DNA from: Fimbriimonas ginsengisoli Gsoil 348 | Lineage (GTDB): Bacteria > Armatimonadota > Fimbriimonadia > Fimbriimonadales > Fimbriimonadaceae | Reading direction: 5' to 3' | Length of the DNA: 64,000 nt | Assembly: GCA_945881865.1 (NCBI GenBank) | Contig: CAMCVK010000001.1 | Span: 434,001 to 498,000, forward strand | Part shown: piece by piece, positions 1-64,000 of the stretch | How the letters are laid out: each line of letters starts with the position of its first letter | How positions within the stretch are numbered: position 1 is the first letter of the stretch | Program-made: the position numbers and the translations under genes | The notes under the pieces: model-generated | Seen by the model: the letters and a program-made list of their open reading frames with translations, nothing else | What the model was told of the DNA's origin: nothing | The model's database searches: none

Positions 1-819
1 TTGGTCGCCGCCGGGCACGAGGTCGTGCTGTCGGACGTAAACCGCATCGACCACGGCGACTTGCCGTTCCACCAAGTCGATATCCAGCACGGATTCGGGC
101 TAGAAAAGGCGGCCGAGGGTGCCGACATGCTGATTCACCTCCCGGCCTGGCACGGCATCCACTGGGGTCAAAAATCCGAAGCCGACTACTGGCGGCTGAA
201 CGTGGACGGAACGTTTTGGGCGTTTCAGGCGGCGCGAAGCCAGGGCATTTCGCGGGTGGTTTTCCTTAGTTCGACCGCTTGGTATGGCCACTACGACAAG
301 TACGGGTTCACGAAGCGCATCGGCGAGGAGCTTTGCGAATACAACCGCCGCAACCACGGCACTCGGTATGTCGCGGTGCGGCCGAACGACCTAACGCCCT
401 GGGGCGACGACTGGCTGAACGGCTACGGAACCCGCCTACTGTACGGCGGGGTCGATCGCGAGGACGTATTGGATTGCGTTGCGCTGGCTGCCGAACGGTT
501 GGTCCGACCGCTAGAAGGCGATGCCGAAGGCATCATCGTCGAAGCCTTGAAGCCGCCGACTTTCACGGAAGCCGATGTCGCCGACTGGGAGTCGAACCCG
601 GAAGCCGCTTTCGCCCGCCTCTTTCCCGGTTACGAAGACCTGGTCGAAATCTATCGCCTTCGCATTCAACGCAAGCCCTCACCATCGGGATCACGGCTCG
701 GCTGGGACGAAGTCGGTTACGCCCCGAGCCGACACTACGGCACCTTTCTCGCCGAACTCCGCCAAAAGCATGAGGAACTTGGCGAATCGGCGGTGCGGGC
801 GCTGCGCTGTCCGTACTAA
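1..819 (+). CDS. NAD-dependent epimerase/dehydratase (extended SDR), 5'-truncated
   Basis: The product is an extended short-chain dehydrogenase/reductase that probably acts on a nucleotide-sugar or similar small substrate. The N-terminal GxxGxxG dinucleotide-binding loop is missing because the gene runs off the left edge. What remains starts near the second Rossmann strand (an Asp that could bind the adenosine ribose), then has a strand-end motif with Leu-Pro-Ala, an LSS-type strand with STAWYG, and the catalytic pair Tyr101-x3-Lys105. The substrate cannot be read from the sequence. The real start lies outside the window; the TTG at position 1 is only the first in-frame codon. Confidence 0.8.
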   Translation: MVAAGHEVVLSDVNRIDHGDLPFHQVDIQHGFGLEKAAEGADMLIHLPAWHGIHWGQKSEADYWRLNVDGTFWAFQAARSQGISRVVFLSSTAWYGHYDKYGFTKRIGEELCEYNRRNHGTRYVAVRPNDLTPWGDDWLNGYGTRLLYGGVDREDVLDCVALAAERLVRPLEGDAEGIIVEALKPPTFTEADVADWESNPEAAFARLFPGYEDLVEIYRLRIQRKPSPSGSRLGWDEVGYAPSRHYGTFLAELRQKHEELGESAVRALRCPY

Positions 820-847
820 AAGGGAACCAAGCGCGACAAAAAACGGA

Positions 848-853
848 TAGCAT
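848..853 (+). promoter_or_regulatory. -10 element (TAGCAT) of a putative leaderless promoter
   Basis: TAGCAT fits TANNNT and ends exactly 6 nt before the ATG at 860. Transcription would then start at or next to the A of the start codon. The same geometry recurs at five other genes in this window, which is the main support. Confidence 0.45.
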
Positions 854-859
854 AGCGGG

Positions 860-3800
860 ATGCTTCTGGTGCCAATCTTGGTTCTGGCCATTCCGCCTAC
901 CGATCCTGCCTTCGACGCCGGGCCGAACCCGCAGTTGATGCAGCACCCGACGGTGAACGCAACGACCGTGGTCTTCAGCTTTGCGGGCGACCTCTGGTCG
1001 GTGCCGCGAGCCGGCGGAGACGCGGTACGCCTCACCACCTCGATTGGCAGAGAAACCAACCCGACGTTCTCGCCCGACGGCAAAACGATTTCGTTCACCG
1101 GCGAATATGACGGCAACACGGACGCCTACGTGATTCCCGCCGGAGGCGGCGTTCCGGTTCGCCTAACCGCCCACCCCGGCGCAGACCTTGCCCTTGGCTG
1201 GACCCCAGACGGAAAGAGCGTCCTCATCCAGTCGCCGATGCTCTCGAACACGGCCTACACCCGATTGTTCACCGTGCCGATGACCGGCGGCGTGCCGACC
1301 GCGCTTCCCTTCCCCGCCGGCGACGAAGCCGCGTTTTCGCCCGACGGCAAGCGCATCGCCTACACGGCCAACGGAAAGTGGCAACAGTCTTGGAAGCGGT
1401 ACCGCGGCGGCCAAACCAATACGATTTGGCTGGCGCAGCTCTCCGATTCTCGCCGTGTCGGCGTTTCGCGCGAGGGTACGGATGACAAGAACCCGATGTG
1501 GATCGGCGACAGCATTTACTACCTCTCCGATCCCAACGGCGTGATGGGCCTCAACCGCTTCGACATCAAGTCGGGCAAGGTGACCGAGGAGATCAAGGGC
1601 GAGGGCTTCGACCTGAAGTCGGCCACCGCCGGACCGGGCGTCATCGCCTACGAGCGGCTCGGCTATATCCACTTGTACGACCTAGCAACGCGAAAATCTT
1701 CCCGTTTAGATGTCTCCATTAAGGGCGATTTCCAGGCGGTTCGACCGGCGATCAAGGACGTCAGCGGAGCCATCAACGGAGTCGGCATCTCGCCTTCCGG
1801 TTCGCGCCTGGTCGTTTCGGCCCGCGGCTGGGTCTTCACGCTTCCGGCGGCAAAAGGCGACGCCCGATTGCTGAGCGGCAAGCAAGGCGTGAACCGCCGC
1901 GATCCGGCGTGGTCGCCGGATGGCAAGACGATCGCGTACATGACCGACGAAGACGGTACGCAGAAGCTGGCCCTGTTCGACGTGGCCACCTCGACCGAAA
2001 AGCGAGTCGGACTGGCCGAGAGCCCGGGCTATTACACCGCTCCGAAGTGGTCGCCCAACGGCAAGAAGATCGCCTACCAGAGTGAGAAGCTCGCCCTCTA
2101 TGTGCTGGACGTGGAGTCCGGAAAGAGCACGAAGATCGACAAGCAAACCTACCGGGGCCGCGCAAGCGTTGACCCTTCTTGGTCGCAGGATTCGAAATGG
2201 CTCACCTGGAGCCGCGACCTAGACAACCGGCTGAACGCCGTTTTCCTATACAGCTTCGAGTCCGCGAAGGTCACGCAAATCACCGACGGCCTCTCGGACG
2301 CGGCCAGTCCGGTCTTCGACGTGGACGGCAAGCACCTCTACTTCACGGCAAGCACCGATACCGGCACGGCCAGCAACTTTGAGAACATGAGCGGCTTTGC
2401 CGCGCCGAACACGACGAGCACGGTGTACGCCGTGGTACTGCGTAAAGACCTTCCGAACCCGCTTCAGCCGGAGTCGGACGAGGAAGTTCCGAAACCGGAA
2501 GCACCGAAGCCGGACGCACCAAAGCCGGAGGCGGCAAAGCCTGGCTTTAACATCGATCTCGACGGCATCGAAAAGCGCATCATCGCGCTTCCGTTGCCGC
2601 GCCAAGGTTATGCGGGACTTGCCGCAGGCACCGCCGGCTCATTCTTTGCTTTATCGACGTCGCCGCGCATCACGGCGGTTGACGGCGGCGGACCGGGAAC
2701 GCTCTACAAGTTCTCCTTTGCCGACCGCAAGGTCATCCCGTTTGCGGGCGGAGTTCGCGGCTTCCAAACGACGCTCGACGGCTCCAAGATCTTGTTCTCG
2801 CAGGGTCCGGGCTTCCAGCTGGTATCCACCGTCGCTCCGCCCGCCCCGGGCCAGGGAGCCGTCAACACTTCCGGGCTTCGGGTGAAAATCGAGCCGCAAG
2901 CCGAATGGAAAGCGATCTACCACGAGGTTTGGCGCAACCAGCGGATGCTATTTTACGACGCAAACATGCACGGCGTCGACACGTTCTTGCTTGAGCGACG
3001 GTACGAGCCGTTCTTGGCCAACATTCGTTCTCGCGCAGATTTGAACTACCTGTTCGAGGACATGCTGGGCGAGCTTTGCGTGGGTCACATGTTCATCAAT
3101 GGCGGCGACATGCCGAGCGCACCCCGCATTGGCGGCGGACTTTTAGGCGCCGACTACTCATTCGAGAACGGTCGATACCGTCTCAGCCGAATCTACGACG
3201 GCGAGCGATGGAACCCGGAGCTTTACGCACCGCTTGCGCAGCCCGGCATCAACGCTCAAGTTGGCGAGTACCTACTGGCGGTTGACGGCCAGGAGCTAAC
3301 CGACGCCAAGGACATCTACCTTCAGCTGGAGGGCAAAGCCGGTCGGCAGGTCAAGGTTAAGCTTGGCCCGAACCCGGATGGCACGGGAAGCCGAGAGGCG
3401 ACCGTGGTGCCGGTCGGCAGCGAGTTCAATCTGCGCTTCCGTGCGTGGAGCGAGGACAACCGCCGGACGGTGGATCGCCTCACAAACGGGCGCGTGGCCT
3501 ACGTGCACGTACCGGACACCTCGACCGGCGGCTGGCGCGAATTCCAGCGGTACTTCTACTCGCAGACTCCGAAGCAGGGTCTGGTGGTGGACGATCGCTT
3601 CAACCAAGGTGGTTCGATCAACGACTTCATGGTCCACGAGATGTCGAAGAGGCAGGACTTCCTCGACATCGCGCGCTACGGAAAGGTTCTTCGCGATCCG
3701 GCGACCGGAATCTACGGTCCGAAGGTGATGCTTATTAATGAGATGGCCGGCTCCGGCGGCGACATCTTCCCCTACCTATTCCGCCTCCACAAGGTCGGCA

Positions 3801-4159
3801 AGATCGTTGGCAAAACGACCTGGGGCGCGATGATCTCGGCCTACGGGTTCAGCGTCATCGACGGCGGTTCGGTCCGCGCACCGGACGATGCTATGGTGGA
3901 CATTCAGACCGGCGACTGGATCATCGAAAACGAAGGCACGCCGCCGGACATCAGCGTGGAACTTGAGCCGTATCTGTGGCGACAAGGCCGCGACTCGCAG
4001 CTAGAAGCCGCGATTGAAGTCGTGAAGAAGGAACTGGAAACGTACAAGCCGACGAGCGACGCGCGGCCGCCGTACCCAGACCGCAGCAAGCTGCCGATGA
4101 GGAAAAACAAAAAGGCGAACGAGAAGCAGCCGGAATTCTGGAAGAAGATCGGCGGGTAG
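860..4159 (+). CDS. Tricorn protease homologue (beta-propellers, PDZ, S41 serine protease core)
   Basis: A 1099-residue secreted or periplasmic tricorn-type protease that trims peptides. A short signal-like N-terminus is followed by TolB/WD40-like propeller repeats (about 40-540, with repeated SPDGK signatures), a Pro/Lys/Glu-rich linker (about 545-565), a C1 core, a PDZ domain (about 790-850) and a C2 S41 core. The nucleophile is Ser965 in AGSGGD, and Glu1023 or Glu1025 lies in the ENEG segment. The family's Ser-His pair is Gly742-His743 here, so the helper Ser is lost. Its length is near that of archaeal tricorn (about 1070). A TANNNT box sits 6 nt upstream of the start. Gene 4200 follows 40 nt downstream on the same strand and also looks secreted. 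Confidence 0.9.
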   Translation: MLLVPILVLAIPPTDPAFDAGPNPQLMQHPTVNATTVVFSFAGDLWSVPRAGGDAVRLTTSIGRETNPTFSPDGKTISFTGEYDGNTDAYVIPAGGGVPVRLTAHPGADLALGWTPDGKSVLIQSPMLSNTAYTRLFTVPMTGGVPTALPFPAGDEAAFSPDGKRIAYTANGKWQQSWKRYRGGQTNTIWLAQLSDSRRVGVSREGTDDKNPMWIGDSIYYLSDPNGVMGLNRFDIKSGKVTEEIKGEGFDLKSATAGPGVIAYERLGYIHLYDLATRKSSRLDVSIKGDFQAVRPAIKDVSGAINGVGISPSGSRLVVSARGWVFTLPAAKGDARLLSGKQGVNRRDPAWSPDGKTIAYMTDEDGTQKLALFDVATSTEKRVGLAESPGYYTAPKWSPNGKKIAYQSEKLALYVLDVESGKSTKIDKQTYRGRASVDPSWSQDSKWLTWSRDLDNRLNAVFLYSFESAKVTQITDGLSDAASPVFDVDGKHLYFTASTDTGTASNFENMSGFAAPNTTSTVYAVVLRKDLPNPLQPESDEEVPKPEAPKPDAPKPEAAKPGFNIDLDGIEKRIIALPLPRQGYAGLAAGTAGSFFALSTSPRITAVDGGGPGTLYKFSFADRKVIPFAGGVRGFQTTLDGSKILFSQGPGFQLVSTVAPPAPGQGAVNTSGLRVKIEPQAEWKAIYHEVWRNQRMLFYDANMHGVDTFLLERRYEPFLANIRSRADLNYLFEDMLGELCVGHMFINGGDMPSAPRIGGGLLGADYSFENGRYRLSRIYDGERWNPELYAPLAQPGINAQVGEYLLAVDGQELTDAKDIYLQLEGKAGRQVKVKLGPNPDGTGSREATVVPVGSEFNLRFRAWSEDNRRTVDRLTNGRVAYVHVPDTSTGGWREFQRYFYSQTPKQGLVVDDRFNQGGSINDFMVHEMSKRQDFLDIARYGKVLRDPATGIYGPKVMLINEMAGSGGDIFPYLFRLHKVGKIVGKTTWGAMISAYGFSVIDGGSVRAPDDAMVDIQTGDWIIENEGTPPDISVELEPYLWRQGRDSQLEAAIEVVKKELETYKPTSDARPPYPDRSKLPMRKNKKANEKQPEFWKKIGG

Positions 4160-4185
4160 TACCTTCTAGGATGATCTCGCAACTT

Positions 4186-4223
4186 CAGGGCCGAAACGGA
4201 TGATCGCCATCGTTTCGGCCCTG
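4186..4223 (+). promoter_or_regulatory. Perfect 13-bp inverted repeat enclosing a start codon
   Basis: CAGGGCCGAAACG at 4186-4198 is exactly complementary to 4211-4223, with a 12-nt loop. The ATG at 4200 lies in that loop and no Shine-Dalgarno sequence is visible. It could be a translational switch for the downstream gene or a rho-independent-like terminator of the tricorn gene; the following T-run is weak (TTTCTG). Confidence 0.55.
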
Positions 4224-5162
4224 TTTCTGTGCCAGGTTCCCGCCAGCCAATCCCTGATGCTGGACGGAGCGGAGTACCTGGTAGCTCCGCCGGAGTTCAT
4301 CGCCCGGACAGGGGATGCCATTCAGTGGTCGCGCGACAGCCGCACGATCGTTTTCGAAACCGGTGGGGTGAACGAGTCGCTTCCGTCCCGCCGCAAGAAG
4401 CTGCGTCGGGACGGAAAGAAGATTCTGGATCGCACCCAGCTGGTTCGATACGACACCCAGACGGGTCGAATCGAAGTGTTGCAGACCATTCTTCCCACCG
4501 ACTACTTTGGGGCACGGGAAGTACTTGGCGAGAGTGGGGACGTCCTCCTCGAAGTCAAACGTCCGGCCGAGCGCCGAGCTGTCTTCCGGCAGTTGTGGTA
4601 CGCGCCGGTCGGCCAGGCTGCGAGGCGAATTTCGGACTGGCAGGCAGTTTCCAAGTCATCCGCTGTTACGCTTGGGCGAACGGCGCTGTATGCCTACACG
4701 ACTGACGACCAACTACGCGTTTTCGTGCTTTCGGACGAGTCGGTTCGCGAAGTCTCCGGATTGGAGAAGTATCGTTCCGGAACGTTTCTGGGAAACACGT
4801 CGTCCGGCAGTGCCGTGCTCAATGTCGACACGAAGAGCCCAGGCGCGTCTTCCGAGTACTTGCAGATTGTTTACGGGTCGTTAGCCGTGCTCCCGGTCGA
4901 CTTCGACGTCGTCGAATATGTGCCTGCCATCAGGGCGAAAGCGCCGTTTCGGGTGAGGGCTTACAAGCTACCAAAGGCTGGATTGATTGACCCGGAGGTT
5001 CGCCTTTTCAACTTGGAGCTAACCGACAAGGCGTCGCCGCCAAGGAGCCTCGTTTTCGCGCGGTCGGTTCGCGACGGTTACGTCTTTAGTCCGGATGGCC
5101 TGAAACTCGCCTTTGAGACGCCCCAGGGCTTCTTTCTCAGCGAACTCCTCAAAAAGGATTAA
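4200..5162 (+). CDS. Secreted hypothetical protein, TolB/propeller-like
   Basis: A 320-residue protein I cannot assign to a named family. A short hydrophobic N-terminus (MIAIVSALFLCQVPA) looks like a signal peptide without a charged n-region, as in several other secreted proteins here. Segments such as WSRDSRTIVFE and FSPDGLKLAFE resemble TolB/WD40 blade strands, so a partial propeller is plausible. It lies 40 nt after the tricorn gene and may be cotranscribed with it. The start codon lies in the loop of a strong hairpin; the alternative start at 4258 would remove the signal peptide. Confidence 0.7.
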   Translation: MIAIVSALFLCQVPASQSLMLDGAEYLVAPPEFIARTGDAIQWSRDSRTIVFETGGVNESLPSRRKKLRRDGKKILDRTQLVRYDTQTGRIEVLQTILPTDYFGAREVLGESGDVLLEVKRPAERRAVFRQLWYAPVGQAARRISDWQAVSKSSAVTLGRTALYAYTTDDQLRVFVLSDESVREVSGLEKYRSGTFLGNTSSGSAVLNVDTKSPGASSEYLQIVYGSLAVLPVDFDVVEYVPAIRAKAPFRVRAYKLPKAGLIDPEVRLFNLELTDKASPPRSLVFARSVRDGYVFSPDGLKLAFETPQGFFLSELLKKD

Positions 5163-5172
5163 CTTCGACGGC

Positions 5173-5511
5173 TCAGTGAAGCAACACGCCGTTCGGAACC
5201 GGACGTTCCGGCTCAACCAAAACGACCGCGCCGCCTTCGTCCGTGAGTCCCAGCACCAGGCACTCGCTGATGAACGGCCCGATCTGGCGCGGCGGAAGGT
5301 TCGTCGCCGCCAGCACCTGCCGACCGACCAACGTATCCGGCGTGTAATGCACCGTGATCTGCGCGCTGGACCGCAGCGTCCGGTCTCCAAAATCGATCGT
5401 CAGGCGATAAGCTGGCTTTCTCGCCTGCGGAAACTCTTCCGCCTCGATGACGGTGCCGACCCGAATCTCGATGTTCTGAAAGTCTTCAATCGAAGCAAAT
5501 CTTTCAAGCAT
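5173..5511 (-). CDS. csaA: tRNA-binding-domain protein, CsaA-like
   Basis: A stand-alone OB-fold tRNA-binding domain of the CsaA/Trbp111 type, thought to act as an RNA-binding or export-related chaperone. Diagnostic strings are IEIRVGTVIEAEEFPQARKP at the N-terminus and a VLAATNLPPRQIG segment near the end, both typical of the family. I chose the Met at 5511, giving 112 residues, because CsaA normally begins just before the EDF-x-IEIRVG strand and this start overlaps the upstream response-regulator stop by 8 bp. The in-frame Met at 5535 is an alternative. It is translationally coupled to the response regulator gene. Confidence 0.85.
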   Translation of the reverse strand: MLERFASIEDFQNIEIRVGTVIEAEEFPQARKPAYRLTIDFGDRTLRSSAQITVHYTPDTLVGRQVLAATNLPPRQIGPFISECLVLGLTDEGGAVVLVEPERPVPNGVLLH

Positions 5512-5935
5512 CCTTGGAGCGTTCCCAAAGGTCAACCGTGCGGAGGTCGCGTCGCTTTCGCTCCAGCGCGAGGCCGACCTTCTCGGTCAGCACTTCGTAG
5601 GCATCGATTCCCGGCGCGTTCTTCTCGATGTAGTCGAAGGCTCCCCGGCGCATGCACTCCACCGCGTTCGCCACGTTACCGTAGGCGGTCATCACGACGA
5701 CTTCGGCAAAAAGGTCCCGGGTAAACGCCGCGTGTAGAACCTGAAGGCCGCTTTCCGGCGCGTCCATGCTCATGTCGGTGACGATCGCGTCGAACGGAAC
5801 CGGCACGTCCAGGATCTTCTGAATGCCCTCGGCCGCGTTGTTCGCCGTCGAAACGACGTAGCCATTTCGCTCCATTCGCCGCTTCACCGCCGCCAAAACC
5901 GATTCTTCATCGTCGATGACCAACACGCTCGCCAT
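5504..5935 (-). CDS. Single-domain response regulator
   Basis: A 143-residue receiver domain without an output domain. It has the acidic pair Asp8-Asp9, the phospho-acceptor Asp54 in IVTDMSM, a Thr in VVMTAYG and a Lys in YIEKN, so it should be phosphorylatable. The C-terminal tail (about 120-143) is helical and charged and has no recognisable DNA-binding fold. No partner kinase is adjacent; the nearest kinase in the window is at 16369. It is divergent from the MFS-HEAT gene, with 38 nt between the two start codons. Confidence 0.9.
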   Translation of the reverse strand: MASVLVIDDEESVLAAVKRRMERNGYVVSTANNAAEGIQKILDVPVPFDAIVTDMSMDAPESGLQVLHAAFTRDLFAEVVVMTAYGNVANAVECMRRGAFDYIEKNAPGIDAYEVLTEKVGLALERKRRDLRTVDLWERSKDA

Positions 5936-5961
5936 GCCCAGTAGTTTGGCAGGATTCTCGC

Positions 5962-5967
5962 TAAACT
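5962..5967 (+). promoter_or_regulatory. -10 element (TAAACT) of a putative leaderless promoter
   Basis: TAAACT ends 6 nt before the ATG at 5974. The same GCTAAACT string with the same 6-nt gap precedes the ATG at 29184, which supports a conserved leaderless promoter type. Confidence 0.5.
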
Positions 5968-5973
5968 AAGGTG

Positions 5974-8280
5974 ATGCGAGCGGGCGAGCCAAGTCGAATT
6001 GACAATCTTCGCACGCTTCGCAACGCAAACCTGGACATGGCGTTTTCGACGTCGTTCCTCACCCTGACGACCGGAGCGTTCCTGGTGGGATTCGTTCAGC
6101 TGTTGGGTGGCAGCGACGCCTGGATCGGCATGCTCTCTGCGATCCCTAGCCTGGTCGGCTTGCTCCAGATTCCGGGTGCCATTTGGGGCCGCCGGTTCTC
6201 TTCCTATAAGAAGTTCGTCACTCCGGGCGGTGCGCTGTGGCGGTTGCTCATGGTGCCGATCATGTTTCTGCCGATTTTGGCCCTGCCGAACGAATTTCGG
6301 CTGATCACTTTGGCCGTATTGGTGACGGTCGCGTCGGCCGCGGTCACGATCGTGAACCCCATCTATAGCGACTGGCTGGCCGAGATGATCCCGGCAAATT
6401 CGAGGGGCTGGTTCTTCTCGCGGCGGAACGCGATTGGTGCGTCCGTCGGCGCGGTGGCCGGAATCATCGGCGCGACCATCTTGGATGCCTTCCGCAGCTA
6501 CAAGATGGACGCGATCGGCTTCACCGTCGTGTTCGGAATCGGCATGGTTTTTGCCGGTTTCAGCATGTTCTACTACCTGAAGATGACGGACATCCCCCGG
6601 GTGGCGCCGGTTCGGCAGAACCTGTTGCAGGGGATTCGGTCGATTGGAGCGCCGTTCAGCGACCGAAAGTTTCGCGGTGTTTTGATTCTCCTCACGCTGG
6701 CGATCACCGGCCAAACCCTCCCAGGCAACCTGTTCGCCGCGTTCGCCCGCGAAACGCTAGAACTGAACTTTAAGATCATCCAGGGCACGGCGGTCTTCAT
6801 GGCCATCGGCAACGTGCTGGCCGCGCCGTTTTGGGGCTACTTTTCGGACAAATTTGGCAACAAGCCGGTCCTGACGCTGTCGCTCCTGATGCTCTCGTTG
6901 AATCCGATCCCTTGGATTCTCTGCCAGCCGAATCAGGACACGTTCAACGCCGTGCTCCTGCTCTCGACGCACGTCATCATGGGCATCACGTGGGCGGCGG
7001 TGGCGCTCACGCAGTTCAATTTAGTGCTTGCGACCGCTAAACCGGAGGACCGGGCGAACTACTTGGCGGCGGGAATGACGGTGATGGCGGTAGTTGGCGG
7101 CGTGGCTCCGCTAGTCGGCGCGGGAATGATGGCCGAACTGCGCCACCACTTCCCGGTGGAAACCGCCTACAAAATTGTCTTCGGTGCGGCAGGGATTATC
7201 CGAATCATCAGCGCGCTTTCGGTCTTGCCGATTCAGGAACCCGGCGCGCAGGGCTTCAGGGCGACCATTCGGGAACTCCGAAACGTGACGCCGGGCCGGT
7301 TGCGCACCATTCGCCGGATGGCGGGCGGGGCCAGCGCCGAGCACCGGGAGGAGGCCATTCAAAACGCGGCCGATCAAGGCATGACGATCGCCAGCGATGA
7401 GATTCTCGCGGCGCTACACGACCCATTGCCGCGCGTTCGACGGCGGGCGGCGGTGGCCGCCGCCAAGCTCACCGACCCGAGGGCGGTCGCCGAGCTGATC
7501 CACCAAATCGAGGCGCACCCGGACCTCGTCGAGGAAGAGATGATCGAATCGCTGGGATTGCTGGGCGACCCCAGCGCGGTCACCGTCCTCACCCAGTTGC
7601 TGGAAAGCCCGCGGTCCAGCCTGCGACGGGCAGCGGCGAAAGCCCTTGGGCGGATCGAGCACCACGATCCCGCCGCGCGGGCGGCTTTGTGCCGGGTGGC
7701 CACCGCACCGACCGACCCGGATCTTCGGCGCGCCGCGCTTCAGGCCCTCCGGCTAGATGGCGACGCCGCCGGCTTCCCCGCGTTTTATGCCGGACTGATG
7801 GACGAGCATCCGAGCGTCCGAATTGCTGCCGCCGAAGGAGTCGCCGAACTTGCGATTCCCGCCGCCGATGTGTGCCGTAAATCGCTGACAACCTACCAAG
7901 ACGAAGCCTGCGCCGAGGTGGCCTACGCTTTGGCGGCCGTCGGAAGTCGCGAAGATGTGCCCCTGATCCTGGATGAAGCGGCACGTTCGACGTCGACGAT
8001 CACGCGCAAACGGTGCCTTCTCGGCGTCGCGCGCCTGTTCGATGTGGAGCGTGCGGTTTACCGACTGCTCTCGTTGGAAGGAATGGCCCGCGACCAGGCT
8101 TTGGTCGCTATGCTCCCCGCAACTCCCGCCGGCAAGGCCGCGTTGCGAGAGTTTTCGCGCGGCGATGAAGCCGCCGCAGTTAGGATTTTGGCGCGGACCG
8201 AACCGGAACTGACTTCGCTGGCAGCCCCCCTCGTGCCCGAGCGATTCGTCGTCGCGGCCGCCGTAATTGCCGGCCGATAG
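5974..8280 (+). CDS. MFS transporter fused to C-terminal HEAT repeats
   Basis: A 768-residue fusion. Residues 1 to about 430 form a 12-helix major-facilitator transporter; typical loops include SRRNAIGAS after helix 4 and WGYFSDKFGNKP between the halves. Residues about 445-768 are soluble alpha-helical HEAT-like repeats, with recurrent blocks such as DPLPRVRRRAAVAAA, SSLRRAAAKALG and HPSVRIAAAEGVAEL at roughly 30-residue spacing. The repeats should lie in the cytoplasm and could bind a partner or sense a ligand. The substrate is unknown. ATG 5974 is preferred to GTG 5971 because it lies 6 nt after a TAAACT box. Confidence 0.85.
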   Translation: MRAGEPSRIDNLRTLRNANLDMAFSTSFLTLTTGAFLVGFVQLLGGSDAWIGMLSAIPSLVGLLQIPGAIWGRRFSSYKKFVTPGGALWRLLMVPIMFLPILALPNEFRLITLAVLVTVASAAVTIVNPIYSDWLAEMIPANSRGWFFSRRNAIGASVGAVAGIIGATILDAFRSYKMDAIGFTVVFGIGMVFAGFSMFYYLKMTDIPRVAPVRQNLLQGIRSIGAPFSDRKFRGVLILLTLAITGQTLPGNLFAAFARETLELNFKIIQGTAVFMAIGNVLAAPFWGYFSDKFGNKPVLTLSLLMLSLNPIPWILCQPNQDTFNAVLLLSTHVIMGITWAAVALTQFNLVLATAKPEDRANYLAAGMTVMAVVGGVAPLVGAGMMAELRHHFPVETAYKIVFGAAGIIRIISALSVLPIQEPGAQGFRATIRELRNVTPGRLRTIRRMAGGASAEHREEAIQNAADQGMTIASDEILAALHDPLPRVRRRAAVAAAKLTDPRAVAELIHQIEAHPDLVEEEMIESLGLLGDPSAVTVLTQLLESPRSSLRRAAAKALGRIEHHDPAARAALCRVATAPTDPDLRRAALQALRLDGDAAGFPAFYAGLMDEHPSVRIAAAEGVAELAIPAADVCRKSLTTYQDEACAEVAYALAAVGSREDVPLILDEAARSTSTITRKRCLLGVARLFDVERAVYRLLSLEGMARDQALVAMLPATPAGKAALREFSRGDEAAAVRILARTEPELTSLAAPLVPERFVVAAAVIAGR

Positions 8281-8290
8281 ACTCCAGGAG

Positions 8291-8316
8291 GGTTTAGTGA
8301 TAATTATCACCAAACC
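8291..8316. promoter_or_regulatory. Near-perfect 26-bp palindrome, CRP/FNR-like box or terminator stem
   Basis: The core GTGATAATTATCAC at 8297-8310 is a perfect 14-bp palindrome. It fits both GTGA-N6-TCAC (CRP) and TGAT-N4-ATCA (FNR). The flanks GGTTT/AAACC extend it to 26 bp with one mismatched pair. A T-rich run (8321-8332) follows, so it might instead be the terminator of the MFS gene. It lies 94 nt upstream of the G8-domain gene. Confidence 0.5.
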
Positions 8317-8403
8317 GGTGCTTTTTTGTTTTAGAATAGCTGGGTGCGGTTGTTTTGGCCCATCTCGGAGAGGATTTCGGGCCGCAATCGCGAGGAGAGT
8401 TGG

Positions 8404-10725
8404 ATGAACCAGACGAAGATTATTGCTTTGCTTTTTGCCCTCTCGGCTTCTGCCGCGGGAGTGACCCAAACCGCGACCGCGTGGTCGAACCCCGCCACGT
8501 GGGGCGGCCAAGTGCCGCGCATTGGCGACAAGGTCTTCATTCCGAAAGGAAAGAACGTCGTGCTCGACGTGGCGACGGCGGGCCTGCGAGGACTTACCAT
8601 CGAGGGGACCCTCTCGACTTCGCCGAACAAGAACGTTGCGATCACTTCCGACTTCATCGTCGTGAAGGGCGGCAAGTTACAGATCGGCACGGCCGCCGCG
8701 CCGCACCTGGGGCGAGCCACAATCACCCTGACTGGAAACACCACCTGGAACCTGCCGGAGACCTTTGCAATGGGCTCCAAGGTCCTCGGCGTTGTTGGCG
8801 GTTCGCTCGAAATTTTCGGCGCGCCCGTCAAAAAGAACTGGACGAAGCTTGCCGCCGACGTGAAGCCAGGCGCAACCGCGATCAAGCTGGCCGAAGCCCC
8901 GGGCTGGCGCGTAGGCGACCAAATCGTTCTCGCGACGTCGACCCGAAAAATGGGCGAGTACGACCTGGCGACAATTTCCGCCATCAATGGAGTCGACGTC
9001 ACGCTCAAGGCACCGCTTAAGTACAAGCATCTTGGCGCCGCGCGAAGTGTCGCCGGCCAGCGGTTGGATGTCCGTGCTGAGGTCGGACTCCTTTCGCACA
9101 ACGTCGTGATCCAGGGCGATACGCAGTCCACTTCGCTCAAGATCGGTGGCCACGCGATGTTTATGCGCGGCGGCAACATGATGTCTGGCCCGGCACCGAC
9201 CATCCAGATCTCGCATGCCGAGTTCCGCCGCATGGGCCAGCTCAACGTCGTCGGCCGATACCCGATCCACTTCCACCTGCTTGGCAAAACGAAGGATTGC
9301 TTCGTTAAGAATACGAGCGTGCGCGATACCATCCAGCGCGGAATTGTTTTGCACGACGTGGAAAATGTGAGCCTTACCGGGAACGTGGTGTTCAATACGA
9401 TAGGCCACAACATCGTCGTGGAGACTCCCGAAACGAGGTCAAACGTGCTCGATGGCAACCTTGCACTCGTGAACCGTCCGGCGACCCCGCTGCAAACGGA
9501 GTCTGTCTTCGTGGAGCAGGCCGACCGACTGCCCTCGAACTTCTGGCTGCGTTCCGCCAATAACCTGGTTACGAACAATCATTCGGCCGGGAGCTTCGAT
9601 AGCGGATTCAACTTCGATCGCTTGATCGACGATGCTCCCTTTCGTTTCAGCAAGAACACCGCCCACGCGTCGATGGGCCTGGAAAGTGCCGGAGCCGGTG
9701 ACTTTGACCTCGCCGCCGGCATGCTGTTCGTGACCGAGGCCAACCGGCCAAGCAACGACGACATTTCAGACAACCTTGTCTATCACAACTCCATCGGAAT
9801 GTGGCCCGAGGAAGCCGGTCCGTTCATCATCAACCGCATGCTCGCGGTGGACAACGACCTGCACACCGAGAACCGCGGCGTCGGAAACGCGGTTACCTAC
9901 CGAAACAGCCTGTTTGTTGGCAAACTGACGGAACCCCGCGAGTATGCCGGGGCGGCCGCGCACTTCCAATACGGATCCGACGTCAAGCTCGAGAGCCCGA
10001 CTTTTGCGGGTTACGCCAACTCCGGCTTTGCGTCCTTCACCGACATCGCTCTTCCGACGCAAGGGAACCTATGGGTTTCCAATCCAAAGTTTGTCGGTCC
10101 GAAGCCGTGGCCGTCGATCGGCGACGACCAAGTCACGACCTATCTCGACGACGCCTTCCTGCCGCGCGGAACCTACGTCTATGCACCGGAATACGCGCTC
10201 CCGGGTGCGAGCCGAGTCTTTATCGGCGCCGGGGACGAAGGGACCGATATCTTCCGAATGGCGGCGCGACCGGACTACGCCGAGGTGGACGTCCGCAATA
10301 TGGCGTCGCCTGGAACGCCCATTCACCAGACCCAACCAATCCGCCGCCAGGACGGCCTTACCTACGCTTCCGGCATGTTTGGCTACACAGCGATTTTGGG
10401 TGCGGACATTCGCTACGAAGTGCCGGTGGTGGCACCGAAGGGCTACGCGCTACGAATCAACAATAACTCGACGTTTGCGGCACCGGGCGAACAGGCTGCG
10501 GCACGAGTTGAAGTCGCGGTCAAGGTTGCGGGACTCCCTAGAGGCGTCTATCGCACGGACGACAACTACGAACTCCCGGGCAAGCCAACCACGGCCGGAA
10601 AGCTGCGCGCGGCCACCAGCCGCGCGGATTTCCTCGCGAACCCAGAGACGACGTTCCTCTGGGATGCGGCCAAGAAGACGGTCACGACATTCGCCGCCCG
10701 GCGCTGGGTCGTCATCGTTCCGTAA
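8404..10725 (+). CDS. Secreted G8-domain, right-handed beta-helix protein
   Basis: A 773-residue exported protein. After a signal peptide (about 1-20, ending near SASA) comes a G8 domain (about 24-140: WSNPATWGGQVPRIGD, then VVLDVATAGLRGLTIEGTL). A long region of parallel beta-helix repeats follows (about 150-560), with HLLGKTKDCFVKNTSVRDT and GIVLHDVENVSLTGNVVFNT-like coils. In animals this architecture occurs in CEMIP/TMEM2 hyaluronan-degrading proteins; bacterial members are poorly characterised. A GAGGAGA Shine-Dalgarno lies 7 nt before ATG 8404. A polysaccharide substrate is an inference only. Confidence 0.8.
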   Translation: MNQTKIIALLFALSASAAGVTQTATAWSNPATWGGQVPRIGDKVFIPKGKNVVLDVATAGLRGLTIEGTLSTSPNKNVAITSDFIVVKGGKLQIGTAAAPHLGRATITLTGNTTWNLPETFAMGSKVLGVVGGSLEIFGAPVKKNWTKLAADVKPGATAIKLAEAPGWRVGDQIVLATSTRKMGEYDLATISAINGVDVTLKAPLKYKHLGAARSVAGQRLDVRAEVGLLSHNVVIQGDTQSTSLKIGGHAMFMRGGNMMSGPAPTIQISHAEFRRMGQLNVVGRYPIHFHLLGKTKDCFVKNTSVRDTIQRGIVLHDVENVSLTGNVVFNTIGHNIVVETPETRSNVLDGNLALVNRPATPLQTESVFVEQADRLPSNFWLRSANNLVTNNHSAGSFDSGFNFDRLIDDAPFRFSKNTAHASMGLESAGAGDFDLAAGMLFVTEANRPSNDDISDNLVYHNSIGMWPEEAGPFIINRMLAVDNDLHTENRGVGNAVTYRNSLFVGKLTEPREYAGAAAHFQYGSDVKLESPTFAGYANSGFASFTDIALPTQGNLWVSNPKFVGPKPWPSIGDDQVTTYLDDAFLPRGTYVYAPEYALPGASRVFIGAGDEGTDIFRMAARPDYAEVDVRNMASPGTPIHQTQPIRRQDGLTYASGMFGYTAILGADIRYEVPVVAPKGYALRINNNSTFAAPGEQAAARVEVAVKVAGLPRGVYRTDDNYELPGKPTTAGKLRAATSRADFLANPETTFLWDAAKKTVTTFAARRWVVIVP

Positions 10726-10737
10726 TGCTTGAGACCT

Positions 10738-10761
10738 AGCGCCGCTCATCCGGGCGGCGCT
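10738..10761 (+). terminator. Stem-loop after the G8-domain gene
   Basis: AGCGCCGC (10738-10745) pairs perfectly with GCGGCGCT (10754-10761), with an 8-nt loop. There is no T-run, so intrinsic termination is uncertain. It lies between the G8 gene and tmRNA. Confidence 0.4.
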
Positions 10762-10786
10762 ATGGTCCATACTCTTGGTTGTAATT

Positions 10787-11137
10787 GGGGGCGAACGGGT
10801 TCGACAGGATCAGTTCGACTTTTGGTTGCGAGCCGTGGATTCTCGTTGGCCACGTAAAAAACGAGAAAGAAAGTAGCTGCGAATAACAACTACGCCTTCG
10901 CCGTTTAATCGGCGGGTCCCCTAGCTCCAAGCCGGTCGGAGTTAACCGGGGCCTAACCAAATCCGGATAGCGAAGGAAAGTTCTGCTCGGACTAACCAAG
11001 CGAAATAAATCGGGCTGGACGATGACCCAGGCGGCCTCGGCAGAGGGTCACGTCGAGATAAAGTACAGAGGAGACGCTCGTGGTAACTGAGGGGCCGATG
11101 GTTTTGGAAGGGGGTTCAATTCCCCCCGCCTCCACCA
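10787..11137 (+). ncRNA. ssrA: tmRNA (ssrA), one-piece
   Basis: The 351-nt RNA rescues stalled ribosomes. The 5' end GGGGGCGAACGGGTTCGACAGG and the 3' end with T-arm GGGGGTTCAATTCCCCC and encoded CCA are diagnostic. The 5' GGGGGCG pairs with CGCCTCC before ACCA, with one G-U pair. The resume codon is GCG at 10879, preceded by the conserved UAG at -5 to -3. The reading frame encodes ANNNYAFAV and ends with TAA at 10906-10908. The mature tag would be A-ANNNYAFAV. Most tags end in LAA or VAA, so an AFAV end is unusual. Confidence 0.96.
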
Positions 11138-11141
11138 ATCT

Positions 11142-11168
11142 TGGGCTGGAACGACCGGTTCTGGCCCA
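11142..11168 (+). terminator. Possible tmRNA terminator hairpin
   Basis: TGGGC (11142-11146) pairs with GCCCA (11164-11168), and the inner GGAAC/GTTCT arms nearly match. It starts 5 nt after the tmRNA CCA. The downstream T-content is modest (CTTCTGAAGCTTTT). Confidence 0.4.
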
Positions 11169-11244
11169 CTTCTGAAGCTTTTAGCCGGATCGCAAGATTC
11201 GGGATATCCTAGCGCAAGCCGTAACGTATCATGGACGTATCTCC

Positions 11245-13017
11245 ATGCCGGCAGAAGTTTCCCAAGAGCTATCCATAGACGGGGCGACCGCCTTACTTTC
11301 CCATCTTCGAAAGAATCCGGCGCATCTTCGTTCTGCCCCGGAGGACCTTGCCCGGCAGTTTGGGCTTTCCACGGCATTCGTTCAGAACGTTATCACCGAG
11401 GCGCAGCGCCCGCGCCGGGAAGTCGCGCCGGTGCTCACGCAACGGCTCTCGTTTGAGTTTTTGGGAAAGATCTGGAACTTCTTTCGGGACCAAATCAAGC
11501 GAACCTTCGCCAAGCCGATGCCGTTTTTCGGCTGGAGCACCGCATTCCTCGTTGGCTTTTTTGTTCTCGTGCACTTCGGGGTGTCGAAGGCGCAGGTTAC
11601 TCCGGGCGGTCCGGGCTGGAACGACGTAGCCAATTTTGGTAGCGTGACTTTATGGTTGCTTGCCCAGGGCGCCTGCTACTTCAGCAACGGAAAAGTCCGC
11701 TTCCCGTTGCAGGGCGGTCTCATCCTTTGGGTCCTGCTTACCGGAGCTACGAGCGGTTCGATCGCCCTGCAGTCGCAGGGCAAGGGCGAGGCCGGGCTTG
11801 CCGAGGCGGTTTGGATTTCGACCCTGGCGATGTTCTTCCTGTCGGCGTTCTATGTCCTGGTTTTCAGCATGGTCGCGCTCCTTGGCGGCTGGTTCAAAGC
11901 ACGTAATTTGGAGCTGCGCGACGATGAGATGACCCGCCAGGAACTGCTGGAGCGTTACTTCGAGCTTCAGCAACGGCTTGAAAAGGGAAACACCCGCGCG
12001 CGGGTCGTCACCTGGCTGGAAGCCTCTCCGACGGCGTTGCTGTTTCGCAGATATCCGCTTCCCGTAACCGTCGCCTTTTTTGCTACCACCACGCTGACCG
12101 CCGACTTCATCGTTAGTCTGGGCAATAACCCAACCACTGGCCCGCTAACTCTTTCGATGTTCGTCGCCATCGTCATCCAAATTGCGCTGTTTCTGGTGCG
12201 GTTCGCGGCGGTCATCCTCATCGGCCTTCTCAGCCCAGCCATCGGCTCCGCAATCTGGATGGGTCTGGCGAGCGGCCTAACGATGTATGCCGTGAAGTGG
12301 CTTCCGTGGTTCGACCATGGTCCCCGGTATGCCACCGCGATTCCGACGCTAGTGATCTACGGGTTTCTGTGCCTGGTGCTCGGCATCATCAGCGGATTTG
12401 CCGGCGTGGGGGCAGACCTGCAAAAACGAGTCGTTCGAGAGCAGAGCTTGGCCGATAATGACCCTGCCACCGTGCTCGCCGAGATGCTGCGAATTCAGTG
12501 GAAGCTTTCCGACGAGACGAAGGACATTTGCGTGCTCGTGGTCGATGCCGCCAAGAGCTCCCAGATGAAGGCCGAGGCCGACCCTCTCGCCGTGGAATAC
12601 AGCTTCCGGGAATATCAGCTTTGGCTGGAACAGATTTCGGGACAGTTCCAGGGCAAGGTTCACTCCACCGCCGGAGACGGCGCGGTGGTTGCGTTCCCAG
12701 ACTGCCACCTTGGGCTCGCCGCCGCCCGCCGAATTCAAACCGACCTGGATCATTTCAACCGGAACGTGAACCGCTTGCCTAGCCCGTTTCGGCTGAGGAT
12801 TGGTTTGCACATCGGCCAAGTGGTTGGCGACCTGGACGACGTGGAGTTCACGGAAGTCATCGACATTGCCGCCCACGTCCAAGGTGCGGCGACCATCGGC
12901 GGCATCGCCGTGACCGGCGCGGTGGTGAAGGATCTCCCGGTTGAAGAGTTCCTCCCGTTGGCAAAAGAAATCGACGGGCAATCTGTCTCCCTGGTGCTCA
13001 ATCCGCGTGAGGATTGA
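11245..13017 (+). CDS. Membrane protein with degenerate class III nucleotidyl cyclase domain
   Basis: A 590-residue protein. Residues 1-55 are cytoplasmic and HTH-like (ARQFGLSTAFVQNVI). Several hydrophobic helices (about 90-400) follow, then a C-terminal class III adenylate/guanylate cyclase domain (about 425-590). Both metal-binding Asp residues are present (Asp434 in LVVDAAKSS and Asp478 in AGDGAVVAF). The transition-state Asn-x3-Arg of VNLAAR-type motifs is Asp540-x3-His544, so activity may be lost or altered. lipB starts inside its 3' end (11-bp overlap). Upstream lies only the tmRNA gene. Confidence 0.85.
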   Translation: MPAEVSQELSIDGATALLSHLRKNPAHLRSAPEDLARQFGLSTAFVQNVITEAQRPRREVAPVLTQRLSFEFLGKIWNFFRDQIKRTFAKPMPFFGWSTAFLVGFFVLVHFGVSKAQVTPGGPGWNDVANFGSVTLWLLAQGACYFSNGKVRFPLQGGLILWVLLTGATSGSIALQSQGKGEAGLAEAVWISTLAMFFLSAFYVLVFSMVALLGGWFKARNLELRDDEMTRQELLERYFELQQRLEKGNTRARVVTWLEASPTALLFRRYPLPVTVAFFATTTLTADFIVSLGNNPTTGPLTLSMFVAIVIQIALFLVRFAAVILIGLLSPAIGSAIWMGLASGLTMYAVKWLPWFDHGPRYATAIPTLVIYGFLCLVLGIISGFAGVGADLQKRVVREQSLADNDPATVLAEMLRIQWKLSDETKDICVLVVDAAKSSQMKAEADPLAVEYSFREYQLWLEQISGQFQGKVHSTAGDGAVVAFPDCHLGLAAARRIQTDLDHFNRNVNRLPSPFRLRIGLHIGQVVGDLDDVEFTEVIDIAAHVQGAATIGGIAVTGAVVKDLPVEEFLPLAKEIDGQSVSLVLNPRED

Positions 13018-13645
13018 AACCCTCGACCTCGGAGCGATGTCGTATGGCGATGCGCTCGCGGTCCAGCAAGAGCGGGTCGAGATGGCGCTAGCCGGCGGAC
13101 CGGCGACGCTCATCTTCGTCCAGCACCCCCTCACCATCAGCCTCGGCGCGAGCTTTCACGCCGAGAATCTGCGGAAAGAACCGGACATTCTGTCCGCCCG
13201 AGGCTACGACGTCGTACGGTCAGATCGCGGAGGCGACGTCACCGTCCACGGCCCGGGCCAGTTGGTGGTCTATCCGATCGTTCCGCTGGAACCGTTAGGG
13301 AAGGATCTCCATCGTTGGATTCGTGGCCTCGAAACCTGGCTGATCGCGGCCTGCGCAGAAGTCGAGGTTTCCGCCCGGGTTTTTCCGCCGAACACCGGAG
13401 TTTGGGTCGGGGATGAAAAGGTTGCGGCGATCGGCATCAAAGTGCGACGCTGGGTTTCGTTTCACGGCATCGCTCTCAACTGCGACAATGATCTCTCGAT
13501 GTTCGACCCGGTCGTTCCGTGCGGCATCCGCGATTACAGCGTTACTTCCCTGACGCAAGTTCTTGGGCGAACCACGACCGTGGATGGAATGAAACCGATC
13601 CTGGAATCAACCTTCGCGCGGCAGATCACGGCGATGCTTCGTTGA
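13007..13645 (+). CDS. lipB: Lipoyl(octanoyl) transferase LipB
   Basis: LipB moves octanoyl groups from acyl carrier protein to lipoate-dependent enzyme domains. Signature segments are RGGDVTVHGPGQLVVYP, TGVWVGDEKVAAIGIK and VVPCGI. The catalytic Cys172 and Lys145 are present, numbered from the GTG at 13007. That start overlaps the cyclase stop by 11 bp and gives 212 residues, the usual family length; an upstream in-frame start would add only unrelated residues. lpdA, which encodes a lipoate-dependent complex component, lies 1 kb downstream on the same strand. Confidence 0.93.
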   Translation: MRIETLDLGAMSYGDALAVQQERVEMALAGGPATLIFVQHPLTISLGASFHAENLRKEPDILSARGYDVVRSDRGGDVTVHGPGQLVVYPIVPLEPLGKDLHRWIRGLETWLIAACAEVEVSARVFPPNTGVWVGDEKVAAIGIKVRRWVSFHGIALNCDNDLSMFDPVVPCGIRDYSVTSLTQVLGRTTTVDGMKPILESTFARQITAMLR

Positions 13646-13651
13646 AGAAGT

Positions 13652-14251
13652 ATGGAATACACGCCCGGCGTTGCCGGGGCCGATGAGGCGGGGCGCGGAG
13701 CCCTGGCCGGCCCCGTCGTAACGGCGGCGGTCCTAATTCCCGCTGGAGTCAGCATCCCCGGGCTGAATGATTCCAAGCGGGTTCGCCCGCGCCTACGCGA
13801 GCAGCTATTCGAAGAAATTTCTCAGAAGTGCAGCATTGAAATTGAGCTGGCTGGGCTAGAAGCTATCGAGACCGAGAATATTCTTTGGGCATCGCTCTCG
13901 GCGATGGCGCGGGCAATTGAACGATTGGCGCCATTGCGCGTTCTTATCGACGGTGACCGACTTCCGCTCTCGCTGTCTGTTCCCGCGGAGACGGTTGTGA
14001 AAGGGGACGGCAAATATGCCGCCGTCGCCGCCGCGTCCATCATCGCCAAGGTAACGAGAGACCGAATGATGGTGCAGATGTCCCAAGAATTCCCTCTCTA
14101 CGGCTTTGACCGCCATTTTGGATATGCTACGGCAGAGCACCTGGCAATGTTACGGGAGCACGGACCATGTGTCTGGCACCGCCGCACATTCTCGCCGGTG
14201 CGCGAAGCAATGATGCAACCTTCTCTCGGCCTGGACTTTGCGAACGTATGA
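13652..14251 (+). CDS. rnhB: Ribonuclease HII
   Basis: RNase HII removes ribonucleotides from RNA-DNA hybrids in the cytoplasm. The 199-residue protein has the catalytic DEAGRG motif (Asp11, Glu12), the LNDSKRV segment, an IDG strand in VLIDGDRLP and the KYAAVAAASIIAKVTRD block with a carboxylate before the HFGYAT-type C-terminal region. It starts 6 nt after lipB and ends with an ATGA overlap to the YraN-type gene, so lipB-rnhB-yraN form an operon. rnhB followed by yraN is a widespread arrangement. Confidence 0.95.
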   Translation: MEYTPGVAGADEAGRGALAGPVVTAAVLIPAGVSIPGLNDSKRVRPRLREQLFEEISQKCSIEIELAGLEAIETENILWASLSAMARAIERLAPLRVLIDGDRLPLSLSVPAETVVKGDGKYAAVAAASIIAKVTRDRMMVQMSQEFPLYGFDRHFGYATAEHLAMLREHGPCVWHRRTFSPVREAMMQPSLGLDFANV

Positions 14252-14598
14252 GAAGCACCGAAAACCGACGCGCGGAAGGGCGCGAGGCCGAAGATCGGGC
14301 CGCGTCCCATCTGATCGAAAACGGTTTCACCGTGGTCACTCGCCGCTGGAAGGGAAAGCGCGGCGAGCTGGACCTAGTCGTGCTGGAAGGTGACCTGCTG
14401 GTTTTCGTTGAGGTGAAGCTGCGAAGGGCGCCGGGATACATTCCCGAAGAATCCATCGACGATGCAAAGATGCGGAATCTCGCGATCGCCGCTCGCGAGT
14501 ACCTGGCATCCGTTGGCGAGCCCGACCGGGAATGCCGCTTTGACCTGATTGCGATCGACCCGGCTGGCTTGCGCCACCACCGCGATATCCTCGTCTAG
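14248..14598 (+). CDS. yraN: YraN family (UPF0102) endonuclease-like protein
   Basis: A 116-residue protein of the YraN/UPF0102 family, which has a Holliday-resolvase-like nuclease fold and unknown physiological role. Visible motifs are GREAEDRAASHLIENGF, the GELDLVVLEGDLLVFVEVKLR core with a catalytic-type Asp and E-x-K, and a C-terminal RFDLIAID strand. The ATG at 14248 overlaps the rnhB stop by 4 bp (ATGA), which fixes the start. Confidence 0.9.
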   Translation: MRSTENRRAEGREAEDRAASHLIENGFTVVTRRWKGKRGELDLVVLEGDLLVFVEVKLRRAPGYIPEESIDDAKMRNLAIAAREYLASVGEPDRECRFDLIAIDPAGLRHHRDILV

Positions 14599-14661
14599 GT
14601 TTAACGGACGGAGCCGAATCCAGCCAACCGGTACACTGAATTCGTCGCGGAATGCGAAACA

Positions 14662-16248
14662 GTGGCAACGATGAACTCCGAGAACGCTTCGGCTGAAGTC
14701 CCAACGAATTTGCCCACGCCGGAAACTGGTGTGGACGTTCCAACCTCGGCGACCGCCGTGGCGGAGGTTACGGCCTCGCTCATCAGTGCCATTTCTAGCA
14801 TCCCCGCGCCAGAGGAAATGATCGAAACCATGGCACAGGAGAACTTTGACGCAGACCTTATTGTAATTGGAGCCGGCCCGGGCGGCTATGTCGGGGCGAT
14901 CCGCGCCGCGCAATACGGCGCAAAGGTGCTGGTCATCGAGAAGGAGTATCTCGGCGGAACCTGCCTTAACTGGGGCTGCATCCCGAGCAAAGCGATGATC
15001 GCCTCGGCCGAGAGACTGCACCACGTCAAGGCCGCCGGAGTTTTCGGCGTCAAGATCGACGGAGAAATTTCGGTCGACTTTGATGTTCTGATGAAGCGAA
15101 AGCAGAAGGTCGTCGAGACCCTGCGCGGCGGCGTCGGCATGCTCTTCAAAAAGAACAAGATCACCTCGGTCGAGGGAATGGCAAAGTTCTTGGACGCCCA
15201 CACCATCGAGGTCGAGAAGAACGGCGAGAAAAAGACGTTCCGCGGCAAGAACGTCATGCTGGCGATGGGTTCCAGTGTCATCCACCTCAAGGTTCCTGGC
15301 CTGGAAGGCGGCCGCAATGAGAACGTCTGGACGAGCGACGATGCCGTTACGGCGCCGTTTGTTCCCAAGCGAATGCTGGTGCTTGGCGGCGGCGCCGTTG
15401 GCTCAGAGTTCTCATACGTATTCAACGGCCTGGGCAGTGAGATCACGCTCGTCGAGATGATGCCGAACTTGCTTCCGCTGATGGATCCGGACCTGGGCAC
15501 CGAGCTCGGCAAGATTTTCAACCGAAGCGGCATCAAGGTCAAGACCGGTGCGTCGCTGGAGCGCGTGGAGCGCAACGGCGAAGGCTGGCGATGCTTCGTG
15601 AAGAAAGGAACCGAAGAAGAAGCCATTGAAGTCGACGTCATCCTGCTTGGCGTTGGCCGAAAGGCAAACGTCGAAGGAATGAATCTCGAGGGCGTCGGCG
15701 TCAAGCTCCACCGGCGTGGCGTGGAAGTTGTGGACGACACGCTTCGGACGCACGCCCCGCACATCTACGCGGTCGGCGACGTCACCGGCCGAATCCAACT
15801 GGCCCACACGGCAATGCACGAAGGCGTCGTAGCGGTTTCCAATATCCTTCACGGAACCAGCAAAACCGTTGACTATAACTGCGTGCCGAACGCGGTTTAC
15901 ACGTCGCCGGAAGTTGCGAGCGTCGGTCTCACCGAATCGGAAGCCAAGGAAAAGGGTTACGATGTGGTCGTTGGCAAGGCAAACTTCGGCATCTTTGGCA
16001 AGGCAATTGCCACTGAAGAGCGTGCCGGATTCGTCAAGGTTGTTGCAGAGAGAAAGTACGGTGAAGTGCTGGGCGTGCACATGATCGGGGCTCACGTTAC
16101 CGACATCATCCACGAAGCCGTGGTCGCGCTGAAACTTGAGGCGACGTTGGATTACATGCTGGACACGATTCACGCGCACCCGACCATGTCGGAAGCCGTG
16201 TTTGAGGCGTTTGAAGACGCTGCCGGGCATGCAATTCACAAAATGTGA
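14662..16248 (+). CDS. lpdA: Dihydrolipoyl dehydrogenase, with N-terminal extension
   Basis: E3 component of 2-oxoacid dehydrogenase or glycine-cleavage complexes: it reoxidises lipoyl groups with FAD and NAD. Motifs are the FAD-binding GAGPGGYVGAIRAAQ, the redox disulfide Cys101/Cys106 in GGTCLNWGCIPSK, the NAD-binding VLGGGAVGSEF and the C-terminal HAHPTMSEA active-site base. From the GTG at 14662 there are about 60 residues before the first FAD strand, rich in Pro/Thr/Ala and unlike a lipoyl domain. The Met at 14830 would give a standard-length enzyme, so the extension may not be real. A TACACT box at 14633 would favour the long form. Confidence 0.92.
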   Translation: MATMNSENASAEVPTNLPTPETGVDVPTSATAVAEVTASLISAISSIPAPEEMIETMAQENFDADLIVIGAGPGGYVGAIRAAQYGAKVLVIEKEYLGGTCLNWGCIPSKAMIASAERLHHVKAAGVFGVKIDGEISVDFDVLMKRKQKVVETLRGGVGMLFKKNKITSVEGMAKFLDAHTIEVEKNGEKKTFRGKNVMLAMGSSVIHLKVPGLEGGRNENVWTSDDAVTAPFVPKRMLVLGGGAVGSEFSYVFNGLGSEITLVEMMPNLLPLMDPDLGTELGKIFNRSGIKVKTGASLERVERNGEGWRCFVKKGTEEEAIEVDVILLGVGRKANVEGMNLEGVGVKLHRRGVEVVDDTLRTHAPHIYAVGDVTGRIQLAHTAMHEGVVAVSNILHGTSKTVDYNCVPNAVYTSPEVASVGLTESEAKEKGYDVVVGKANFGIFGKAIATEERAGFVKVVAERKYGEVLGVHMIGAHVTDIIHEAVVALKLEATLDYMLDTIHAHPTMSEAVFEAFEDAAGHAIHKM

Positions 16249-16291
16249 GAATCTAGCGAACCGTAGGCGACAATTAGACGCCTTAGCTTGA

Positions 16292-16327
16292 GAGGTCCCG
16301 TTCCGCAAGTTTGCGAAACGGGGCCTC
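16292..16327 (+). terminator. Long stem-loop downstream of lpdA
   Basis: GAGGTCCCGTTCCGCAA pairs with TTGCGAAACGGGGCCTC over about 17 positions, with one T-G pair, one C-A mismatch and a 2-nt apex. It starts 43 nt after the lpdA stop. No clean T-run follows. Best read as a terminator or mRNA-stabilising hairpin. Confidence 0.55.
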
Positions 16328-16368
16328 ATCGGAGATTGTTGTTTAGTGATGATGCGTTGGTGGGGAGA

Positions 16369-17442
16369 ATGAAGCGTCGGCGTGGCCGACGACGCATCAA
16401 ACTGTTACTGTTTCTTAACCAGTATTTCGAGCGGCAGACGCCGATCTCCATCGGCCTCTTCGCCATGGCATTCGCGCTGTTGATAAGCGCCATCGACATC
16501 GGACTGCGAATAGAGCTTTTTGTGCTCTACATCTTCCCAATCTACTTTGCGGCTTGGTTTGGTGGGCGGCGGGTAGGTGACCTGTTAGCCGTATATGCGC
16601 CCGCCGCCGTGTTCCTAAATCAGATTTGGAATCTGCCAATGGGCATGACCAGGGTTGACGTTACGGTCTCGATGCTGATCCGCCTGGCGGTTTATCTCGT
16701 CTTTTCGTACGTCGTTGCCAAGCTCCGTTCATCGACGCGAATGCAACGCCAGATGACCGAGTTCATCGTCCACGACCTGCGTTCTCCGGTTTCTTCCGCA
16801 ATCACCGGACTTCAAACGCTGCAGGAGATGCACCCGATGGAGGACCCGATCGAGCGAGAACTCGTTGACATGGCGATCGTCTCCAATAACCGGGCCCTCG
16901 ACCTCGTCAACTCTCTTCTTGATGTTGCCAAATTGGAAAGCGGGAAGATGCCGGTGCAGCTCGAGGTGACCGACTTGGAGCCGATGATCCAGGCAAGTAT
17001 CGATCATGTGGCCCTTTGGGCCCAGACGAACCAGGTGCAGATTCAAGTCCAAATTGGCGCCGAACGCGCCTATATCGATCCTCGCCTTACCAGTCGCGTG
17101 CTCGCAAACTTGCTCAGCAACGCCCTGAAGTACAGCCCCGCTGAGGGTGCGGTACGCATCCGAACCGAAGTCGTCGGAAACATGGTTCGGTTCTCCGTTC
17201 AAGACCAGGGTCCGGGAATTCCGCCCGAGTATCACCGAAGCATTTTCGGCGCTTTCGAGCAGGTTAAGGGAACCAAGGGTGGCTCCGGCCTCGGCCTCAC
17301 ATTCTGCAAGCTGGCAGTAGAAGCCCAGGGCGGCAAAATCTGGCTTGAAAGCACGTTGGGACGGGGCACGCGAATGTACTTTACGCTCCCGCTCGCCACC
17401 CCCGCCGACGAGATGACCGGGCCGATTCAGCTGGTCCAGTAA
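16369..17442 (+). CDS. Membrane sensor histidine kinase
   Basis: A 357-residue sensor kinase. A basic N-terminus (MKRRRGRRR) and about four or five hydrophobic helices (15-115) precede a HisKA domain with phospho-acceptor His135 in [10 protein letters not shown]. The ATPase domain follows, with the N-box [11 protein letters not shown]1 [12 protein letters not shown], an F-box in FGAFEQVKG and G2 GGSGLGLTF. The ATG at 16369 has a GGGGAGA Shine-Dalgarno immediately upstream and is preferred to an upstream TTG that would start inside the hairpin. No response regulator is adjacent, so this is an orphan kinase. Confidence 0.9.
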
Positions 17443-17455
17443 ACTCGTTCGAGAT

Positions 17456-17800
17456 ATGACTGAACTCGAAGTCTTTTCGAACCCGGCTCCGCACCGCAAC
17501 TACGTCATCACCCACAGCTGCCCGGAGTTCACGTCCGTTTGCCCCAAGACGGGCCTCCCGGACTTCGCGACGATCGACTTGGAATACATCCCCGGCGACA
17601 CCTGCATCGAGCTGAAGGCCCTGAAGTACTACTATCATTCCTTCCGGGACCAGGGCATTTTCTACGAAGCCGTAACCAACCGGTTGCTGGACGAACTCTC
17701 TGCCGCCTGCTCGCCACGGTGGATGCGGGTGACCGGCCGATTCAACGTTCGCGGCGGAATCAGCAGCGTCATTCAGGCTGAAACCGGCCCCAGACCGTAA
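17456..17800 (+). CDS. queF: NADPH-dependent preQ0 reductase QueF
   Basis: QueF reduces 7-cyano-7-deazaguanine to preQ1 in queuosine biosynthesis. The 114-residue protein is the short, unimodular type. Cys29 in [10 protein letters not shown] is the thioimide-forming residue, Asp36 the proton donor, and the [20 protein letters not shown] segment is the family signature. It lies 13 nt after the histidine kinase stop on the same strand. No other queuosine genes are visible in the window. Confidence 0.96.
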
Positions 17801-17813
17801 ACACGTTAACGGG

Positions 17814-17819
17814 TATCGT
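17814..17819 (+). promoter_or_regulatory. -10 element (TATCGT) of a putative leaderless promoter
   Basis: TATCGT fits TANNNT and ends 6 nt before the ATG at 17826, which has no Shine-Dalgarno (GGCGGC spacer). Confidence 0.45.
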
Positions 17820-17825
17820 GGCGGC

Positions 17826-18854
17826 ATGCCGAAACGACTGGTGTGTTCGGGTGTGGGCGAAGTTGCCTGGCAAGAAGTTCCCTCCCGAGAGCTGAATCCG
17901 ACTGAGATCCGAGTACGGTGCGCGTTTGGGGCCGAGAAGCACGGCACCATGATGGCGTTCTACAAGGGGTACGCCAATGAGCGTGGGCGCTGGGATCAGG
18001 CCGCGCTCATGCATCGGCCGGATGAAGGTGTGCTCTGGAGCTACCCGATCCCGCTTGGCAACGCCCAGGCGGGAACCGTGATCGAAGCCGGCTCGGGATC
18101 CGCAAAGTCCGTCGGTGATGCCGTTTTCTTCAGCGGGCCGTTTTGTCCGGAGGTCATCGTGCAGGACAAGGACGCGTGGCCCTGGCCCGAGGGTGTGGCG
18201 TGGGAGTCGCTGATGCTGCTCGATCCGGGCGAGTTTGCCCTCGGCGCAATCCGCGATGGCAACCTGCGGGCGGGCGATAACGTGGCGATTTTTGGCCTGG
18301 GTGCCATCGGACTTTGCGTCGTTCAGTTAGCGCGGCTGGCCGGGGCCGCGAATGTAATCGCGATCGATCCGGTTTCGCAGCGCCGCGACGTCGCGCTGGC
18401 AACCGGAGCGAATTCCGCAATCGACCCCACCACGACCGACGTCGGGGCGGCCATTCGGGAGCTGACCGGTGGAATTGGTGCTGATGTGGTCATCGACTAT
18501 TCGGGCTCTCGGCCCGCGCTCCAGGCGGCCCTGCGCGGAGTGGGATATCTGGGAAGCATCGTCTACGGCGCCTTCCCGCCGCCGTTCGGAGCGGGACTCG
18601 ATTTCGGCGGTGAGGCCCACATGAACCGGCCCCAGATCGTGTTCTCCCGCGCTTGCAGCGACCCCAACCCGGACCACCCGCGGTGGAGCCACCGACGCAT
18701 CCAGGAGACGGTTTACGGATACATCGCTGACGGGCATCTCCGAGGCGAGTACATTCTCTCCGAGCCGGTGCCGTTCGAGTCGCTGCTAACCGAATACCCG
18801 CGCATCGCCGCCGAAGCGGGAAGTCTGATCAAACTGGCGGTGGAGTACCCATGA
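17826..18854 (+). CDS. Medium-chain dehydrogenase/reductase, zinc-less type
   Basis: A 342-residue MDR-family oxidoreductase. The N-terminal GroES-like domain lacks the usual GHE catalytic-zinc motif and the four-Cys structural-zinc lobe. The Rossmann domain is clear, with VAIFGLGAIGLCVVQLARLAGA followed by VIAID. The substrate is unknown; similar proteins sit in sugar or polyol catabolic clusters. The next gene, a TIM-barrel isomerase, starts inside its stop (ATGA), so the two probably act in one catabolic step sequence. Confidence 0.82.
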   Translation: MPKRLVCSGVGEVAWQEVPSRELNPTEIRVRCAFGAEKHGTMMAFYKGYANERGRWDQAALMHRPDEGVLWSYPIPLGNAQAGTVIEAGSGSAKSVGDAVFFSGPFCPEVIVQDKDAWPWPEGVAWESLMLLDPGEFALGAIRDGNLRAGDNVAIFGLGAIGLCVVQLARLAGAANVIAIDPVSQRRDVALATGANSAIDPTTTDVGAAIRELTGGIGADVVIDYSGSRPALQAALRGVGYLGSIVYGAFPPPFGAGLDFGGEAHMNRPQIVFSRACSDPNPDHPRWSHRRIQETVYGYIADGHLRGEYILSEPVPFESLLTEYPRIAAEAGSLIKLAVEYP

Positions 18855-19630
18855 GTTTCAAACAAAGTTTTTGCTTTCCGATTTTTAAGAATGCGGCCCC
18901 GAGCCTCGACGAACTGTTCGCTAGCGCGGCCGAGTTTGGCTATCCGGCTACCGAATTCTGGGGCTGGGACGACGGCTCGGATGCGGCGGTCGACGCCGCC
19001 CACCGTGCCGGACTTGAGATTGCGTCCTTCACCGGTCACGACGGCATCCAGAGCGGATTGAACGACGTGGCCCAACATGATCGCATTCTGCTCGAGCTGG
19101 AGATCTCCCTTCGCATGGCGGAGAAGATCCGCTGTCCGGGAGTCATCTGCTTCGCCGGCGAAAGAATCACCGGCCAGAGCGACTACGAAGGGATGGTCGT
19201 TGCCGCCACCGCGCTCCGAAAGATCGCTCCTCTCGCGGAGGAACTGGGCGTCAACCTGAACCTAGAGATCCTCAACTCGCGTGTTGATCACTTCAATTAT
19301 GTGGGCGATACCGTGGAATGGGGAACGGCCTTCTGCGAGATGGTGCAGAGTCCGCGCGTCAAGATTCTCTTCGACATCTACCACGTGCAGATCATGCAGG
19401 GCGACGTCATCCGAAGGCTGCGCGCCGCGATGCCCCACATCGGCCACGTCCACACCGCCGGAAACCCGGGCCGGAACGAAATGGACGACACGCAAGAGCT
19501 GAACTACCGCGGAATTGCCGCCGCGCTGAACGCCGCTGGATACCGCGGATACGTGGGCCACGAGTTCTTTCCGAAAGGTAGCGACAAGCTGGCCGCCCTC
19601 AAAGACGCGTTCAACCTATTTGCAGGCTAG
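18851..19630 (+). CDS. Hydroxypyruvate isomerase-like TIM-barrel protein
   Basis: A 259-residue AP-endonuclease-2/xylose-isomerase-like TIM barrel. It resembles Hyi-type isomerases: the N-terminal strand with FEFWG-like ATEFWGWDD, NLEILNSRVDHFNY with the catalytic Glu, a LFDIYHVQIMQGDV metal-site strand, HIGHVHTAGNPGRNE, and a C-terminal YVGHEFFP with the second Glu. The ATGA overlap couples it to the upstream dehydrogenase. Whether the substrate is hydroxypyruvate or a keto-sugar cannot be decided from the sequence. Confidence 0.85.
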   Translation: MSFKQSFCFPIFKNAAPSLDELFASAAEFGYPATEFWGWDDGSDAAVDAAHRAGLEIASFTGHDGIQSGLNDVAQHDRILLELEISLRMAEKIRCPGVICFAGERITGQSDYEGMVVAATALRKIAPLAEELGVNLNLEILNSRVDHFNYVGDTVEWGTAFCEMVQSPRVKILFDIYHVQIMQGDVIRRLRAAMPHIGHVHTAGNPGRNEMDDTQELNYRGIAAALNAAGYRGYVGHEFFPKGSDKLAALKDAFNLFAG

Positions 19631-19642
19631 GCCAAAATTCGG

Positions 19643-19680
19643 AAGTATGCCGTGCGTTAGGTAAAACCCACGGCATGCTT
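19643..19680 (+). promoter_or_regulatory. Stem-loop that sequesters the ABC ATPase start codon
   Basis: AAGTATGCCGTG (19643-19654) pairs with CACGGCATGCTT (19669-19680) through 12 positions including one T-G pair; the loop is 14 nt. The ATG at 19675 lies in the 3' arm. This could control translation of the ABC transporter operon. Confidence 0.5.
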
Positions 19681-20427
19681 GAAGTACGGGGACTCTGGAA
19701 GCAATACCGGAAGTATGCGGCGGTTCAAGACCTAACATTTTCCATCCAGCCGGGAGAAATCTTAGGCTTGCTCGGCCCGAATGGGGCAGGAAAGACAACC
19801 GCGTTGCGTTGCATCGCGGGGATTCTACGACCGACGGCCGGACAGGTCCTCATCAACGGCTTCGATGCCGTGAACGAGCAAGCGAAGGCGAAAGCCGGCC
19901 TCGCATTTGTACCGGAAGTTCCCTCACTTTACGAGTTGCTCACCGTCGAGGAACACCTTAAATTCGTGGCGATGTGCTTCGACACAATGAACGTGTTCGA
20001 GGAGCAGAAGGAGCTTCTTTTGAAGCGGTACCACTTGGCGGAAAAGCGGAACGAGTTGGTGGCCACGCTCTCGAAAGGAATGCGCCAGAAGCTATCGGTG
20101 GCTTGCGCGTTGGTTCACCGGGCGAACGTGATGCTGTTCGACGAGCCGCTGATCGGAATCGACCCCGAAGGCGCCAAAGAGCTGAAGAACGAGATTCTCC
20201 GCGCCCGAAACGACGGCGCAAGCGTCCTGATCTCGACGCACCTTCTTGACACGGCGGAGAAGCTGTGCGACCGCGTGATGATCCTGAGAAAGGGCCAGAA
20301 GATTATCGAAGGCACCGTGGAAGAGCTCCGTAATCTGGATGGCATGGAAGGCAAGAGCCTTGAAGATATCTTCTTGATTCTGACGAGCGAGGAACGAGAT
20401 GCAACCACTGATCTATCTCACGCTTAA
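19675..20427 (+). CDS. ABC transporter ATP-binding protein
   Basis: A 250-residue cytoplasmic ATPase subunit of an ABC-2-like exporter. Walker A is GPNGAGKTT, the signature is LSKGMRQKLS, Walker B is VMLFDEPLIGID, and the switch His lies in LISTHLLDTAEKL. The organisation resembles the drug/lipid exporter ATPases whose permeases lie directly downstream. The permease gene overlaps its 3' end by 29 bp, so the two are certainly cotranscribed. Confidence 0.94.
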   Translation: MLEVRGLWKQYRKYAAVQDLTFSIQPGEILGLLGPNGAGKTTALRCIAGILRPTAGQVLINGFDAVNEQAKAKAGLAFVPEVPSLYELLTVEEHLKFVAMCFDTMNVFEEQKELLLKRYHLAEKRNELVATLSKGMRQKLSVACALVHRANVMLFDEPLIGIDPEGAKELKNEILRARNDGASVLISTHLLDTAEKLCDRVMILRKGQKIIEGTVEELRNLDGMEGKSLEDIFLILTSEERDATTDLSHA

Positions 20428-22084
20428 GTCGTTCTTCAACGGCGTCAAGCGAGCGATCTCTAGCCCGCGCCGCATCCTCGGCACGCTCTTTTTCTTCGGC
20501 TACTACTTTTTCATCCTTTTCCGACCGTACGAGCGTCCATCGAAAACACCCGTCCCGGTGATGCCGACCGCCATGAAGGCGGTATCGCTGCCAAGCCCGG
20601 CGTCGATCGAACCCTACGTGTTGGCCATGTTTGTGGTCGTTTCGATGATGTTATCGCTGGGAATCCTTTCCTACAAAGCAACTTTTCGGCCGGCCGACGT
20701 CGACGTCCTGTTTCCCACCCCGGTGAGCCCAAAGGTGGTCCTGATGTTCCGCATGGTTCGGGACTACTTCCTCACCCTCATCATGCCGCTGTTTCTGCTG
20801 CTGGTTGGGTTTAAAGGGGCTACGGTTGGGCTAGACACGTTTTTCAAGAACTTTCCGACGTACGGCAACTACATTCTCAAGGCCGTCAGCTTCTCGTGGA
20901 TTCTGCTCTCGATGACGTGGACCTGCGTTGGCTATGCCGCGAGCCTGTTCATGAACCGGTCGGACATGGACAGTCCGCGAAACCGCCGAATCATCCTGGG
21001 GATGGCTTGGGCACCGATGATTCTGGTGCTTGCCGTGGTTTCGTTTGCCCTGCGACAGGATTTGAGTCTGGCCCAGTTCGAAAGCACGGTGAGCCAGCCG
21101 TGGATCAAGATTCTCTACTTCCCGGCCACCTTCGCAACCGAGATCGTCATGGCACCGATTTCGGACAATCTCATGCTGGCGGTCGCGGGTGTCTTCGGTT
21201 TGGGGGGCATCATTGCCCTTTCCCTTCGCGTCAGTCTCAGCCAAGCCGGCTGGATGTACGATCAGGCGGCGGCACGCGGATTCGACAACATCAAGATTCG
21301 CGAGCACCAAAAAGCGGGAGATACCGCCGGCGTCTATGCCGAGATGGCGCGACAAGGAAAAGTCAAGCGCGGCCGAATCTCCAAGGCATTTGGCCGTTTC
21401 GTGATGCGAGGGCCGACCGCTCTGATCTGGAAAGAGGGCATTCAGCAGCTTCGTACGGGAATCTGGGCGCAAGTGTTCGTCGGGGTCGTGATGCTTTTCA
21501 TGCTGGGCATGATTTCGTTCGGCTTAAGGGGCCGGGCGGCCGTAGCACTCGAAGGCATTTTTGTGGGGATGACCGGCCTCCTTGTCTTGATTGGAGCGCT
21601 CGGCACCTCGCAGATTGGCTTCGCCGAGACCCTTCGTAAGGGTGACGTCCTCAAGCCGCTCCCCTTCAAACCCTCGCAAGTCGTGATGTTCGAAGTCCTT
21701 GCAAAGGGCATCCCGGCGTTGTTACCGCTGGCCGTCACAACGCTCTTTGCGCCATTCCTCTCACTTCGTTTGTGGGATGAATCATTGGCTTGCGTCATCC
21801 TCATGCCGACGTTCGTGTTCATGCTCACGGCGGTGAGCCTGCTCGTGACGGTCCTGTTTCCCGACATTGAAGACCCCACTCAGCGCGGCTTTCGCGGAAT
21901 GGTTAGCATGCTTGGCTTGGCGGTAGCTGCCTCCCCCGGCGGGGCGATCATTGTAGCGCTGATGGTGAACAAGCTGAATCTGCTGATCGCAATTCCCTTC
22001 ATCCTCCCGATCAACCTCGGCATCCTTTGGCTGGCATCGGCTCTTGCCGGAAACCTCTACGCCTCGTACAACCCGAGCGAATAG
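20399..22084 (+). CDS. ABC exporter permease-like membrane protein
   Basis: A 561-residue polytopic membrane protein with roughly 10-12 hydrophobic helices in two halves. A soluble, charged middle section (about 300-345, with KVKRGRISKAFGRF) separates them. It resembles the putative ABC exporter family that pairs with a single ATPase. Pairing with the overlapping upstream ATPase gene supports an exporter role; the substrate cannot be inferred. It starts at ATG 20399 inside the ATPase gene. Confidence 0.82.
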   Translation: MQPLIYLTLKSFFNGVKRAISSPRRILGTLFFFGYYFFILFRPYERPSKTPVPVMPTAMKAVSLPSPASIEPYVLAMFVVVSMMLSLGILSYKATFRPADVDVLFPTPVSPKVVLMFRMVRDYFLTLIMPLFLLLVGFKGATVGLDTFFKNFPTYGNYILKAVSFSWILLSMTWTCVGYAASLFMNRSDMDSPRNRRIILGMAWAPMILVLAVVSFALRQDLSLAQFESTVSQPWIKILYFPATFATEIVMAPISDNLMLAVAGVFGLGGIIALSLRVSLSQAGWMYDQAAARGFDNIKIREHQKAGDTAGVYAEMARQGKVKRGRISKAFGRFVMRGPTALIWKEGIQQLRTGIWAQVFVGVVMLFMLGMISFGLRGRAAVALEGIFVGMTGLLVLIGALGTSQIGFAETLRKGDVLKPLPFKPSQVVMFEVLAKGIPALLPLAVTTLFAPFLSLRLWDESLACVILMPTFVFMLTAVSLLVTVLFPDIEDPTQRGFRGMVSMLGLAVAASPGGAIIVALMVNKLNLLIAIPFILPINLGILWLASALAGNLYASYNPSE

Positions 22085-22190
22085 GCCGCTCCGAAGGCAG
22101 GTAGTAAAATCAGATGGTCCGAACTAATTCCGCCGGTGCGTTGTTTCGCATGATGTCGGGCATTTACAGCCGGGCCAGCTTCAGGTAACG

Positions 22191-23312
22191 ATGCGAAAAT
22201 CGACACAAATTGCGATTGGCTTCCTAGTGATCACTTTCGGTGGCTACAAGGCCTACGAGGTTGTCACCGACCAGATGGTCATGAACGAGAAGTTCTCGAC
22301 GCTTCGACCGGGTGACGTAAACATCGTCGGAATAGACGCTGGAGCTGGTTATCGCATCATCACGGCGAACTACATGGCGCAGTTGGTCGAGGCCAGCTCG
22401 GACTTCCAAGGCAAGGAGACCGACGGCGGCGGCGCGACGGAAGGCGCGATCAAGCGCCGCGTGCCGGTGCGCGAACTTCTGCAAACCTTGCAGGGCAACG
22501 GCAAAGCATTGGGTGCTTTCGTGATGACCCTGAACGAAATGAACGAGAACGACACGTGGCCACCAATCCGCGTGGTCTGGAAGGCGGCGGACCTTGAGAA
22601 AGCGATCAAGGGCGACGCCGTTCTGAAAAAGAAGCTGGAGGCCGACCTGAACATGGGTCTGGACGGAATGCCGCTGCCCCGCCTCGACATCAGCGCGATG
22701 GAGAACGGGATCATTATCGAGACGCCGGTGACGGTTACCGTGAACGTGGATAACAAAGAGCAAAAGGTCATCGGCCAGGTGCAAGAACCGTACAAGCCCC
22801 GGATGATTCGCGCGGTGGAAGAGGCCTATAAGGAGAAAGGAAACGTTACGACCGAAATGCAGGTCGGCTACTACAAGCTGGAATCCGAAAAGCTGATCGC
22901 GAACCCCGCCCAACGGGAAATCATCTCGGAGTCCATCACCCAGCGCATCTCTCCGACCCTTGCGGTGGATCGAGCCAAAAACCCAGAGCGGGTTTTAAAG
23001 AGTGCCACGGTTGTGGTGAGTGATTCCTTCATCACCGGAGCGACCTCGCGTAGCTACACCGGTAACGACGGCAAGCCGTACTTCGACATGACCATTCGAT
23101 TGACCGACGAAGGCCGCCGACGCCTGTGGCAATACTCGAAAAAGCGGGTTGGAACGCAACTTTTGATTACGGCGGCGGGCATTCCCGTCTCCGCCCCGCG
23201 AATCCAACACGAATTGGCGCAAAATGAGTTGACGATTTCGCAGTTGCAAGATGAGCGCCTCGTAAAAGACGCGGTGGACGCCATTAACCAGCGGGCGGCG
23301 GCAAAGCCATGA
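22191..23312 (+). CDS. Membrane-anchored SecD P1-head-like protein
   Basis: A 373-residue protein with one N-terminal transmembrane or signal helix (about 7-26) and a periplasmic body. The C-terminal third (about 265-365) resembles the SecDF P1 head: FITGATSRSYTGNDGKPYFDMTIRLTDEG, then TQLLITAAGIPVSAPRIQ and NELTISQLQD, like the SecD ITGA, G...FDMT and SAP-I motifs. No transporter (RND) helices follow, so it cannot act as SecD itself. It begins a five-gene operon that ends with rodA, and the next gene overlaps its stop (ATGA). Confidence 0.65.
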   Translation: MRKSTQIAIGFLVITFGGYKAYEVVTDQMVMNEKFSTLRPGDVNIVGIDAGAGYRIITANYMAQLVEASSDFQGKETDGGGATEGAIKRRVPVRELLQTLQGNGKALGAFVMTLNEMNENDTWPPIRVVWKAADLEKAIKGDAVLKKKLEADLNMGLDGMPLPRLDISAMENGIIIETPVTVTVNVDNKEQKVIGQVQEPYKPRMIRAVEEAYKEKGNVTTEMQVGYYKLESEKLIANPAQREIISESITQRISPTLAVDRAKNPERVLKSATVVVSDSFITGATSRSYTGNDGKPYFDMTIRLTDEGRRRLWQYSKKRVGTQLLITAAGIPVSAPRIQHELAQNELTISQLQDERLVKDAVDAINQRAAAKP

Positions 23313-24049
23313 ACCGAGACATTATTTTTAAGATTTCTTCGCCTCTTGCCGGAACCACCCTGGCGATTCTTGCGGCAGGCATGCTCACGGCATGCGGCCC
23401 AAGCGGATATAAGCCAAAGCTCGCCGCCGAAGCGCCCGTCGTAAAGCTTGAGGACGCAACCCCGGAGAACCTGTTCCCCTTTAAGGACGGCTATGAGTGG
23501 GAGTACAACTTTACGTCCACCACCCGAACCGCAAACAACACGGTTCCGGAGTCGGGCCGGCTAAGAATCAAGGTTGTCCGCGTCGAAGGTACACCGAAGG
23601 GTAAGAAAGCCGAGCTCCAGGTCGAGCGAGAGGGCGTTGTCGTCGACAAGCAGATTTGGCTTTCCAACGAAAAAGGGATTTACCAGCTTGCCGCCGGTGA
23701 AAAGACTAGCGTTCCGTACAGCCCGATGCAGCCATTCGCGCTTTTCCCCCTGTCGGCAAACATGAAGTTCGATTGGAAAGGAAAAGGCGCGACGCCGCTT
23801 GGCATGCCCGGAACCATCAAGACGACCAACATCGTGCGTGGTCCCGAGCCGGTTGACACCGGAATCGGTCGTCGAACCGGAATCGCGATCGAAAGCCGAA
23901 CCGAGTTCACCTCGGCGAAGATTGTCGGTGCCTTCGTGGTAACGACTTGGTACCAGCCCAGCGTAGGCATTATTCGGATGAAGCAAGTTCTTGCGGTGCC
24001 AACCGGAGCCGTAACCACGACCCTCACCCTTGCCAAAGCTCCCATCTAA
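23309..24049 (+). CDS. Lipoprotein, hypothetical (operon copy 1)
   Basis: A 246-residue predicted outer-surface or periplasmic lipoprotein. The signal ends in the lipobox LTAC (Cys about 29). The mature part is beta-rich; an FKDGYEWEYNFTSTT segment matches in style the GSTWESSTTV and GETWKWNGVL segments of the next two lipoproteins, so the three may share one fold. I do not recognise a functional family. It is coupled by ATGA to the SecD-head gene and by TAATG to the next lipoprotein. Confidence 0.78.
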   Translation: MNRDIIFKISSPLAGTTLAILAAGMLTACGPSGYKPKLAAEAPVVKLEDATPENLFPFKDGYEWEYNFTSTTRTANNTVPESGRLRIKVVRVEGTPKGKKAELQVEREGVVVDKQIWLSNEKGIYQLAAGEKTSVPYSPMQPFALFPLSANMKFDWKGKGATPLGMPGTIKTTNIVRGPEPVDTGIGRRTGIAIESRTEFTSAKIVGAFVVTTWYQPSVGIIRMKQVLAVPTGAVTTTLTLAKAPI

Positions 24050-24828
24050 TGAACTCAATGAAATCTTTGCGAACCTTACTCGGCTTGGCGATGGTCGCCT
24101 CATTTGCGCTCGGATGTTCCGGAAACACGGTCACGCCCGTAAAGACCAGCGGCGATGTCACTAAGGGTGAGCCCGCTCCCGGTAAGGATGCGGTTGCCAG
24201 CGAGAAAACAACCGAAGAAGCGCCGGTCGCCACCAGCAATCCCGGCGAACTGCCCGGCGACTTGAAGAACGAGGCGTATGCCTATTACGGGCTCGGCATG
24301 ACGAAGCCGCTCGTGATGGAAGTCACAAGCTCGAACCAATCGGGAATTCAGACCGGAACCCAGGAATCCAAGCTAGTTTCGGTCGAAGACGGGAAAGCGA
24401 CCTACGAGATCGAGCGCACTGGGAACTTGGGCGACCTTCTCGGCGGCATGACCGTGACGCTGGAGCGCGACGGCATCTACGTCAAGTCTTCCACCATCGC
24501 GAAGGTCGGCAAGCGCGACCTTGAGCTACCGAACAACCTCGCACCGGGCTCGACCTGGGAGAGTTCGACGACGGTCGATCAGCCCGGAAAGCAGCTCAAC
24601 GTGGTGAACAGCTTCAAAGTCGTCGGAGTTCAGCCGCTAAAGACGAAGGTCGGTAACTACCAGGCACTCCTCATCACCTCGAGTGGTTCGGGAACGGTGA
24701 ACGGCCAGAACGTGAAGATGCAAACGAAGAGCTGGTACGTAAAGGATCGGGGGGCGGTAAAGGCCGTGCTCTCGACCACGAACGGCTCCGGGCAAACCAG
24801 CTCGGTCACCGTCGAAGAATCGAAGTAG
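24049..24828 (+). CDS. Lipoprotein, hypothetical (operon copy 2)
   Basis: A 259-residue lipoprotein with the lipobox ALGC after a short signal helix. A Lys/Glu/Pro/Ala-rich linker (about 25-70) leads to a beta-rich domain with GSTWESSTTVDQPGK and TKSWYVKDRGAVKA segments. Start ATG 24049 overlaps the upstream TAA. The Trp and terminal strand pattern (WYVKDRGAVK) resembles YQPSVGIIRM in copy 1 and WLVEGHGVVRR in copy 3. The function is unknown; the operon ends with rodA, which hints at an envelope role. Confidence 0.78.
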   Translation: MNSMKSLRTLLGLAMVASFALGCSGNTVTPVKTSGDVTKGEPAPGKDAVASEKTTEEAPVATSNPGELPGDLKNEAYAYYGLGMTKPLVMEVTSSNQSGIQTGTQESKLVSVEDGKATYEIERTGNLGDLLGGMTVTLERDGIYVKSSTIAKVGKRDLELPNNLAPGSTWESSTTVDQPGKQLNVVNSFKVVGVQPLKTKVGNYQALLITSSGSGTVNGQNVKMQTKSWYVKDRGAVKAVLSTTNGSGQTSSVTVEESK

Positions 24829-24843
24829 GTCCCGAGGACACCG

Positions 24844-25482
24844 TTGAGCCGCCTGCACCCACGCCGATTGGTTACGGGCCGATTGGTTCCGGCGGTTCTC
24901 GCCGTTTGCCTCTCCATCTACGGTTGCCAGCCTCCGGCCGCCGTGGATGGAACCAAGGTCTCGGATTTCGCAGCGTTTAGCACTGCAGCCGTTCCGCCCC
25001 AAAACGCCACCCTTAAGGTCGCCGGCGTCCGCATCGACACCGTCATGAAGACGCGCCGAGACGATGGCCGCATCATCCTGGATTTGGTTTCGAACAGCGA
25101 AGTGATCGACCACGAGACGTACCACGAAGACAACGGCGGGCTCTCGCTAGAATACGCGGCAGGCGAAACATTCTCCCCGGTCATTCCGCTCGTTCGGCTC
25201 CCAATGCGTGTTGGGGAAACATGGAAGTGGAACGGGGTCCTCAAGAACGACGGTGGAGACCAGCCCGCGACGGCCGAAATTCGTACGGAGGCGGCGAAGA
25301 TCGACACCGGCGGGGACCTGAACCACGGCTTAGAAGTGGTGGTTTTGCTCGACTTGAAGCAACCAAACGGATCGGAAAACGTCCGCCGGAAACTGCATTT
25401 TTGGCTCGTCGAGGGCCACGGAGTCGTTCGGCGGAGCTTCGGCGATGAGTCTCAACGGGAACCGGCCGGAGGTATTCGCTAG
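24844..25482 (+). CDS. Lipoprotein, hypothetical (operon copy 3)
   Basis: A 212-residue protein starting at TTG 24844, 15 nt after copy 2, with a GAGGAC Shine-Dalgarno-like sequence. The signal has a basic start and a lipobox-like IYGC (Cys about 28). The beta-rich body contains GETWKWNGVLKND and LHFWLVEGHGVVRR. It appears to be a diverged paralogue of the two upstream lipoproteins. Its 3' end overlaps the rodA start by 38 bp. Confidence 0.72.
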   Translation: MSRLHPRRLVTGRLVPAVLAVCLSIYGCQPPAAVDGTKVSDFAAFSTAAVPPQNATLKVAGVRIDTVMKTRRDDGRIILDLVSNSEVIDHETYHEDNGGLSLEYAAGETFSPVIPLVRLPMRVGETWKWNGVLKNDGGDQPATAEIRTEAAKIDTGGDLNHGLEVVVLLDLKQPNGSENVRRKLHFWLVEGHGVVRRSFGDESQREPAGGIR

Positions 25483-26632
25483 CGTGGCCAGCCTGAGCAA
25501 CCCGATAGGATCGCGGCCGCAATCCGCGCGGGCGCTTCAAGGCTTCGATTTTGCCTTGTTCATGTCAGCCCTTGTCCTGGTGGTTTTTGGCCTGATGGCC
25601 ATTTACAGCGAAGCGAGTGGCCGCCAGGACCCAAAGAATTTCGAGCGTCAGCTCGTCAACACCATGATCGGCTTGGTGCCGGGGCTGGTGATGTACTTCG
25701 TCAACCCCAAGTTTTGGCAGCGGGTTTCCTGGGCACTGTACGGCATCATGGTGTCGCTGCTGCTGGTCACCCTCTTCATCGGAAAAGAGATCAAAGGCTC
25801 GCAACGCTGGATCGACGTCGGGCCGCTCCAGTTCCAACCCAGCGAGGCGGCCAAACTACTTTGCATTCTCACGATGGCTTCGTTTTTCGCAAACCGGGAG
25901 CTAGACATCAAGAAGCCGCTCTTGTTCCTGCTGGGGCTTCTGCACATCGCCTTGCCCATGTTCCTCACGTTCAAACAGCCGCACCTCGGCGCGACGATGG
26001 TGCTGTTCGTTGCCTGGCTAGCCATTTCGTTTGTCGCCGGGACGCCACTGAAGTTCTACGGGATCCTGTTTGCCGGTCTGCTTGCGGTGGGAATCGTCGC
26101 CTGGAAGGTGCCGGCGGTGAAGGACAAGCTCTTCCAGGGCTACCAGCTGGAGCGGGTTCAGGGCCTCCTCAGCAAAAAGAAAGACCGTCGCGGCGACAAC
26201 TACCAGACGGACCGCGCGGAGATTGCCTTCGGGGTTGGCGGAGTTACTGGCACAGGCTATAACCGCGGCGTTCAGAAGGCGAAGGGGTTCGTGCCCGAGC
26301 AAAGAAACGACTTTATTTTCACCGTCGTCGGCGAGGAGGGTGGGCTGGTCGGATGCTCGGTCGTGCTGGCAGCCTTCGCTTTCTTCTTCTATCGAATCTT
26401 CCTCGTGATGACCGACGCCGAGGACATCTACTTTAGGATGATGGCCGCCGGGGTGTTCGCGATTCTCGGCTTCCAGATGTTCGTAAACCTAGGGATGCTG
26501 CTGCAAATCGTGCCCGTGGTGGGCCTGTGGTTGCCGTTTATGAGCTCCGGAGGCACCGCCATTTGGCTATGCCTCGGCTGCGTCGGATTGCTTCTGAGCA
26601 TCCGTCAGCGCGAGCGGCGAATCCTTTACTGA
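25445..26632 (+). CDS. rodA: Peptidoglycan glycosyltransferase RodA/FtsW family
   Basis: A 395-residue SEDS protein that polymerises lipid II outside the membrane during elongation. About ten transmembrane helices are visible. Family motifs include GSQRWIDVGPLQFQPSEAAKL, FKQPHLGATMV, NDFIFTVVGEEGG and the C-terminal PFMSSGGTA. RodA rather than FtsW is favoured by QPSE/KQPHLG and the absence of division-cluster neighbours, but this is not decisive. It is the last gene of the 22191-26632 operon; the gene beyond it is convergent, 18 nt away. Confidence 0.9.
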   Translation: MSLNGNRPEVFASVASLSNPIGSRPQSARALQGFDFALFMSALVLVVFGLMAIYSEASGRQDPKNFERQLVNTMIGLVPGLVMYFVNPKFWQRVSWALYGIMVSLLLVTLFIGKEIKGSQRWIDVGPLQFQPSEAAKLLCILTMASFFANRELDIKKPLLFLLGLLHIALPMFLTFKQPHLGATMVLFVAWLAISFVAGTPLKFYGILFAGLLAVGIVAWKVPAVKDKLFQGYQLERVQGLLSKKKDRRGDNYQTDRAEIAFGVGGVTGTGYNRGVQKAKGFVPEQRNDFIFTVVGEEGGLVGCSVVLAAFAFFFYRIFLVMTDAEDIYFRMMAAGVFAILGFQMFVNLGMLLQIVPVVGLWLPFMSSGGTAIWLCLGCVGLLLSIRQRERRILY

Positions 26633-26649
26633 TCCGTTTCACCGCACCG

Positions 26650-27429
26650 TCAAGGCTTCCAGCGGAGCAAGCCGCTCTTGGTTTCCGCCTGGGAAAGAGC
26701 CCTCACTTGGCCGTCGGTGAAGGCGACAACCGTCTTGCCGTCGGTAAAGGTGAGCTTCTCCCTGGAACCCTCGTACAGCAGGACCGTCTTGGCCGGCTCG
26801 GCGATATCCGCCGAATTCTTTCCGGTGAGGCGATCATTGAAGGCGAACGGCTTGCCGGTTGTTCTGGAAAAGAAGACTTTAATATTCTTCACGTAAGGCT
26901 GAATCGCTGCCCGCAGTGTCGCGCTGGTCAGGCTATATTTGTTCGCGTTGTCCGATAGGTAGAGATTGATTCCGACTGCCACCACCTTGGCATTCGAAAG
27001 CGTCTCGGTGGTCCGGCTGGCCCGCTCCGCCCGGTCGAAGACGCCTCCCTGGGTGACAGAAACGCCCAGCGTTTCAAAGAACTTTTCGCTTGAGACCAAC
27101 TTCTTTGACGCAACGATCCGCCACCGCCCGGAAGACCGCACCACCTGCACCGTCTCTTCCTGAGGCTTCCCCGATTCTTTGACTTGCACGACGATTCGGC
27201 CCGAGTTACCGGATACCTTTAAGGAGATCACTTTCATCGAGAACTTGACCTCCGGCTGAATCCGCTTCATCACGGCCACCTCTTCGGAAATCACCTTGCC
27301 CCCAACGTACTGCGCGGCGATCTTTGCGTAATTTCGCTCGTTCAGGCCAGCGATCACGTTCTGGAGCGGTGTCACCGCCGGGGAATTAGACTGCAATAAG
27401 AGCAGGGCCGAGATCGCGCCAGTAAGCAT
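26650..27429 (-). CDS. Secreted pseudopilin-head-like protein, paralogue 1 of 3
   Basis: A 259-residue exported protein. A signal peptide (about 1-18) is followed by an NTF2-like or similar first domain (VIAGLNERNYAKIAAQYVGGKV) and a second region with a SNAKVVAVGINLYLSDNANKYS helix and a C-terminal VVAFTDGQVR. That helix and the F-DG end are hallmarks of DUF1559/type II pseudopilin heads (SN-x-K...D and F-x-DG), but here without the N-terminal methylated helix. An AAGGA Shine-Dalgarno precedes the ATG. It is the last of three tandem paralogues and has no copy of the shared upstream palindrome. The function is unknown. Confidence 0.78.
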   Translation of the reverse strand: MLTGAISALLLLQSNSPAVTPLQNVIAGLNERNYAKIAAQYVGGKVISEEVAVMKRIQPEVKFSMKVISLKVSGNSGRIVVQVKESGKPQEETVQVVRSSGRWRIVASKKLVSSEKFFETLGVSVTQGGVFDRAERASRTTETLSNAKVVAVGINLYLSDNANKYSLTSATLRAAIQPYVKNIKVFFSRTTGKPFAFNDRLTGKNSADIAEPAKTVLLYEGSREKLTFTDGKTVVAFTDGQVRALSQAETKSGLLRWKP

Positions 27430-27476
27430 CAGTTCCTTCTTTTTCTATTCACGAACAGCCCGCTACGGAGAGCCGG

Positions 27477-28256
27477 TCAAGGCTTCCAGCGGAGCCCGAC
27501 CGACTTCACCGTCTCCGGGGTCAGCAACCGCACATGGCCGTCCGTGAAGGCAACAACCGTCTTGCCGTCCGTAAACGTGAATCGCTCGTTCGAACCTTCA
27601 TACAGCAGAACGGTCTTCGCGGGTAGCGCAATGTCGACCGCCTTCGTCCCGGTCAGCCGCTTGTTGAAGGTGAATGGCTTGCCCGTTCCTTTGGAGAGCA
27701 AAATCTTTTCGTTCTTCAGGTACGGCAGAACGGCTCCGCTCAGATCGTCGGCCGCGAACGAGAACTTATCGTTGTGATCGCCCAGATAGAGCATCACCGC
27801 GAGTGCCGTCTGCTTTGCGTTCGACATCGTCGCGGTATTCGTGCTGGCGGTTCTAGCCTGCTTGAAGAGGCCGCCTTTTGTCACAGAAACTCCCAAGGAG
27901 TCGAAAAGACTCTGGGGAGCCGGCGTCTTCTTCAACGGAACAATTTTCCAAGTCCCCGAATCGCGCACGACGTTCACCATCTCGGACTGTTCCATGCCGG
28001 TCGCCTTTAGCCTAGCCGTCACCTTGCCGGAGTTTCCGCTCACCTGCACGGAGGTCACGGTGATCGAGAATCTGTACTCTCTCGGAAGATTCGCAAAAGC
28101 GGCTGCCTCGGAAGGGATCACCTTTCCCCCAACGTACTGCGCCGCGATCTTGGCAAATTTTCGCTCGTTCAATCCGGCAATCACGTTCTTAAGCGGTAGC
28201 GCCGCCGGGGAGTTGGATTGCAACAACAGAAGGGCCGAAATCGCCGTAATGAGCAT
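27477..28256 (-). CDS. Secreted pseudopilin-head-like protein, paralogue 2 of 3
   Basis: Also 259 residues when started at ATG 28256, which aligns with the starts of the other two (MLITAISALLLL against MLTGAIS and MLTTAIS) and follows a GATAGGAACG Shine-Dalgarno; the Met at 28268 is less likely. It is the most diverged of the three, with SNAKQTALAVMLYLGDHNDKFS and VVAFTDGHVRLLT, the latter closest to real DUF1559 heads. The palindromic element at 28292-28308 lies 36 bp upstream. Confidence 0.78.
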   Translation of the reverse strand: MLITAISALLLLQSNSPAALPLKNVIAGLNERKFAKIAAQYVGGKVIPSEAAAFANLPREYRFSITVTSVQVSGNSGKVTARLKATGMEQSEMVNVVRDSGTWKIVPLKKTPAPQSLFDSLGVSVTKGGLFKQARTASTNTATMSNAKQTALAVMLYLGDHNDKFSFAADDLSGAVLPYLKNEKILLSKGTGKPFTFNKRLTGTKAVDIALPAKTVLLYEGSNERFTFTDGKTVVAFTDGHVRLLTPETVKSVGLRWKP

Positions 28257-28291
28257 CGTTCCTATCATCTTCCATCCGCTCCCGCGGGTGG

Positions 28292-28308
28292 GTCAAACGT
28301 CCCGTTTG
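28292..28308 (-). promoter_or_regulatory. Palindromic promoter element, copy 1
   Basis: GTCAAACGTCCCGTTTG on the plus strand contains CAAACG-TCC-CGTTTG. On the minus strand its edge forms a -35-like TTGACC. The identical 17-mer lies upstream of paralogue 3 at the same distance (36 bp from ATG). Confidence 0.6.
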
Positions 28309-28319
28309 CGGGGTTCGTT

Positions 28320-29099
28320 TCAGGGCTTCCAACGCAGTGCGCTGCTCTTGACTTCGGCCGGGGTGAGCGTCCGCACTTGGCCGTCCGTAAAGGCGACCAC
28401 CGTCTTACCGTCAGTAAAAGTGAGCTTCTCCTTGGAACCTTCGTAAAGCAAAACCGTCTTGGCCGGGTCGGCGACGTCCACCAAGTTCTTTTCGGTGAGG
28501 CGATTGTTAAACGTGAACGGTCTGCCGGTCGTCCTCGAAAAGAAGACTTTTACATTCTTTACGTAGGGCAAGATCGCTACCCGAATCGTGGCGGCGGTCA
28601 AACTATATTTGTTGGCGTTATCCGATAGGTACAAATTGATTCCGACTGCCACCACCTTGGCGTTCGAAAGCGTGTCCGAAAGTCTTTTCGCTCTTTTTCC
28701 CTGGTCGAAGACGCCGCCCCTGGTGACGGAAACCCCGAACATTTCAAACAGTTTCTGGTTTGGTGCCAGATCCCTTGCCGGAACAATCTGCCATTGCCCG
28801 GAAGATCTCACGACGTTCACCGTCTCTTGCTCAGGTTTCCCTGCTTGTTTGAGTTGAACGATAATCCGGCCCGCGTTCCCCGATAGCTTTACAGAGATCA
28901 CCTTCATGGAGTACTTGACCTCCGGCCCAAGCCGCCTCATCAAGTCCGCCTCTTCGGGAATCAACTTGCCGCCAACGAACTGCGCGGCGATCTTGGCGTA
29001 ATTTCGCTCGTTGAACCCCGCAATCACGTTCCTTAATGGCAAGACCGCCGGGGAATCGGACTGCAGCAAGATCAGAGCCGAAATCGCCGTAGTGAGCAT
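28320..29099 (-). CDS. Secreted pseudopilin-head-like protein, paralogue 3 of 3
   Basis: 259 residues, closest to paralogue 1: the last 250 bp of the two genes are nearly the same at DNA level, so the duplication is recent or homogenised. It has the same order of parts: signal peptide, VIAGFNERNYAKIAAQFVGGK domain, SNAKVVAVGINLYLSDNANKYS helix and VVAFTDGQVRTL end. AGGAAG precedes ATG 29099. It is the first gene of the tandem set and is divergent from the TrpG-type gene. Confidence 0.78.
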   Translation of the reverse strand: MLTTAISALILLQSDSPAVLPLRNVIAGFNERNYAKIAAQFVGGKLIPEEADLMRRLGPEVKYSMKVISVKLSGNAGRIIVQLKQAGKPEQETVNVVRSSGQWQIVPARDLAPNQKLFEMFGVSVTRGGVFDQGKRAKRLSDTLSNAKVVAVGINLYLSDNANKYSLTAATIRVAILPYVKNVKVFFSRTTGRPFTFNNRLTEKNLVDVADPAKTVLLYEGSKEKLTFTDGKTVVAFTDGQVRTLTPAEVKSSALRWKP

Positions 29100-29134
29100 G
29101 GTTCTTCCTATCTTCCATCAACCCGGGGCCGGCT

Positions 29135-29151
29135 GTCAAACGTCCCGTTTG
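29135..29151 (-). promoter_or_regulatory. Palindromic promoter element, copy 2
   Basis: Same 17-mer as at 28292-28308, 36 bp upstream of the ATG of paralogue 3. On the minus strand the edge gives a TTGACA -35-like hexamer, so a bound protein could compete with RNA polymerase. Confidence 0.6.
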
Positions 29152-29171
29152 GCTCGGCAACCCGCCTGCGC

Positions 29172-29177
29172 TAAACT
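29172..29177 (+). promoter_or_regulatory. -10 element (TAAACT) of a putative leaderless promoter
   Basis: TAAACT ends 6 nt before ATG 29184, and no Shine-Dalgarno is present in the CTGCCC spacer. Confidence 0.5.
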
Positions 29178-29183
29178 CTGCCC

Positions 29184-29777
29184 ATGATCCTCGTCATCGA
29201 CAACTACGATTCCTTCACCTACAACCTGGTGCAGTACTTGGGGATGACGGGCGAACAGATCGAAGTCCGCCGGAACGACGAGATTGACGTTGACGGAATC
29301 AAGGCCCTCCGGCCCCAGGGCATCATGCTCTCGCCCGGGCCGTGCACCCCGAACGAATCCGGCATCTGCATCGACGTCCTCCGGTGGGCGCTAAGCCCGG
29401 ACTACGACGGAACGCCGGTATTTGGAGTGTGCCTCGGGCACCAGGCCATCGGGCTGGTGGCCGGAGGAGTCGTTCGCCAGGCACCGAACATCATGCACGG
29501 CAAGGCTTCTCCCGTAGAGCACGATGGCAAAGGCCTGTTCGCGGGCATGCCGAACCCATTTCGGGCGATTCGGTACCACTCGTTGGTCGTGACGCACGAC
29601 GGAGTTCCCCCCGGGTTCATCGTGACGGCGGAAAGCCTGGACGACCACGAGATCATGGGGCTTCGGCACGAAACACGCCCGATCGAAGGCGTGCAGTTTC
29701 ATCCGGAGTCGGTGCTCACCGAAGATGGTTTCCGAATCATCGAGAACTTCGTCGGCATGGTTCGGGCGGCGGTTTGA
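29184..29777 (+). CDS. Anthranilate/aminodeoxychorismate synthase glutamine amidotransferase
   Basis: A 197-residue class I glutamine amidotransferase of the TrpG/PabA family, which delivers ammonia for anthranilate or 4-amino-4-deoxychorismate synthesis. Motifs are DNYDSFTYNLVQYLG, LSPGPCTP, the nucleophile in VFGVCLGHQAIG, MHGK and FHPESVLTEDG with the His-Glu pair. No TrpE/PabB partner is in the window. The thymidine phosphorylase gene starts inside its stop (TTGA), which is an unusual partner for this family. Confidence 0.92.
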   Translation: MILVIDNYDSFTYNLVQYLGMTGEQIEVRRNDEIDVDGIKALRPQGIMLSPGPCTPNESGICIDVLRWALSPDYDGTPVFGVCLGHQAIGLVAGGVVRQAPNIMHGKASPVEHDGKGLFAGMPNPFRAIRYHSLVVTHDGVPPGFIVTAESLDDHEIMGLRHETRPIEGVQFHPESVLTEDGFRIIENFVGMVRAAV

Positions 29778-31069
29778 ACTTCGTCTCGATTATCGAACAG
29801 CGTCGTGACGGCGGGGTGCATTCTCCTGAAGGGCTCACATTTTTGGCCAACGGAGCGGCAGACGGGAGTATTCCCGCCTACCAACTCTCTGCGTGGCTCA
29901 TGGCCGCCTATCTGAACCCGCTGACGCTCGACGAAACCGCCGACCTCACGCGCGCAATGGCGGAATCGGGCGAAACTCTGGACCTCGCGGGCTTGCCGAA
30001 GCCGTGGGTGGACAAGCACAGCACGGGTGGGGTCGGCGATAAGTCGACGCTGGTCGCCATGCCCGTACTAGCAGCGTGCGGCCTCACCATGGTGAAGATG
30101 AGCGGCCGAGGCTTGGGATTGACCGGAGGCACCATCGACAAGTTGTCGAGTGTCGACGGTCTGCGCCTTAGCCTGTCGCCGGCGGAAATGGTCGCCCAGG
30201 CCAGGGAGATTGGCATTGTTCTCACCGGCCAGTCAACGGAGCTTGCCCCCGCCGACAAAGCCCTGTATGAGCTGCGCGACGTAACCGGAACCGTCACTTC
30301 CATTCCGTTGATCGCTAGCAGCATCCTCTGCAAAAAACTCGCCGGCGGCGCGGAGTTCATCACCTTCGATGTGAAATGTGGCAGCGGCGGCCTGGTCCAC
30401 TGCCTCTACTCCGCACAAGAGCTTGCGTATTGGTTGCAGGAAATCGGCGACCGGCTCGGCCTGAAGGTAACCGCAAAGATCAGCGATATGAGCCAGCCGC
30501 TAGGTGGTGCCTCCGGGAACGACCTAGAGGTTCAGGAGGCACAGATGGTGCTTTACGGCGACTCCTTGGATCCGGCCCAGGCGCGCTTTAGCGAGTTCGC
30601 ACGGCGGCTTTGCGCCCATACGTTGGCGTTCGCGCTGAATATTCACGAGGATGAGGCGCGGGGCCAAGTGGACGCGGTGCTATCCGACGGCCGCGCCGCC
30701 GCAAAGTGGGAACAGTGGCTTACCGCCCAGGGAGCCGCGCCGGGTCGGGTTCCGCCGAAACCGGCCCCGGTTGTGCTTGATCTCCTTGCCGAGAGAGATT
30801 TCTGGCTGGTCCGCCAAGACGCCGCCGAGATTGGCCGCGCAGTTCTAGAGCTAGGCGGGGGACGCAAAACCAAGGAGGATCGGATTGATCCTAGGGTCGG
30901 CGTTTGCGTTCACCGGCCGGTTGGTAGTCGGTTCAGTGAGGGAGAGCCGTTCGCCACCATCCACGCGGCGGACGAAGATGCCGCCGCGAGGGCGGCTAAG
31001 TCGCTTCAGGCCGCAATTGAATTCTCAAATGAGCCAGTCGCCGAAGCTCCGCTGTTCCTTAGCCCTTAG
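29774..31069 (+). CDS. Thymidine/pyrimidine-nucleoside phosphorylase
   Basis: A 431-residue nucleoside phosphorylase that splits (deoxy)thymidine or uridine with phosphate in the cytoplasm. The family signature KHSTGGVGDK, the KMSGRGLGLTGGTIDKL phosphate-site segment, SMQPTxLAPADK-like STELAPADKALYELRD and a DVKCGSGG strand are all present. I take TTG 29774 as the start, overlapping the upstream TGA; an in-frame upstream extension would add unrelated residues. The C-terminal VCVHRPVGSRFSEGEPFATIHAAD is the family's PYNP C-domain. Confidence 0.93.
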   Translation: MNFVSIIEQRRDGGVHSPEGLTFLANGAADGSIPAYQLSAWLMAAYLNPLTLDETADLTRAMAESGETLDLAGLPKPWVDKHSTGGVGDKSTLVAMPVLAACGLTMVKMSGRGLGLTGGTIDKLSSVDGLRLSLSPAEMVAQAREIGIVLTGQSTELAPADKALYELRDVTGTVTSIPLIASSILCKKLAGGAEFITFDVKCGSGGLVHCLYSAQELAYWLQEIGDRLGLKVTAKISDMSQPLGGASGNDLEVQEAQMVLYGDSLDPAQARFSEFARRLCAHTLAFALNIHEDEARGQVDAVLSDGRAAAKWEQWLTAQGAAPGRVPPKPAPVVLDLLAERDFWLVRQDAAEIGRAVLELGGGRKTKEDRIDPRVGVCVHRPVGSRFSEGEPFATIHAADEDAAARAAKSLQAAIEFSNEPVAEAPLFLSP

Positions 31070-31610
31070 TGGCGGTCGTTTTCGCGGCCTTTAGTTCCGG
31101 AAACTGGCCGACCGGCCGCCATTTCTTGCCGTCCGTAACCTCCACCATGACCTCTTTTGAGGTTCGGCTAAGAAGGAAAAACGTGAACCCGCGGCCGCCC
31201 ACCTTCACGTTTGGCGAGACTGGCCCGTCTACAAACGATTCCGGCTTCAGGCGAACGACCACCCTATTTCCGGCGCTGTGGATGTCAACTACCCGGTAAC
31301 TCGAACCAGAACCTTGGTTCTCGCCCGTGAAGAGGGCGAGAACCATCTGCTTCTTGAAGTCGAGTTGCGGGACTGGCTCCACATACATGTTCAAGGCTTG
31401 GGTCGAAATCTGATTGCCTCGACCCTTGTGACGCAGCCACATTTCTTCCCAGACCTTGGTGTCTCGGAAGAGTTCCACCGAGGCTTCTTCGACCAGCGTG
31501 TCGAGCCCGCTCTGGGAATCGATCAACTTGACCGGCGGTTCTTTCTCGGCGTTTGCCATCGCACTGGCGATCGCAATGGCCGCCCCGACTATCTTCAACG
31601 CGAGCATCAT
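31059..31610 (-). CDS. Secreted protein, PrcB C-terminal-domain-like
   Basis: A 183-residue protein with a signal peptide (about 1-21, ending AMANA). Residues about 75-165 resemble the PrcB C-terminal domain of spirochaete dentilisin-like protease complexes: LDFKKQMVLALFTGENQGSGSSYRVVDI followed by hydrophobic strands. The assignment is by pattern only. It lies 33 nt downstream of the ARC/Mpa-like ATPase gene with a GGGAG Shine-Dalgarno, so it is probably the third gene of that operon. Its 3' end overlaps the convergent phosphorylase gene by 11 bp. Confidence 0.7.
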   Translation of the reverse strand: MMLALKIVGAAIAIASAMANAEKEPPVKLIDSQSGLDTLVEEASVELFRDTKVWEEMWLRHKGRGNQISTQALNMYVEPVPQLDFKKQMVLALFTGENQGSGSSYRVVDIHSAGNRVVVRLKPESFVDGPVSPNVKVGGRGFTFFLLSRTSKEVMVEVTDGKKWRPVGQFPELKAAKTTATKG

Positions 31611-31643
31611 AAGTTTTTTGACTCCCGGCGGTCGAAAGAAGTT

Positions 31644-33308
31644 CTAGACGATCGTCTTTCGGCTGATCTCTTCGCCACGGTTTCGGCCGATCGGTCGCAC
31701 CGAAGCGACGTTTTCGGGCGCGTAGTCCAGCAGTTGCAGCCAATCTTCCATGGTGTCGGACTTTGGAAAAATCTCGTTTTCCTTGTACTCGCGGCGGACC
31801 GCGGTCTGAAGGTCTTCGAGACTAATGCCGTCGTTTCCGGTTGGATTCGAGATCGCGCGGCGGATCGCATACTCCTTCGCCCGATCCACAATGCTGCGAA
31901 TCAGGGCACCAGAAACGAGGTCCTTCAGATACAGCGTATCGCTCGACCCGTTGCGCAGCATAACCTTCAAGAATTCGTTGGGTTTTGATTTCGCCCAAAT
32001 GTCTTCCATCGTGGCCTCGACCAGTTCCTTTCGCGCGCAATCGGCGTCGCCGTTCCACTTTGCGAGCAAAGCGGGGTCAAGCGGAAGCCCGGCATGCAGG
32101 TAGATGCCGAGGATTTCTTCGCTTGCCGTTCGGTCCGGCCGGGAAATCTTGACCTTGCGGTCGATTCGGCCCGGGCGGAGAACCGCCGGGTCGATGTAGT
32201 CGGGTCGGTTGCTAGTGAGCATGAGCACGACGTTATCGAGCGTTTGCAAACCATCAAGCTCCGCGCAGAACTGCGGCACGACGGTGTTGCTGATATTCAT
32301 CAGGCGACCGCTGGACCGGGTTCGCAAAACGGACTCGGCCTCGTCCATGAAGATGAAGACCAGGCGGCCATCTTTGGCCTTTTCGCGGGCGGTCTTAAAG
32401 ATCTCGCGAACCATTCGCTCGGTCTCACCGAGCCACATGTTTAGGATCTTCGGGCCGGAGATCGCCATGAAGTACTCCTTCACCGTATGGCCAACCCGCT
32501 TCGAATACTCCTGCGTCAGGTTGTAGGCGGTAGCTTTCCCGATCATCGTCTTTCCGCAACCCGGAGGTCCGTAGAGAAGAATTCCCTTCACCGGCTTCTG
32601 CTCGAAGCGCTCGAAAATCTCAGGGTGCAATAGCGGTTGCTCGATGGTCTCTCGAATCAGCGAGATGGCCTCCTTTTGGCCACCGATATTCTCCCAAGGA
32701 AGCACGGGGACGTCTTCCAAGAAGTAATCGCGCGTCTCTTGCTTTTCGAAGTGCTCGACGGCAAAGCGACCGCTGACGTCTAGCCGAAGCTCATCGCCCG
32801 CGTGAATCTTGGTTTCGGCCAGCCCGGCTCCGCGCAAAACGATGCGGCCTTCCGAACCCGGCATGTCGTTGCCAAGCCGGATGCGCTGCTCGCCAAGCAC
32901 CTCGGAGACCTTCACGATCGGACCGGCCTCGCCCGACTCCACAAGCCCCACGATGGCGTACGACTCATTGATTCGGACCCGCTGGGAGGGCCGAAGCGCA
33001 TCGCGCTCGATCTTGTCGTCGGCGACCGAAACGTACTCCGTGTCACCCAATGCGATCAGCGCAAAGCCTTTATCTTTCTCCACCCAACGCAGGAAGATTC
33101 CGATGCGGTTCGCCGGTGCGGTCAGCTTTTCGTAGGCAGCTTCGTACTCGGCGAGGAGCTTTTCCGCTTCCTCGGCCTGCACGGACGACTTCTTCAGCGA
33201 TTCGGAGAGTTCGCTCAGCAACGCCTGCAGGCGCGGGTTGTCCTTCGGGGCGGTCTGCTGGAGTTTTTCGAGAATTTCCAGCGACTGCGCCGTTCCGGTG
33301 GGGTTCAT
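31644..33308 (-). CDS. Proteasome-associated-ATPase-like AAA protein (ARC/Mpa family)
   Basis: A 554-residue AAA ATPase. An N-terminal coiled coil (about 30-65) precedes tandem OB-like domains (about 66-195) and one AAA module with Walker A GPPGCGKT (247-254), Walker B VFIFMDEAE (317-325) and arginine fingers in LRPGRIDR. This is the ARC/Mpa layout that feeds substrates to the bacterial 20S proteasome. The C-terminus ends RKTIV and lacks the GQYL/HbYX docking tail. No prcA, prcB, pup or pafA gene is in the window. The Met at 33308 is chosen because the upstream gene ends 8 nt before it. Confidence 0.85.
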   Translation of the reverse strand: MNPTGTAQSLEILEKLQQTAPKDNPRLQALLSELSESLKKSSVQAEEAEKLLAEYEAAYEKLTAPANRIGIFLRWVEKDKGFALIALGDTEYVSVADDKIERDALRPSQRVRINESYAIVGLVESGEAGPIVKVSEVLGEQRIRLGNDMPGSEGRIVLRGAGLAETKIHAGDELRLDVSGRFAVEHFEKQETRDYFLEDVPVLPWENIGGQKEAISLIRETIEQPLLHPEIFERFEQKPVKGILLYGPPGCGKTMIGKATAYNLTQEYSKRVGHTVKEYFMAISGPKILNMWLGETERMVREIFKTAREKAKDGRLVFIFMDEAESVLRTRSSGRLMNISNTVVPQFCAELDGLQTLDNVVLMLTSNRPDYIDPAVLRPGRIDRKVKISRPDRTASEEILGIYLHAGLPLDPALLAKWNGDADCARKELVEATMEDIWAKSKPNEFLKVMLRNGSSDTLYLKDLVSGALIRSIVDRAKEYAIRRAISNPTGNDGISLEDLQTAVRREYKENEIFPKSDTMEDWLQLLDYAPENVASVRPIGRNRGEEISRKTIV

Positions 33309-33316
33309 AGGAATAA

Positions 33317-34372
33317 CTACGACGAACCGGGCCCGGTAATCCCGGTGGAGGGCAGAGTTTCCGTGGTTCCGCGCTTCAGCCGCATCACGACGTCGTGGCA
33401 AAACGCATCGACGTAGGTCTGCAGCTCGGGGCTCGCCAAAAACCGCTTTCGGAAGTCGAGGCTTCGAAGATAGACGACGTTGGGTTCCAAGCCACTCGCC
33501 TGGGCAACTTCGACCTCGGGGAGTTTTGCCACGTGGAGCATCGCGAACAGAGCGAGGTCCAACCAGCGCACGTCTGGCAGCGGTTCAAACTTCCTGGCGC
33601 GGTTAAGAATCAGGCGGCTCAGGTCCCACGCGGGCGTGTCCGAGAAGAACGGGTTGAGGACTCCGCAGGCTCTGAGGGCGCCCGCCGGACCCGCGAACGA
33701 AGACTCTTCGGCTCGAAGCCGCGTTACCGCCCCGACGATCGTGCAGCAATTCCCCACGAGGTACGAGCCGATGATCTCGGCCAGGTCGGGAAATATCTCC
33801 AGGTCCGCGACCTCGGCAAGGCGCGAGAACACCGCTTTCCGTTCGCCGACGTTCGGTTGATGAATCGGGGTGATGCGCCAGTCATCAAGGTTGGGGAGCA
33901 GCCCTTTCATGGCGCGGCTGACAGTATGAGACGTGAACGCCAGCAGCGTCGGGCGACCCGCTCGCACCCGGCGCTCGAGAATCACTCGGATCTCGTTTTT
34001 GTAACGCACTCGCTCGAAAATCTCGTGCGCGTTGTCCAGGATGAGAGGCGCGGTTGGATCGAGCCGATGGGCCGCCGACACAAGCATCTGCGGACTCAAG
34101 ACTTCCGTTTTAACCCCTTGAGTTCGCTCGAAGAGGCTCGTGACCACTTCCAAAAGGTGGGTCTTGCCCCACCCGCTCGGGCCTACGAGCGCGAGCGCCG
34201 GTTCGCACCCGCGCACGAACCGGAGACAGGCCTCAACGGCCTCAACGTTTCCGGCGTACTCGGCAAGACTGCCAAATGACAATCTGCGTTCTCCCCCGAG
34301 CACATCCGAAAGACGAGGTACAGCTTCCGCTGAAGTTTGGTTAAGGTTTGCCAAAAATTTAATGTCCCCCAT
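33317..34372 (-). CDS. DnaA-like AAA+ ATPase
   Basis: A 351-residue P-loop ATPase. The N-terminal segment is short. The AAA+ core has Walker A GPSGWGKTHLLE and a Walker B-like PLILDNAHEI, resembling DnaA/Hda/IstB-type ATPases but without the DnaA domain IV signature. The C-terminal part contains an HTH-like LPEVEVAQASGLEPNVVYL. The start at 34372 is placed by the promoter: a TTGACG-17-GACAAT pair puts the transcript start near 34391, so the earlier in-frame starts are untranscribed. It lies 8 nt upstream of the ARC/Mpa-like gene. Confidence 0.75.
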   Translation of the reverse strand: MGDIKFLANLNQTSAEAVPRLSDVLGGERRLSFGSLAEYAGNVEAVEACLRFVRGCEPALALVGPSGWGKTHLLEVVTSLFERTQGVKTEVLSPQMLVSAAHRLDPTAPLILDNAHEIFERVRYKNEIRVILERRVRAGRPTLLAFTSHTVSRAMKGLLPNLDDWRITPIHQPNVGERKAVFSRLAEVADLEIFPDLAEIIGSYLVGNCCTIVGAVTRLRAEESSFAGPAGALRACGVLNPFFSDTPAWDLSRLILNRARKFEPLPDVRWLDLALFAMLHVAKLPEVEVAQASGLEPNVVYLRSLDFRKRFLASPELQTYVDAFCHDVVMRLKRGTTETLPSTGITGPGSS

Positions 34373-34397
34373 GTTCGTATTTCTTGGCTGTACAAGG

Positions 34398-34426
34398 ATT
34401 GTCATGAATTCTTGGCCTAACGTCAA
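34398..34426 (-). promoter_or_regulatory. Sigma-70-type promoter of the DnaA-like/ARC-like operon
   Basis: On the minus strand, TTGACG (34426-34421) and GACAAT (34403-34398) are separated by exactly 17 bp. The inferred start is near 34391, leaving about a 19-nt leader. Confidence 0.6.
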
Positions 34427-34496
34427 GGGCAGAAATCGGCGGTTGATCCTTTACACGCAGGTTCGCCGCGCTTCCGTTATCTCGTTCTTTCTCGCA

Positions 34497-35810
34497 CTAT
34501 CGCGATTTTTTAATTTTTTCCTGACCGCTAGATATCCGCTGGTTTTCCACAGGGCCATGCTGGATTTTCTTCCAGTATGTTAAGAAATCGAAGTTCGGGC
34601 TTGTGGAACCTCGGTGACATCCGGTACAGGAATCTTCCCCAGCTTTCTTGAACGGAAACCGCTTTGGCTCCCTCGCGTGCCGCTCGCCCGGACCGTGGCA
34701 GCTCTCACATCCGACGTCCGTGAGGGTCGGCGTTTTCTCCCGTGAGCGGAAGCCGCTCTCCGAATCCAGCCCAACCACGTGGCACGAAACGCAGTCCGGA
34801 TCGCGCTGATGCCCGTCGGCCTCGAGCGTCTTCAGCGCAGTTGCGTGCCGCGACCCCTTCCATATGGCGTGCTCCTGCGTATGGCAGGGCAGACAGGCTT
34901 CTGAGCCGACGTAGCGGTCGGTTACTGTGCGGGGCAAGGCGTCCAGCAGGCCAGCGTCGGCCACACGTCGGAGGTACGTCTGGTAGATGACGGCCACCTT
35001 TGGGTCGTCGTCATATTCCGGCCCGAGGCGGATCGCCCGGTACTCGGTTAGGGCTCCGTCCTGAAACTTAAACCGCAGAACATGCTTCCCTTGCTCACCC
35101 ACGGCGACGAGCAGGGTCTTGCCGACCGGAATCGGCGCGGCGAGCGGCTCTCCCGTCTGCCGAAAAACGACGAGCCGCAGGTCTGGGTTTTGCTCGGCCA
35201 GCGTCGTCGCGGCTTCCTTTCCGCCGTCAGTCAGCAGGATGGGCACGGCGCCCGACGGCAGCTGGGCAATGAACTCCTCGGCCGCCTCGGCGGACCCACG
35301 GGCCGATTCTCCTAACGCCCGAAACGCCGCCGGATTCACCAAAACCCCGCCAACCGTGAACGGCCCCTTCGTGATGGACGGCACCACGGGCAGCCGATCG
35401 GAAGGCGTCAGGCTTCCCGAAAGAAGCCGACCGTCGAGGCGCGTTATCAGCGATGAAAGGTTGGCGACCCCGAGCACGGCATCGGCCCCCGAGAGTAGGA
35501 CGGCATCGGCTTTGGCGGAGACAAGCGTCTCGGCGAGAGCATCCGCCTTCATCTCGTCCTGCGGGCCGGCGGCAACCGCAAGGCCACCACTGTCGAGAAT
35601 GAGCGCGTTACCGGTGGCAAGCTGACGGATTGCCGAAACTCGCCGACGGATGCCGCCGGACATCGGCTTGGTGCAACCGCAAGGAGAAAGATAGCCGTCG
35701 GTCTGGCCGCCGATGATTACGGTCCATTCGGGTGCGCTGGCCTTTTGCGACGAGAATCCGACGACGGCAGAGAGGACACCGAGCGCGGCAAAAAGCGTCG
35801 CCGCCTTCAT
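34497..35810 (-). CDS. Tetraheme cytochrome c with N-terminal phosphoesterase-like domain
   Basis: A 437-residue exported protein. The signal peptide (about 1-25) precedes a domain with PCGCTKPMSGGIRRR (about 43-57), as in metallophosphoesterase-like domains found fused to cytochrome c554-type modules, although its catalytic metal ligands are not obvious. The C-terminal part has four CxxCH haem motifs: CLPCH (about 303), CVSCH (about 335), CESCH (about 364) and CTGCH (about 393). It is probably an electron-transfer protein in the periplasm or at the surface. Start ATG 35810 overlaps the stop of the upstream DUF1573 gene (ATGA). Confidence 0.85.
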   Translation of the reverse strand: MKAATLFAALGVLSAVVGFSSQKASAPEWTVIIGGQTDGYLSPCGCTKPMSGGIRRRVSAIRQLATGNALILDSGGLAVAAGPQDEMKADALAETLVSAKADAVLLSGADAVLGVANLSSLITRLDGRLLSGSLTPSDRLPVVPSITKGPFTVGGVLVNPAAFRALGESARGSAEAAEEFIAQLPSGAVPILLTDGGKEAATTLAEQNPDLRLVVFRQTGEPLAAPIPVGKTLLVAVGEQGKHVLRFKFQDGALTEYRAIRLGPEYDDDPKVAVIYQTYLRRVADAGLLDALPRTVTDRYVGSEACLPCHTQEHAIWKGSRHATALKTLEADGHQRDPDCVSCHVVGLDSESGFRSREKTPTLTDVGCESCHGPGERHAREPKRFPFKKAGEDSCTGCHRGSTSPNFDFLTYWKKIQHGPVENQRISSGQEKIKKSR

Positions 35811-37420
35811 CCCGCCGCGCCCTGAAATGGGAGCAGAAGCTTGGGTTGCTTGGGATCGTCGGTGAGGATCGTGATCGTGCCGGTGATCGGCCCGAATGGT
35901 GCCTTGCCAAGATAGGTGACTTCGAGCTTGTATTCGTCGGCCGGTGTCTTGTCCGAGGTGGCGGCGAACTTGAGCGAGATTTCGGCGGAATCCGCCGTTG
36001 CCGACCGAATCTTGAAGGGCCTTCCGGGGCGGCTGACCAAAGTCGAAAACTTCTTGACGCCCGCAGGAAGCTGGCCCATGAACACCTCGTTCGGCAGGCA
36101 GATAATCCCGCGCTGGACGAAGAATGTGGTGCGCGTGACGGGTTGCGACCGGTCGTCCGTGGGAACACTCACGCCGACCATCCGGCGACCGGTGAGGTTC
36201 TTCGGATCTATGGTGATGAGATACCGGGTCCCAGTGCGCGCTCGCTTCCCTTCCCGCATCTCGGGGTCGTCGAGCTCGCCGCTCCACGGCAACATTCGGA
36301 ACGTCGTTTCGATGCCGTCGATGTGGGTCTTTTCGGTCTTTGCGTTCCCCGCGAGCGGTGTTTGAAGGATCACTTCGGCGGTGCCAGGCTTGTCATCGAG
36401 CACGAGCACGACGCCATTTGGCGCAAACCACCGGAACTTCGGCCGAATGAACACCTTCAGAGGAAAAGTCCTGGCCGGCTCTTCGGTGTCGTTCGTGAAG
36501 AGGATGAGCTTCTTGTTGAGTTCGCCAACAAAGTCGGTGGTGTCGATATAAGGACGGATGAAAATGGTTTCGCCAGGCTTCACCGTGCCGGGCGGAACGG
36601 CTCTCACACAGCCGCAGTCGCCTTGGGTGCGGTAGTTCATCACCCCGGTGCCGTTGTTTGTAATCTGGATCGAATACGGTGCCGTCTGGCCCTGAACGAC
36701 CTCGCCGGCATCCAAGTTGCCGGCCTCGGTGGCAAGCTTCGCGGTTCCAGCCGATACCTTCGACCTATCCTGAACTGCCTTCCGCAACGTCGCCACGATG
36801 GCTAGGTTCGACTTGATCGTATCGAGGTCGAGCGGGAAGATGCCGACGCGCGCACCCGAAGGCAAATCGGTGCGGCTGCCCGCCGCACCAAACAATGGAC
36901 TCTCGCCCAGGCCCAGGAAGCTCGCAACGGCGTGGATGATTTCGTTGCGAACCTCCACCGGTTTGGTCGGCTCGGCGGGAGCCCCGCGAGAGAGTCCGAT
37001 GACGACTTCCAGACGAGGAGACGTGCCTTCCGAAAAAATGCTCACGGCGCCGGCCGGCAGTCCGGTGGCTACGTTCAGGTTCAGTTTTGGCTCAAAGCTA
37101 ACTTTAATGGTGGCTTTCTTGGCCACCGTGATGCGGGGCATCGTGGGGAAACGTGCCCACTGGGCGATCGCCTCGTCCCGCGCCTGCTCAAAGACGGGCT
37201 TTGTGCCAGCAGGAATGTTTCGGTCGTCCCATTCCAGCCGAATCTCGGACCCCGGCAGGCGGTCGAGCAGGCGCCCGGCTTTCTCGAACTGACCGGCGGC
37301 AAGCGCCGTTTGTGCGGCCAGGCAGACCCGTTGAAACTCGGGATGGACTCCCGGCGGAAACGAGATGACCGGCGTTTCTTGCGCCACGGTCGCCACGAGA
37401 AAACAGAGGGCAAGGGTCAT
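35807..37420 (-). CDS. DUF1573-domain secreted protein
   Basis: A 537-residue exported protein. The signal (about 1-13, ATVAQ) precedes an N-terminal region with an EIIHAVASFLGLG segment that looks like a degenerate matrixin-type HExxH helix. The DUF1573 core (about 240-330) has ITNNGTGVMNY, GDCGCVRAV and VKPGETIFIRPYIDTTDFVGELNKK strands; the CGC pair is family-typical. Further beta-sandwich strands fill the C-terminus. It is translationally coupled to the tetraheme cytochrome gene. It may have a surface redox or scaffold role; the mechanism is unknown. Confidence 0.82.
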   Translation of the reverse strand: MTLALCFLVATVAQETPVISFPPGVHPEFQRVCLAAQTALAAGQFEKAGRLLDRLPGSEIRLEWDDRNIPAGTKPVFEQARDEAIAQWARFPTMPRITVAKKATIKVSFEPKLNLNVATGLPAGAVSIFSEGTSPRLEVVIGLSRGAPAEPTKPVEVRNEIIHAVASFLGLGESPLFGAAGSRTDLPSGARVGIFPLDLDTIKSNLAIVATLRKAVQDRSKVSAGTAKLATEAGNLDAGEVVQGQTAPYSIQITNNGTGVMNYRTQGDCGCVRAVPPGTVKPGETIFIRPYIDTTDFVGELNKKLILFTNDTEEPARTFPLKVFIRPKFRWFAPNGVVLVLDDKPGTAEVILQTPLAGNAKTEKTHIDGIETTFRMLPWSGELDDPEMREGKRARTGTRYLITIDPKNLTGRRMVGVSVPTDDRSQPVTRTTFFVQRGIICLPNEVFMGQLPAGVKKFSTLVSRPGRPFKIRSATADSAEISLKFAATSDKTPADEYKLEVTYLGKAPFGPITGTITILTDDPKQPKLLLPFQGAAG

Positions 37421-37423
37421 GTG

Positions 37424-38540
37424 TTACTCCACGTAGTCGTCTTCGGCCGGCTTCTTCTTCAGGAACGCTTCGATAAAACCGTCGATGTCGCCATCCATCA
37501 CTCCCGTGACGTTTGCCGTCTCGTGCCCGGTACGGTGATCTTTCACCATCGTATAGGGCTGCATGACGTAGCTGCGGATTTGCCGTCCCCATGCTGCCGG
37601 GCCGCCGTCATTCTTAAGTGCATTCACCTTGTCCAGGGTGTCCGCTTTCTCCAGCGCGATCAGCTTGCCTAGGAGGACGGACATGGCCGTTGCGCGGTTC
37701 TTGTGCTGGCTTCGTTCGTTCTGGCACGACACGACGATGCCGGTCGGAAGGTGCGTGATCCGAACCGCCGACTCCGTTTTGTTAACGTGCTGGCCGCCCG
37801 CGCCGCCCGCCCGAAGGGTTTCGACCTTTAGGTCATCCGGGTTGATCTGGACTTCGGACTCCTCGATTTCCGGCAAAACTTCGATCTTCGCGAACGAGGT
37901 GTGCCGCCGAGCGTTGGCATCGAATGGCGAGATGCGCACAAGCCGATGCACGCCGCTCTCCGCCTTCGCAAACCCGTAAGCATTCTCCCCAGAAATCTGC
38001 ATCTGAACCGACCGGTAACCGGTGACGTCGCCGGGCGTTTCAGCGATGACCTCGATCTTAAAGCCCTTGCGTTCGGCCCATCGAACGTACATTCGCTGCA
38101 AAATGGCCGCCCAGTCGCAGGCTTCGCTTCCGCCGGCGCCCGCGTTGACTTCCAACATGCAGTTGCGGCCGTCGTACTCGCCGGTGAGCAAGGTCCGAAG
38201 CTCGTAAGTATCCAGCCGACCCAGCAAGGAAAGAGCCATGCCATCGGCTTCCGATTCCGTATCGGGGTCTGGATCGGCACGAAGCATGTCGTATAGCTCG
38301 CTAATGTCCAGGTCCATTTTGGTGAGCTCGTTGAGCGGGTTCACCGTGTTCCGGAGGCGCGAGAGGGCTTGCAGGACCTTGTTGGCCTGGTCTGGGTTGT
38401 CCCAAAAAGTGGGTTCCGAAGAGCGAGTCTCTAGCTCTTCAATTTCGCGCAAAAGTCGAGGGTAGTCAAAGATGCCCCCTAATAGCGTCTAGACGCGATC
38501 GCGCCCCAGACAGCGCTTCCTGCTGCTCGAAAGTCAACAT
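37424..38540 (-). CDS. prfB: Peptide chain release factor 2, with programmed +1 frameshift
   Basis: RF2 terminates translation at UGA and UAA. The gene is in two frames: 24 codons from ATG 38540 to a TGA at 38468-38466, then a +1 shift to GAC at 38467 and 347 further codons (371 residues in all). The shift site is AGGGGG-CAT-CTT-TGA-C, almost identical to that of E. coli. The zero-frame peptide [10 protein letters not shown]...RGHL and the [12 protein letters not shown] that follows align with the E. coli junction. The RF2 specificity tripeptide SPF, GGQ in [16 protein letters not shown] and other family motifs are present. Confidence 0.97.
38465..38480 (-). promoter_or_regulatory. prfB +1 ribosomal frameshift site
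   Basis: On the minus strand: AGGGGG internal Shine-Dalgarno (38480-38475), CAT spacer, the slippery CTT (38471-38469), then in-frame TGA followed by C. Low RF2 slows UGA recognition and lets the ribosome slip, giving autoregulation. Confidence 0.97.
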
Positions 38541-38566
38541 ACCAAGGTCAATATACCGGGGTTTGG

Positions 38567-39025
38567 CTAACTGATCTCTCCCTTAGGCAGTGCGATGACC
38601 GCGAGGAAGACGCAAAGCAGGATCCAAACGATCGGAAGCAGCCAAATAAACGAGTCAGGATATTCCGGCGTTGGGCTGCTCTTCGCCAGCGCGGAGAGGA
38701 AGCTCTGCTGTATCCGCAGATACAAGAAGATCCCCGTGGTCATCGCGCCCGCGACGAATCCGCACGCCCCGGCCAGCCCGAAGCGACGCGTTGAAATGAG
38801 CCCGACGATGATTGCCGGCCCGCCGCCGGCGGCGAAGCACGCGGCCAACCAGAAAGTTTGCTCAATCTTTTGAAAGGCGAGGAACGGCCAGATCGTGAGC
38901 AGGTATCCGACAACGCTCGCGATGAGGAAGCCGCTGCAGCCGAAAAGCATCTGCTTATCCATGTCCTGAGCGGTTTGCTCGGGAACATCCAGTTTTTCGT
39001 CGGTTTGCAGCGGCTCAAAGGCCAT
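38567..39025 (-). CDS. Four-helix membrane protein, hypothetical
   Basis: A 152-residue protein with four predicted transmembrane helices at about 28-52, 58-75, 80-102 and 128-147, and a short cytoplasmic N-terminus. I recognise no family. A perfect TATAAT lies 6 nt upstream of the ATG, so it probably has a leaderless transcript of its own. prfB follows 26 nt downstream on the same strand. Confidence 0.75.
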   Translation of the reverse strand: MAFEPLQTDEKLDVPEQTAQDMDKQMLFGCSGFLIASVVGYLLTIWPFLAFQKIEQTFWLAACFAAGGGPAIIVGLISTRRFGLAGACGFVAGAMTTGIFLYLRIQQSFLSALAKSSPTPEYPDSFIWLLPIVWILLCVFLAVIALPKGEIS

Positions 39026-39031
39026 GCGGCC

Positions 39032-39037
39032 ATTATA
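39032..39037 (-). promoter_or_regulatory. Consensus -10 (TATAAT), leaderless geometry
   Basis: TATAAT on the minus strand ends 6 nt before the ATG at 39025. It is the best match to the consensus among the leaderless-type promoters in the window. Confidence 0.6.
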
Positions 39038-39051
39038 TGCGCTGGCTCAAT

Positions 39052-40269
39052 TTACGGCGCGACTCGCAGCCACTCGTCCCAACTCGTATCCACGCCGAAC
39101 TTGAGCTTGGGATAGTCCGCAAGCTTCGTCGAAGCGTTGAACGTCGTCGCATTCGTAAAGTCGATGCTGAGACCGTAGCTGTTCGCCGAGTTTGCGTTCC
39201 TTCGGTTGTAAATGACCGCGTTCGCCAGCGACGCGCGCACCGCGGCCGACGCTGCCTTGAGATCCGCGGAGGCAGTCGGCTCGGCTTCCAGCTTTTGGCA
39301 AAGGTCGCGAAGGTCTCGATAGTAACGCAGGCCGTTGTCCGAATAGCTTTGCGTCTTCGTCCGGGCGCTCGGAACCGCCGTGGACAACGTAGCCTTTTCG
39401 GCGATGAGCTGGTTCGCGAAGACGGTCATGGCGTTCGCAAGTGCCGGAAGCTTTGAGGAATCGATCGAGCTCTGCGTGATTTTCCGCGAGTTGTACTCCG
39501 GAACTTCCATCATGCCGTCGGCAAATGCTCTGCTAAGTTCCGCAGTGCTGGCCGTCGGGTTGTCGCGGAATCGGCCGAAGACCTTATCGTAGGGCAAACC
39601 TTCTCCCGGAGGGCTTTCCTCGCTACCAACGATGAAGCTCGCCTGATCCTTGACCTCATAGGCGACCTCTAGCATCTGCATCAGGCTCGAATCCCACGAG
39701 AGAATGTCGAACTTGCCGGGCCCGAGGGCCGCTTCTAGCTCCCAGGTTTCGATGCTGTTTCCGGTCGCGTCGTCATAACTGACGCCGCGGGTGATTGGAT
39801 CGTCCTTTTTTGGGCCGCGGAGCCAGCCGTTTCCGTGATTCCAAACAATGAGGCAGGTCCGCTCGGACGGGTAATTGGCGCGGCCCCAATCGATGAAATC
39901 GCGCAGCGTGCCTGGCTTGCCCATGTCGACTGCCGTGCCCATGTCTTGCACCATTTGGCTGGCAAGCGCACTGGTGTTGTCTCGCTTAATGAGGTAGCGG
40001 CGGGTGCCGACGAACTCGGGCGAACTGTCCCACGAGCCCTTCGCCTGCTTCCACTGCACCACGAACTGGACATCCGGACCGGCCACGCGCTCCATCTGGT
40101 TGATATTCAGCAGGTCGTAGGCGGAAAGGTCGTTGGCCGCATTCATGAAGACCAACACCGTCCACTTCGGCGTTCCACCGGGCGTCGATCCTCCGCCGCC
40201 ACCGCCGCCGCAAGCGAGCAGGCTGAGGGCGATTGCCGACGCCCAGACGGGAAAGATCCAACGCTTCAT
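39052..40269 (-). CDS. Clostripain-family (C11) lipoprotein with substituted catalytic Cys
   Basis: A 405-residue predicted lipoprotein: lipobox SLLAC (Cys20) followed by a Gly7 linker. The C11 peptidase fold is visible in VLVFMNAANDLSAYDLLNINQME, the catalytic His in IVWNHGNGW (His145) and FDILSWDSSLMQMLEVAYEV. In active clostripain-like enzymes the last motif is D-A-C-L-M; here the Cys position is Ser195, so Cys-protease activity should be lost. SEESPPGEGLPY matches the family's next block. The start is chosen at MKRW because it gives the lipoprotein signal. It is divergent from the phosphohexomutase gene. Confidence 0.87.
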   Translation of the reverse strand: MKRWIFPVWASAIALSLLACGGGGGGGSTPGGTPKWTVLVFMNAANDLSAYDLLNINQMERVAGPDVQFVVQWKQAKGSWDSSPEFVGTRRYLIKRDNTSALASQMVQDMGTAVDMGKPGTLRDFIDWGRANYPSERTCLIVWNHGNGWLRGPKKDDPITRGVSYDDATGNSIETWELEAALGPGKFDILSWDSSLMQMLEVAYEVKDQASFIVGSEESPPGEGLPYDKVFGRFRDNPTASTAELSRAFADGMMEVPEYNSRKITQSSIDSSKLPALANAMTVFANQLIAEKATLSTAVPSARTKTQSYSDNGLRYYRDLRDLCQKLEAEPTASADLKAASAAVRASLANAVIYNRRNANSANSYGLSIDFTNATTFNASTKLADYPKLKFGVDTSWDEWLRVAP

Positions 40270-40333
40270 GGGGCCTAGCATAACCGCAAATATAGGGCCG
40301 AAAACCAGGGCGTTATGGTAGAACCGGACTGAC

Positions 40334-41680
40334 ATGGGCAAATATTTCCCGGCATTCAAGGCATACGACGTGCGCGGCGTCGTGCCAACCGAACTCAACG
40401 AAGAGCTCGCCTATCTGATTGGCCGGGCCTACGCCGACGAAGTGAATCCGAAGACGGTTTGCATCGGCTATGACATTCGCCTCACCGGCTTTGCGCTATA
40501 CGATGCGTTCGCTCGCGGCCTAAACGATGCCGGTGTTGACGTCATTCACCTCGGGATGGTCGGAACCGAGATGGTCTATTTTGCGACCGCGTTCTACGGC
40601 TACGACGGCGGCGTGATGATTACCGCCAGCCACAACCCGCCCGAATACAACGGCCTCAAAATGGTTCGGGGCGAGAGCCGACCGATTTCGGGCGACACCG
40701 GCCTGAACGACATCGAGCGGCGCGCATTCGAGGCAAAGTGGGAGCGCGAAGGAGCCGGAAGCCGGGTGGACCACGACGTCTACGCCGACTTCGTTCAGCA
40801 CTTGCTGAAGATCGTTGACCCGTCCGAATTGAAGCCGTTAAAGGTGCTGGCCGACGTTGGCAACGGTGCCGCCGGAGTGGCCCTGAACCAATTGCTTCCG
40901 CATCTGCCGTTGCAGGTAACGCCACGAAATTTTGAGCCGGACGGCAACTTTCCGAACGGCGTTCCGAACCCGATTCTCGCCGAATCGCGCGCCGGGGCCG
41001 AGGCCCTCATGCATGCCGAGTCGTTCGACTTTGGCGTTGCCTGGGACGGCGACTACGACCGGTGCTTCTTCTTGGACGAGCACGGCGACTTCATCGAGGG
41101 CTACTACATCGTCGGGTTGCTCGCCCAGTCGATCTTGATCGCCGGCACGAAGGACACAATCGTCTACGACCCGCGCCTGATGTGGAACACGCTGGACATC
41201 GTCGAGAAGCTCGGCGGTCGCGCCGTCATCTGCAAGTCCGGCCACGCCTTCATCAAGGAAAAGATGCGGGCTGAAGATGCCACTTACGGCGGCGAGATGA
41301 GCGCGCACCACTACTTCAAGGCCCACTGGTATTGCGACAGCGGCATGATTCCGTTCTTGCTCGTGGCGAAGTTGATCTCGCACACCGGTCGATCTTTGGG
41401 CGATTTGGTAAGCGAGATGATCGCGAACTATCCGTGTAGCGGCGAAGTAAACCGAAAGGTCAGCGACGTACCGGGAACCCTTGCGCGGATCGAAGCCATC
41501 TACGGGCCGCAAGGAACGGTGGATAAAGTGGACGGGCTTTCGGTTTCTTTGGGCGACTGGCGGTTTAACCTTCGAGGTAGCAATACGGAGCCGGTAATTC
41601 GCCTAAACGTCGAGTCTCGCGGCGATCATGCCCTGATGGAAGCCAAGACAGCTGAGCTTATCGCGTTAATTGAAGCGTAG
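40334..41680 (+). CDS. Phosphomannomutase/phosphoglucomutase
   Basis: A 448-residue alpha-D-phosphohexomutase that interconverts hexose 1- and 6-phosphates for glycan precursors. The active-site phosphoserine is Ser99 in ITASHNPPEYNG; the Mg loop is DGDYDRC, the sugar-binding loop GGEMSAHHYF, and the phosphate loop RGSNTEPVIRL. The length and the EMSAHHYF loop fit PMM/PGM (ManB/AlgC type). It is monocistronic and divergent from the clostripain-like lipoprotein. Confidence 0.94.
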   Translation: MGKYFPAFKAYDVRGVVPTELNEELAYLIGRAYADEVNPKTVCIGYDIRLTGFALYDAFARGLNDAGVDVIHLGMVGTEMVYFATAFYGYDGGVMITASHNPPEYNGLKMVRGESRPISGDTGLNDIERRAFEAKWEREGAGSRVDHDVYADFVQHLLKIVDPSELKPLKVLADVGNGAAGVALNQLLPHLPLQVTPRNFEPDGNFPNGVPNPILAESRAGAEALMHAESFDFGVAWDGDYDRCFFLDEHGDFIEGYYIVGLLAQSILIAGTKDTIVYDPRLMWNTLDIVEKLGGRAVICKSGHAFIKEKMRAEDATYGGEMSAHHYFKAHWYCDSGMIPFLLVAKLISHTGRSLGDLVSEMIANYPCSGEVNRKVSDVPGTLARIEAIYGPQGTVDKVDGLSVSLGDWRFNLRGSNTEPVIRLNVESRGDHALMEAKTAELIALIEA

Positions 41681-41767
41681 ACCTCGAAGATTCGGGTTAA
41701 GCCGTATCCGAATAGGGGGTGAGCAAGATACACTCTTGCGTCATTCGCTTGTTTAAGAGTCGACATT

Positions 41768-42928
41768 TTGAAGACCGTGACCAGTCATTACGAGGTGCTA
41801 GGCGTTGGACCCAGTGCCGAAATCGATACCGTTCGCAAGGCATACCGACGCCTTGCCCAGAAGCATCACCCGGACGTAAGTAAAGATCCGCGCGCCCATG
41901 AGAACATGGCGCGGATCAACGAAGCGTTTGAGACCCTGATGGACCCGGACCGGAGGTCCGAGTACGATGCCATGCTCGCCGGCGAGCAGCGGACGCCCGA
42001 CCCGGCGGCCGCTGCTCCGCGCCGTCCGGTCGTGGTGAAGCTACTGCAACGCCTGAGCGGCCACAAAACCCCGATTTACGCTTCGACCTTTGCGCCGGAC
42101 AGCGGCCAGCTGATCACCGGCGGGTTCGACAACGAGCTCATCTGGTGGGATGACAAGGGCCAGCCGGTTCGAAAAACGAAGATGGACCAGGGCGTGGTTG
42201 CCACCTTGCGTGCATTTTCCCTCGACCGCGTCATGGCGGCAGGATCGGCCGAGAACCAGGTGAACTTTTCTCGCCTGGACGAAGAGAAGGTCGATTACTG
42301 GAAGACCGCCAGCGAAGAATGGGTTGGTAGCGTCGCGATTTCGCCCGACGGCCAGAAGGTTGCCACCGGCAGCATCTACAACACGCTTTCTGTCATCGAC
42401 ACCGAGACCAACGAGTGCCTCTATCGCAGCGCGGCCCATGACGGCAGCTTGATGTCCGTGGCCTGGAGCTGGGACGGCAAGATGCTTGCCAGCGGAGGCT
42501 CGGATGCCAAGGTTTATCTTTACGACGGCGAGACCGGCGAAACCCGGGGTCAGCTACGGCAGCTTCGCAGCGCGGTAACCGCTATTGCCTTCAGCCCGAA
42601 TACGCGCTACCTCGCGGCGGCTTGCGTTGACCTAAGTATCCGCGTTTTCGACCTTACTAACGGCGAGCTCGTCAAGATGATGTTTGGCCACACGAAGGTC
42701 ATTGAGGCCCTCGCGTTCCACCCGAACAGTTGGCTTTTCGCTTCGGCGTCACGTGACGGCTCGGTTGGGCTTTGGAACGCGGCAAAGGGAATCGGAAACG
42801 TTCGCATCGATGCCTCGGCTCGTCCGATCTCGACCGTGAGCTTCAGCTTCGACGGCTCGAAGCTGGCGGCCGGCGGACAGGACAAGCTGGTTCGGATTTG
42901 GCAGGTTATGGCGAAGGAAGCGGCTTAA
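41768..42928 (+). CDS. J-domain (DnaJ) fused to WD40 propeller
   Basis: A 386-residue cytoplasmic protein starting at TTG 41768. The J domain (about 6-68) has the YEVLGVGPSAEIDTVRKAYRRLA helix and an intact HPD (34-36), so it should stimulate DnaK. A short Pro/Ala linker (about 74-88) leads to seven WD40-like blades (about 95-382), with SPDGQKVATGS, SWDGKMLASGGSDAKVYLYD and SFDGSKLAAGGQDKLVRIW. The propeller probably selects clients. I know of no characterised bacterial homologue with this fusion. The 3' end overlaps the convergent hydrolase gene. Confidence 0.88.
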   Translation: MKTVTSHYEVLGVGPSAEIDTVRKAYRRLAQKHHPDVSKDPRAHENMARINEAFETLMDPDRRSEYDAMLAGEQRTPDPAAAAPRRPVVVKLLQRLSGHKTPIYASTFAPDSGQLITGGFDNELIWWDDKGQPVRKTKMDQGVVATLRAFSLDRVMAAGSAENQVNFSRLDEEKVDYWKTASEEWVGSVAISPDGQKVATGSIYNTLSVIDTETNECLYRSAAHDGSLMSVAWSWDGKMLASGGSDAKVYLYDGETGETRGQLRQLRSAVTAIAFSPNTRYLAAACVDLSIRVFDLTNGELVKMMFGHTKVIEALAFHPNSWLFASASRDGSVGLWNAAKGIGNVRIDASARPISTVSFSFDGSKLAAGGQDKLVRIWQVMAKEAA

Positions 42929-43682
42929 CGGCCTTCAGAAACTGCCGAATCAGCTTCAGGGTTTCCTTCTGCTGCGCTTCCTCCGTGACCATCGGGCGGA
43001 AGTCGCGGACCTGGCCGGTGTAGGAGCCAAATTGCGCATGGTTCCCACCGTTGACCACCATGAGCTGCGCCGACGGCGGCAGGTTCTTCCGCGCCTGCTG
43101 CATCCTCTCTGGGCGCGAAAGCGGGTCGCGGCTTCCGGCGATCATCAGCACCGGAAGGTTCGCTTTTTCCAGATGCGTGGTCGTGGCCGGATATCCTGCC
43201 AGGAAGATGAGTGCGGCAAGCTTGCCCGGATTCTTCTCGGCATACATCGCGGCGGCCGTGCCGCCCATTGAATGACCGATGAGCAGCCATTCCGTGATCT
43301 CCGGGTGCGCGCGGATCGCTTTGTCCATCACATCTGGCTCCAAGACCGGCATGTTCGACTTTGGCTGCATCAGCGCCACGAGGTTGCCGTCTGCGGCCAG
43401 TTCACGCGCCAGCGGTGCGTAGGCCCGGGGATCGATCCTCGCGCCGCCGTAGAAGGCAATTCCGCCCATCGGCCTCTTACCCGTCGGCCGGAAGGTCCAG
43501 CCGAACGCCTCCCTTTGCACCGTGTACTTCGCGGTGGGCTCCATGGCCCCGAGGGCGCGCTCGTTCGGCGGGTTGGCCACATTCATCCAGGCATAAAAGA
43601 CAAAGCCCGTAAACGCAAGCGCACCCAGCCCGACGACGACAGCGCCACGATTTAGCCGTTTTCTTTGTGGGTCGGTCAGCAT
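42906..43682 (-). CDS. Membrane-anchored alpha/beta hydrolase
   Basis: A 258-residue protein with one N-terminal transmembrane helix (about 13-33) and an alpha/beta-hydrolase domain of the small dienelactone-hydrolase-like type. The nucleophile elbow is GHSMGG (Ser138), the acid lies in LMIAGSRDPLS and the His in NGGNHAQFG. The substrate is unknown. The 3' end overlaps the J-domain/WD40 gene by 23 bp; the 5' end lies next to the tRNA promoter. Confidence 0.86.
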   Translation of the reverse strand: MLTDPQRKRLNRGAVVVGLGALAFTGFVFYAWMNVANPPNERALGAMEPTAKYTVQREAFGWTFRPTGKRPMGGIAFYGGARIDPRAYAPLARELAADGNLVALMQPKSNMPVLEPDVMDKAIRAHPEITEWLLIGHSMGGTAAAMYAEKNPGKLAALIFLAGYPATTTHLEKANLPVLMIAGSRDPLSRPERMQQARKNLPPSAQLMVVNGGNHAQFGSYTGQVRDFRPMVTEEAQQKETLKLIRQFLKAVKPLPSP

Positions 43683-43702
43683 GCGTGAGTTCCGGAACGA
43701 GA

Positions 43703-43708
43703 TATAAT
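43703..43708 (+). promoter_or_regulatory. tRNA promoter -10 (TATAAT)
   Basis: A perfect TATAAT 8 bp upstream of the 5' end of the first tRNA-Gly. No good -35 is seen at 16-18 bp. Confidence 0.6.
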
Positions 43709-43716
43709 GATGGTAC

Positions 43717-43790
43717 GCGGGTGTAGCTTAGTGGTAAAGTTCCAGCCTTCCAAGCTGGCCATGCGGGTTCGATTCCCGCCACCCGCTCCA
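43717..43790 (+). tRNA. tRNA-Gly (anticodon TCC)
   Basis: The 7-bp acceptor stem GCGGGTG/CACCCGC, anticodon stem CCAGC/GCTGG with loop CTTCCAA, and T-arm GCGGG-TTCGATT-CCCGC are all regular. Discriminator T and CCA are encoded at 43787-43790. Confidence 0.97.
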
Positions 43791-43803
43791 AGCTTTCCGT
43801 CCT

Positions 43804-43875
43804 GCGGGCGTAGCTCAGCGGTAGAGTGTTTGCTTCCCAAGCAAAATGTCGCGAGTTCGAATCTCGTCGCCCGCT
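43804..43875 (+). tRNA. tRNA-Gly (anticodon CCC)
   Basis: Acceptor GCGGGCG/CGCCCGC, anticodon stem TTTGC/GCAAA with loop TTCCCAA, and T-arm GCGAG-TTCGAAT-CTCGT. The 3' CCA is not encoded (CCC follows), unlike the neighbouring tRNA 13 nt upstream. The two are presumably cotranscribed. Confidence 0.96.
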
Positions 43876-43962
43876 CCCGTTCCCCTCGCCATATTTGCGG
43901 CTTATATCGCATGCTTCTTGGGGTTGGAACAATTTCCTGCAGGTTTCGCCGCATAGTAAAGT

Positions 43963-44367
43963 ATGCGTCCCGTGGATTGTTCCGTCCTCCTCGTTGAGGA
44001 TGACGCGGATACCGAGCAGCTCATCCTGCGTGCCCTTCGGCGCGCCGGCGTCTCGGAGATCCTGGTGGCGCGCGACGGACAAGAAGCGCTGGACACCTTG
44101 GCTGCCGTCCGACGCCAACCCCACCTGATGTTGCTGGACGCAAAGCTGCCAACCCTGGATGGATATGAGGTGCTTCGCCGCCTCCGCATGCTACCAAGCG
44201 AAGAGGCCCTAAGCATCGTGGTTTTCAGCAGCGAAGACTCCCCCGCCGCCGTCACACGCGCCCTGTCGCTGGGCGCCACCGAATATGCGGTGAAACCGAC
44301 GAGCTTTGAGGACCTGACCATGACCATTGAGCAGATGGTTCACCGGTACGCGCCGATGGCCGCTTAG
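43963..44367 (+). CDS. Single-domain response regulator
   Basis: A 134-residue receiver domain of the Rcp1-like long-loop type. It has acidic residues Glu12-Asp13-Asp14, phospho-acceptor Asp59 in LMLLDAKLPTLDG, Ser/Ser in VVFSSED and Lys in YAVKPTS. There is no output domain. A CATAGT box lies 5 nt upstream of the ATG. No kinase is adjacent. The 3' end overlaps the convergent Doc-like gene by 4 bp. Confidence 0.92.
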   Translation: MRPVDCSVLLVEDDADTEQLILRALRRAGVSEILVARDGQEALDTLAAVRRQPHLMLLDAKLPTLDGYEVLRRLRMLPSEEALSIVVFSSEDSPAAVTRALSLGATEYAVKPTSFEDLTMTIEQMVHRYAPMAA

Positions 44368-44762
44368 GCCATTGCGGCTGTCGCCAGCAGATCGCCAAGA
44401 ATAGTTCGCACCTCGGCCGTGTGGGCGTGCGGGTCTGGCTCGCTGGCCGCGTGGATGGCTTCTTTCGCCGCCGCAAGACTGTCCGGTGCGCTTGCCGAGA
44501 ATTTGGCCGTTAGCCGAAATCCGTTCGCGATAAGGAACCCTTTCGTTGCCAGCAGAGCTACTTCTGCGTTGTGCGTGGCTAGGGGCGCCTTTTTCGTAAA
44601 TCCCCATAGCAGACGCGCGGCTTGGTCTTGAACGCTTCGGCTGTCCCCGTAGGCGTACTGGTAGAACGTCGCTTCCTCAAGATCGGCGAACCGGTAGGCG
44701 TCGTTTGTGCCTCCGAGTTGGAGGTGGATCCAGAGGATGTCTTGGACGGTTAGGTATCGCAT
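44364..44762 (-). CDS. Doc/Fic-fold protein with degenerate catalytic motif
   Basis: A 132-residue protein that aligns with Doc (death-on-curing) Fic-fold proteins: YLTVQDILWIHLQL matches the first helix, and AARLLWGFTKKAPLATHNAEVALLATKGFLIANGF matches the catalytic helix-loop-helix. The Fic motif HxFxDGNKR reads APLATHNAE, so the catalytic His is Ala, the Asp is Thr, and the Lys and Arg are lost; only the Asn remains. Kinase or AMP-transferase activity should be absent. No Phd-type antitoxin gene is adjacent. It lies downstream of the 16S terminator. Confidence 0.75.
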   Translation of the reverse strand: MRYLTVQDILWIHLQLGGTNDAYRFADLEEATFYQYAYGDSRSVQDQAARLLWGFTKKAPLATHNAEVALLATKGFLIANGFRLTAKFSASAPDSLAAAKEAIHAASEPDPHAHTAEVRTILGDLLATAAMA

Positions 44763-44794
44763 GCTTCCAACATTATGACGTTGCGAAACGAAAG

Positions 44795-44825
44795 AAGCCC
44801 CGCAAGTTACCCTGCGGGGCTTTTT
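44795..44825 (-). terminator. Intrinsic terminator after 16S rRNA
   Basis: AAGCCCCGCA (44795-44804) pairs perfectly with TGCGGGGCTT (44813-44822). A TTTTT run follows on the plus side and TTCTTTCGTTT on the minus side, so it can work both ways. It lies about 85 nt beyond the 3' end of 16S, with no 23S gene after it. Confidence 0.8.
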
Positions 44826-44906
44826 AGCCTTGAAAGCTTAATAGAAACGCGTTCAGATCCGACCTGGAAATGTCGAACCGATTGTGTCGGCTCGAGTTCT
44901 TTTCCT

Positions 44907-46412
<1,506 letters not shown>

Positions 46413-46671
46413 AGAGTTGACCCAATATCAATCCGAAGATCGACTTGGTTGACTTACTTTGCTGATGTTTCCCTTGCGGGAACCTTCCCTCACCGAGTCA
46501 AGCTCGCAGAGTTCTGGCCATCGATTTTTTGAATCGGGGTTGATGCTTTAACACTTCAACCGTACTTGTTTCTGAACGCGTCTCTATTAAACTTTCAAAG
46601 TTCTTTCTTTTTTGTCACCGCTCTTCGCGGCAACGAGAGATATTGAAGCATTCCTGGAGGCCAATTGTCAA
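46413..46671 (-). promoter_or_regulatory. 16S rRNA promoter and leader
   Basis: On the minus strand TTGACA (46671-46666) and TTCAAT (46047+600: 46647-46642) are 18 bp apart, giving a start near 46635 and a leader of about 220 nt. A boxA-like GAACTTTGAAAGT lies at about 46591-46603, as expected for an antitermination signal. The rest of 46672-46864 holds no gene; it contains two short inverted repeats (46737-46781 and 46824-46855) of unknown role. Confidence 0.6.
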
Positions 46672-46864
46672 GGGCAGTTTAAGGAATTCTCGAAAAAAGC
46701 TGAATCCTTTGCTTTCTCGGTCCGTCCGGACTGCAGAAACCGCCCTTCGCTAGGTTCAAAATCGGCGTTGTGGGGCGGTTTACGGGCCCAGAGATAATCT
46801 GGGCGAAAGTTACAGGGGCGAACGGTCTAGGAAGGCACAGCGGCCCGCCTAGACCACTTTGGCG

Positions 46865-47035
46865 TTATTTGTCGCCGGATTCGTCGCGCTGAAGGACGGT
46901 TCCGCCCTTGGCCGCTTCGTCGGAATTCATATCCGGGAGCTTCTTCGAGGCAGGGTCAACCTTCTGTGGGCCGGAGTCGCAGCCGACAACGAGGAGAAGG
47001 CCGATGAGGATGAGGCCGATCTGGAGTTTTTTCAT
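46865..47035 (-). CDS. Small lipoprotein
   Basis: A 56-residue lipoprotein: MKKLQIGLILIGLLLVVGC is a clear signal with lipobox VVGC (Cys19). The mature part has only 38 polar residues. It lies 71 nt downstream of the prepilin gene on the same strand, across a strong hairpin, and may be expressed at a reduced level from the prepilin promoter. Such small lipoproteins often follow DUF1559 prepilin genes in related genomes, from general recollection. The function is unknown. Confidence 0.7.
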   Translation of the reverse strand: MKKLQIGLILIGLLLVVGCDSGPQKVDPASKKLPDMNSDEAAKGGTVLQRDESGDK

Positions 47036-47050
47036 GGTGTTAAACGAAAC

Positions 47051-47082
47051 GTGCGGGCAGATCCAGAAGGATCCGCCCGCAC
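47051..47082 (-). terminator. Intercistronic hairpin between prepilin and lipoprotein genes
   Basis: GTGCGGGC-x-GATCC pairs with GGATC-x-GCCCGCAC: 13 pairs and one A-C mismatch around a 4-nt loop. On the minus strand GTTTCGTTTAAC follows. It could be a partial terminator or a 3' stabiliser for the prepilin mRNA. Confidence 0.6.
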
Positions 47083-47106
47083 GAGAGGGTTTGGGCCGAA
47101 GCGCGC

Positions 47107-48033
47107 TTATCGGGTGAAGTAGCAGGCAGCGGTCGGGGTGGCAGGGCACGGAGTGGTGATGTTCTGAACGATCCACTGTGCGTACTCGCCACATCGGATG
47201 TCGCCCGGCTCAGGCGTCGTGTTCAGCTGCGAGGTCGTACCGTCCTCGTTCGGAATGGTTGCATCCGGATCGGAGCAGTAAGCCGTTCGTCCGAGACCAG
47301 CGGTGTCGGCAACCACGATGTATCGGTTGTTGAAAGCACCCGGAAGGATGCCGCCCTTAACCTTGATCGCCTTGGCGTGGCCGTCAGCGAAAGCGTAGTT
47401 GAACGATCCGCCGTAGCGAAGTCCTTCGTTGGTCAGACCGTTGTAGGTGTCGGCAGCAAAGCCGATTCCGATCGTTGCACGCGGCGTGTCGTACGTGTCG
47501 CCGAACGCGAACGTGCCAGCCGGCTCGCTGATGCTCGTCATCGACTTACCAGCGTTGATGTTGCCGTTGCCGCCGGTCGGTCGGACGTAAACGACCTGCT
47601 TCTCAAGCAGTCCGCCGCCGCGCCAGCCGAACGGGCCCCAGTTGTAGCCGTAAGCCGAAAGCTTCTTGGCTCCGAAGACGCCGCCTCGGACGCTGTGGTT
47701 GTCGGCTTCGTTTCGCTCGTCCGAGTAGATGAGGTCGATCGACTTGAAGTAGGGGAACAAGGAGTACCACCACTCGGTCGAGCAACCCTCGATGACCTTG
47801 GCTGCCGGGTTGCAGACCGTCGGGTTGTTCGTGCCGAAGATCGGCGGGGTTACGTCTTCGTTGTCGCCGACGTAGATCTGGAGGCTGGTGCCGAGCTGCT
47901 TCACGTTGGAAAGCGACTTGACCTTCTTGGCTGCAAGCTTAGCTTGAGCGAAAACGGGGAAAAGGATAGCGGCCAGAATGGCGATGATGGCGATAACCAC
48001 CAACAACTCGATAAGGGTAAAGGCTTTCTTCAT
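47107..48033 (-). CDS. Prepilin-like protein, N-terminal cleavage/methylation domain, DUF1559-type
   Basis: A 308-residue type IV pilin/type II pseudopilin-like protein. The N-terminus MKKAFTLIELLVVIAIIAILAAILFP is the class III signal; prepilin peptidase would cut before Phe5. The -1 residue is Ala rather than the usual Gly. The head has SNVKQLGTSLQIYVGDNEDV and the C-terminal FNYAFADGHAKAIKVKGG (the F-x-DG mark), then a Cys-containing tail. Glu9 (the +5 position) is present. A direct repeat (48072-48090) lies upstream, and a small lipoprotein follows. Confidence 0.92.
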   Translation of the reverse strand: MKKAFTLIELLVVIAIIAILAAILFPVFAQAKLAAKKVKSLSNVKQLGTSLQIYVGDNEDVTPPIFGTNNPTVCNPAAKVIEGCSTEWWYSLFPYFKSIDLIYSDERNEADNHSVRGGVFGAKKLSAYGYNWGPFGWRGGGLLEKQVVYVRPTGGNGNINAGKSMTSISEPAGTFAFGDTYDTPRATIGIGFAADTYNGLTNEGLRYGGSFNYAFADGHAKAIKVKGGILPGAFNNRYIVVADTAGLGRTAYCSDPDATIPNEDGTTSQLNTTPEPGDIRCGEYAQWIVQNITTPCPATPTAACYFTR

Positions 48034-48071
48034 TGGAATTCGAACTCCGAGCGAGACTTTACGCAGGCTCT

Positions 48072-48090
48072 GTTAAGGTGTGGTTAAGGT
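48072..48090. promoter_or_regulatory. 11-bp-period direct repeat upstream of the prepilin gene
   Basis: GTTAAGGT at 48072-48079 and again at 48083-48090. One-turn-spaced direct repeats of this kind are typical of OmpR/PhoP-family regulator sites. It lies 39 bp upstream of the prepilin ATG, near the expected -35 region. Confidence 0.45.
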
Positions 48091-48210
48091 TCCCAACTTC
48101 CGGAAAAATCGGTCCTCTGGCCCACCCCGCGTTACCTCAAGGTAATCGTTGGAATCTACGCCCATTGGCAAAGGGCCTTCCGAGATAGGGCCTAACCGAG
48201 AGCTTAATTC

Positions 48211-48474
48211 TTGAACACGCAAAGTAGACGGGCTCGTACACGAGTCCGTTCAATCTTTTCCTCCAGCCCTGCGCCGCCCCAAGCCACTTCGCTCGTTCGC
48301 ATCACTCCTCCGTGCGGAGCGCTTAAGATCCCGAGTACGGTCGTGATAAAGGCAGGCGAACGCCGGGCGAGCTTCATCGCCACCTTTGAAGCCGCGACGC
48401 CGGGCGACTATCGCCTATACCTTTACTACTCGGTGAACGATCTCTCCTACACTAGTTTTTCGATCCTGAAGTAG
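48211..48474 (+). pseudogene. Probable remnant of a secreted-protein C-terminus
   Basis: An 87-codon open frame that begins at a TTG just after an in-frame TAA and has no signal peptide or Shine-Dalgarno. Its end (ITPPCGALKIPSTVVIKAG...SFIATFEAATPGDYRLY) resembles the C-terminal beta domain of the large protein encoded directly downstream (VPLTATIPTGSKSVTFEITLKADAPTGPAS). This is best explained as the tail of a duplicated and decayed copy. It could also be a short unrelated gene. Confidence 0.45.
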
Positions 48475-48611
48475 GCGCGGGAGATTGCCCTCCGCGCTTG
48501 CCCAGCCTCGCGTCTGCCGAAGGTGGCTCCCGGCGTCGCGAGTTTGGAACTTGGGCATGTCACGCAAAAGCGTTTGATAGTGTTTGCAGGTCGGAGCATA
48601 TACTTCTTTGC

Positions 48612-50687
48612 GTGACACGCCTCGCCATCTACGCCGTCTCCGTGTGCGCTTTGCTCGGCGCCGCAACTTCCGTGCTTGCGCAGACCATCGCCACCGTCCG
48701 CGTGATTCCGTCGGCGGTGACCCCCGGTAAGTCTGCCTTCGGGCGGGTGGTGCTCACGAAGCCCGCCGAAAACGACATGTTTGTCACCCTGTCTGGGCAG
48801 ACGCCTGCTTTCCGATTTCCGACGGAGTTGCCGATCAAGAAGGGGAAGACGGCGGGAGCCTTCACCATCACCACGAAGCTCGGCACTTGGGGTCCTGATC
48901 CTAGTCAAAACCCCGCCGACGGTGTTGTCACGGCGAGCGTTCAAAATTCGACCGCAAAGGCAAGCGCTGTTCGCTACGAGCCTATATATGTGAGAGGCAC
49001 GACGGAAATCGCAAGCCGTAACTCACAAAATGCACAAGCGTACGGGGCCAGCGGCGAGCCGTCGGACCTTCCGCGCGGAGACGTTCGGACGATCAGCGCC
49101 GACGGTAAGTTAGTTGTCTTTACGAGCCTTGCCAATAATCTGGTTCCAAACGACGGGAATCGCGTCAGTGATGTCTTTCTTCGCGACCTCCACAACGGCG
49201 TAACCCGCCGCATCTCGGAGGGCACCGGCGGGGTGCAGGCGAACGCGCGCAGCTATCATCCGTGCATCAGTTCCGACGGGAAACACATCGCGTTCACCAG
49301 CGACGCGACCAACCTCGTGCCCGGCAGTCCGCCGCATAGCAATGTTTATCTGTATCGAATCTCCGATGGCAAGCTAAGCCTCATCAGCGGCATGGAGGCG
49401 AATGACGACAGCGATCAGCCCAGCATCAATGCCAACGGCAGCGTGGTCGCCTTTGCCTCCTATGCCAGCAATCTGACTTCCGGGCCAAGTGATGTGTACC
49501 AAGATGTGTTTGTCTACGTGCGCAAAACCGGCCGGATCGAGCTAGTCTCAGGCGCTTCCGGCAGCAGCGGCACCAACGGCCACTCGTGGCACCCGAGCGT
49601 GAGCGGAGACGGCAATTGTGTCAGCTTCACTTCCCAGTCGGACCGGTTCGGGCCGCTCGACTACAACGGCTATTCCGACATCTACCTGCGAGACCGCCAA
49701 AACCGACGCACGGAGCTAATCTCGGCAAACGATGACGGTAGCAATTTGTTCGCGCCCACGTTCTTCAGCTCGATCTCGGAAGATGGTAACCGGATCGCCT
49801 TTGAAGGGATCCCTAAGTATCGTCAGTTGAGTGTCCGAGATCGAGCCTTGAATCGAACGCTCCTAGCTGCAACCCTTTCCAGTTCCGATTCAATTCGTCA
49901 AAACTTTGCTCTGTCCGGCGACGGACGCTACATTGCGTTGGCTTCCTCGCAAGGGTCCTCCCTTTACAGTATCGAGCAATCAAAATCGATCTCGGTCTAT
50001 AGTTATTACATCCCAAAGGGTATCGACTTCTCCCTAAGCAGAAACGGCCGATTCGCCCAATTTACTTCAGAAGGTACCTTCGGATTGTCGGCTTACAATG
50101 ACTACAATCCCGCTGCAGACATTTACGTTGCCGAATGGTTGCCACCTTCTGCGATGCCAGTCCTCGAGACGCCCGATCTCCTGCTCGATGAAACAGTAAA
50201 GCTGAAAGTCTATCTGGCGCACCCGGCGGAGGAGACCTCCTCCGCGATCGTTCGGTGGACTGGCACCAAAATCCCACCCTCGAAGGTTGTTTTCGCTCCG
50301 GGCCAAACGGTGGCCGAACTCGATTTCACGGTACAGGGAACCCCTCTTCGCGGCGATGCCAGCGCCTTTGCTGACTACGCTTCGTCGTCAGAACAGACCC
50401 CTGCTTTAATCCATAAGTTTCTTTTCGCGACCGAGTTTCCTCGCTACCCCACCGGGACGAAGAAGCTCAATGCCAGCATACGCGTCGGGAAGCCGGTGAC
50501 CGTACCGACGCACTTCAGCGTTGGAGCGGAATACTGGGTTGTCCCATTGACTGCTACGATTCCTACTGGATCCAAGTCGGTCACGTTTGAGATCACGTTA
50601 AAGGCCGATGCCCCCACGGGTCCTGCCAGCATTTCAGCGTTGGACGCGCAAAGGATAAAAGAGCGCGCCTCCTTCTATAGCGGCTAG
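48612..50687 (+). CDS. Secreted WD40/TolB-like propeller protein with C-terminal beta domains
   Basis: A 691-residue exported protein starting at GTG 48612. A signal peptide (about 1-25, ending VLAQ) is followed by a short Ig-like domain (about 27-110) and propeller repeats (about 130-510) with SADGKLVVFTSLANNLVPND, SSDGKHIAFTSDATNLVPG and ANGSVVAFASYASNLTSG. The C-terminal part (about 515-691) holds further Ig/Calx-like beta domains. The repeats match PD40/TolB-like families of unknown ligand. A TATACT box lies 7 nt upstream of the start, and an inverted repeat (48559-48616) spans it. Confidence 0.8.
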   Translation: MTRLAIYAVSVCALLGAATSVLAQTIATVRVIPSAVTPGKSAFGRVVLTKPAENDMFVTLSGQTPAFRFPTELPIKKGKTAGAFTITTKLGTWGPDPSQNPADGVVTASVQNSTAKASAVRYEPIYVRGTTEIASRNSQNAQAYGASGEPSDLPRGDVRTISADGKLVVFTSLANNLVPNDGNRVSDVFLRDLHNGVTRRISEGTGGVQANARSYHPCISSDGKHIAFTSDATNLVPGSPPHSNVYLYRISDGKLSLISGMEANDDSDQPSINANGSVVAFASYASNLTSGPSDVYQDVFVYVRKTGRIELVSGASGSSGTNGHSWHPSVSGDGNCVSFTSQSDRFGPLDYNGYSDIYLRDRQNRRTELISANDDGSNLFAPTFFSSISEDGNRIAFEGIPKYRQLSVRDRALNRTLLAATLSSSDSIRQNFALSGDGRYIALASSQGSSLYSIEQSKSISVYSYYIPKGIDFSLSRNGRFAQFTSEGTFGLSAYNDYNPAADIYVAEWLPPSAMPVLETPDLLLDETVKLKVYLAHPAEETSSAIVRWTGTKIPPSKVVFAPGQTVAELDFTVQGTPLRGDASAFADYASSSEQTPALIHKFLFATEFPRYPTGTKKLNASIRVGKPVTVPTHFSVGAEYWVVPLTATIPTGSKSVTFEITLKADAPTGPASISALDAQRIKERASFYSG

Positions 50688-50778
50688 GTCCGCAAGTCGT
50701 CCTTTTTGGCCGATCCACCTTGCTACCGTAAGGTGAAGTCGCGGCTACGGACCCAACGTGCCAAACTGGTAGGCACCC

Positions 50779-52974
50779 GTGCGACTGGTTTTCACCGTTA
50801 CCCTGTTCGTTAGCTCGTTCCTGCTATTTCTCATCCAGCCGCTGGCGGGAAAGCTTGTTCTGCCGACGTTTGGCGGGGCACCGGCGGTGTGGAGCGCGTC
50901 GCTCGTCTTCTTTCAGGCCACGCTTTTGGCGGGTTACGCTTATGCGCACTTCAGCTCGAAGTACTTGGGCCACCGGCAGTGGTTTCTTCACCTGCCGCTG
51001 ATGGCGACCGCCTTTTTGGTGCTTCCATTCGGGTTGCAGAACGTCGCGTTTAAGGGAATCCAAGAGCAAGCGGCGGGGGGCTCATCAAACCCCAGCTTGC
51101 TCGTCGTGATGGCCCTCGCCGCATTGGTCGGGCTTCCCTTCTTCGTCGTTTCGGCCGGCGCGCCGTTGCTTCAGCGCTGGTTTGGCAACACGAACGATCC
51201 GGCGGCGAAGGACCCGTACTTCCTATATGGAGCCAGCAACGTCGGGTCCATGCTCGCTTTGTTTGCCTACCCGGCATACGTCGAAAGCCAGTTTCGGCTA
51301 GCCGGTCAGGCCCAAATATGGACGGCCGGGTTTGGCCTGCTCTTCGTCGGTATGGCGATTTGCGGATTCTTAGCCGCGCGCGGCGGCACCAGAACGGACG
51401 TTGCCGCCCCCAAGCCAACCGAGGAAAGCGAGCCGACCTGGAAGACGCGGCTACTTTGGCTGGCTTGTTCGGCCGTCCCGACGAGCTTCCTCATGGGCGT
51501 AACGAGCTACGTTTCCACCAACATAGCCCCGGTTCCGCTTCTTTGGGTAGTTCCGCTCGCCATCTATCTCATCACGTTTCTGCTAGCTTTCACCAACAAG
51601 CCGCTGCTCAACACGGCGCTGCTCTCGCGAATCGTGCCGATTGCACTCATCGCTTTGGTTTTGGTGACCGTGTTGGAGGAAGCGCGTCCCGAGATCGCCG
51701 CCGTTCACCTCGTGGTGTTCTTCCTAGCGGCGTGGATGTGCCACTCGCGGCTGTATGACCTTCGGCCAGGGGCAAGCCGCCTCACCGAGTTCTATCTGTA
51801 CGTGAGCCTGGGCGGCGTCCTTGGCGGCATCTTCAACGGTCTCCTCGCCCCAACCATCTTTAACACGTTCGCCGAGTACCCGATCGCCATCGCCGCTGTT
51901 GCCTTCCTGAAGCTGCCCTACAAGAAGGACTACCGAGGGAATTGGATCGACATCGCCTACGGCGTGGGGGTTTATGCTGCCACGGCCGGGCTGGTGTTGT
52001 TCGCCAAGCTAGGCCTCGGGCTGTCGGCCGGACCCGCGACCACCGCCATCGCGCTTGGCGTCCCTTGTGTTCTCTGCGCCCTTGCCTCCGACCGACCACT
52101 GCGTTTCGGGTTGGCCATCGCCGGAATCTTCTTTGGAACGGCCGCGACCGGCCTCAACCTGGTGGGCAGATTGTTGGTTACGAAGCGCAGCTTCTTCGGG
52201 TTGCACCGCGTCGCGCTCAGCCCTTCCGGCCGGTTTGCGCGCCTTGTCCACGGCAACACCCTACACGGCATGCAAGATCGCCAGAACCCGCTCCGCCCGC
52301 TGACCTATTACTACAGCACCGGACCGATCGGCCAAGTGTTCTCCTACTTCACGGGGCCCTCAATGAAGCGGAACGTTGCCCTGGTCGGTCTTGGCGTCGG
52401 GTCGCTGGCGGCTTACGGAGAGAAGAGCCAACGCATGACGTTCTTTGAGATCGACCCGGAGATTGAGCAGATCGCCCGCGATCCGAAGTATTTCACGTTC
52501 CTGAGAGACTCCAAGGCGAAGATCGATGTCGTGCTCGGAGACGCTCGCCTCACGCTTACGAAGCAACCGGCCGGCTCCTTTGGGCTGATCGTGCTGGATG
52601 CGTTTAGTTCCGATGCGATCCCGGTTCACCTTCTCACGAAAGAGGCCATGGAGATGTATATGAGCAAGCTGGAGCCCGGCGGCATCCTTGCCTACCACAT
52701 CTCCAACCGATATTTGACGCTGGAGCCGGTCGTGGCAAACCAGGCCAAGGAGCTGGGCTTGGTGGCCTGGTCGCAAGAAGACGGACCATCGACGGATGAA
52801 AAGGCCTTGGGCAAGACGGCCAGCAGCTGGATGGTTATCGCCCGGAAAAGGAGTGACCTTGCCCCGCTCGTGAGCAAGATCAACTACTGGTCGGATGCGA
52901 CGCCGTCCCCCGCAATCCGCGCCTGGACGGACGACTACTCGAACGTGCTGAGCGTGTTCGAGATGAACAAGTAG
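50779..52974 (+). CDS. Fused polytopic membrane / spermidine synthase-like protein
   Basis: A 731-residue protein starting at GTG 50779. Residues 1 to about 450 form about 12 transmembrane helices (LFLIQPLAGKLVLPTFGGAPAVWSASLVFFQATLLAGY is typical of the fused MFS/spermidine-synthase family). Residues about 480-731 form a Rossmann aminopropyltransferase-like domain: ALVGLGVGSLAAYG, the acidic TFFEIDPEIE, VLGDARLTL and LIVLDAFSSDAIPVHLLTKEA. A D-x3-D-like DAFSSDA is present, so it may bind decarboxylated SAM or a related cofactor, but polyamine synthesis is unproven. Confidence 0.85.
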   Translation: MRLVFTVTLFVSSFLLFLIQPLAGKLVLPTFGGAPAVWSASLVFFQATLLAGYAYAHFSSKYLGHRQWFLHLPLMATAFLVLPFGLQNVAFKGIQEQAAGGSSNPSLLVVMALAALVGLPFFVVSAGAPLLQRWFGNTNDPAAKDPYFLYGASNVGSMLALFAYPAYVESQFRLAGQAQIWTAGFGLLFVGMAICGFLAARGGTRTDVAAPKPTEESEPTWKTRLLWLACSAVPTSFLMGVTSYVSTNIAPVPLLWVVPLAIYLITFLLAFTNKPLLNTALLSRIVPIALIALVLVTVLEEARPEIAAVHLVVFFLAAWMCHSRLYDLRPGASRLTEFYLYVSLGGVLGGIFNGLLAPTIFNTFAEYPIAIAAVAFLKLPYKKDYRGNWIDIAYGVGVYAATAGLVLFAKLGLGLSAGPATTAIALGVPCVLCALASDRPLRFGLAIAGIFFGTAATGLNLVGRLLVTKRSFFGLHRVALSPSGRFARLVHGNTLHGMQDRQNPLRPLTYYYSTGPIGQVFSYFTGPSMKRNVALVGLGVGSLAAYGEKSQRMTFFEIDPEIEQIARDPKYFTFLRDSKAKIDVVLGDARLTLTKQPAGSFGLIVLDAFSSDAIPVHLLTKEAMEMYMSKLEPGGILAYHISNRYLTLEPVVANQAKELGLVAWSQEDGPSTDEKALGKTASSWMVIARKRSDLAPLVSKINYWSDATPSPAIRAWTDDYSNVLSVFEMNK

Positions 52975-52988
52975 GCTGAGTCAGCAGA

Positions 52989-53027
52989 TTTTCAGTGATA
53001 TACTATTTTTCAGCACGTGCTGAAAAA
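52989..53027 (+). promoter_or_regulatory. Promoter and 22-bp perfect palindrome at the AbiE-like cassette
   Basis: A -10-like TATACT (52999-53004) is followed by TTTTTCAGCAC at 53006-53016 and its exact reverse complement at 53017-53027. The GTG start codon at 53017 opens the right arm. A further TTTTCAG half-site lies at 52989-52995. A protein bound here would cover the transcription start and the start codon. Confidence 0.75.
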
Positions 53028-54072
53028 GTCCGCTCTGTCGATATCTGGATCGGAGCTGCAGCTCCGAGCTCAGGAAGCGATCCGGGACCTGGTTGCCAAT
53101 GTCCCAGATTCCAGGTTGGAAATGATTGCGACCCAGGGTAGCGGAACGTGGGACTTTGAAGCGCGTCTGGCCATAGGCTCGAGCGCAAAGCGGCTTTTGT
53201 GCGAAGCCAAGAGCCGAGCCTGGCCCAATGAGCTGCATGCGGTAGCCCACCGACTTCAGGCCGCCGTCCGACAAAACCTTCCGGACCGTTGCGTACCCGT
53301 CTTCATTGCCCCATATCTTTCGCCACAGGCCATCGAATTTTGCTCCGAGCACGGCCTTTCTTGGGCAGACCTAGCCGGTAACGGCGAGCTTCAGATAGAC
53401 GGCGCCTATGTCAAAGTGACTGGGAAAAGAAACTCCTTCAAAACAAGAAAGGGCACCGCTTCGTTGTACAGCCCAAAGTCAGCCCAGATCATACACGCGC
53501 TCCTGCTGCAACCCAAGCGGAACTGGAAGACAGACGATCTCGCGCAGGCATCGGGCGCAAGTCTCGGCCAGGTGTCCGGCGTTAAGAGAATCCTTCAGGC
53601 AAACAACTGGATCGAGGCGGGCTACGGCGCAACTTCTCTTACCGCGCCACGCAAACTCTTGGATGACTGGTCGCTTCATTACGCGCCCGGGCGGAAGACC
53701 GTTCGCCTCTTTACGCTCGACTCCCCGGCTAGACTCGAGGCGCGTGTTGCCGAGACCCTGTCGGAATACGCCTTCACGGAGTTTTCCGCCGCAGAACGTT
53801 ACGCGCCGTTCACCCGGCATCAGCGGGTTGCGTTCTACGTGCCAACGTGGAGCCAGACGGATGCCGCCGCACTAAATTTGAAAGGCGGCGACGGCGCTGC
53901 CAACGTCACGGTTTACGTAACCGGTGGGGCCATCGATTTCGTTGAGGAGGTCAACGGGACCCGTTGCGTTTCTCCTATCCTTACCTATCTCGACCTAAAT
54001 CATCTCTCCGGGCGGGGCCAAGACGCCGCCGACCATCTCCTCGAAACGGTGATTCAATCGAGATGGGGATGA
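53017..54072 (+). CDS. AbiEi-like protein: PD-(D/E)XK-like domain plus winged helix
   Basis: A 351-residue protein starting at GTG 53017. Residues about 20-135 look like a PD-(D/E)XK nuclease fold: Asp46 in TWDFEARL, then Glu63-x-Lys65 in LLCEAKSRAW, followed by PVFIAPYLSPQAIEFCSEHGLSWADLAGN. Residues about 150-205 form a winged helix (SPKSAQIIHALLLQPKRNWKTDDLAQASGASLGQVSGVKRIL). The C-terminal 140 residues have AbiEi-like character. It resembles long proteins annotated as AbiEi-type antitoxins. The NTase gene overlaps its stop. The palindrome over its start fits autorepression. Confidence 0.7.
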   Translation: MLKKSALSISGSELQLRAQEAIRDLVANVPDSRLEMIATQGSGTWDFEARLAIGSSAKRLLCEAKSRAWPNELHAVAHRLQAAVRQNLPDRCVPVFIAPYLSPQAIEFCSEHGLSWADLAGNGELQIDGAYVKVTGKRNSFKTRKGTASLYSPKSAQIIHALLLQPKRNWKTDDLAQASGASLGQVSGVKRILQANNWIEAGYGATSLTAPRKLLDDWSLHYAPGRKTVRLFTLDSPARLEARVAETLSEYAFTEFSAAERYAPFTRHQRVAFYVPTWSQTDAAALNLKGGDGAANVTVYVTGGAIDFVEEVNGTRCVSPILTYLDLNHLSGRGQDAADHLLETVIQSRWG

Positions 54073-54875
54073 GCCGGGACAACGCGACTCCGGGCCTGCT
54101 CACGGCGGCGCGGACGGTCCTCCGAGAGATCGCGGACATCCTCCAAAACTATCCCAAAGCCGTCATTGTTGGCGGCTCGGTTCCGTATCTCATCATTCCG
54201 CAAGAGATGGAGCCGCACGAAGGCACCGTCGATATCGACATCGTTTTTGATCTTGATCAGCCTTCGGCAGACGATGTTTACACGCTCCATGAAATTTTTG
54301 AAAGGCGCTTGTTTCAGCAAGACCCCAAAAAGCCCTTTCGGTACGCGAAGGGAGTTCAAGTCGAGGCCGAGAATTACCAGGTTGTCGTGGAACTCATGGC
54401 CGGAGGTGATCCACCGCCAAGTGGCTTGCGACGCATTGAGGCCGAAGACGTCTTTGTCACGGTGATCAAGGGCCTGGAAGTGGCGCTCGACGCTCCGGTC
54501 GAAGTGCAATTCGGAGATGATCCAACCCGGCGCGTTTCGGTTGCGTCACTCCCGGCGTTTTTCGCGATGAAAGCCATGGCGCTGCAGCGACGGGAGGAGC
54601 GGAAAAAGGCAAAAGATGCCTACGACATTGTCTACTGTCTCCGAAATTATCCCGGCGGAGTTGATACGATGGCCCAGGAATTTTGCGACGCAATCTCGAA
54701 CCCGATCGTGGCATCCGGAGTGGAGCTGTTAAGACGACTCTTTGCCGAGACCGATTCCGTCGGACCTGTCGCCTACGGGCGACAGGCGGACAACGGAGAA
54801 ATCGCGGCTTTGATGGCACGAGAAGCCTTCGAACGGGTTGATGAATTCCTCAGGAACCTTGATCGAAGGCTGTGA
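54069..54875 (+). CDS. Nucleotidyltransferase, AbiEii-like
   Basis: A 268-residue protein with a minimal nucleotidyltransferase fold: GGS at 35-37 (VIVGGSVPYLI), the metal pair Asp55-x-Asp57 in VDIDIVFDL and a later carboxylate in VVVELMAG. Further on, FFAMKAMALQRREERKKAKDAYDIVYCL carries the Lys and KDxYDI features of AbiEii/type IV toxins. ATG 54069 forms ATGA with the upstream stop; ATG 54063 is an alternative. Such NTases can modify tRNA (MenT-like); the target here is unknown. The next gene is convergent, 15 nt away. Confidence 0.78.
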   Translation: MSRDNATPGLLTAARTVLREIADILQNYPKAVIVGGSVPYLIIPQEMEPHEGTVDIDIVFDLDQPSADDVYTLHEIFERRLFQQDPKKPFRYAKGVQVEAENYQVVVELMAGGDPPPSGLRRIEAEDVFVTVIKGLEVALDAPVEVQFGDDPTRRVSVASLPAFFAMKAMALQRREERKKAKDAYDIVYCLRNYPGGVDTMAQEFCDAISNPIVASGVELLRRLFAETDSVGPVAYGRQADNGEIAALMAREAFERVDEFLRNLDRRL

Positions 54876-54890
54876 TCAACTCAGACCGAA

Positions 54891-55724
54891 TCAGCCCTTT
54901 TTGACGAGGATAACTTTCGTCTTATTGGCCGACTGGATGGTGAACCGGGGCTTTCGCAGGTACGGGTTGGTTTCCAGCCGAATCGTAATGCGCGGGACCT
55001 GCGTCCGCGGCATGCTGACCTCGAACTTCCAGGTGCCCGATTCGTAGTCGCCTTCCGAGATATCGACGGCGGCGAGTGCCTTTCGCAGCGCCTCGCGCAG
55101 CGAATTGCCCTGCGAGAACGAAACGTTGCGAACTTCGATCTCGACCGGAATGTTGGTCGAGGTGCTCAGCTTGTCGAGCTTATCCAGCAGGCGTGGTGCG
55201 ATCGCTTCGGCGGCGGCTTTCAATGACTCCTTGCTTCCAAGTTCTTCCGTGAGCTCAGGAGCGCCGGTGATCTGCTCGTCACCGGCAAAGATCTTTTCCG
55301 CCGTGACCACTCGGATGGCACGAAGCTCGATCCTAGCCCGAACAATGAACTGGGTGACGGTTCCAAGGTCAGTTTCGACCGGTCGGCTGGTGACGAGTTG
55401 CGAGAAGGCTTCGCCCTTCACAACCACTTCGGCTCCTAGCCTTTCTCCTAGTCGTAAAGCTTCTATGTCCCCTTTCGGTCCGCCCGCGTAGAGGCGGTCG
55501 CGTGCTGCAGCTTTGATGTTGCGCATCGCCTGTTCCCCGTCGATAACCTTGTAGCCAGCGTCAATCAACGCCGCCGAGATTTCTGTTTCCGCTGCCGGGT
55601 CTGGAATGCGCCGGGTGAGGTGCTGCTCCGGAATGATGACCAGAACCGAGAACCGGCGCTTGGGCCCGGTCTGCGGGGTGGCCAAAAGAAGCGAAGTGGC
55701 GAGAATAGTGGTTAGGATTGCCAT
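54891..55724 (-). CDS. Secreted FlgT/CsgG-like protein
   Basis: A 277-residue exported protein with a signal of about 17 residues. The body resembles the CsgG/FlgT-type alpha/beta domain: a VLVIIPEQHLTRRIPDPAAETEISAALIDAGYKVID opening, a GERLGAEVVVKGEAF strand-loop and an IVRARIELRAIRVVTAEKIFAGDEQITG segment. The C-terminal part (about 190-277) is a small beta domain. It lies 4 nt downstream of the larger FlgT-like gene, so the pair is cotranscribed. No flagellar genes are in the window, so a flagellar role is unlikely. Confidence 0.6.
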   Translation of the reverse strand: MAILTTILATSLLLATPQTGPKRRFSVLVIIPEQHLTRRIPDPAAETEISAALIDAGYKVIDGEQAMRNIKAAARDRLYAGGPKGDIEALRLGERLGAEVVVKGEAFSQLVTSRPVETDLGTVTQFIVRARIELRAIRVVTAEKIFAGDEQITGAPELTEELGSKESLKAAAEAIAPRLLDKLDKLSTSTNIPVEIEVRNVSFSQGNSLREALRKALAAVDISEGDYESGTWKFEVSMPRTQVPRITIRLETNPYLRKPRFTIQSANKTKVILVKKG

Positions 55725-55728
55725 GAGA

Positions 55729-57726
55729 TTATTTCTTGAACCATTGAATTGTCATGCCGGCCCGAATGGCTTTGGCCTTCGCCTTGTCGGCGGGGTTGGC
55801 GAGTTTGCATCGGGCTTCAAGGGCGGTCGAGATCACTTTCAACGTCACCGTCTTGTTGTTGCCAAGGTTGACGATGATCTTGTCGCCTGGCATCACGCCC
55901 TGCGCAGTTCCGATTCCGACCGTGTACACGCCACCGTCGATACTAACGATCTTTCGCGAGCCTTTGATCTTGGGGATGGTGGGTGCCGAACTGGGCTCAT
56001 TTGGCTGAACGGTAGCGGCCGTACTCGCAGTGGCGGCAGCGAAAACGAACTGGGGATCGCCGTTGAGCCAGGCGCGAGCGGTCAACTTCGCAACCGCGGC
56101 GTCCGCAGCAATCTGACCAGCTTCGATTAGCGATTTGTCATCTACCAAGGTGTCGCCGTTAGGAGTTTGCATGCCGCTTGGCGGGTTGAGGTGTCCAGAT
56201 CGTCGCTCTTCACGCTCGGCGGTAATCCGCTCGGATGGAATCGAGACTTCCGCCGCATCCTCCCAGGCCACTTTGCCGGCTGCTTGAGTCAAGTCAAAGA
56301 AGCGGAGCCTAATTTTGAAGGAGGCCCGCTGCTTTCTCACCACCGTCAGCCGGTAGTTGACGGGCTCGGTGTAGCGCCAGCGTTGGACCGCCGCCTCATA
56401 TGCCTTGACGCGGGACTGGAAAGCCTCCTTCGATTCAAGAAGCTCCCGCTCCGGCGCTTCAGGCTCCGAGGAGTAGCTACCAGTTTTCTCGCTGTTCGCT
56501 ACGTAGCTGGAGGATCCCGAAGCATCGGTGATAATGAGGTGCCACACCAAACCGACGCCGTCGCTGCGCAGTAGCTTGCGGGTTTTCGTGCTTGGCGCTC
56601 CCAAAAGTTGCTCGTTCACAATCGCATTCGAGAGGTCAGTGACCGTCTTGCCGCGATCAAGAACGCCCACGCCGGTACTTCGCAGCCTGCTTCCAAGATG
56701 TAACCGCACCGCCTCGGCGACCGTTTTTGGAGTCGATCCAAAGTCGAGAAGGACAATTGAATTTTGCTTGCCGATCGCCCGGAAGTCGAGGACGTCTTCA
56801 GAGGCGCCTGTCGTGGACAACGCCTGAAAGTCGCTAAAACGATCCGCAACCCCCCGGACTAGCAGTGCATTCGGCGCCGTGATGAGCCCCGCTTCCTTGT
56901 CCCCGCTGACGAGTTTCCCCGCGAAAAGCGTGTTGGGCCGAACGCGGCTCTCCACGCCAAACTCCACTATGGCTTGAGGTAACCCGACAACTGGCCGGGA
57001 GCGATCCACCAGGTAGACATGCCGAACCTCCGGGTCACTGTCGGCAAAAAAGGGGCGGTCGGCTAGGTTGGTGGTCTGGATGTAATCCCAGGTTTCAAGG
57101 CCGTCCCTTCGGGCCGTGGAACCCCAAGGGACGCCTGCTTGCAAATTGCTATGAACAACGACTTTGTTTGAAGCGTATCTTTTAGTGAAGTCGGTCTTGG
57201 AAAAGTGGACTGCGGTCGAACTCAACAATTTCTCAAGCAGCCGACCGGCTCTTTCATCGTCCGGCGCGTTAAGGATGATGTTGAAGGACTGCTCGCCCGC
57301 TCTCGGTCGCACAGTGCGCACGGAGATCTCGCTCACGTAGTCGGCTGCAGGATTCGGCACTCGGAACTTTGTCTTGACAACGGATGGGTACTCGGCAGAG
57401 TCCTTGGCTGATTGCAGAACGATGAGCGATTCCTTTTCGAAATCCTTCTCTTTTGAGGCGAATTCTTTGGCCTCTTCCGCGCTTACGGCGAGAATTTTCC
57501 GGCGCTTATTGTCTTTATAGTCCCGGCTGTCTTTGATAGCCAGAACCAGCCGATCGGCCATGGCACGTGTTTCCGGGCCAGAGTACAGCACGTAGATGCT
57601 CGACCTATTCTTCGACATCTCTCGGATAACCGAGGTCTGGGCCGAAGCAGCTGAGGCCAACGCAAGAATCAAGCCAGAAACGAGAACCTGACTTCGGACA
57701 ATCCAATTAAAGCGATGAACTACCAT
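55729..57726 (-). CDS. Large secreted protein with FlgT-like C-terminal domain
   Basis: A 665-residue exported protein. From ATG 57726 the signal spans about 1-30 (ASAASAQ). The N-terminal half is alpha/beta without a family I recognise. The C-terminal SRKIVSIDGGVYTVGIGTAQGVMPGDKIIV (about 590-620) resembles the SH3-like C domain of FlgT and of CsgG-associated proteins. A consensus TATAAT lies 12 nt upstream of the ATG. It is paired with the smaller FlgT/CsgG-like gene; together they may build an envelope assembly or respond to an envelope signal. Confidence 0.65.
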   Translation of the reverse strand: MVVHRFNWIVRSQVLVSGLILALASAASAQTSVIREMSKNRSSIYVLYSGPETRAMADRLVLAIKDSRDYKDNKRRKILAVSAEEAKEFASKEKDFEKESLIVLQSAKDSAEYPSVVKTKFRVPNPAADYVSEISVRTVRPRAGEQSFNIILNAPDDERAGRLLEKLLSSTAVHFSKTDFTKRYASNKVVVHSNLQAGVPWGSTARRDGLETWDYIQTTNLADRPFFADSDPEVRHVYLVDRSRPVVGLPQAIVEFGVESRVRPNTLFAGKLVSGDKEAGLITAPNALLVRGVADRFSDFQALSTTGASEDVLDFRAIGKQNSIVLLDFGSTPKTVAEAVRLHLGSRLRSTGVGVLDRGKTVTDLSNAIVNEQLLGAPSTKTRKLLRSDGVGLVWHLIITDASGSSSYVANSEKTGSYSSEPEAPERELLESKEAFQSRVKAYEAAVQRWRYTEPVNYRLTVVRKQRASFKIRLRFFDLTQAAGKVAWEDAAEVSIPSERITAEREERRSGHLNPPSGMQTPNGDTLVDDKSLIEAGQIAADAAVAKLTARAWLNGDPQFVFAAATASTAATVQPNEPSSAPTIPKIKGSRKIVSIDGGVYTVGIGTAQGVMPGDKIIVNLGNNKTVTLKVISTALEARCKLANPADKAKAKAIRAGMTIQWFKK

Positions 57727-57823
57727 CTTTCGTCTGGGATTATATCCCGGTCGCGACGAAAGATTTTTGTCAATCAATGCGAATTCGCACAGGGCGATTG
57801 CCGACCGTAGCCCCGCCTGCCTG

Positions 57824-57832
57824 TGGCATAAT
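57824..57832 (+). promoter_or_regulatory. Extended -10 promoter of rpsR
   Basis: TGG-CATAAT (TG at 57824-57825, hexamer 57827-57832) fits the extended -10 TGnTATAAT type. It lies 72 nt upstream of the rpsR ATG. No -35 is evident. Confidence 0.45.
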
Positions 57833-57904
57833 GATAGAGTTGTCAACCGTGCGCGGCTCAGACCAGAAATGGAGAACCGGTAGCGCGAGAGAAAAGAAGA
57901 AACT

Positions 57905-58318
57905 ATGATTGAAGATAAGAACCTACAGGCTGCGGCAGGCATGTCGCGCGTCGATAAAGACGCTCCAGAGCCTGGGCAACGCGGAAAAGGCAAGCGACGC
58001 CGAAAAACCAGTTACCTGACCCTGAACAAAATCGACCGCGTGGACTACAAAGAGGTCAACATCCTCAAGCGGTTCATCAACCCGGATAACGGCAAGATGC
58101 TCCCCAGCCGCCAGACCGGAAACACGGCCAGCCAGCAGCGAATGATCGCCGAGTCGATCCGACGCGCGCGAGAAATGGCCCTCCTGCCGTTCGTGGTCAC
58201 CGAAATGACGACCGAGCGACGCGAGTACGGCATGCGCCGCGAGCGAACCCGACGCTACGACGATGGCGGCGGCAACGACCGCAACAGCGATCGAAACAAC
58301 TCGCGCAACGAAGACTGA
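57905..58318 (+). CDS. rpsR: 30S ribosomal protein S18, extended
   Basis: S18 of the small ribosomal subunit. The 137-residue protein is nearly twice the usual 75. The core (about 38-105) has KIDRVDYKEVNILKRFINPDNGKMLPSRQTGNTASQQRMIAESIRRAREMALLPF. The N-terminal extension (1-37) is basic, and the C-terminal extension (about 112-137) is an R/D/N/G low-complexity tail. AAGAAG precedes the ATG. The usual neighbours rpsF, ssb and rplI are absent, so rpsR stands alone with its own promoter and terminator. Confidence 0.94.
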   Translation: MIEDKNLQAAAGMSRVDKDAPEPGQRGKGKRRRKTSYLTLNKIDRVDYKEVNILKRFINPDNGKMLPSRQTGNTASQQRMIAESIRRAREMALLPFVVTEMTTERREYGMRRERTRRYDDGGGNDRNSDRNNSRNED

Positions 58319-58322
58319 ATCC

Positions 58323-58358
58323 AAAAAGCCCCGGCCCGAAATGCCCGGGGCTTTTTTT
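58323..58358 (+). terminator. Intrinsic terminator of rpsR
   Basis: AAAAAGCCCCGG pairs with CCGGGGCTTTTT around a short loop, followed by T's; the A-run on the left makes it bidirectional, so it may also serve the convergent isomerase gene, which ends at 58357. Confidence 0.9.
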
Positions 58359-59328
58359 ATACGATGCCGGTGCGAAGCAGGTCCTTCAGCACCAGCAACC
58401 CGACCAACCGGCCGTCGGGCGAAACCACCGGAATCTCGCCGATTTTCTTCGGATGGTTTTGAAAGACCTCAAACGCGTCCGTCGCCAGCAGTTCGGGCCC
58501 AATGGAAGTGAATAAGCGGTTCATGAGATCGGCCGCGGTTCCCGCAAGCGGGTCACTTCCCCGCAGTAAATGCCGCCGGAGGTCACCCTCGGTAATCAAC
58601 CCGATGCAAAGGCCGCCTTCCTCCACGCAAGCCGCGCCGACACCGTCCGTCGTCATCGCCCGAATCACCGCCGTCACCGTCGCATCCGGCTGAACCACGG
58701 CAATCTCATCTCGCGGACGCATCGTGTCTTGCACCCGCAGTAACAGCCGCTTGCCCAGCGTGCCACTCGGGTGGAACCGGGCGAAGTCGTCCGGCCCAAA
58801 GCCGCGCGTCTCCATAACCGCGACCGCCAATGCATCGCTCAGCGCCAACATCGCCGTCGTGCTCGTTGTCGGGGCAAGGTTGTTTGGGCAAGCTTCGGCC
58901 GTGACGCCGGTGGCCAAAACCAGATCCACTAACCTTCCCGCCGAACTGGAAGCCCGTCCCGTGATCAAGATCGTCTTCGCTCCCAGCCCGCGCACCACCG
59001 GAATCAGCCGAACGATTTCGTCGGTCTCGCCGCTGTGCGTGTAAAAGATCACAACGTCGGCCGCCGTCACGCCCCCAAGGTCGCCGTGGAACGCCTCCGC
59101 TGCATGTATAAAAGCCGACGGAGTGCCGGTGCTGCTAAACGTACCGGCCGTTTTGCGGGCAATGTGACCCGACTTGCCAATCCCGCAGGTAAGAACGCGC
59201 CCTTGGCAGGAGAGTAACAGCTCAACCGCCGCAACGACGGACCCATCGAGCGTCTCGGAAAGCAGAACGAGCGCGGCGGCCTCTTGCCGCAAAACGCGCT
59301 GGGCGATGGAGAGAGCGTCGGTCGTCAT
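58357..59328 (-). CDS. KpsF/GutQ-type sugar isomerase with CBS pair (arabinose-5-phosphate isomerase)
   Basis: A 323-residue SIS-domain isomerase. The N-terminal SIS fold has GRVLTCGIGKSGHIARKTAGTFSSTGTPSAFIHAAEAFHGDLG and the THSGETDEI strand-loop. Two CBS domains follow (about 205-320: TMRPRDEIAVVQPDATVTAVI, then IPVVSPDGRLVGLLVLKDLLR). This is the usual KdsD layout, which converts ribulose 5-phosphate to arabinose 5-phosphate for Kdo. ATG 59328 overlaps the arginase stop (ATGA). rpe, which interconverts the same substrate, is 4 kb away. Confidence 0.93.
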   Translation of the reverse strand: MTTDALSIAQRVLRQEAAALVLLSETLDGSVVAAVELLLSCQGRVLTCGIGKSGHIARKTAGTFSSTGTPSAFIHAAEAFHGDLGGVTAADVVIFYTHSGETDEIVRLIPVVRGLGAKTILITGRASSSAGRLVDLVLATGVTAEACPNNLAPTTSTTAMLALSDALAVAVMETRGFGPDDFARFHPSGTLGKRLLLRVQDTMRPRDEIAVVQPDATVTAVIRAMTTDGVGAACVEEGGLCIGLITEGDLRRHLLRGSDPLAGTAADLMNRLFTSIGPELLATDAFEVFQNHPKKIGEIPVVSPDGRLVGLLVLKDLLRTGIV

Positions 59329-60266
59329 CCCAATATTGTCTTGCCAAACAGCGAGGCGATCCACTCCACCGCGACTTTGGCGGTTTCGTTGTTGCGGTCG
59401 AAAAGCGGATTGGTCTCAACCACATCCAAGCCAACCATCTTCACCTCGGAGGCTTGCAGCTGCTCGTGAAGCAACTCGGCCAGCAGGTGACCCTCACGAT
59501 ACGTTAGGCCACCGCGCACCGCCGTTCCGGTTCCCGGTGCAAGAATCGGGTCCAAAACGTCCACATCGAAAGAGACCCAAAGCCCCTTCGCGCCGCTGGC
59601 TTCCACCCATTGGATGAGGCGGGAAATGCTCTGCTCGACGCCGACGCGGTCAATCTCATGCATTGTCACGGCACTCGCGCGTACACGCTTCTGTTCGGCC
59701 GGGTCCAAATCTCGCAGCCCATACCAGCAGGTGCGGTTAGGCGATAGCGCGTTACGGCCGATCGAATGGAGTAGCTGCTCCCACTGCTCGTGGGCAAGGC
59801 CAGATGTTCCGGAAGGAAGGCCCCAAAGGGCGGCCAACGGCATGCCGTGCACGTTGCCGGTTTGGCTCGTTCCCGGGGTGTTCACATCGGCGTGGGCGTC
59901 AATCCACAAAACCGCCAAGTCCTCTGGCATTCTTTCCAGCGCGGCGCTGATACCCGCCATCGCCAAGGAGTGATCTCCCCCCAGCACCACCGGTACGGCC
60001 GATTCGTCCAGACATTCGCCAACCATTCGACGAAGATCATCGGCGCAATCGACCAGCCGATCGAAGTTCCGTAGCCCGTCGCACCGAACCTCCGGCTCCG
60101 TAATCTTCCCGGAAAGGTCGCTTCGGCAGTTCCCGCGATCGAGAACGGAGATCTCGAGGGCTTCGAGGGCAGGAACAAGACCTGCGAGCCGCAGGGCGTC
60201 TGGCCCCAAGCGACTGCCAAGCCGCAGGCCGCATAGGTCGAATGGGGCACCGATGACTTGGACCAT
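59325..60266 (-). CDS. Arginase/agmatinase family ureohydrolase
   Basis: A 313-residue ureohydrolase that most likely splits arginine to ornithine and urea using two Mn ions. The metal ligands are in GGDHSLA, the IDAHADVNTP motif and SFDVDVLDP, and the substrate-side Glu lies in VGLDVVETNP. The spacing fits arginase rather than agmatinase. A TAAACT box ends 6 nt upstream of the ATG at 60266, supporting it over the TTG 3 nt earlier. It overlaps the KdsD-type gene. Confidence 0.92.
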   Translation of the reverse strand: MVQVIGAPFDLCGLRLGSRLGPDALRLAGLVPALEALEISVLDRGNCRSDLSGKITEPEVRCDGLRNFDRLVDCADDLRRMVGECLDESAVPVVLGGDHSLAMAGISAALERMPEDLAVLWIDAHADVNTPGTSQTGNVHGMPLAALWGLPSGTSGLAHEQWEQLLHSIGRNALSPNRTCWYGLRDLDPAEQKRVRASAVTMHEIDRVGVEQSISRLIQWVEASGAKGLWVSFDVDVLDPILAPGTGTAVRGGLTYREGHLLAELLHEQLQASEVKMVGLDVVETNPLFDRNNETAKVAVEWIASLFGKTILG

Positions 60267-60272
60267 CAACTG

Positions 60273-60278
60273 AGTTTA
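60273..60278 (-). promoter_or_regulatory. -10 element (TAAACT) of a putative leaderless promoter
   Basis: TAAACT on the minus strand ends 6 nt before ATG 60266 (spacer CAGTTG). Confidence 0.5.
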
Positions 60279-60344
60279 CTGGGCGGGCAGTACACTTTTG
60301 CTCTCGGCGTCGTTCAGCGCGGCATCTACGGCGAGCAGACGAAA

Positions 60345-60920
60345 ATGATTAAGAACTTGGTTGGTGTCGTCGCGATTCAGGGCGACTACGACAAACACAT
60401 CATCGCCGTTCGTGAGTGTGGCGCCGAAGCGAGGGAGATCAGAACCGCAGAGGACCTCGACGGCGTCGATCGGGTCATCATTCCGGGCGGCGAAAGCACC
60501 ACGGTCAGCATGCTGATGCGGCGCTTCGGGCTGGCCGGCGCCCTTACGGCTCGGGTCCAAGCTGGAATGCCGATTTGGGGGACCTGCATGGGAATGATCT
60601 TGATGGCCCGTGAGGTGGAAAGCCGACCGGAACAATTTTCGTTGCGCTTTCTCGACATCACCGTCCGCCGGAACGCTTTCGGGGCGCAGGTGAACAGCTT
60701 TGAGGATGAAGTAACGGTCAGTGGATTGGATCAGCCGAGCCTCGCCGTCTTCATCCGCGCCCCGGTCGTGACGCAACTGGGGCCGGAGGTTCAGGTTCTC
60801 TCGGAGTACAAGGGCCAGGTGGTGGCGGTTCGCGAAGGGAACCGGCTCGGAACTTCGTTCCACCCCGAGCTCACTTCGGACCGCCGACTCCACCACTGGT
60901 TCTTATCTTTCGCGGTTTAG
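60345..60920 (+). CDS. pdxT: Pyridoxal 5'-phosphate synthase glutaminase subunit PdxT
   Basis: The glutaminase subunit of the PdxS/PdxT pyridoxal-phosphate synthase. The 191-residue protein has VVAIQGDYDKH at its N-terminus, IIPGGESTT, the nucleophile Cys81 in IWGTCMGMI and the His-Glu pair in TSFHPEL. GTCMG varies slightly from the common GTCAG. ATG 60345 gives the normal length. pdxS is not in the window, so the two subunits are unlinked here. The 3' end overlaps the convergent gene by 18 bp. Confidence 0.94.
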   Translation: MIKNLVGVVAIQGDYDKHIIAVRECGAEAREIRTAEDLDGVDRVIIPGGESTTVSMLMRRFGLAGALTARVQAGMPIWGTCMGMILMAREVESRPEQFSLRFLDITVRRNAFGAQVNSFEDEVTVSGLDQPSLAVFIRAPVVTQLGPEVQVLSEYKGQVVAVREGNRLGTSFHPELTSDRRLHHWFLSFAV

Positions 60921-61892
60921 GCGCTCACCGTTCACGGTGATGTTTCGCCGCGTTAGCTGGGCCAGCAGGTCCAGCGAGACGAACGTCTCGTTCCGCCTTT
61001 GGGCCACCCGGCCGTCCAGGTCGACGTTTCGTCCGTTCACGCGAAGCTGGTTTTGCCGAAGATCGAGCCGCAAACGGCCCTCCTCGCCGTCCACGTAAAT
61101 CCGGCCACTTTCCGAACGGTCGTAGTCGAGATCGAGCTGGCGCGCGGCCGACTCCAAGGGAACCATCCAACGGCTCCCCTGGCGGAACGGTGCTGTATCA
61201 AACCGCAGGGCGCGGCCATCGAAACGGATCTCCGCATCGTCAGAGTCACGCGGGCGGTCGTTCTCGTCCTGCCATCGTTCGCCTTCATCGTTTGCAGCTG
61301 AAAAGCGAACGTCTCGTTGGAAGAGCGCTCCGAGCTTGGTTCCACGCGAGATGACGCGGTCCTTGTCTTCGCGCCCTCCCGATTCGGCGATGAGAATTCC
61401 AGCTACAGCCCCGATGGCGGCCCCTTGACCAGCGCGGCTGATCATGGAGCCGATGAGAGCTCCGCCAAGCAATCCACCGATGACGGTGTTTTGCTTCCGA
61501 TTGTCCGGTTTCTTGGCAGACCAGCTGCCGCCGCGATCGCGGGTGTCGTTCAAACGCACCGGAACGGCGCGAACCGCGACCTTTCCGCCCGAAGGAAGGG
61601 ACAGCTCATAGAATTCGAGCTCAAGGGCGGCCGGGCGATTTCGGCTTTCGCGCCGAACGTTTACGACGCGTCCCAGCAGGCGGGCACCATCCAGACGGCG
61701 CTCACCGTCAATGCGGGCAGTGAATCGATCGCCCCGCTGGGCGTCCCGAATCGATAGCGAGTCGTTCATTACGATGGGAAGCACGGTGTCTTCCTGAATC
61801 ACGAGTCGGCGGTCGCGCCCATCTTGCGAATGGGCAACGGCGGTAAGGGCGAGCATCAGTCCGGCCACGATGCCGGCATTTTGGGTCTTCAT
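60903..61892 (-). CDS. Secreted stalk-domain (copper amine oxidase N-like) protein with glycine zipper
   Basis: A 329-residue exported protein with a signal of about 22 residues (VAHSQ). A beta-rich region (about 30-120) precedes a glycine-zipper helix (about 140-172: NTVIGGLLGGALIGSMISRAGQGAAIGAVAG), then an Asp/Arg-rich linker. A C-terminal domain with DLRQNQLRVNGRNVDLDGRVAQRRNETFVSLDLLAQL resembles copper-amine-oxidase N-terminal (stalk) domains used for surface binding. AAGGAG precedes the ATG. The function is unknown. Confidence 0.75.
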   Translation of the reverse strand: MKTQNAGIVAGLMLALTAVAHSQDGRDRRLVIQEDTVLPIVMNDSLSIRDAQRGDRFTARIDGERRLDGARLLGRVVNVRRESRNRPAALELEFYELSLPSGGKVAVRAVPVRLNDTRDRGGSWSAKKPDNRKQNTVIGGLLGGALIGSMISRAGQGAAIGAVAGILIAESGGREDKDRVISRGTKLGALFQRDVRFSAANDEGERWQDENDRPRDSDDAEIRFDGRALRFDTAPFRQGSRWMVPLESAARQLDLDYDRSESGRIYVDGEEGRLRLDLRQNQLRVNGRNVDLDGRVAQRRNETFVSLDLLAQLTRRNITVNGERLNRER

Positions 61893-61970
61893 TTCGATAT
61901 CTCCTTTTTGGTCTTCTCGCGAGGAAGGTATCGGTGTAACGGCCCATGTGACCCGGCGTTTCGGTTGGAC

Positions 61971-62981
61971 CTATTCGAACCGCTTTGCGAGCGAAACTTG
62001 GAGGTCTTCGCCCCGGCGGGCGCTTTTTATGATTTCCCAGCCAAGTTCTAACGGGCTCGGCAAGTCGGCAGCGTGCACCCAGCTCGGCCCTGCCCCAAGC
62101 ACTTTTGGCGCCACGAAAAGCTCGATCCGGTCGGCCAAGCCCGCCCGCAGAAAGTGCCCGTGGGTGATGGCGCCGCCTTCGATTAACACGCCGGTAAGGC
62201 CACGACGGTACCAGTCGGCGGCAAGCAGATCCAAGTTGATTGGTCCGGTGATATGCCAGGTTTCCGCCTGGTTATCGAAAACACGCTCTTTGCCGGTTAG
62301 GCGACGATTCGGATCAAGAAGAATTCGAACCGGCGGGTTCTTGACCCCGGGGATCCGGGCGGTGAGCTCGGGGTCGTCCGCCAGAACCGTTCGGCAACCA
62401 ACCAACACTGCTCCACATTCGGCCCGCAGGGCATGCCCGGCCTTTCGGGCGGTCGGCCCGGTAATCCATTTGCTGTCTCCGTTCGGCAGTGCGATCCGGC
62501 CATCAAGGCCGATCGCCGCCTTCAGCGTGAACTCCGGCCTTCCATGGGCCATCGCAAACAAAAACTGGTGGTTGACCTCCGCCGCGGAATCGGCGAGCAG
62601 ACCGATTTCAACCTCGATTCCTGCTTCGCGAAGTGCCTCCGCTCCACCGGCTGCGACCGGATTTGGGTCCAGTACGGCAATGACCACTCGCCGGACGCCG
62701 GAACGAAGGAGCGCCTGGCTGCAGGGCGGCGTCCGACCGTAGTGGTTACACGGCTCAAGCGTGACGTATGCCGTACCACCCGCCGCGCGGGCTCCGGCCT
62801 CGGCCAAGGCAACCGCCTCGGCGTGCGGCGCTCCCGCAAAGTCGCACCAGCCGTCCCCTACCGCCGAGCCATCCTCGCCGGTGATGACGCACCCGACATG
62901 CGGGTTTGGGGCCGGGAAGCCCTTTCGGGAGAGGGCGATGGCCCTCCGCATTGCGGAGACGTCTTTGCTAGGGGTGCTCAT
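61971..62981 (-). CDS. ribD: Riboflavin biosynthesis deaminase/reductase RibD
   Basis: A bifunctional enzyme of riboflavin synthesis, 336 residues. The N-terminal zinc deaminase has HAEAVAL (His53, Glu55) and PCNHYGRTPPC (Cys78, Cys87). The C-terminal NADPH-dependent reductase (about 146-336) has LKAAIGLDGRIA, GCRTVLADDPELTAR and GVLIEGGAITHGHFLRAGLADRI. Its 5' end overlaps the small membrane-protein gene by 4 bp. No FMN riboswitch is visible near it, and the other rib genes are absent. Confidence 0.95.
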   Translation of the reverse strand: MSTPSKDVSAMRRAIALSRKGFPAPNPHVGCVITGEDGSAVGDGWCDFAGAPHAEAVALAEAGARAAGGTAYVTLEPCNHYGRTPPCSQALLRSGVRRVVIAVLDPNPVAAGGAEALREAGIEVEIGLLADSAAEVNHQFLFAMAHGRPEFTLKAAIGLDGRIALPNGDSKWITGPTARKAGHALRAECGAVLVGCRTVLADDPELTARIPGVKNPPVRILLDPNRRLTGKERVFDNQAETWHITGPINLDLLAADWYRRGLTGVLIEGGAITHGHFLRAGLADRIELFVAPKVLGAGPSWVHAADLPSPLELGWEIIKSARRGEDLQVSLAKRFE

Positions 62982-63268
62982 TCGGGTCGGCTTTGATCTG
63001 ACTGACCGGCGACCAACTTACGGAGGTTATCGCGGGTCTGCTGCGTGTAGTCTCGCTTGGTCTTTCGGACGATCAAAATACTCCCAACGGTGGAGCCGAC
63101 GAGACAGACGCACATGCCAGCAAGATACGCGCTGGATCGCTGGGTGTAGGCAAGGAACTCTGCCTTAGGTTGGCCCCGCTTGGGTGCCGGGCCCAGCAAC
63201 CACGGCCACGCCACGATCATCAGGCCACCGATGAGGATGCAAGCGGTCGTGAATAGTTTCAACGGCAC
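62978..63268 (-). CDS. Small two-helix membrane protein, hypothetical
   Basis: A 96-residue protein with two predicted transmembrane helices (about 7-25 and 46-67) and a charged C-terminal tail (KTKRDYTQQTRDNLRKL). I recognise no family. It lies between rpe and ribD and overlaps both (10 bp and 4 bp), so it is translated with them. Confidence 0.75.
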   Translation of the reverse strand: MPLKLFTTACILIGGLMIVAWPWLLGPAPKRGQPKAEFLAYTQRSSAYLAGMCVCLVGSTVGSILIVRKTKRDYTQQTRDNLRKLVAGQSDQSRPE

Positions 63269-63909
63269 GCCGCCTTAAACGCCTGGGTGGCCAAGGCGAG
63301 GTCGGGCTGTCGTTGGAGGTAGCTTCCGACCACGAAGACGTTTGCGCCGGCTTCCTTCACCAGCGGCAGAGTGCTGGGGTCGATCCCGCCATCAACCTGA
63401 ATCGCAACCGAGGGGCTGGCTTCCCGTAGACGACGTATTTTGTTCAGTGTATGAGGCAGGAACGGCTGCCCACCCCAGCCCGGATTCACCGTCATTACCA
63501 ACACCAGATCGAGTTCATCCAGAATCTCCAAGGCTGGTTCCACGGGCGTGCCTGGGTTAAGGGCCAACCCCGCTTGCGCGCCGCGCTGACGCAACGACTG
63601 CGCCAGCCGATGAGAATGCACCGTCGCTTCACTGTGAAAAATGATTCGCGTGCATCCGGCCGCGATGAAGGCATCGAACTGCCGCTCCGGCGTCAGCGTC
63701 ATCAAGTGCGCCTCGAAGGGAATGGAAACCTGCGGTCGCAGCGCGGCGACCAGGCTATCCCCAAAGCTTATCGGCGGCACGAACTGGCCGTCCATGATGT
63801 CGAGGTGGATCCAATCGGCACCGTTTGCCGCCATCGTTTGCACCGCGCCACCAATTTGGCTCAAGTCGAACGACAAGATTGACGGAGCGAGTAGGCCCTC
63901 TAATTTCAT
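63259..63909 (-). CDS. rpe: Ribulose-phosphate 3-epimerase
   Basis: A cytoplasmic TIM-barrel enzyme of the pentose phosphate pathway (216 residues) that interconverts ribulose and xylulose 5-phosphate. Family motifs are LAPSILSFD, WIHLDIMDGQFVPPISFG, FEAHLMT, VMTVNPGWGGQPF and the phosphate-binding QVDGGI...VVGSYLQ. ATG 63909 lies 1 nt after the stop of the upstream gene and begins at MKLEGLLAPSIL, the normal start; earlier in-frame codons lie within the upstream gene. Confidence 0.95.
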   Translation of the reverse strand: MKLEGLLAPSILSFDLSQIGGAVQTMAANGADWIHLDIMDGQFVPPISFGDSLVAALRPQVSIPFEAHLMTLTPERQFDAFIAAGCTRIIFHSEATVHSHRLAQSLRQRGAQAGLALNPGTPVEPALEILDELDLVLVMTVNPGWGGQPFLPHTLNKIRRLREASPSVAIQVDGGIDPSTLPLVKEAGANVFVVGSYLQRQPDLALATQAFKAACR

Positions 63910-63910
63910 C

Positions 63911-64000
63911 CTAAAAATTACCTGTGCCGCCCGAGCTATCCGGAGTTCCTTCGGAGGCGGTCTTTTCGAACTCCTTCCGGAGTTCGTCATCGTAGTAAAG
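63911..64000 (-). CDS. C-terminal tail of an upstream gene, partial
   Basis: Twenty-nine codons ending at TAG 63913-63911 (reading LYYDDELRKEFEKTASEG...GGTGNF). The gene runs off the right edge. A polar, disordered tail like this gives no clue to function. It lies 1 nt upstream of rpe and is cotranscribed with it. Confidence 0.6.
   Translation of the reverse strand, partial: LYYDDELRKEFEKTASEGTPDSSGGTGNF

Follow-up and report, generated by a model that had tools for sequence, protein, structure and literature searches.

Here we describe a gene that encodes a transporter of the MFS_1 type continued at its C terminus by a solenoid of HEAT repeats, found in a stretch of 64,000 nucleotides from Fimbriimonas ginsengisoli Gsoil 348 (hereafter the window). 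A preliminary description of the same DNA had placed HEAT repeats on a transporter outside the standard MFS families. This statement has to be softened, since fusions of a carrier with HEAT repeats are already published for the NTT proteins (Major et al. 2017, PMC5381601), and the MFS_1 form, spanning both halves in 50 of 61 genomes (the window's own and 60 relatives), prevails in the relatives sampled and is not peculiar to a single genome. The best explanation of this architecture, in which we place moderate confidence, is an MFS_1 secondary transporter bearing a cytoplasmic HEAT arm that would serve for docking or regulation.

One open frame for transporter and solenoid

The gene runs on the forward strand from an ATG at 5974, immediately preceded by an in-frame GTG at 5971, to a stop codon at 8278..8280, and its uninterrupted frame encodes a protein of 768 residues (P0001). 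The transporter half occupies residues 1-424 (5974..7245), as judged from the PF07690 match, hydropathy, the positive-inside charge pattern and the match to an MFS fold. A joint at residues 425-439 (7246..7290), modelled as a helix at 425-436 with pLDDT below 50 at 422-439, leads from TM12 to the solenoid at residues 440-768 (7291..8277), where about 10-11 helix pairs are recognised from HEAT_2, HEAT, the AlphaFold2 model and the fold match. The host genome (3,228,457 bases in 26 contigs) carries the gene in a single copy; a second copy or close paralog was looked for there and rejected, the other matches being weak and covering one half.

The preliminary description spoke of an MFS transporter with about 320 residues of HEAT repeats, the transporter half being complete and the repeats following without a stop. 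Both points are borne out by Pfam, by the modelled helices at 440-766 in a solenoid of about 329 residues, and by an open frame that includes 12 predicted TM segments and matches a whole MFS structure. That two separate genes were falsely merged near 7300, by a sequencing error that shifts the frame or by an assembly join, was named there as what would undo the fusion. This is refuted: a single match crosses the joint in one frame in the 50 genomes mentioned above, and 78 Armatimonadota and 23 Verrucomicrobiota proteins align across it. We found nothing in favor of such an artefact and assign it a virtually negligible probability. The GC content climbs to about 70% at 7250-7749, around the joint and the early solenoid, which fits an Ala/Arg-rich repeat; since the fusion spans the joint in relatives, this rise is no sign of a join.

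MFS_1 (PF07690) matches residues 25-379 over its curated cut-off (E 1.5e-26, 93.6 bits vs. 33.4), and the same family is matched at E<=1e-3 in all 62 aligned members. Twelve hydrophobic segments are seen in this half, TM3 and TM4 being merged in the hydropathy profile, and hydropathy, charge pattern and the fold match predict 12 TM helices in two six-helix halves with an N-in/C-in topology. The AlphaFold2 model of the MFS half is of low confidence (ten-residue blocks at pLDDT 38-70, from an input alignment of 5 rows); over residues 11-425 it matches the whole transporter SotB (6kki; Z 35.9, rmsd 2.7, 362 residues aligned). The transporter half has this fold in common with SotB and NorA, drug/H+ antiporters of the MFS_1 type, which, in contrast to the fusion protein, have no solenoid.

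As a side observation, the second MFS half of the family matches the first half of NorA, weakly (E 5.3e-10), and the first half of Tet proteins. It contains a loop motif, GYxxDKxGNKP, at residues 288-298 that is well kept across the family, and in the family alignment the loop of the first half, at about 67-86, has no kept equivalent of this motif.

Substrate clues were sought in sequence and structure databases. The window protein approached the cut-off of no NCBIfam model, and the other members gave weak NCBIfam matches (best E 5.6e-14), so that no substrate can be transferred to the fusion; a sequence search of the PDB returned partial matches only. Judging from its family membership, the protein would be a secondary transporter that moves a solute. 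PucC and LhaA are assembly or chaperone factors, and an MFS half of their kind, with the solenoid holding client proteins, has in its favor that PUCC (PF03209) is matched by 12 of the 62 members (threshold E<=1e-3, best 1.5e-7) and HEAT_PBS by 59 of them. We consider such a role highly improbable, as the window protein has no PUCC match at E<=0.1, MFS_1 scores far better, and no pigment or light-harvesting genes occur among the scanned neighbors.

The C-terminal half exceeds the cut-offs of both HEAT_2 (PF13646; best stretch 508-593, E 1.4e-25, 89.8 bits vs. 27.7) and HEAT (PF02985; 601-627, E 7.5e-12, 44.8 bits vs. 23.5). The full-length AlphaFold2 model consists of helices throughout, with ten-residue blocks of the solenoid at pLDDT 63-94, mostly above 79, and the solenoid folded alone reaches a mean pLDDT of 88.7 and a pTM of 0.80. 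Its model resembles the artificial alphaRep HEAT-like structure 4zv6_A (Z 24.3, rmsd 2.8, 273 residues aligned); a comparison with viral structures gave no match at E<=0.001. Sequence and fold are common to this solenoid and to the repeats of CpcE/PBS-lyase and alphaRep, but those are soluble or artificial proteins, whereas here the solenoid is the tail of a transporter. No description of an MFS_1-HEAT protein was found in the open-access literature searched, and architectures of this kind may stand in the lists of Pfam or InterPro.

Distribution and ancestry of the fusion

The search for the same fusion in related genomes, recommended in the preliminary description, was successful. At E<=1e-10 the fusion is matched in 55 of the 61 genomes, and the 50 spanning genomes include one with an in-frame TAG (G055) and two with two spanning copies each (G039 and G051). 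Five genomes give partial matches: in G009 and G048 the gene lies in pieces on two contigs each, in G056 a fragment ends at the contig end, in G044 a frameshift interrupts the MFS half, and G028 is considered below. Among the 61 genomes, no match was obtained at this threshold in G023, G032, G036, G050, G054 and G060. In the main alignment (A1), which omits L125, L126 and L129 and takes in L070, L077 and L120 as located by tblastn, all 62 members match both MFS_1 and HEAT_2.

The fusion behaves like a core gene beside two control proteins of the same genome, each a single pick among weak matches of the family profile in the window's genome. At E<=1e-60 the fusion is found in 53 of 61 genomes and another MFS protein in 4 of 61, and another HEAT protein is found in 8 of 41 genomes at 1e-20.

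Across the phylum, 254 of 291 Armatimonadota genomes match at 1e-6, a count that includes matches to one half, and spanning matches occur, among the matches listed, in families f1-f5, f10-f14, f25 and others. In a sample ascribed to Verrucomicrobiota, 95 of 240 genomes match at 1e-20, some with fused and some with MFS-only proteins; 40 chosen regions comprise 23 fused, 13 MFS-only and 4 without a call, a split that gives no rate because the regions were hand-picked from the listed matches by frame length. Among 299 genomes ascribed to Pseudomonadota, 17 give a total of 19 matches at E<=1e-20, all of them short of covering both halves. A peptide-pattern scan of genome contigs returned five loci, three of them close, and the four plasmid records that matched covered at most 60% of the query.

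In the tree of the MFS half, 75 fused Armatimonadota proteins form one clade with support 0.97, and three others have no firm position. The trees were built with FastTree and their deep nodes are weakly supported; the deeper order of the fused and MFS-only groups is compatible both with a single fusion followed by losses and with several fusions. At one point the direction of change is legible: the MFS-only protein of G028 branches within the clade of fused proteins (support 0.987), a clear loss of the HEAT arm in this genome.

Six of the MFS-only loci of Verrucomicrobiota have a closely following gene of note. In L162-L166 these genes form one cluster with mechanosensitive-channel-like parts (by Pfam in L162, L164 and L166), and in L167 a TrkA_C protein lies closely downstream.

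Joint length and residue conservation in the solenoid

The distance from residue 410 in TM12 to residue 483 in the first strong repeat is nearly fixed. Among 78 Armatimonadota proteins it is 73 residues in 54 and 74 in 20, so that 74 of the 78 have one of these two values, and its full range is 72-76. Two comparison stretches of 118-121 residues show 12 lengths (171-292) and 10 lengths (292-410), although the comparison is uneven, the longer stretches having more room for length change. The distance is more variable in the 23 Verrucomicrobiota proteins (71-80), and residue 410 is not kept there.

In Armatimonadota the two halves have evolved at similar rates and with largely congruent trees. 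The mean identity among 130 proteins is 36.8% in the MFS half vs. 35.0% in the HEAT half, and the pairwise distances of the halves have a correlation of 0.86. The HEAT tree reproduces 56 of the 76 MFS splits that have strong support, and 20 of the 5320 strong pairs conflict. A transporter that most of the sampled genomes of a little-studied order have retained, usually in one copy, and whose soluble arm evolves no faster than the transporter itself, points to a basic function that is as yet unnamed. Direct coupling analysis of 149 proteins (effective number 127) gave no trustworthy cross-half contact, the top pairs lying on a few hub columns; cross-half pairs make up 169 of the top 400 (42%) vs. 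a 48% share of all pairs.

Helix B forms the inner face of HEAT solenoids and is generally the better conserved half of HEAT-type repeats. In the fusion family, with helices taken from the model and six distant proteins (L117-L122) left out, the exposed positions of helix B are more conserved than those of helix A, the variability being 2.13 vs. 2.69 bits among 72 proteins (p 5e-4) and 1.37 vs. 2.29 bits among 39 near relatives (p 4e-5). Compared with exposed helix-A positions, helix-B positions outside the repeat consensus give 1.66 vs. 2.85 bits in the wider set and 0.80 vs. 2.46 bits in the near one. Part of the helix-B conservation may be structural. Residues R490, R552, R586, R680, Q590 and E621, kept in 97-100% of the 39 near relatives, drop to 57-68% in the set of 72; in the near set, the kept residues suggest that the inner face of the solenoid bears a basic strip. 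Eight residues are invariant in the main alignment of 62 members, namely W134, D171, R410, L481, D483, R489, A492 and Y696, the last of which is present in all 78 Armatimonadota proteins. D483 and R489 presumably fit the usual HEAT consensus, and Y696 presumably does not.

A solenoid of this kind might be a purely structural or oligomerisation element, holding a dimer together or stabilising the fold, with no regulatory partner. That its repeats match consensus-like HEAT solenoids, that its conserved polar residues are limited to clades, that the neighboring genes differ between clades (see below) and that the arm was lost in G028 all agree with such a role; conservation of the near-set helix-B face outside the repeat consensus and the constancy of Y696 argue against it. 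We regard it as a serious though doubtful alternative.

For the docking or regulatory arm that we prefer, the following mechanism can be proposed. The C-terminal solenoid would lie on the cytoplasmic side, held to TM12 by the joint, and the near-fixed length of the latter makes it probably a rigid arm below the cytoplasmic mouth of the transporter. Both the joint and the conservation of one face lead us to infer that the arm may dock a partner, a protein or a ligand, through helix B, and this binding would either control transport or report the transport state. The preliminary description had suggested a cytoplasmic docking or gating module; its placement in the cytoplasm is supported by the 12 segments and the positive-inside pattern, and docking or gating is consistent with the joint, the rates and the conserved face. 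Against our preferred reading speak the clade-limited conservation of the polar residues, the more variable joint of the Verrucomicrobiota proteins, and the fact that an arm can be lost, as in G028 and as suggested by the 13 MFS-only proteins among the 36 identified in the Verrucomicrobiota regions.

Neighboring genes and nucleotide messengers

In the window's family (f1), strong orthologs of a receptor-type cyclase (E<1e-150) are present in 26 of 85 genomes. In 19 of these, belonging to 8 genera, the cyclase is the next gene after the fusion and has the same orientation, the match ends ranging from an 8-base overlap to 138 bases apart. Two further genomes, G148 and G132 (the latter with a partial fusion match), have it within 1.4 kb on the same strand; in G022 and G145 it is on the opposite strand at a distance of up to 2.5 kb, in G029 110 kb away and in G147 on another contig, and it is present in G023, which has no clear fusion. 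Six weaker matches are not beside the fusion, two being far off on the same contig and four on other contigs. At a threshold of 1e-40, 54 of the 85 family genomes have no cyclase match, and no ortholog is found in the 20 genomes of the window's own genus. The three copies scanned all contain a class III cyclase domain and dCache (over the cut-off in two), and two of them HAMP; the aspartates, the lysine and the adenine-site motif, which we take to be the catalytic motifs, are kept in all eight fetched copies. In loci L065, L066, L067, L077 and L078 the cyclase is the sole clustered neighbor common among them; L067 and L078 share other clustered neighbors with L080 or L081.

A second gene arrangement was found in families f3 and f5, where cdaA, ybbR, a GNAT gene and the fusion form a run on one strand (L085, L086, L088 and L089). 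Pfam supports DAC in L086 and L088, YbbR in L085 and L086 and GNAT in L085 and L086, the rest being assigned by clustering. In G044, a clustered cdaA/ybbR open frame (L126) and, on the same contig, a GNAT-like frame (L033) precede the frame-shifted fusion. Nearly all genomes (269 of 291) encode CdaA; in the window's genome its gene is on another contig (C4), away from the fusion.

The cyclase neighbors suggest that in some lineages the transporter is tied to nucleotide signals. The likely partner pathway of the arm in the two lineages would be that of nucleotide second messengers, produced by the receptor adenylate cyclase in one and by the diadenylate cyclase CdaA in the other. This tie is drawn from gene order in two lineages and fails in the window's own genus. 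Neither link is general, as this genus is without the cyclase and the cdaA of the window's genome is on another contig.

A single-domain receiver (Response_reg; PF00072, E 2.8e-17) is encoded divergently from the fusion in the window, on the reverse strand at 5504..5935, and among 80 fetched Armatimonadota loci there are 7 with this gene at position -1 on the opposite strand. Together with the cyclase immediately downstream in 19 of 26 genomes and the cdaA run, this adjacency favors a transceptor, in which the MFS half would bind a solute and the solenoid would signal to the cyclase or the receiver, with little or no transport. However, the cyclase has an outer sensor of its own in dCache, more than half of the family genomes are without a cyclase match, and the well-kept GYxxDKxGNKP loop fits a working transport cycle; we consider a transceptor decidedly unlikely.

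The closest published parallel to an MFS_1 transporter with a docking or regulatory arm is given by the NTT proteins. According to Major et al. 2017 (PMC5381601), NTT carriers fused C-terminally to HEAT repeats (PF13646, PF02985) are widespread in bacteria and of unknown function, in part of them a cyclic-nucleotide-binding domain either comes next or belongs to the fusion, and a link to cyclic nucleotides was proposed from this cNBD gene or domain. As far as described there, they resemble the window protein in having HEAT repeats at the C terminus of a carrier, but the carrier belongs to the NTT family and not to MFS_1, and the messenger link is a binding domain, whereas in the MFS_1-HEAT case it is a cyclase gene in some lineages only. 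An NTT identity of the window protein was rejected, no NTT (TLC) being found among the 9 families matched by P0001 (E<=0.1) or the 15 matched by the 62 members (E<=1e-3); cNBD is likewise absent from both sets. Since the carrier family differs, the likeness to NTT-HEAT is at most one of analogy.

One further reading takes MFS-HEAT and NTT-HEAT as independent cases of one module, in which the HEAT arm would couple a carrier to nucleotide messengers, cAMP from the receptor cyclase and c-di-AMP from CdaA, its basic face binding either the messenger or the cyclase, and the signal would thereby set transport, or transport the signal. We think this unlikely. If the arm did link transport to cAMP or c-di-AMP, it would provide a testable answer to the role of HEAT repeats on a carrier, the question that the NTT-HEAT proteins have raised.

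A phylum-wide gene partner was sought and none was seen in the fetched loci, where neighbors are conserved within clades only. The cluster counts use 78 of 81 loci (the 80 fetched and the window), and 24 of the 56 close same-strand neighbors belong to no cluster. The cyclase is downstream on the same strand in 7 of the 80 loci (six detected by script, L077 by coordinates). Upstream genes include a lipoprotein-like gene in 5 loci of 4 genomes, L091 and L094 being two copies from one genome, GNAT in 4, DAHP synthase in 3 and an FtsW/RodA-like gene in 3. On the opposite strand, besides the receiver, a phospholipase B-like gene is found at -1 or -2 in 5 loci and a DNA polymerase III subunit at +1 in 3. 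In L091, L093, L094, L124 and L127 the lipoprotein-like gene overlaps the fusion's start by between a few and about 30 bases; a Pfam scan of four of these copies, L094 excepted, gave nothing at 1e-3.

Other features of the window were identified in passing. The gene that immediately follows the fusion, at 8344-10725 on the forward strand, encodes a protein with G8 and CEMIP beta-helix domains by Pfam, and next but one after the fusion comes a tmRNA gene (10787-11137, forward strand) with a full-length Rfam match of 157.8 bits. A protein with hydrophobic stretches and a cyclase-like C terminus (weak PF00211 match below the cut-off, E 0.0019) is encoded at 11245-13017 on the forward strand. A complete 16S rRNA gene was found with Rfam on the reverse strand at 44908-46412; no 23S or 5S rRNA match at the gathering score occurs within the 64 kb window, so that the rRNA genes may be unlinked. 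Finally, upstream of the fusion, the forward strand encodes at 860-4159 a Tricorn-like protease with PD40, PDZ and S41 peptidase domains by Pfam.

Follow-up and report, generated by a model that had tools for sequence, protein, structure and literature searches.

Three tandem genes of Fimbriimonas ginsengisoli Gsoil 348 encode proteins whose C-terminal domain is homologous to the heads of DUF1559/H-X9-DG pseudopilins. The domain retains both alpha1-C, which is the distal half of the pilin helix, and the alpha/beta head. We infer with moderate confidence that the trio are non-polymerising exported binding proteins. They lie in a 64,000-nucleotide window, the whole stretch of DNA analyzed here, which corresponds to C1:434001-498000 of their own 3.23-Mb genome (G000). 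Below, G-numbers denote Armatimonadota genomes and L-numbers denote loci from such genomes.

The gene trio and its export signal

All three genes are on the minus strand: copy 3 (28320-29099), which comes first in the direction of transcription, copy 2 (27477-28256), and copy 1 (26650-27429). Each encodes 259 amino acids plus a stop, with the same architecture of a signal peptide, an NTF2-like domain, and a helix-less pseudopilin head. The ORFs are spaced by approximately 50–65 nt and the products align without gaps, which bears out the three tandem 259-codon paralogues described in a first-pass annotation of this DNA. An alternative in-frame ATG of copy 2 at 28268, four codons upstream, would give 263 amino acids. 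S145-N146-A-K148, D160, PY.KN, and VVAFTDG are common to all three copies, and the alignment thus agrees with the SNAK...D and VVAFTDG motifs reported in that annotation. When their own genome was searched with the trio sequences, these were the only full-length copies found.

Copies 1 and 3 had been described as nearly identical over long stretches of DNA, but this did not hold: they share 78% nucleotide and 74% amino acid identity, the third codon position is just 66% identical, and the longest identical run is 27 nt. Near-identical recent duplicates are ruled out by these values. Copy 2 is more distant from copies 1 and 3 (approximately 64% nucleotide and 58–59% amino acid identity). The dN/dS ratio between copies 1 and 3 (NG86) is approximately 0.21 overall, 0.15 in the head, and 0.34 in the N-terminal domain. 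All three copies are under purifying selection and are old enough to have diverged. The possibility that they are decaying pilin genes without a 5' end, captured behind another exported domain and persisting as non-functional remnants, would fit the loss in the trio of the histidine and cysteines found in many other heads. It is very improbable given dN/dS values of approximately 0.15–0.34 between copies 1 and 3, three intact ORFs of equal length, and the presence of intact NTF2-head proteins elsewhere in the phylum, in other families; pseudogene status is ruled out by the dN/dS ratios together with the intact reading frames.

The first 18 residues of each protein (29046-29099 in copy 3, 28203-28256 and 27376-27429 in the others, minus strand) are hydrophobic, with a plausible signal-peptidase site (SPA) at the end. 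The signal peptide claimed at first pass therefore stands as a hydrophobic N-terminus, but it is a weak one of Sec type, without a charged n-region (MLTTAISALILLQSDSPA) and with a hydropathy maximum of 2.5 over 9 residues. Clearer signals are found in homologues: L023 has a standard export signal, MKTRLLLPLLSLTALSHGQ, and L061, with a GTG start, has the lipobox-like sequence VKLSLLIALIGLIATGC and resembles a lipoprotein. The trio are likely exported from the cytoplasm via Sec and likely released as soluble periplasmic or secreted proteins.

The pseudopilin head and the NTF2-like domain

The AF2 model of the whole of copy 3 has a mean pLDDT of 86. In this model, residues 130-160 (28620-28712, minus strand) form one long helix; a small alpha/beta domain containing VVAFTDG comes next, and the residues before 130 form the NTF2 domain and a linker. 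The long helix corresponds to the distal half (alpha1-C) of the pilin helix and carries the pattern VF..A..A......LSNAK. The entire pseudopilin head of DUF1559/H-X9-DG type spans residues 113-259 of copy 3 (28320-28763, minus strand; equivalents 27477-27920 and 26650-27093).

The genome search with the trio also matched true prepilins, with alignments starting at residue 130, the expected end of the membrane half of a pilin helix. The VF..A..A......LSNAK pattern lines up with VFAQAKLAAKKVKSLSNVKQ and is collinear with VFAQAK...LSNVKQ of the protein encoded at 47107-48033 (minus strand), which has the same head behind a leader and membrane helix (FTLIELLVVIAIIAILAAILFPVFAQAK). The first-pass annotation had named this protein a true prepilin, and its matches to N_methyl (E 3e-7) and TIGR02532 (E 1e-7) confirm it. 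A profile built exclusively from NTF2-head proteins matched the same prepilin with an E-value of 2.6e-11 in four collinear segments and, apart from the trio, matched no other ORF of the window at E<=10. The family profile also matches prepilins of the own genome. Among 13 NTF2-head proteins, PF07596 (DUF1559) matched four at E<=1 (best 4.6e-6) and TIGR04294 (H-X9-DG) matched three (best 1.1e-4).

A structural comparison with the DUF1559 head had been suggested at first pass, with a predicted fold unlike that of pseudopilin heads named as the refuting outcome; this outcome did not occur. The head predicted alone (pLDDT 88.8, pTM 0.80) gave, as its top six VIA-align matches, 9iuf (Z 5.4), 3s0t (5.0), 3vor, 9a1f, and 8uhf (4.8 each), and 3hrv (4.7). 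Each of these is a type IV pilin or, in one case, a T2SS pseudopilin; the next match, an unrelated one, had a Z of 3.0. Taken alone, Z scores of 4.7–5.4 are modest. Foldseek with the isolated head also placed these pilins at the top, although its E-values were weak (best 0.28), and the fold argument is accordingly built on rank, the gap in VIA-align scores, and the sequence profiles. Since the prepilin matches from residue 130, the NTF2-head-only profile, the DUF1559/H-X9-DG matches in relatives, and the fold of the head alone agree, the C-terminal domain is homologous to these pseudopilin heads, and the earlier proposal of a pilin-type head in a soluble-type exported protein is supported. That the resemblance is a chance motif match in a domain unrelated to pilin heads would be consistent with the absence of any Pfam or NCBIfam match in the C-terminal half of the trio, including PF07596 at E<=10 (gathering score 23.3 bits). 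This explanation is refuted by the prepilin matches in the genome, the matches in relatives, and the profile and fold evidence, leaving it a negligible probability; the NTF2-head-only profile match and the pilin structural neighbours by themselves rule out chance motif resemblance.

The closest known proteins are the DUF1559/SBP_bac_10 (PF07596) and H-X9-DG (TIGR04294) pseudopilins of Planctomycetota and Armatimonadota, whose C-terminal domain is the same as that of the trio. Shared features include the distal helix with (C)LSN.KQ...Y..D, PY.KN, P..T.L.YE, and V.F.DGH, and the PF07596 model likewise begins after the membrane helix, at a VFAQAK-like sequence. Standard members have a leader and membrane helix and no NTF2 domain, whereas the trio show the reverse; the trio also lack both cysteines and the histidine, and taken alone they fall below the reporting limits of both models.

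The missing parts are those used for filament assembly. In type IV filaments, subunits are held together mainly by packing of the N-terminal helix half (alpha1-N), and the leader is needed for processing by prepilin peptidase. The trio have no prepilin leader, no N-methylation motif of the GFTLIE type, and no membrane half of the helix; beyond residue 20, hydropathy over 19 residues peaks at only 1.1, and a hydrophobic alpha1-N is absent. They match neither N_methyl nor IV_pilin, while the prepilin at 47107-48033 matches both. The earlier description of a head without the pilin helix is therefore correct for the leader and membrane half but not for the distal half (alpha1-C, approximately 130-160), which is retained. 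Because the leader and alpha1-N are missing, the trio would not be processed or packed like pilins and, we infer, are unable to join a pilus in the usual way.

Several head residues are also changed. The histidine of H-X9-DG is T229 in all three copies, with D239-G240 kept; both head cysteines are absent; and DGH has become DGQ in copies 1 and 3 but is kept in copy 2. The H-X9-DG motif occurs in 11 of 26 NTF2-type heads. Among 134 heads, 65 have both of the paired cysteines, 61 have none, and only 8 have one, which suggests a conserved disulfide that is lost as a pair and is kept in many non-pilin heads. If the lost histidine, cysteine, and DGH residues bind a ligand, the trio may not bind it. 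The C-terminal LRWKP sequence is common to many NTF2-head relatives.

The N-terminal domain (residues 19-112 of copy 3, 28764-29045; equivalents 27921-28202 and 27094-27375, all minus strand) shows an NTF2/cystatin-like fold, with helices on a curved antiparallel sheet, according to the AF2 model, Foldseek, and VIA-align. Foldseek with the whole protein returned NTF2 folds only. The best VIA-align match is the NTF2 domain of RsgI9 (7sjy; Z 10.2, 99 residues, rmsd 2.8). RsgI9 is an anti-sigma factor of C. thermocellum whose S1C-NTF2 ectodomain is extracytoplasmic; it has no pilin head, and the trio are not membrane anti-sigma factors. Matches of the trio to curated families (Lumazine_bd_2, DUF3828, and Rv0361_Cterm) were weak and below the Pfam/NCBIfam thresholds. 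The N-terminal domain of relatives matched Rv0361_Cterm (E 2.6e-8), DUF4440 (5.9e-4), and MecA_N (0.012), and profile matches linked the domain to the NTF2 domains of PBP2a/PBP5. A search of the own genome found no stand-alone NTF2 paralogue; the next match had an E-value of 0.38.

Distribution and other architectures of the head

The first-pass annotation had called the fusion unusual and proposed a search in other Armatimonadota. Unusual it is for pilins, but comparison of sequences indicates that it is recurrent across the phylum, in several families and often in tandem. Full-length NTF2-head proteins were found in approximately nine other genomes of the same order and also in families outside it (G139-G142, G155, G156, G211, and G115). 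Tandem copies number four in G022 and three in G045; one of the four at L053:5006-9557 (G022) has a strongly degenerate head (8712-9557). Named relatives from a 6-row alignment and a scan of the collection comprise seven Armatimonadota MAG loci, from Fimbriimonadaceae, Fimbriimonas, and Chthonomonas MAGs. The head itself is far more widespread, with matches at E<=1e-10 in 267 of 291 Armatimonadota genomes. In the own genome, a head profile gave 64 matches at E<=0.01, approximately 58 of them prepilins, with leaders judged on stretches retrieved from the genome, by pattern and, in a few cases, by eye. The remaining six are the trio, a GYF-like-TM-head protein (C1:304775), and two TM proteins.

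Among 129 distinct head-bearing ORFs, a sample biased towards the query, there were 28 NTF2 proteins, 11 prepilins, and 90 others. Pfam domains joined with heads include zinc ribbons, GYF_2, DUF4190, DUF3352, M48, M56, and a Nuc_deoxyrib_tr-like domain. At seven loci (L085, L087, L089, L090, L113, L117, and L118), zf-HC2-TM-head-DUF4349 genes lie directly downstream of genes with Sigma70 r2 and r4_2 domains, and the ORFs abut or overlap. This is the layout of an ECF sigma/anti-sigma pair, and by sequence the proteins are anti-sigma-like; the DUF1559 head in them is probably the outside part of transmembrane regulators. Similarly, proteins with M56/BlaR1-like domains and a head are encoded directly downstream of Penicillinase_R (BlaI-type) genes (L018:334-2280, L105:2336-4009, and L106:1424-3079), and L018 has an NTF2-head, i.e., the architecture of the trio, following its peptidase part. 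Here too, the head should be on the extracytoplasmic side. The regulator-linked heads are only distantly related to those of the trio. As the same head recurs in these and other non-pilus proteins, it appears to be reused in the phylum as a general binding or sensing part outside the cell.

L040 and L004 keep the end of the pilin membrane helix (AAILFPV.. and SAILLPVF..) behind a different N-terminus, and such proteins look like intermediates between a prepilin and a soluble head, with the change presumably running from the former to the latter. The findings as a whole trace how a domain of a filament subunit may leave the filament step by step. A tree of the heads (134 columns, 134 rows) is mostly unresolved. 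With four architecture classes, a minimum of 28 label changes is needed, compared with 63.6 in shuffles; the NTF2 label changes eight times, at least three of them forced by starred branches. The architectures thus reassort, although they also cluster by kinship. Two tandem pilin heads stand behind one membrane helix in L092 and L102. At L128:2482-3453 (minus strand), a nucleoside deoxyribosyltransferase-like N-terminal domain precedes a DUF1559 head, and no membrane helix is evident in between, which makes the localisation puzzling.

DUF1559 prepilins are known to be hugely expanded, with 91 proteins carrying both domains in Tuwongella (PMC8567305), 68 paralogues in another report (PMC10632474), and 74 genes in Rhodopirellula (PMC2754498). 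Few protein families of Planctomycetota are as strongly expanded (68–91 or more genes per genome in these reports), and DUF1559 pseudopilins are numerous in Armatimonadota as well. Three Sec/SPI plus SBP_bac_10 proteins without N_methyl have been mentioned in Tuwongella immobilis, two of them in all cell fractions (PMC8567305), and N_methyl was reported for 65 of the 79 PulG-like genes of F. ginsengisoli (PMC4072686); the absence of the helix from a DUF1559 protein is therefore not new in itself. The Tuwongella proteins resemble the trio by description in having the DUF1559 domain behind an ordinary signal peptide, but they belong to another phylum, and the one sentence that mentions them describes no accessory domain. 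Modular type IV pilins such as Streptococcus sanguinis PilB (PMC8179133), as presented there, also combine a pilin module with a functional module; these are genuine pilins, whereas the pilin module of the trio lacks the assembly half and is C-terminal to the other domain. In the literature searched, whose coverage was incomplete, we found no description of NTF2, anti-sigma, or M56 fusions of the head.

Candidate function and local gene context

Exported binding proteins are the simplest reading of the trio because of the signal peptide, the pocket-type NTF2 domain, and the use of the head elsewhere as the outside part of regulators. The proteins would leave the cytoplasm through Sec and be soluble in the periplasm or secreted, with entry into a pilus by the normal route barred by the missing leader and packing helix. 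The head would act as an extracytoplasmic recognition module for a ligand or protein partner, as its regulator-linked relatives suggest, and the NTF2-like domain may supply a pocket or dimer interface. The three diverged paralogues could then form a small group of binding proteins that differ in specificity.

The main alternative, to which we give a low probability, is that the trio are pilus or T2SS accessories whose head docks on a real pilin or pseudopilin head as a cap, adaptor, or competitor, with the NTF2-like domain as the cargo or ligand part. In its favour, approximately 58 prepilins with the same head are present in the own genome, the F. ginsengisoli genome has been reported to encode PilB, C, D, Q, and M besides the PulG-like genes (PMC4072686), and alpha1-C, which lines pilin-pilin contacts, is kept in the trio. 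However, the alpha1-N packing that is the main hold in assembled filaments is absent, and unrelated regulators carry the head as well. Ten neighbourhoods of secreted NTF2-head homologues, examined by eye, showed no conserved gene order, no conserved linkage to regulator genes, and no recognisable linkage to pil/gsp genes; since these neighbourhoods vary, they connect the trio with no specific regulator or pilus.

It is also improbable that the trio are secreted NTF2-like enzymes or pocket binders for which the pilin head is a mere structural or surface-attachment appendage. NTF2-like folds do include enzymes and pocket binders, and W102 is invariant in the family alignment. Against this, the head is the better conserved half by dN/dS, nearly all conserved family columns are in the head, and no catalytic residue pattern was found.

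Beyond the reading of the trio as exported binding proteins, we tentatively propose that the DUF1559/H-X9-DG head serves generally to recognise ligands outside the cytoplasm, and that Armatimonadota have detached it from pili and reused it in soluble exported proteins and membrane regulators (ECF anti-sigma and BlaR1-like). If this is true, the dozens of DUF1559 prepilins per genome would be ligand receptors on filaments as well as structural subunits. Compared with a pilin, a soluble two-domain protein that lacks the membrane helix should be much simpler to express, crystallise, and test for ligands, and the anti-sigma and BlaR1-like fusions make the recognition target of the head directly testable with reporter genes.

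On one side of the trio is an FtsW/RodA-like gene (25445-26632) in convergent orientation, and on the other a glutamine amidotransferase-like gene (29184-29777) in divergent orientation, both named from reading the sequence alone. Just before the former, three consecutive plus-strand ORFs at 23309-25482 have lipoprotein-like N-termini (LTACG, FALGCS, and SIYGCQ) and are possibly another tandem set of exported proteins. A perfect 15-bp palindrome, CAAACGTCCCGTTTG, is missing upstream of copy 1 and is present at 28294-28308 and 29137-29151, at equal distances upstream of copies 2 and 3, where it may be an operator or a duplication remnant. One further genome match, to CAAACGNNNCGTTTG, is at C10:43073, and there are only three exact copies genome-wide.
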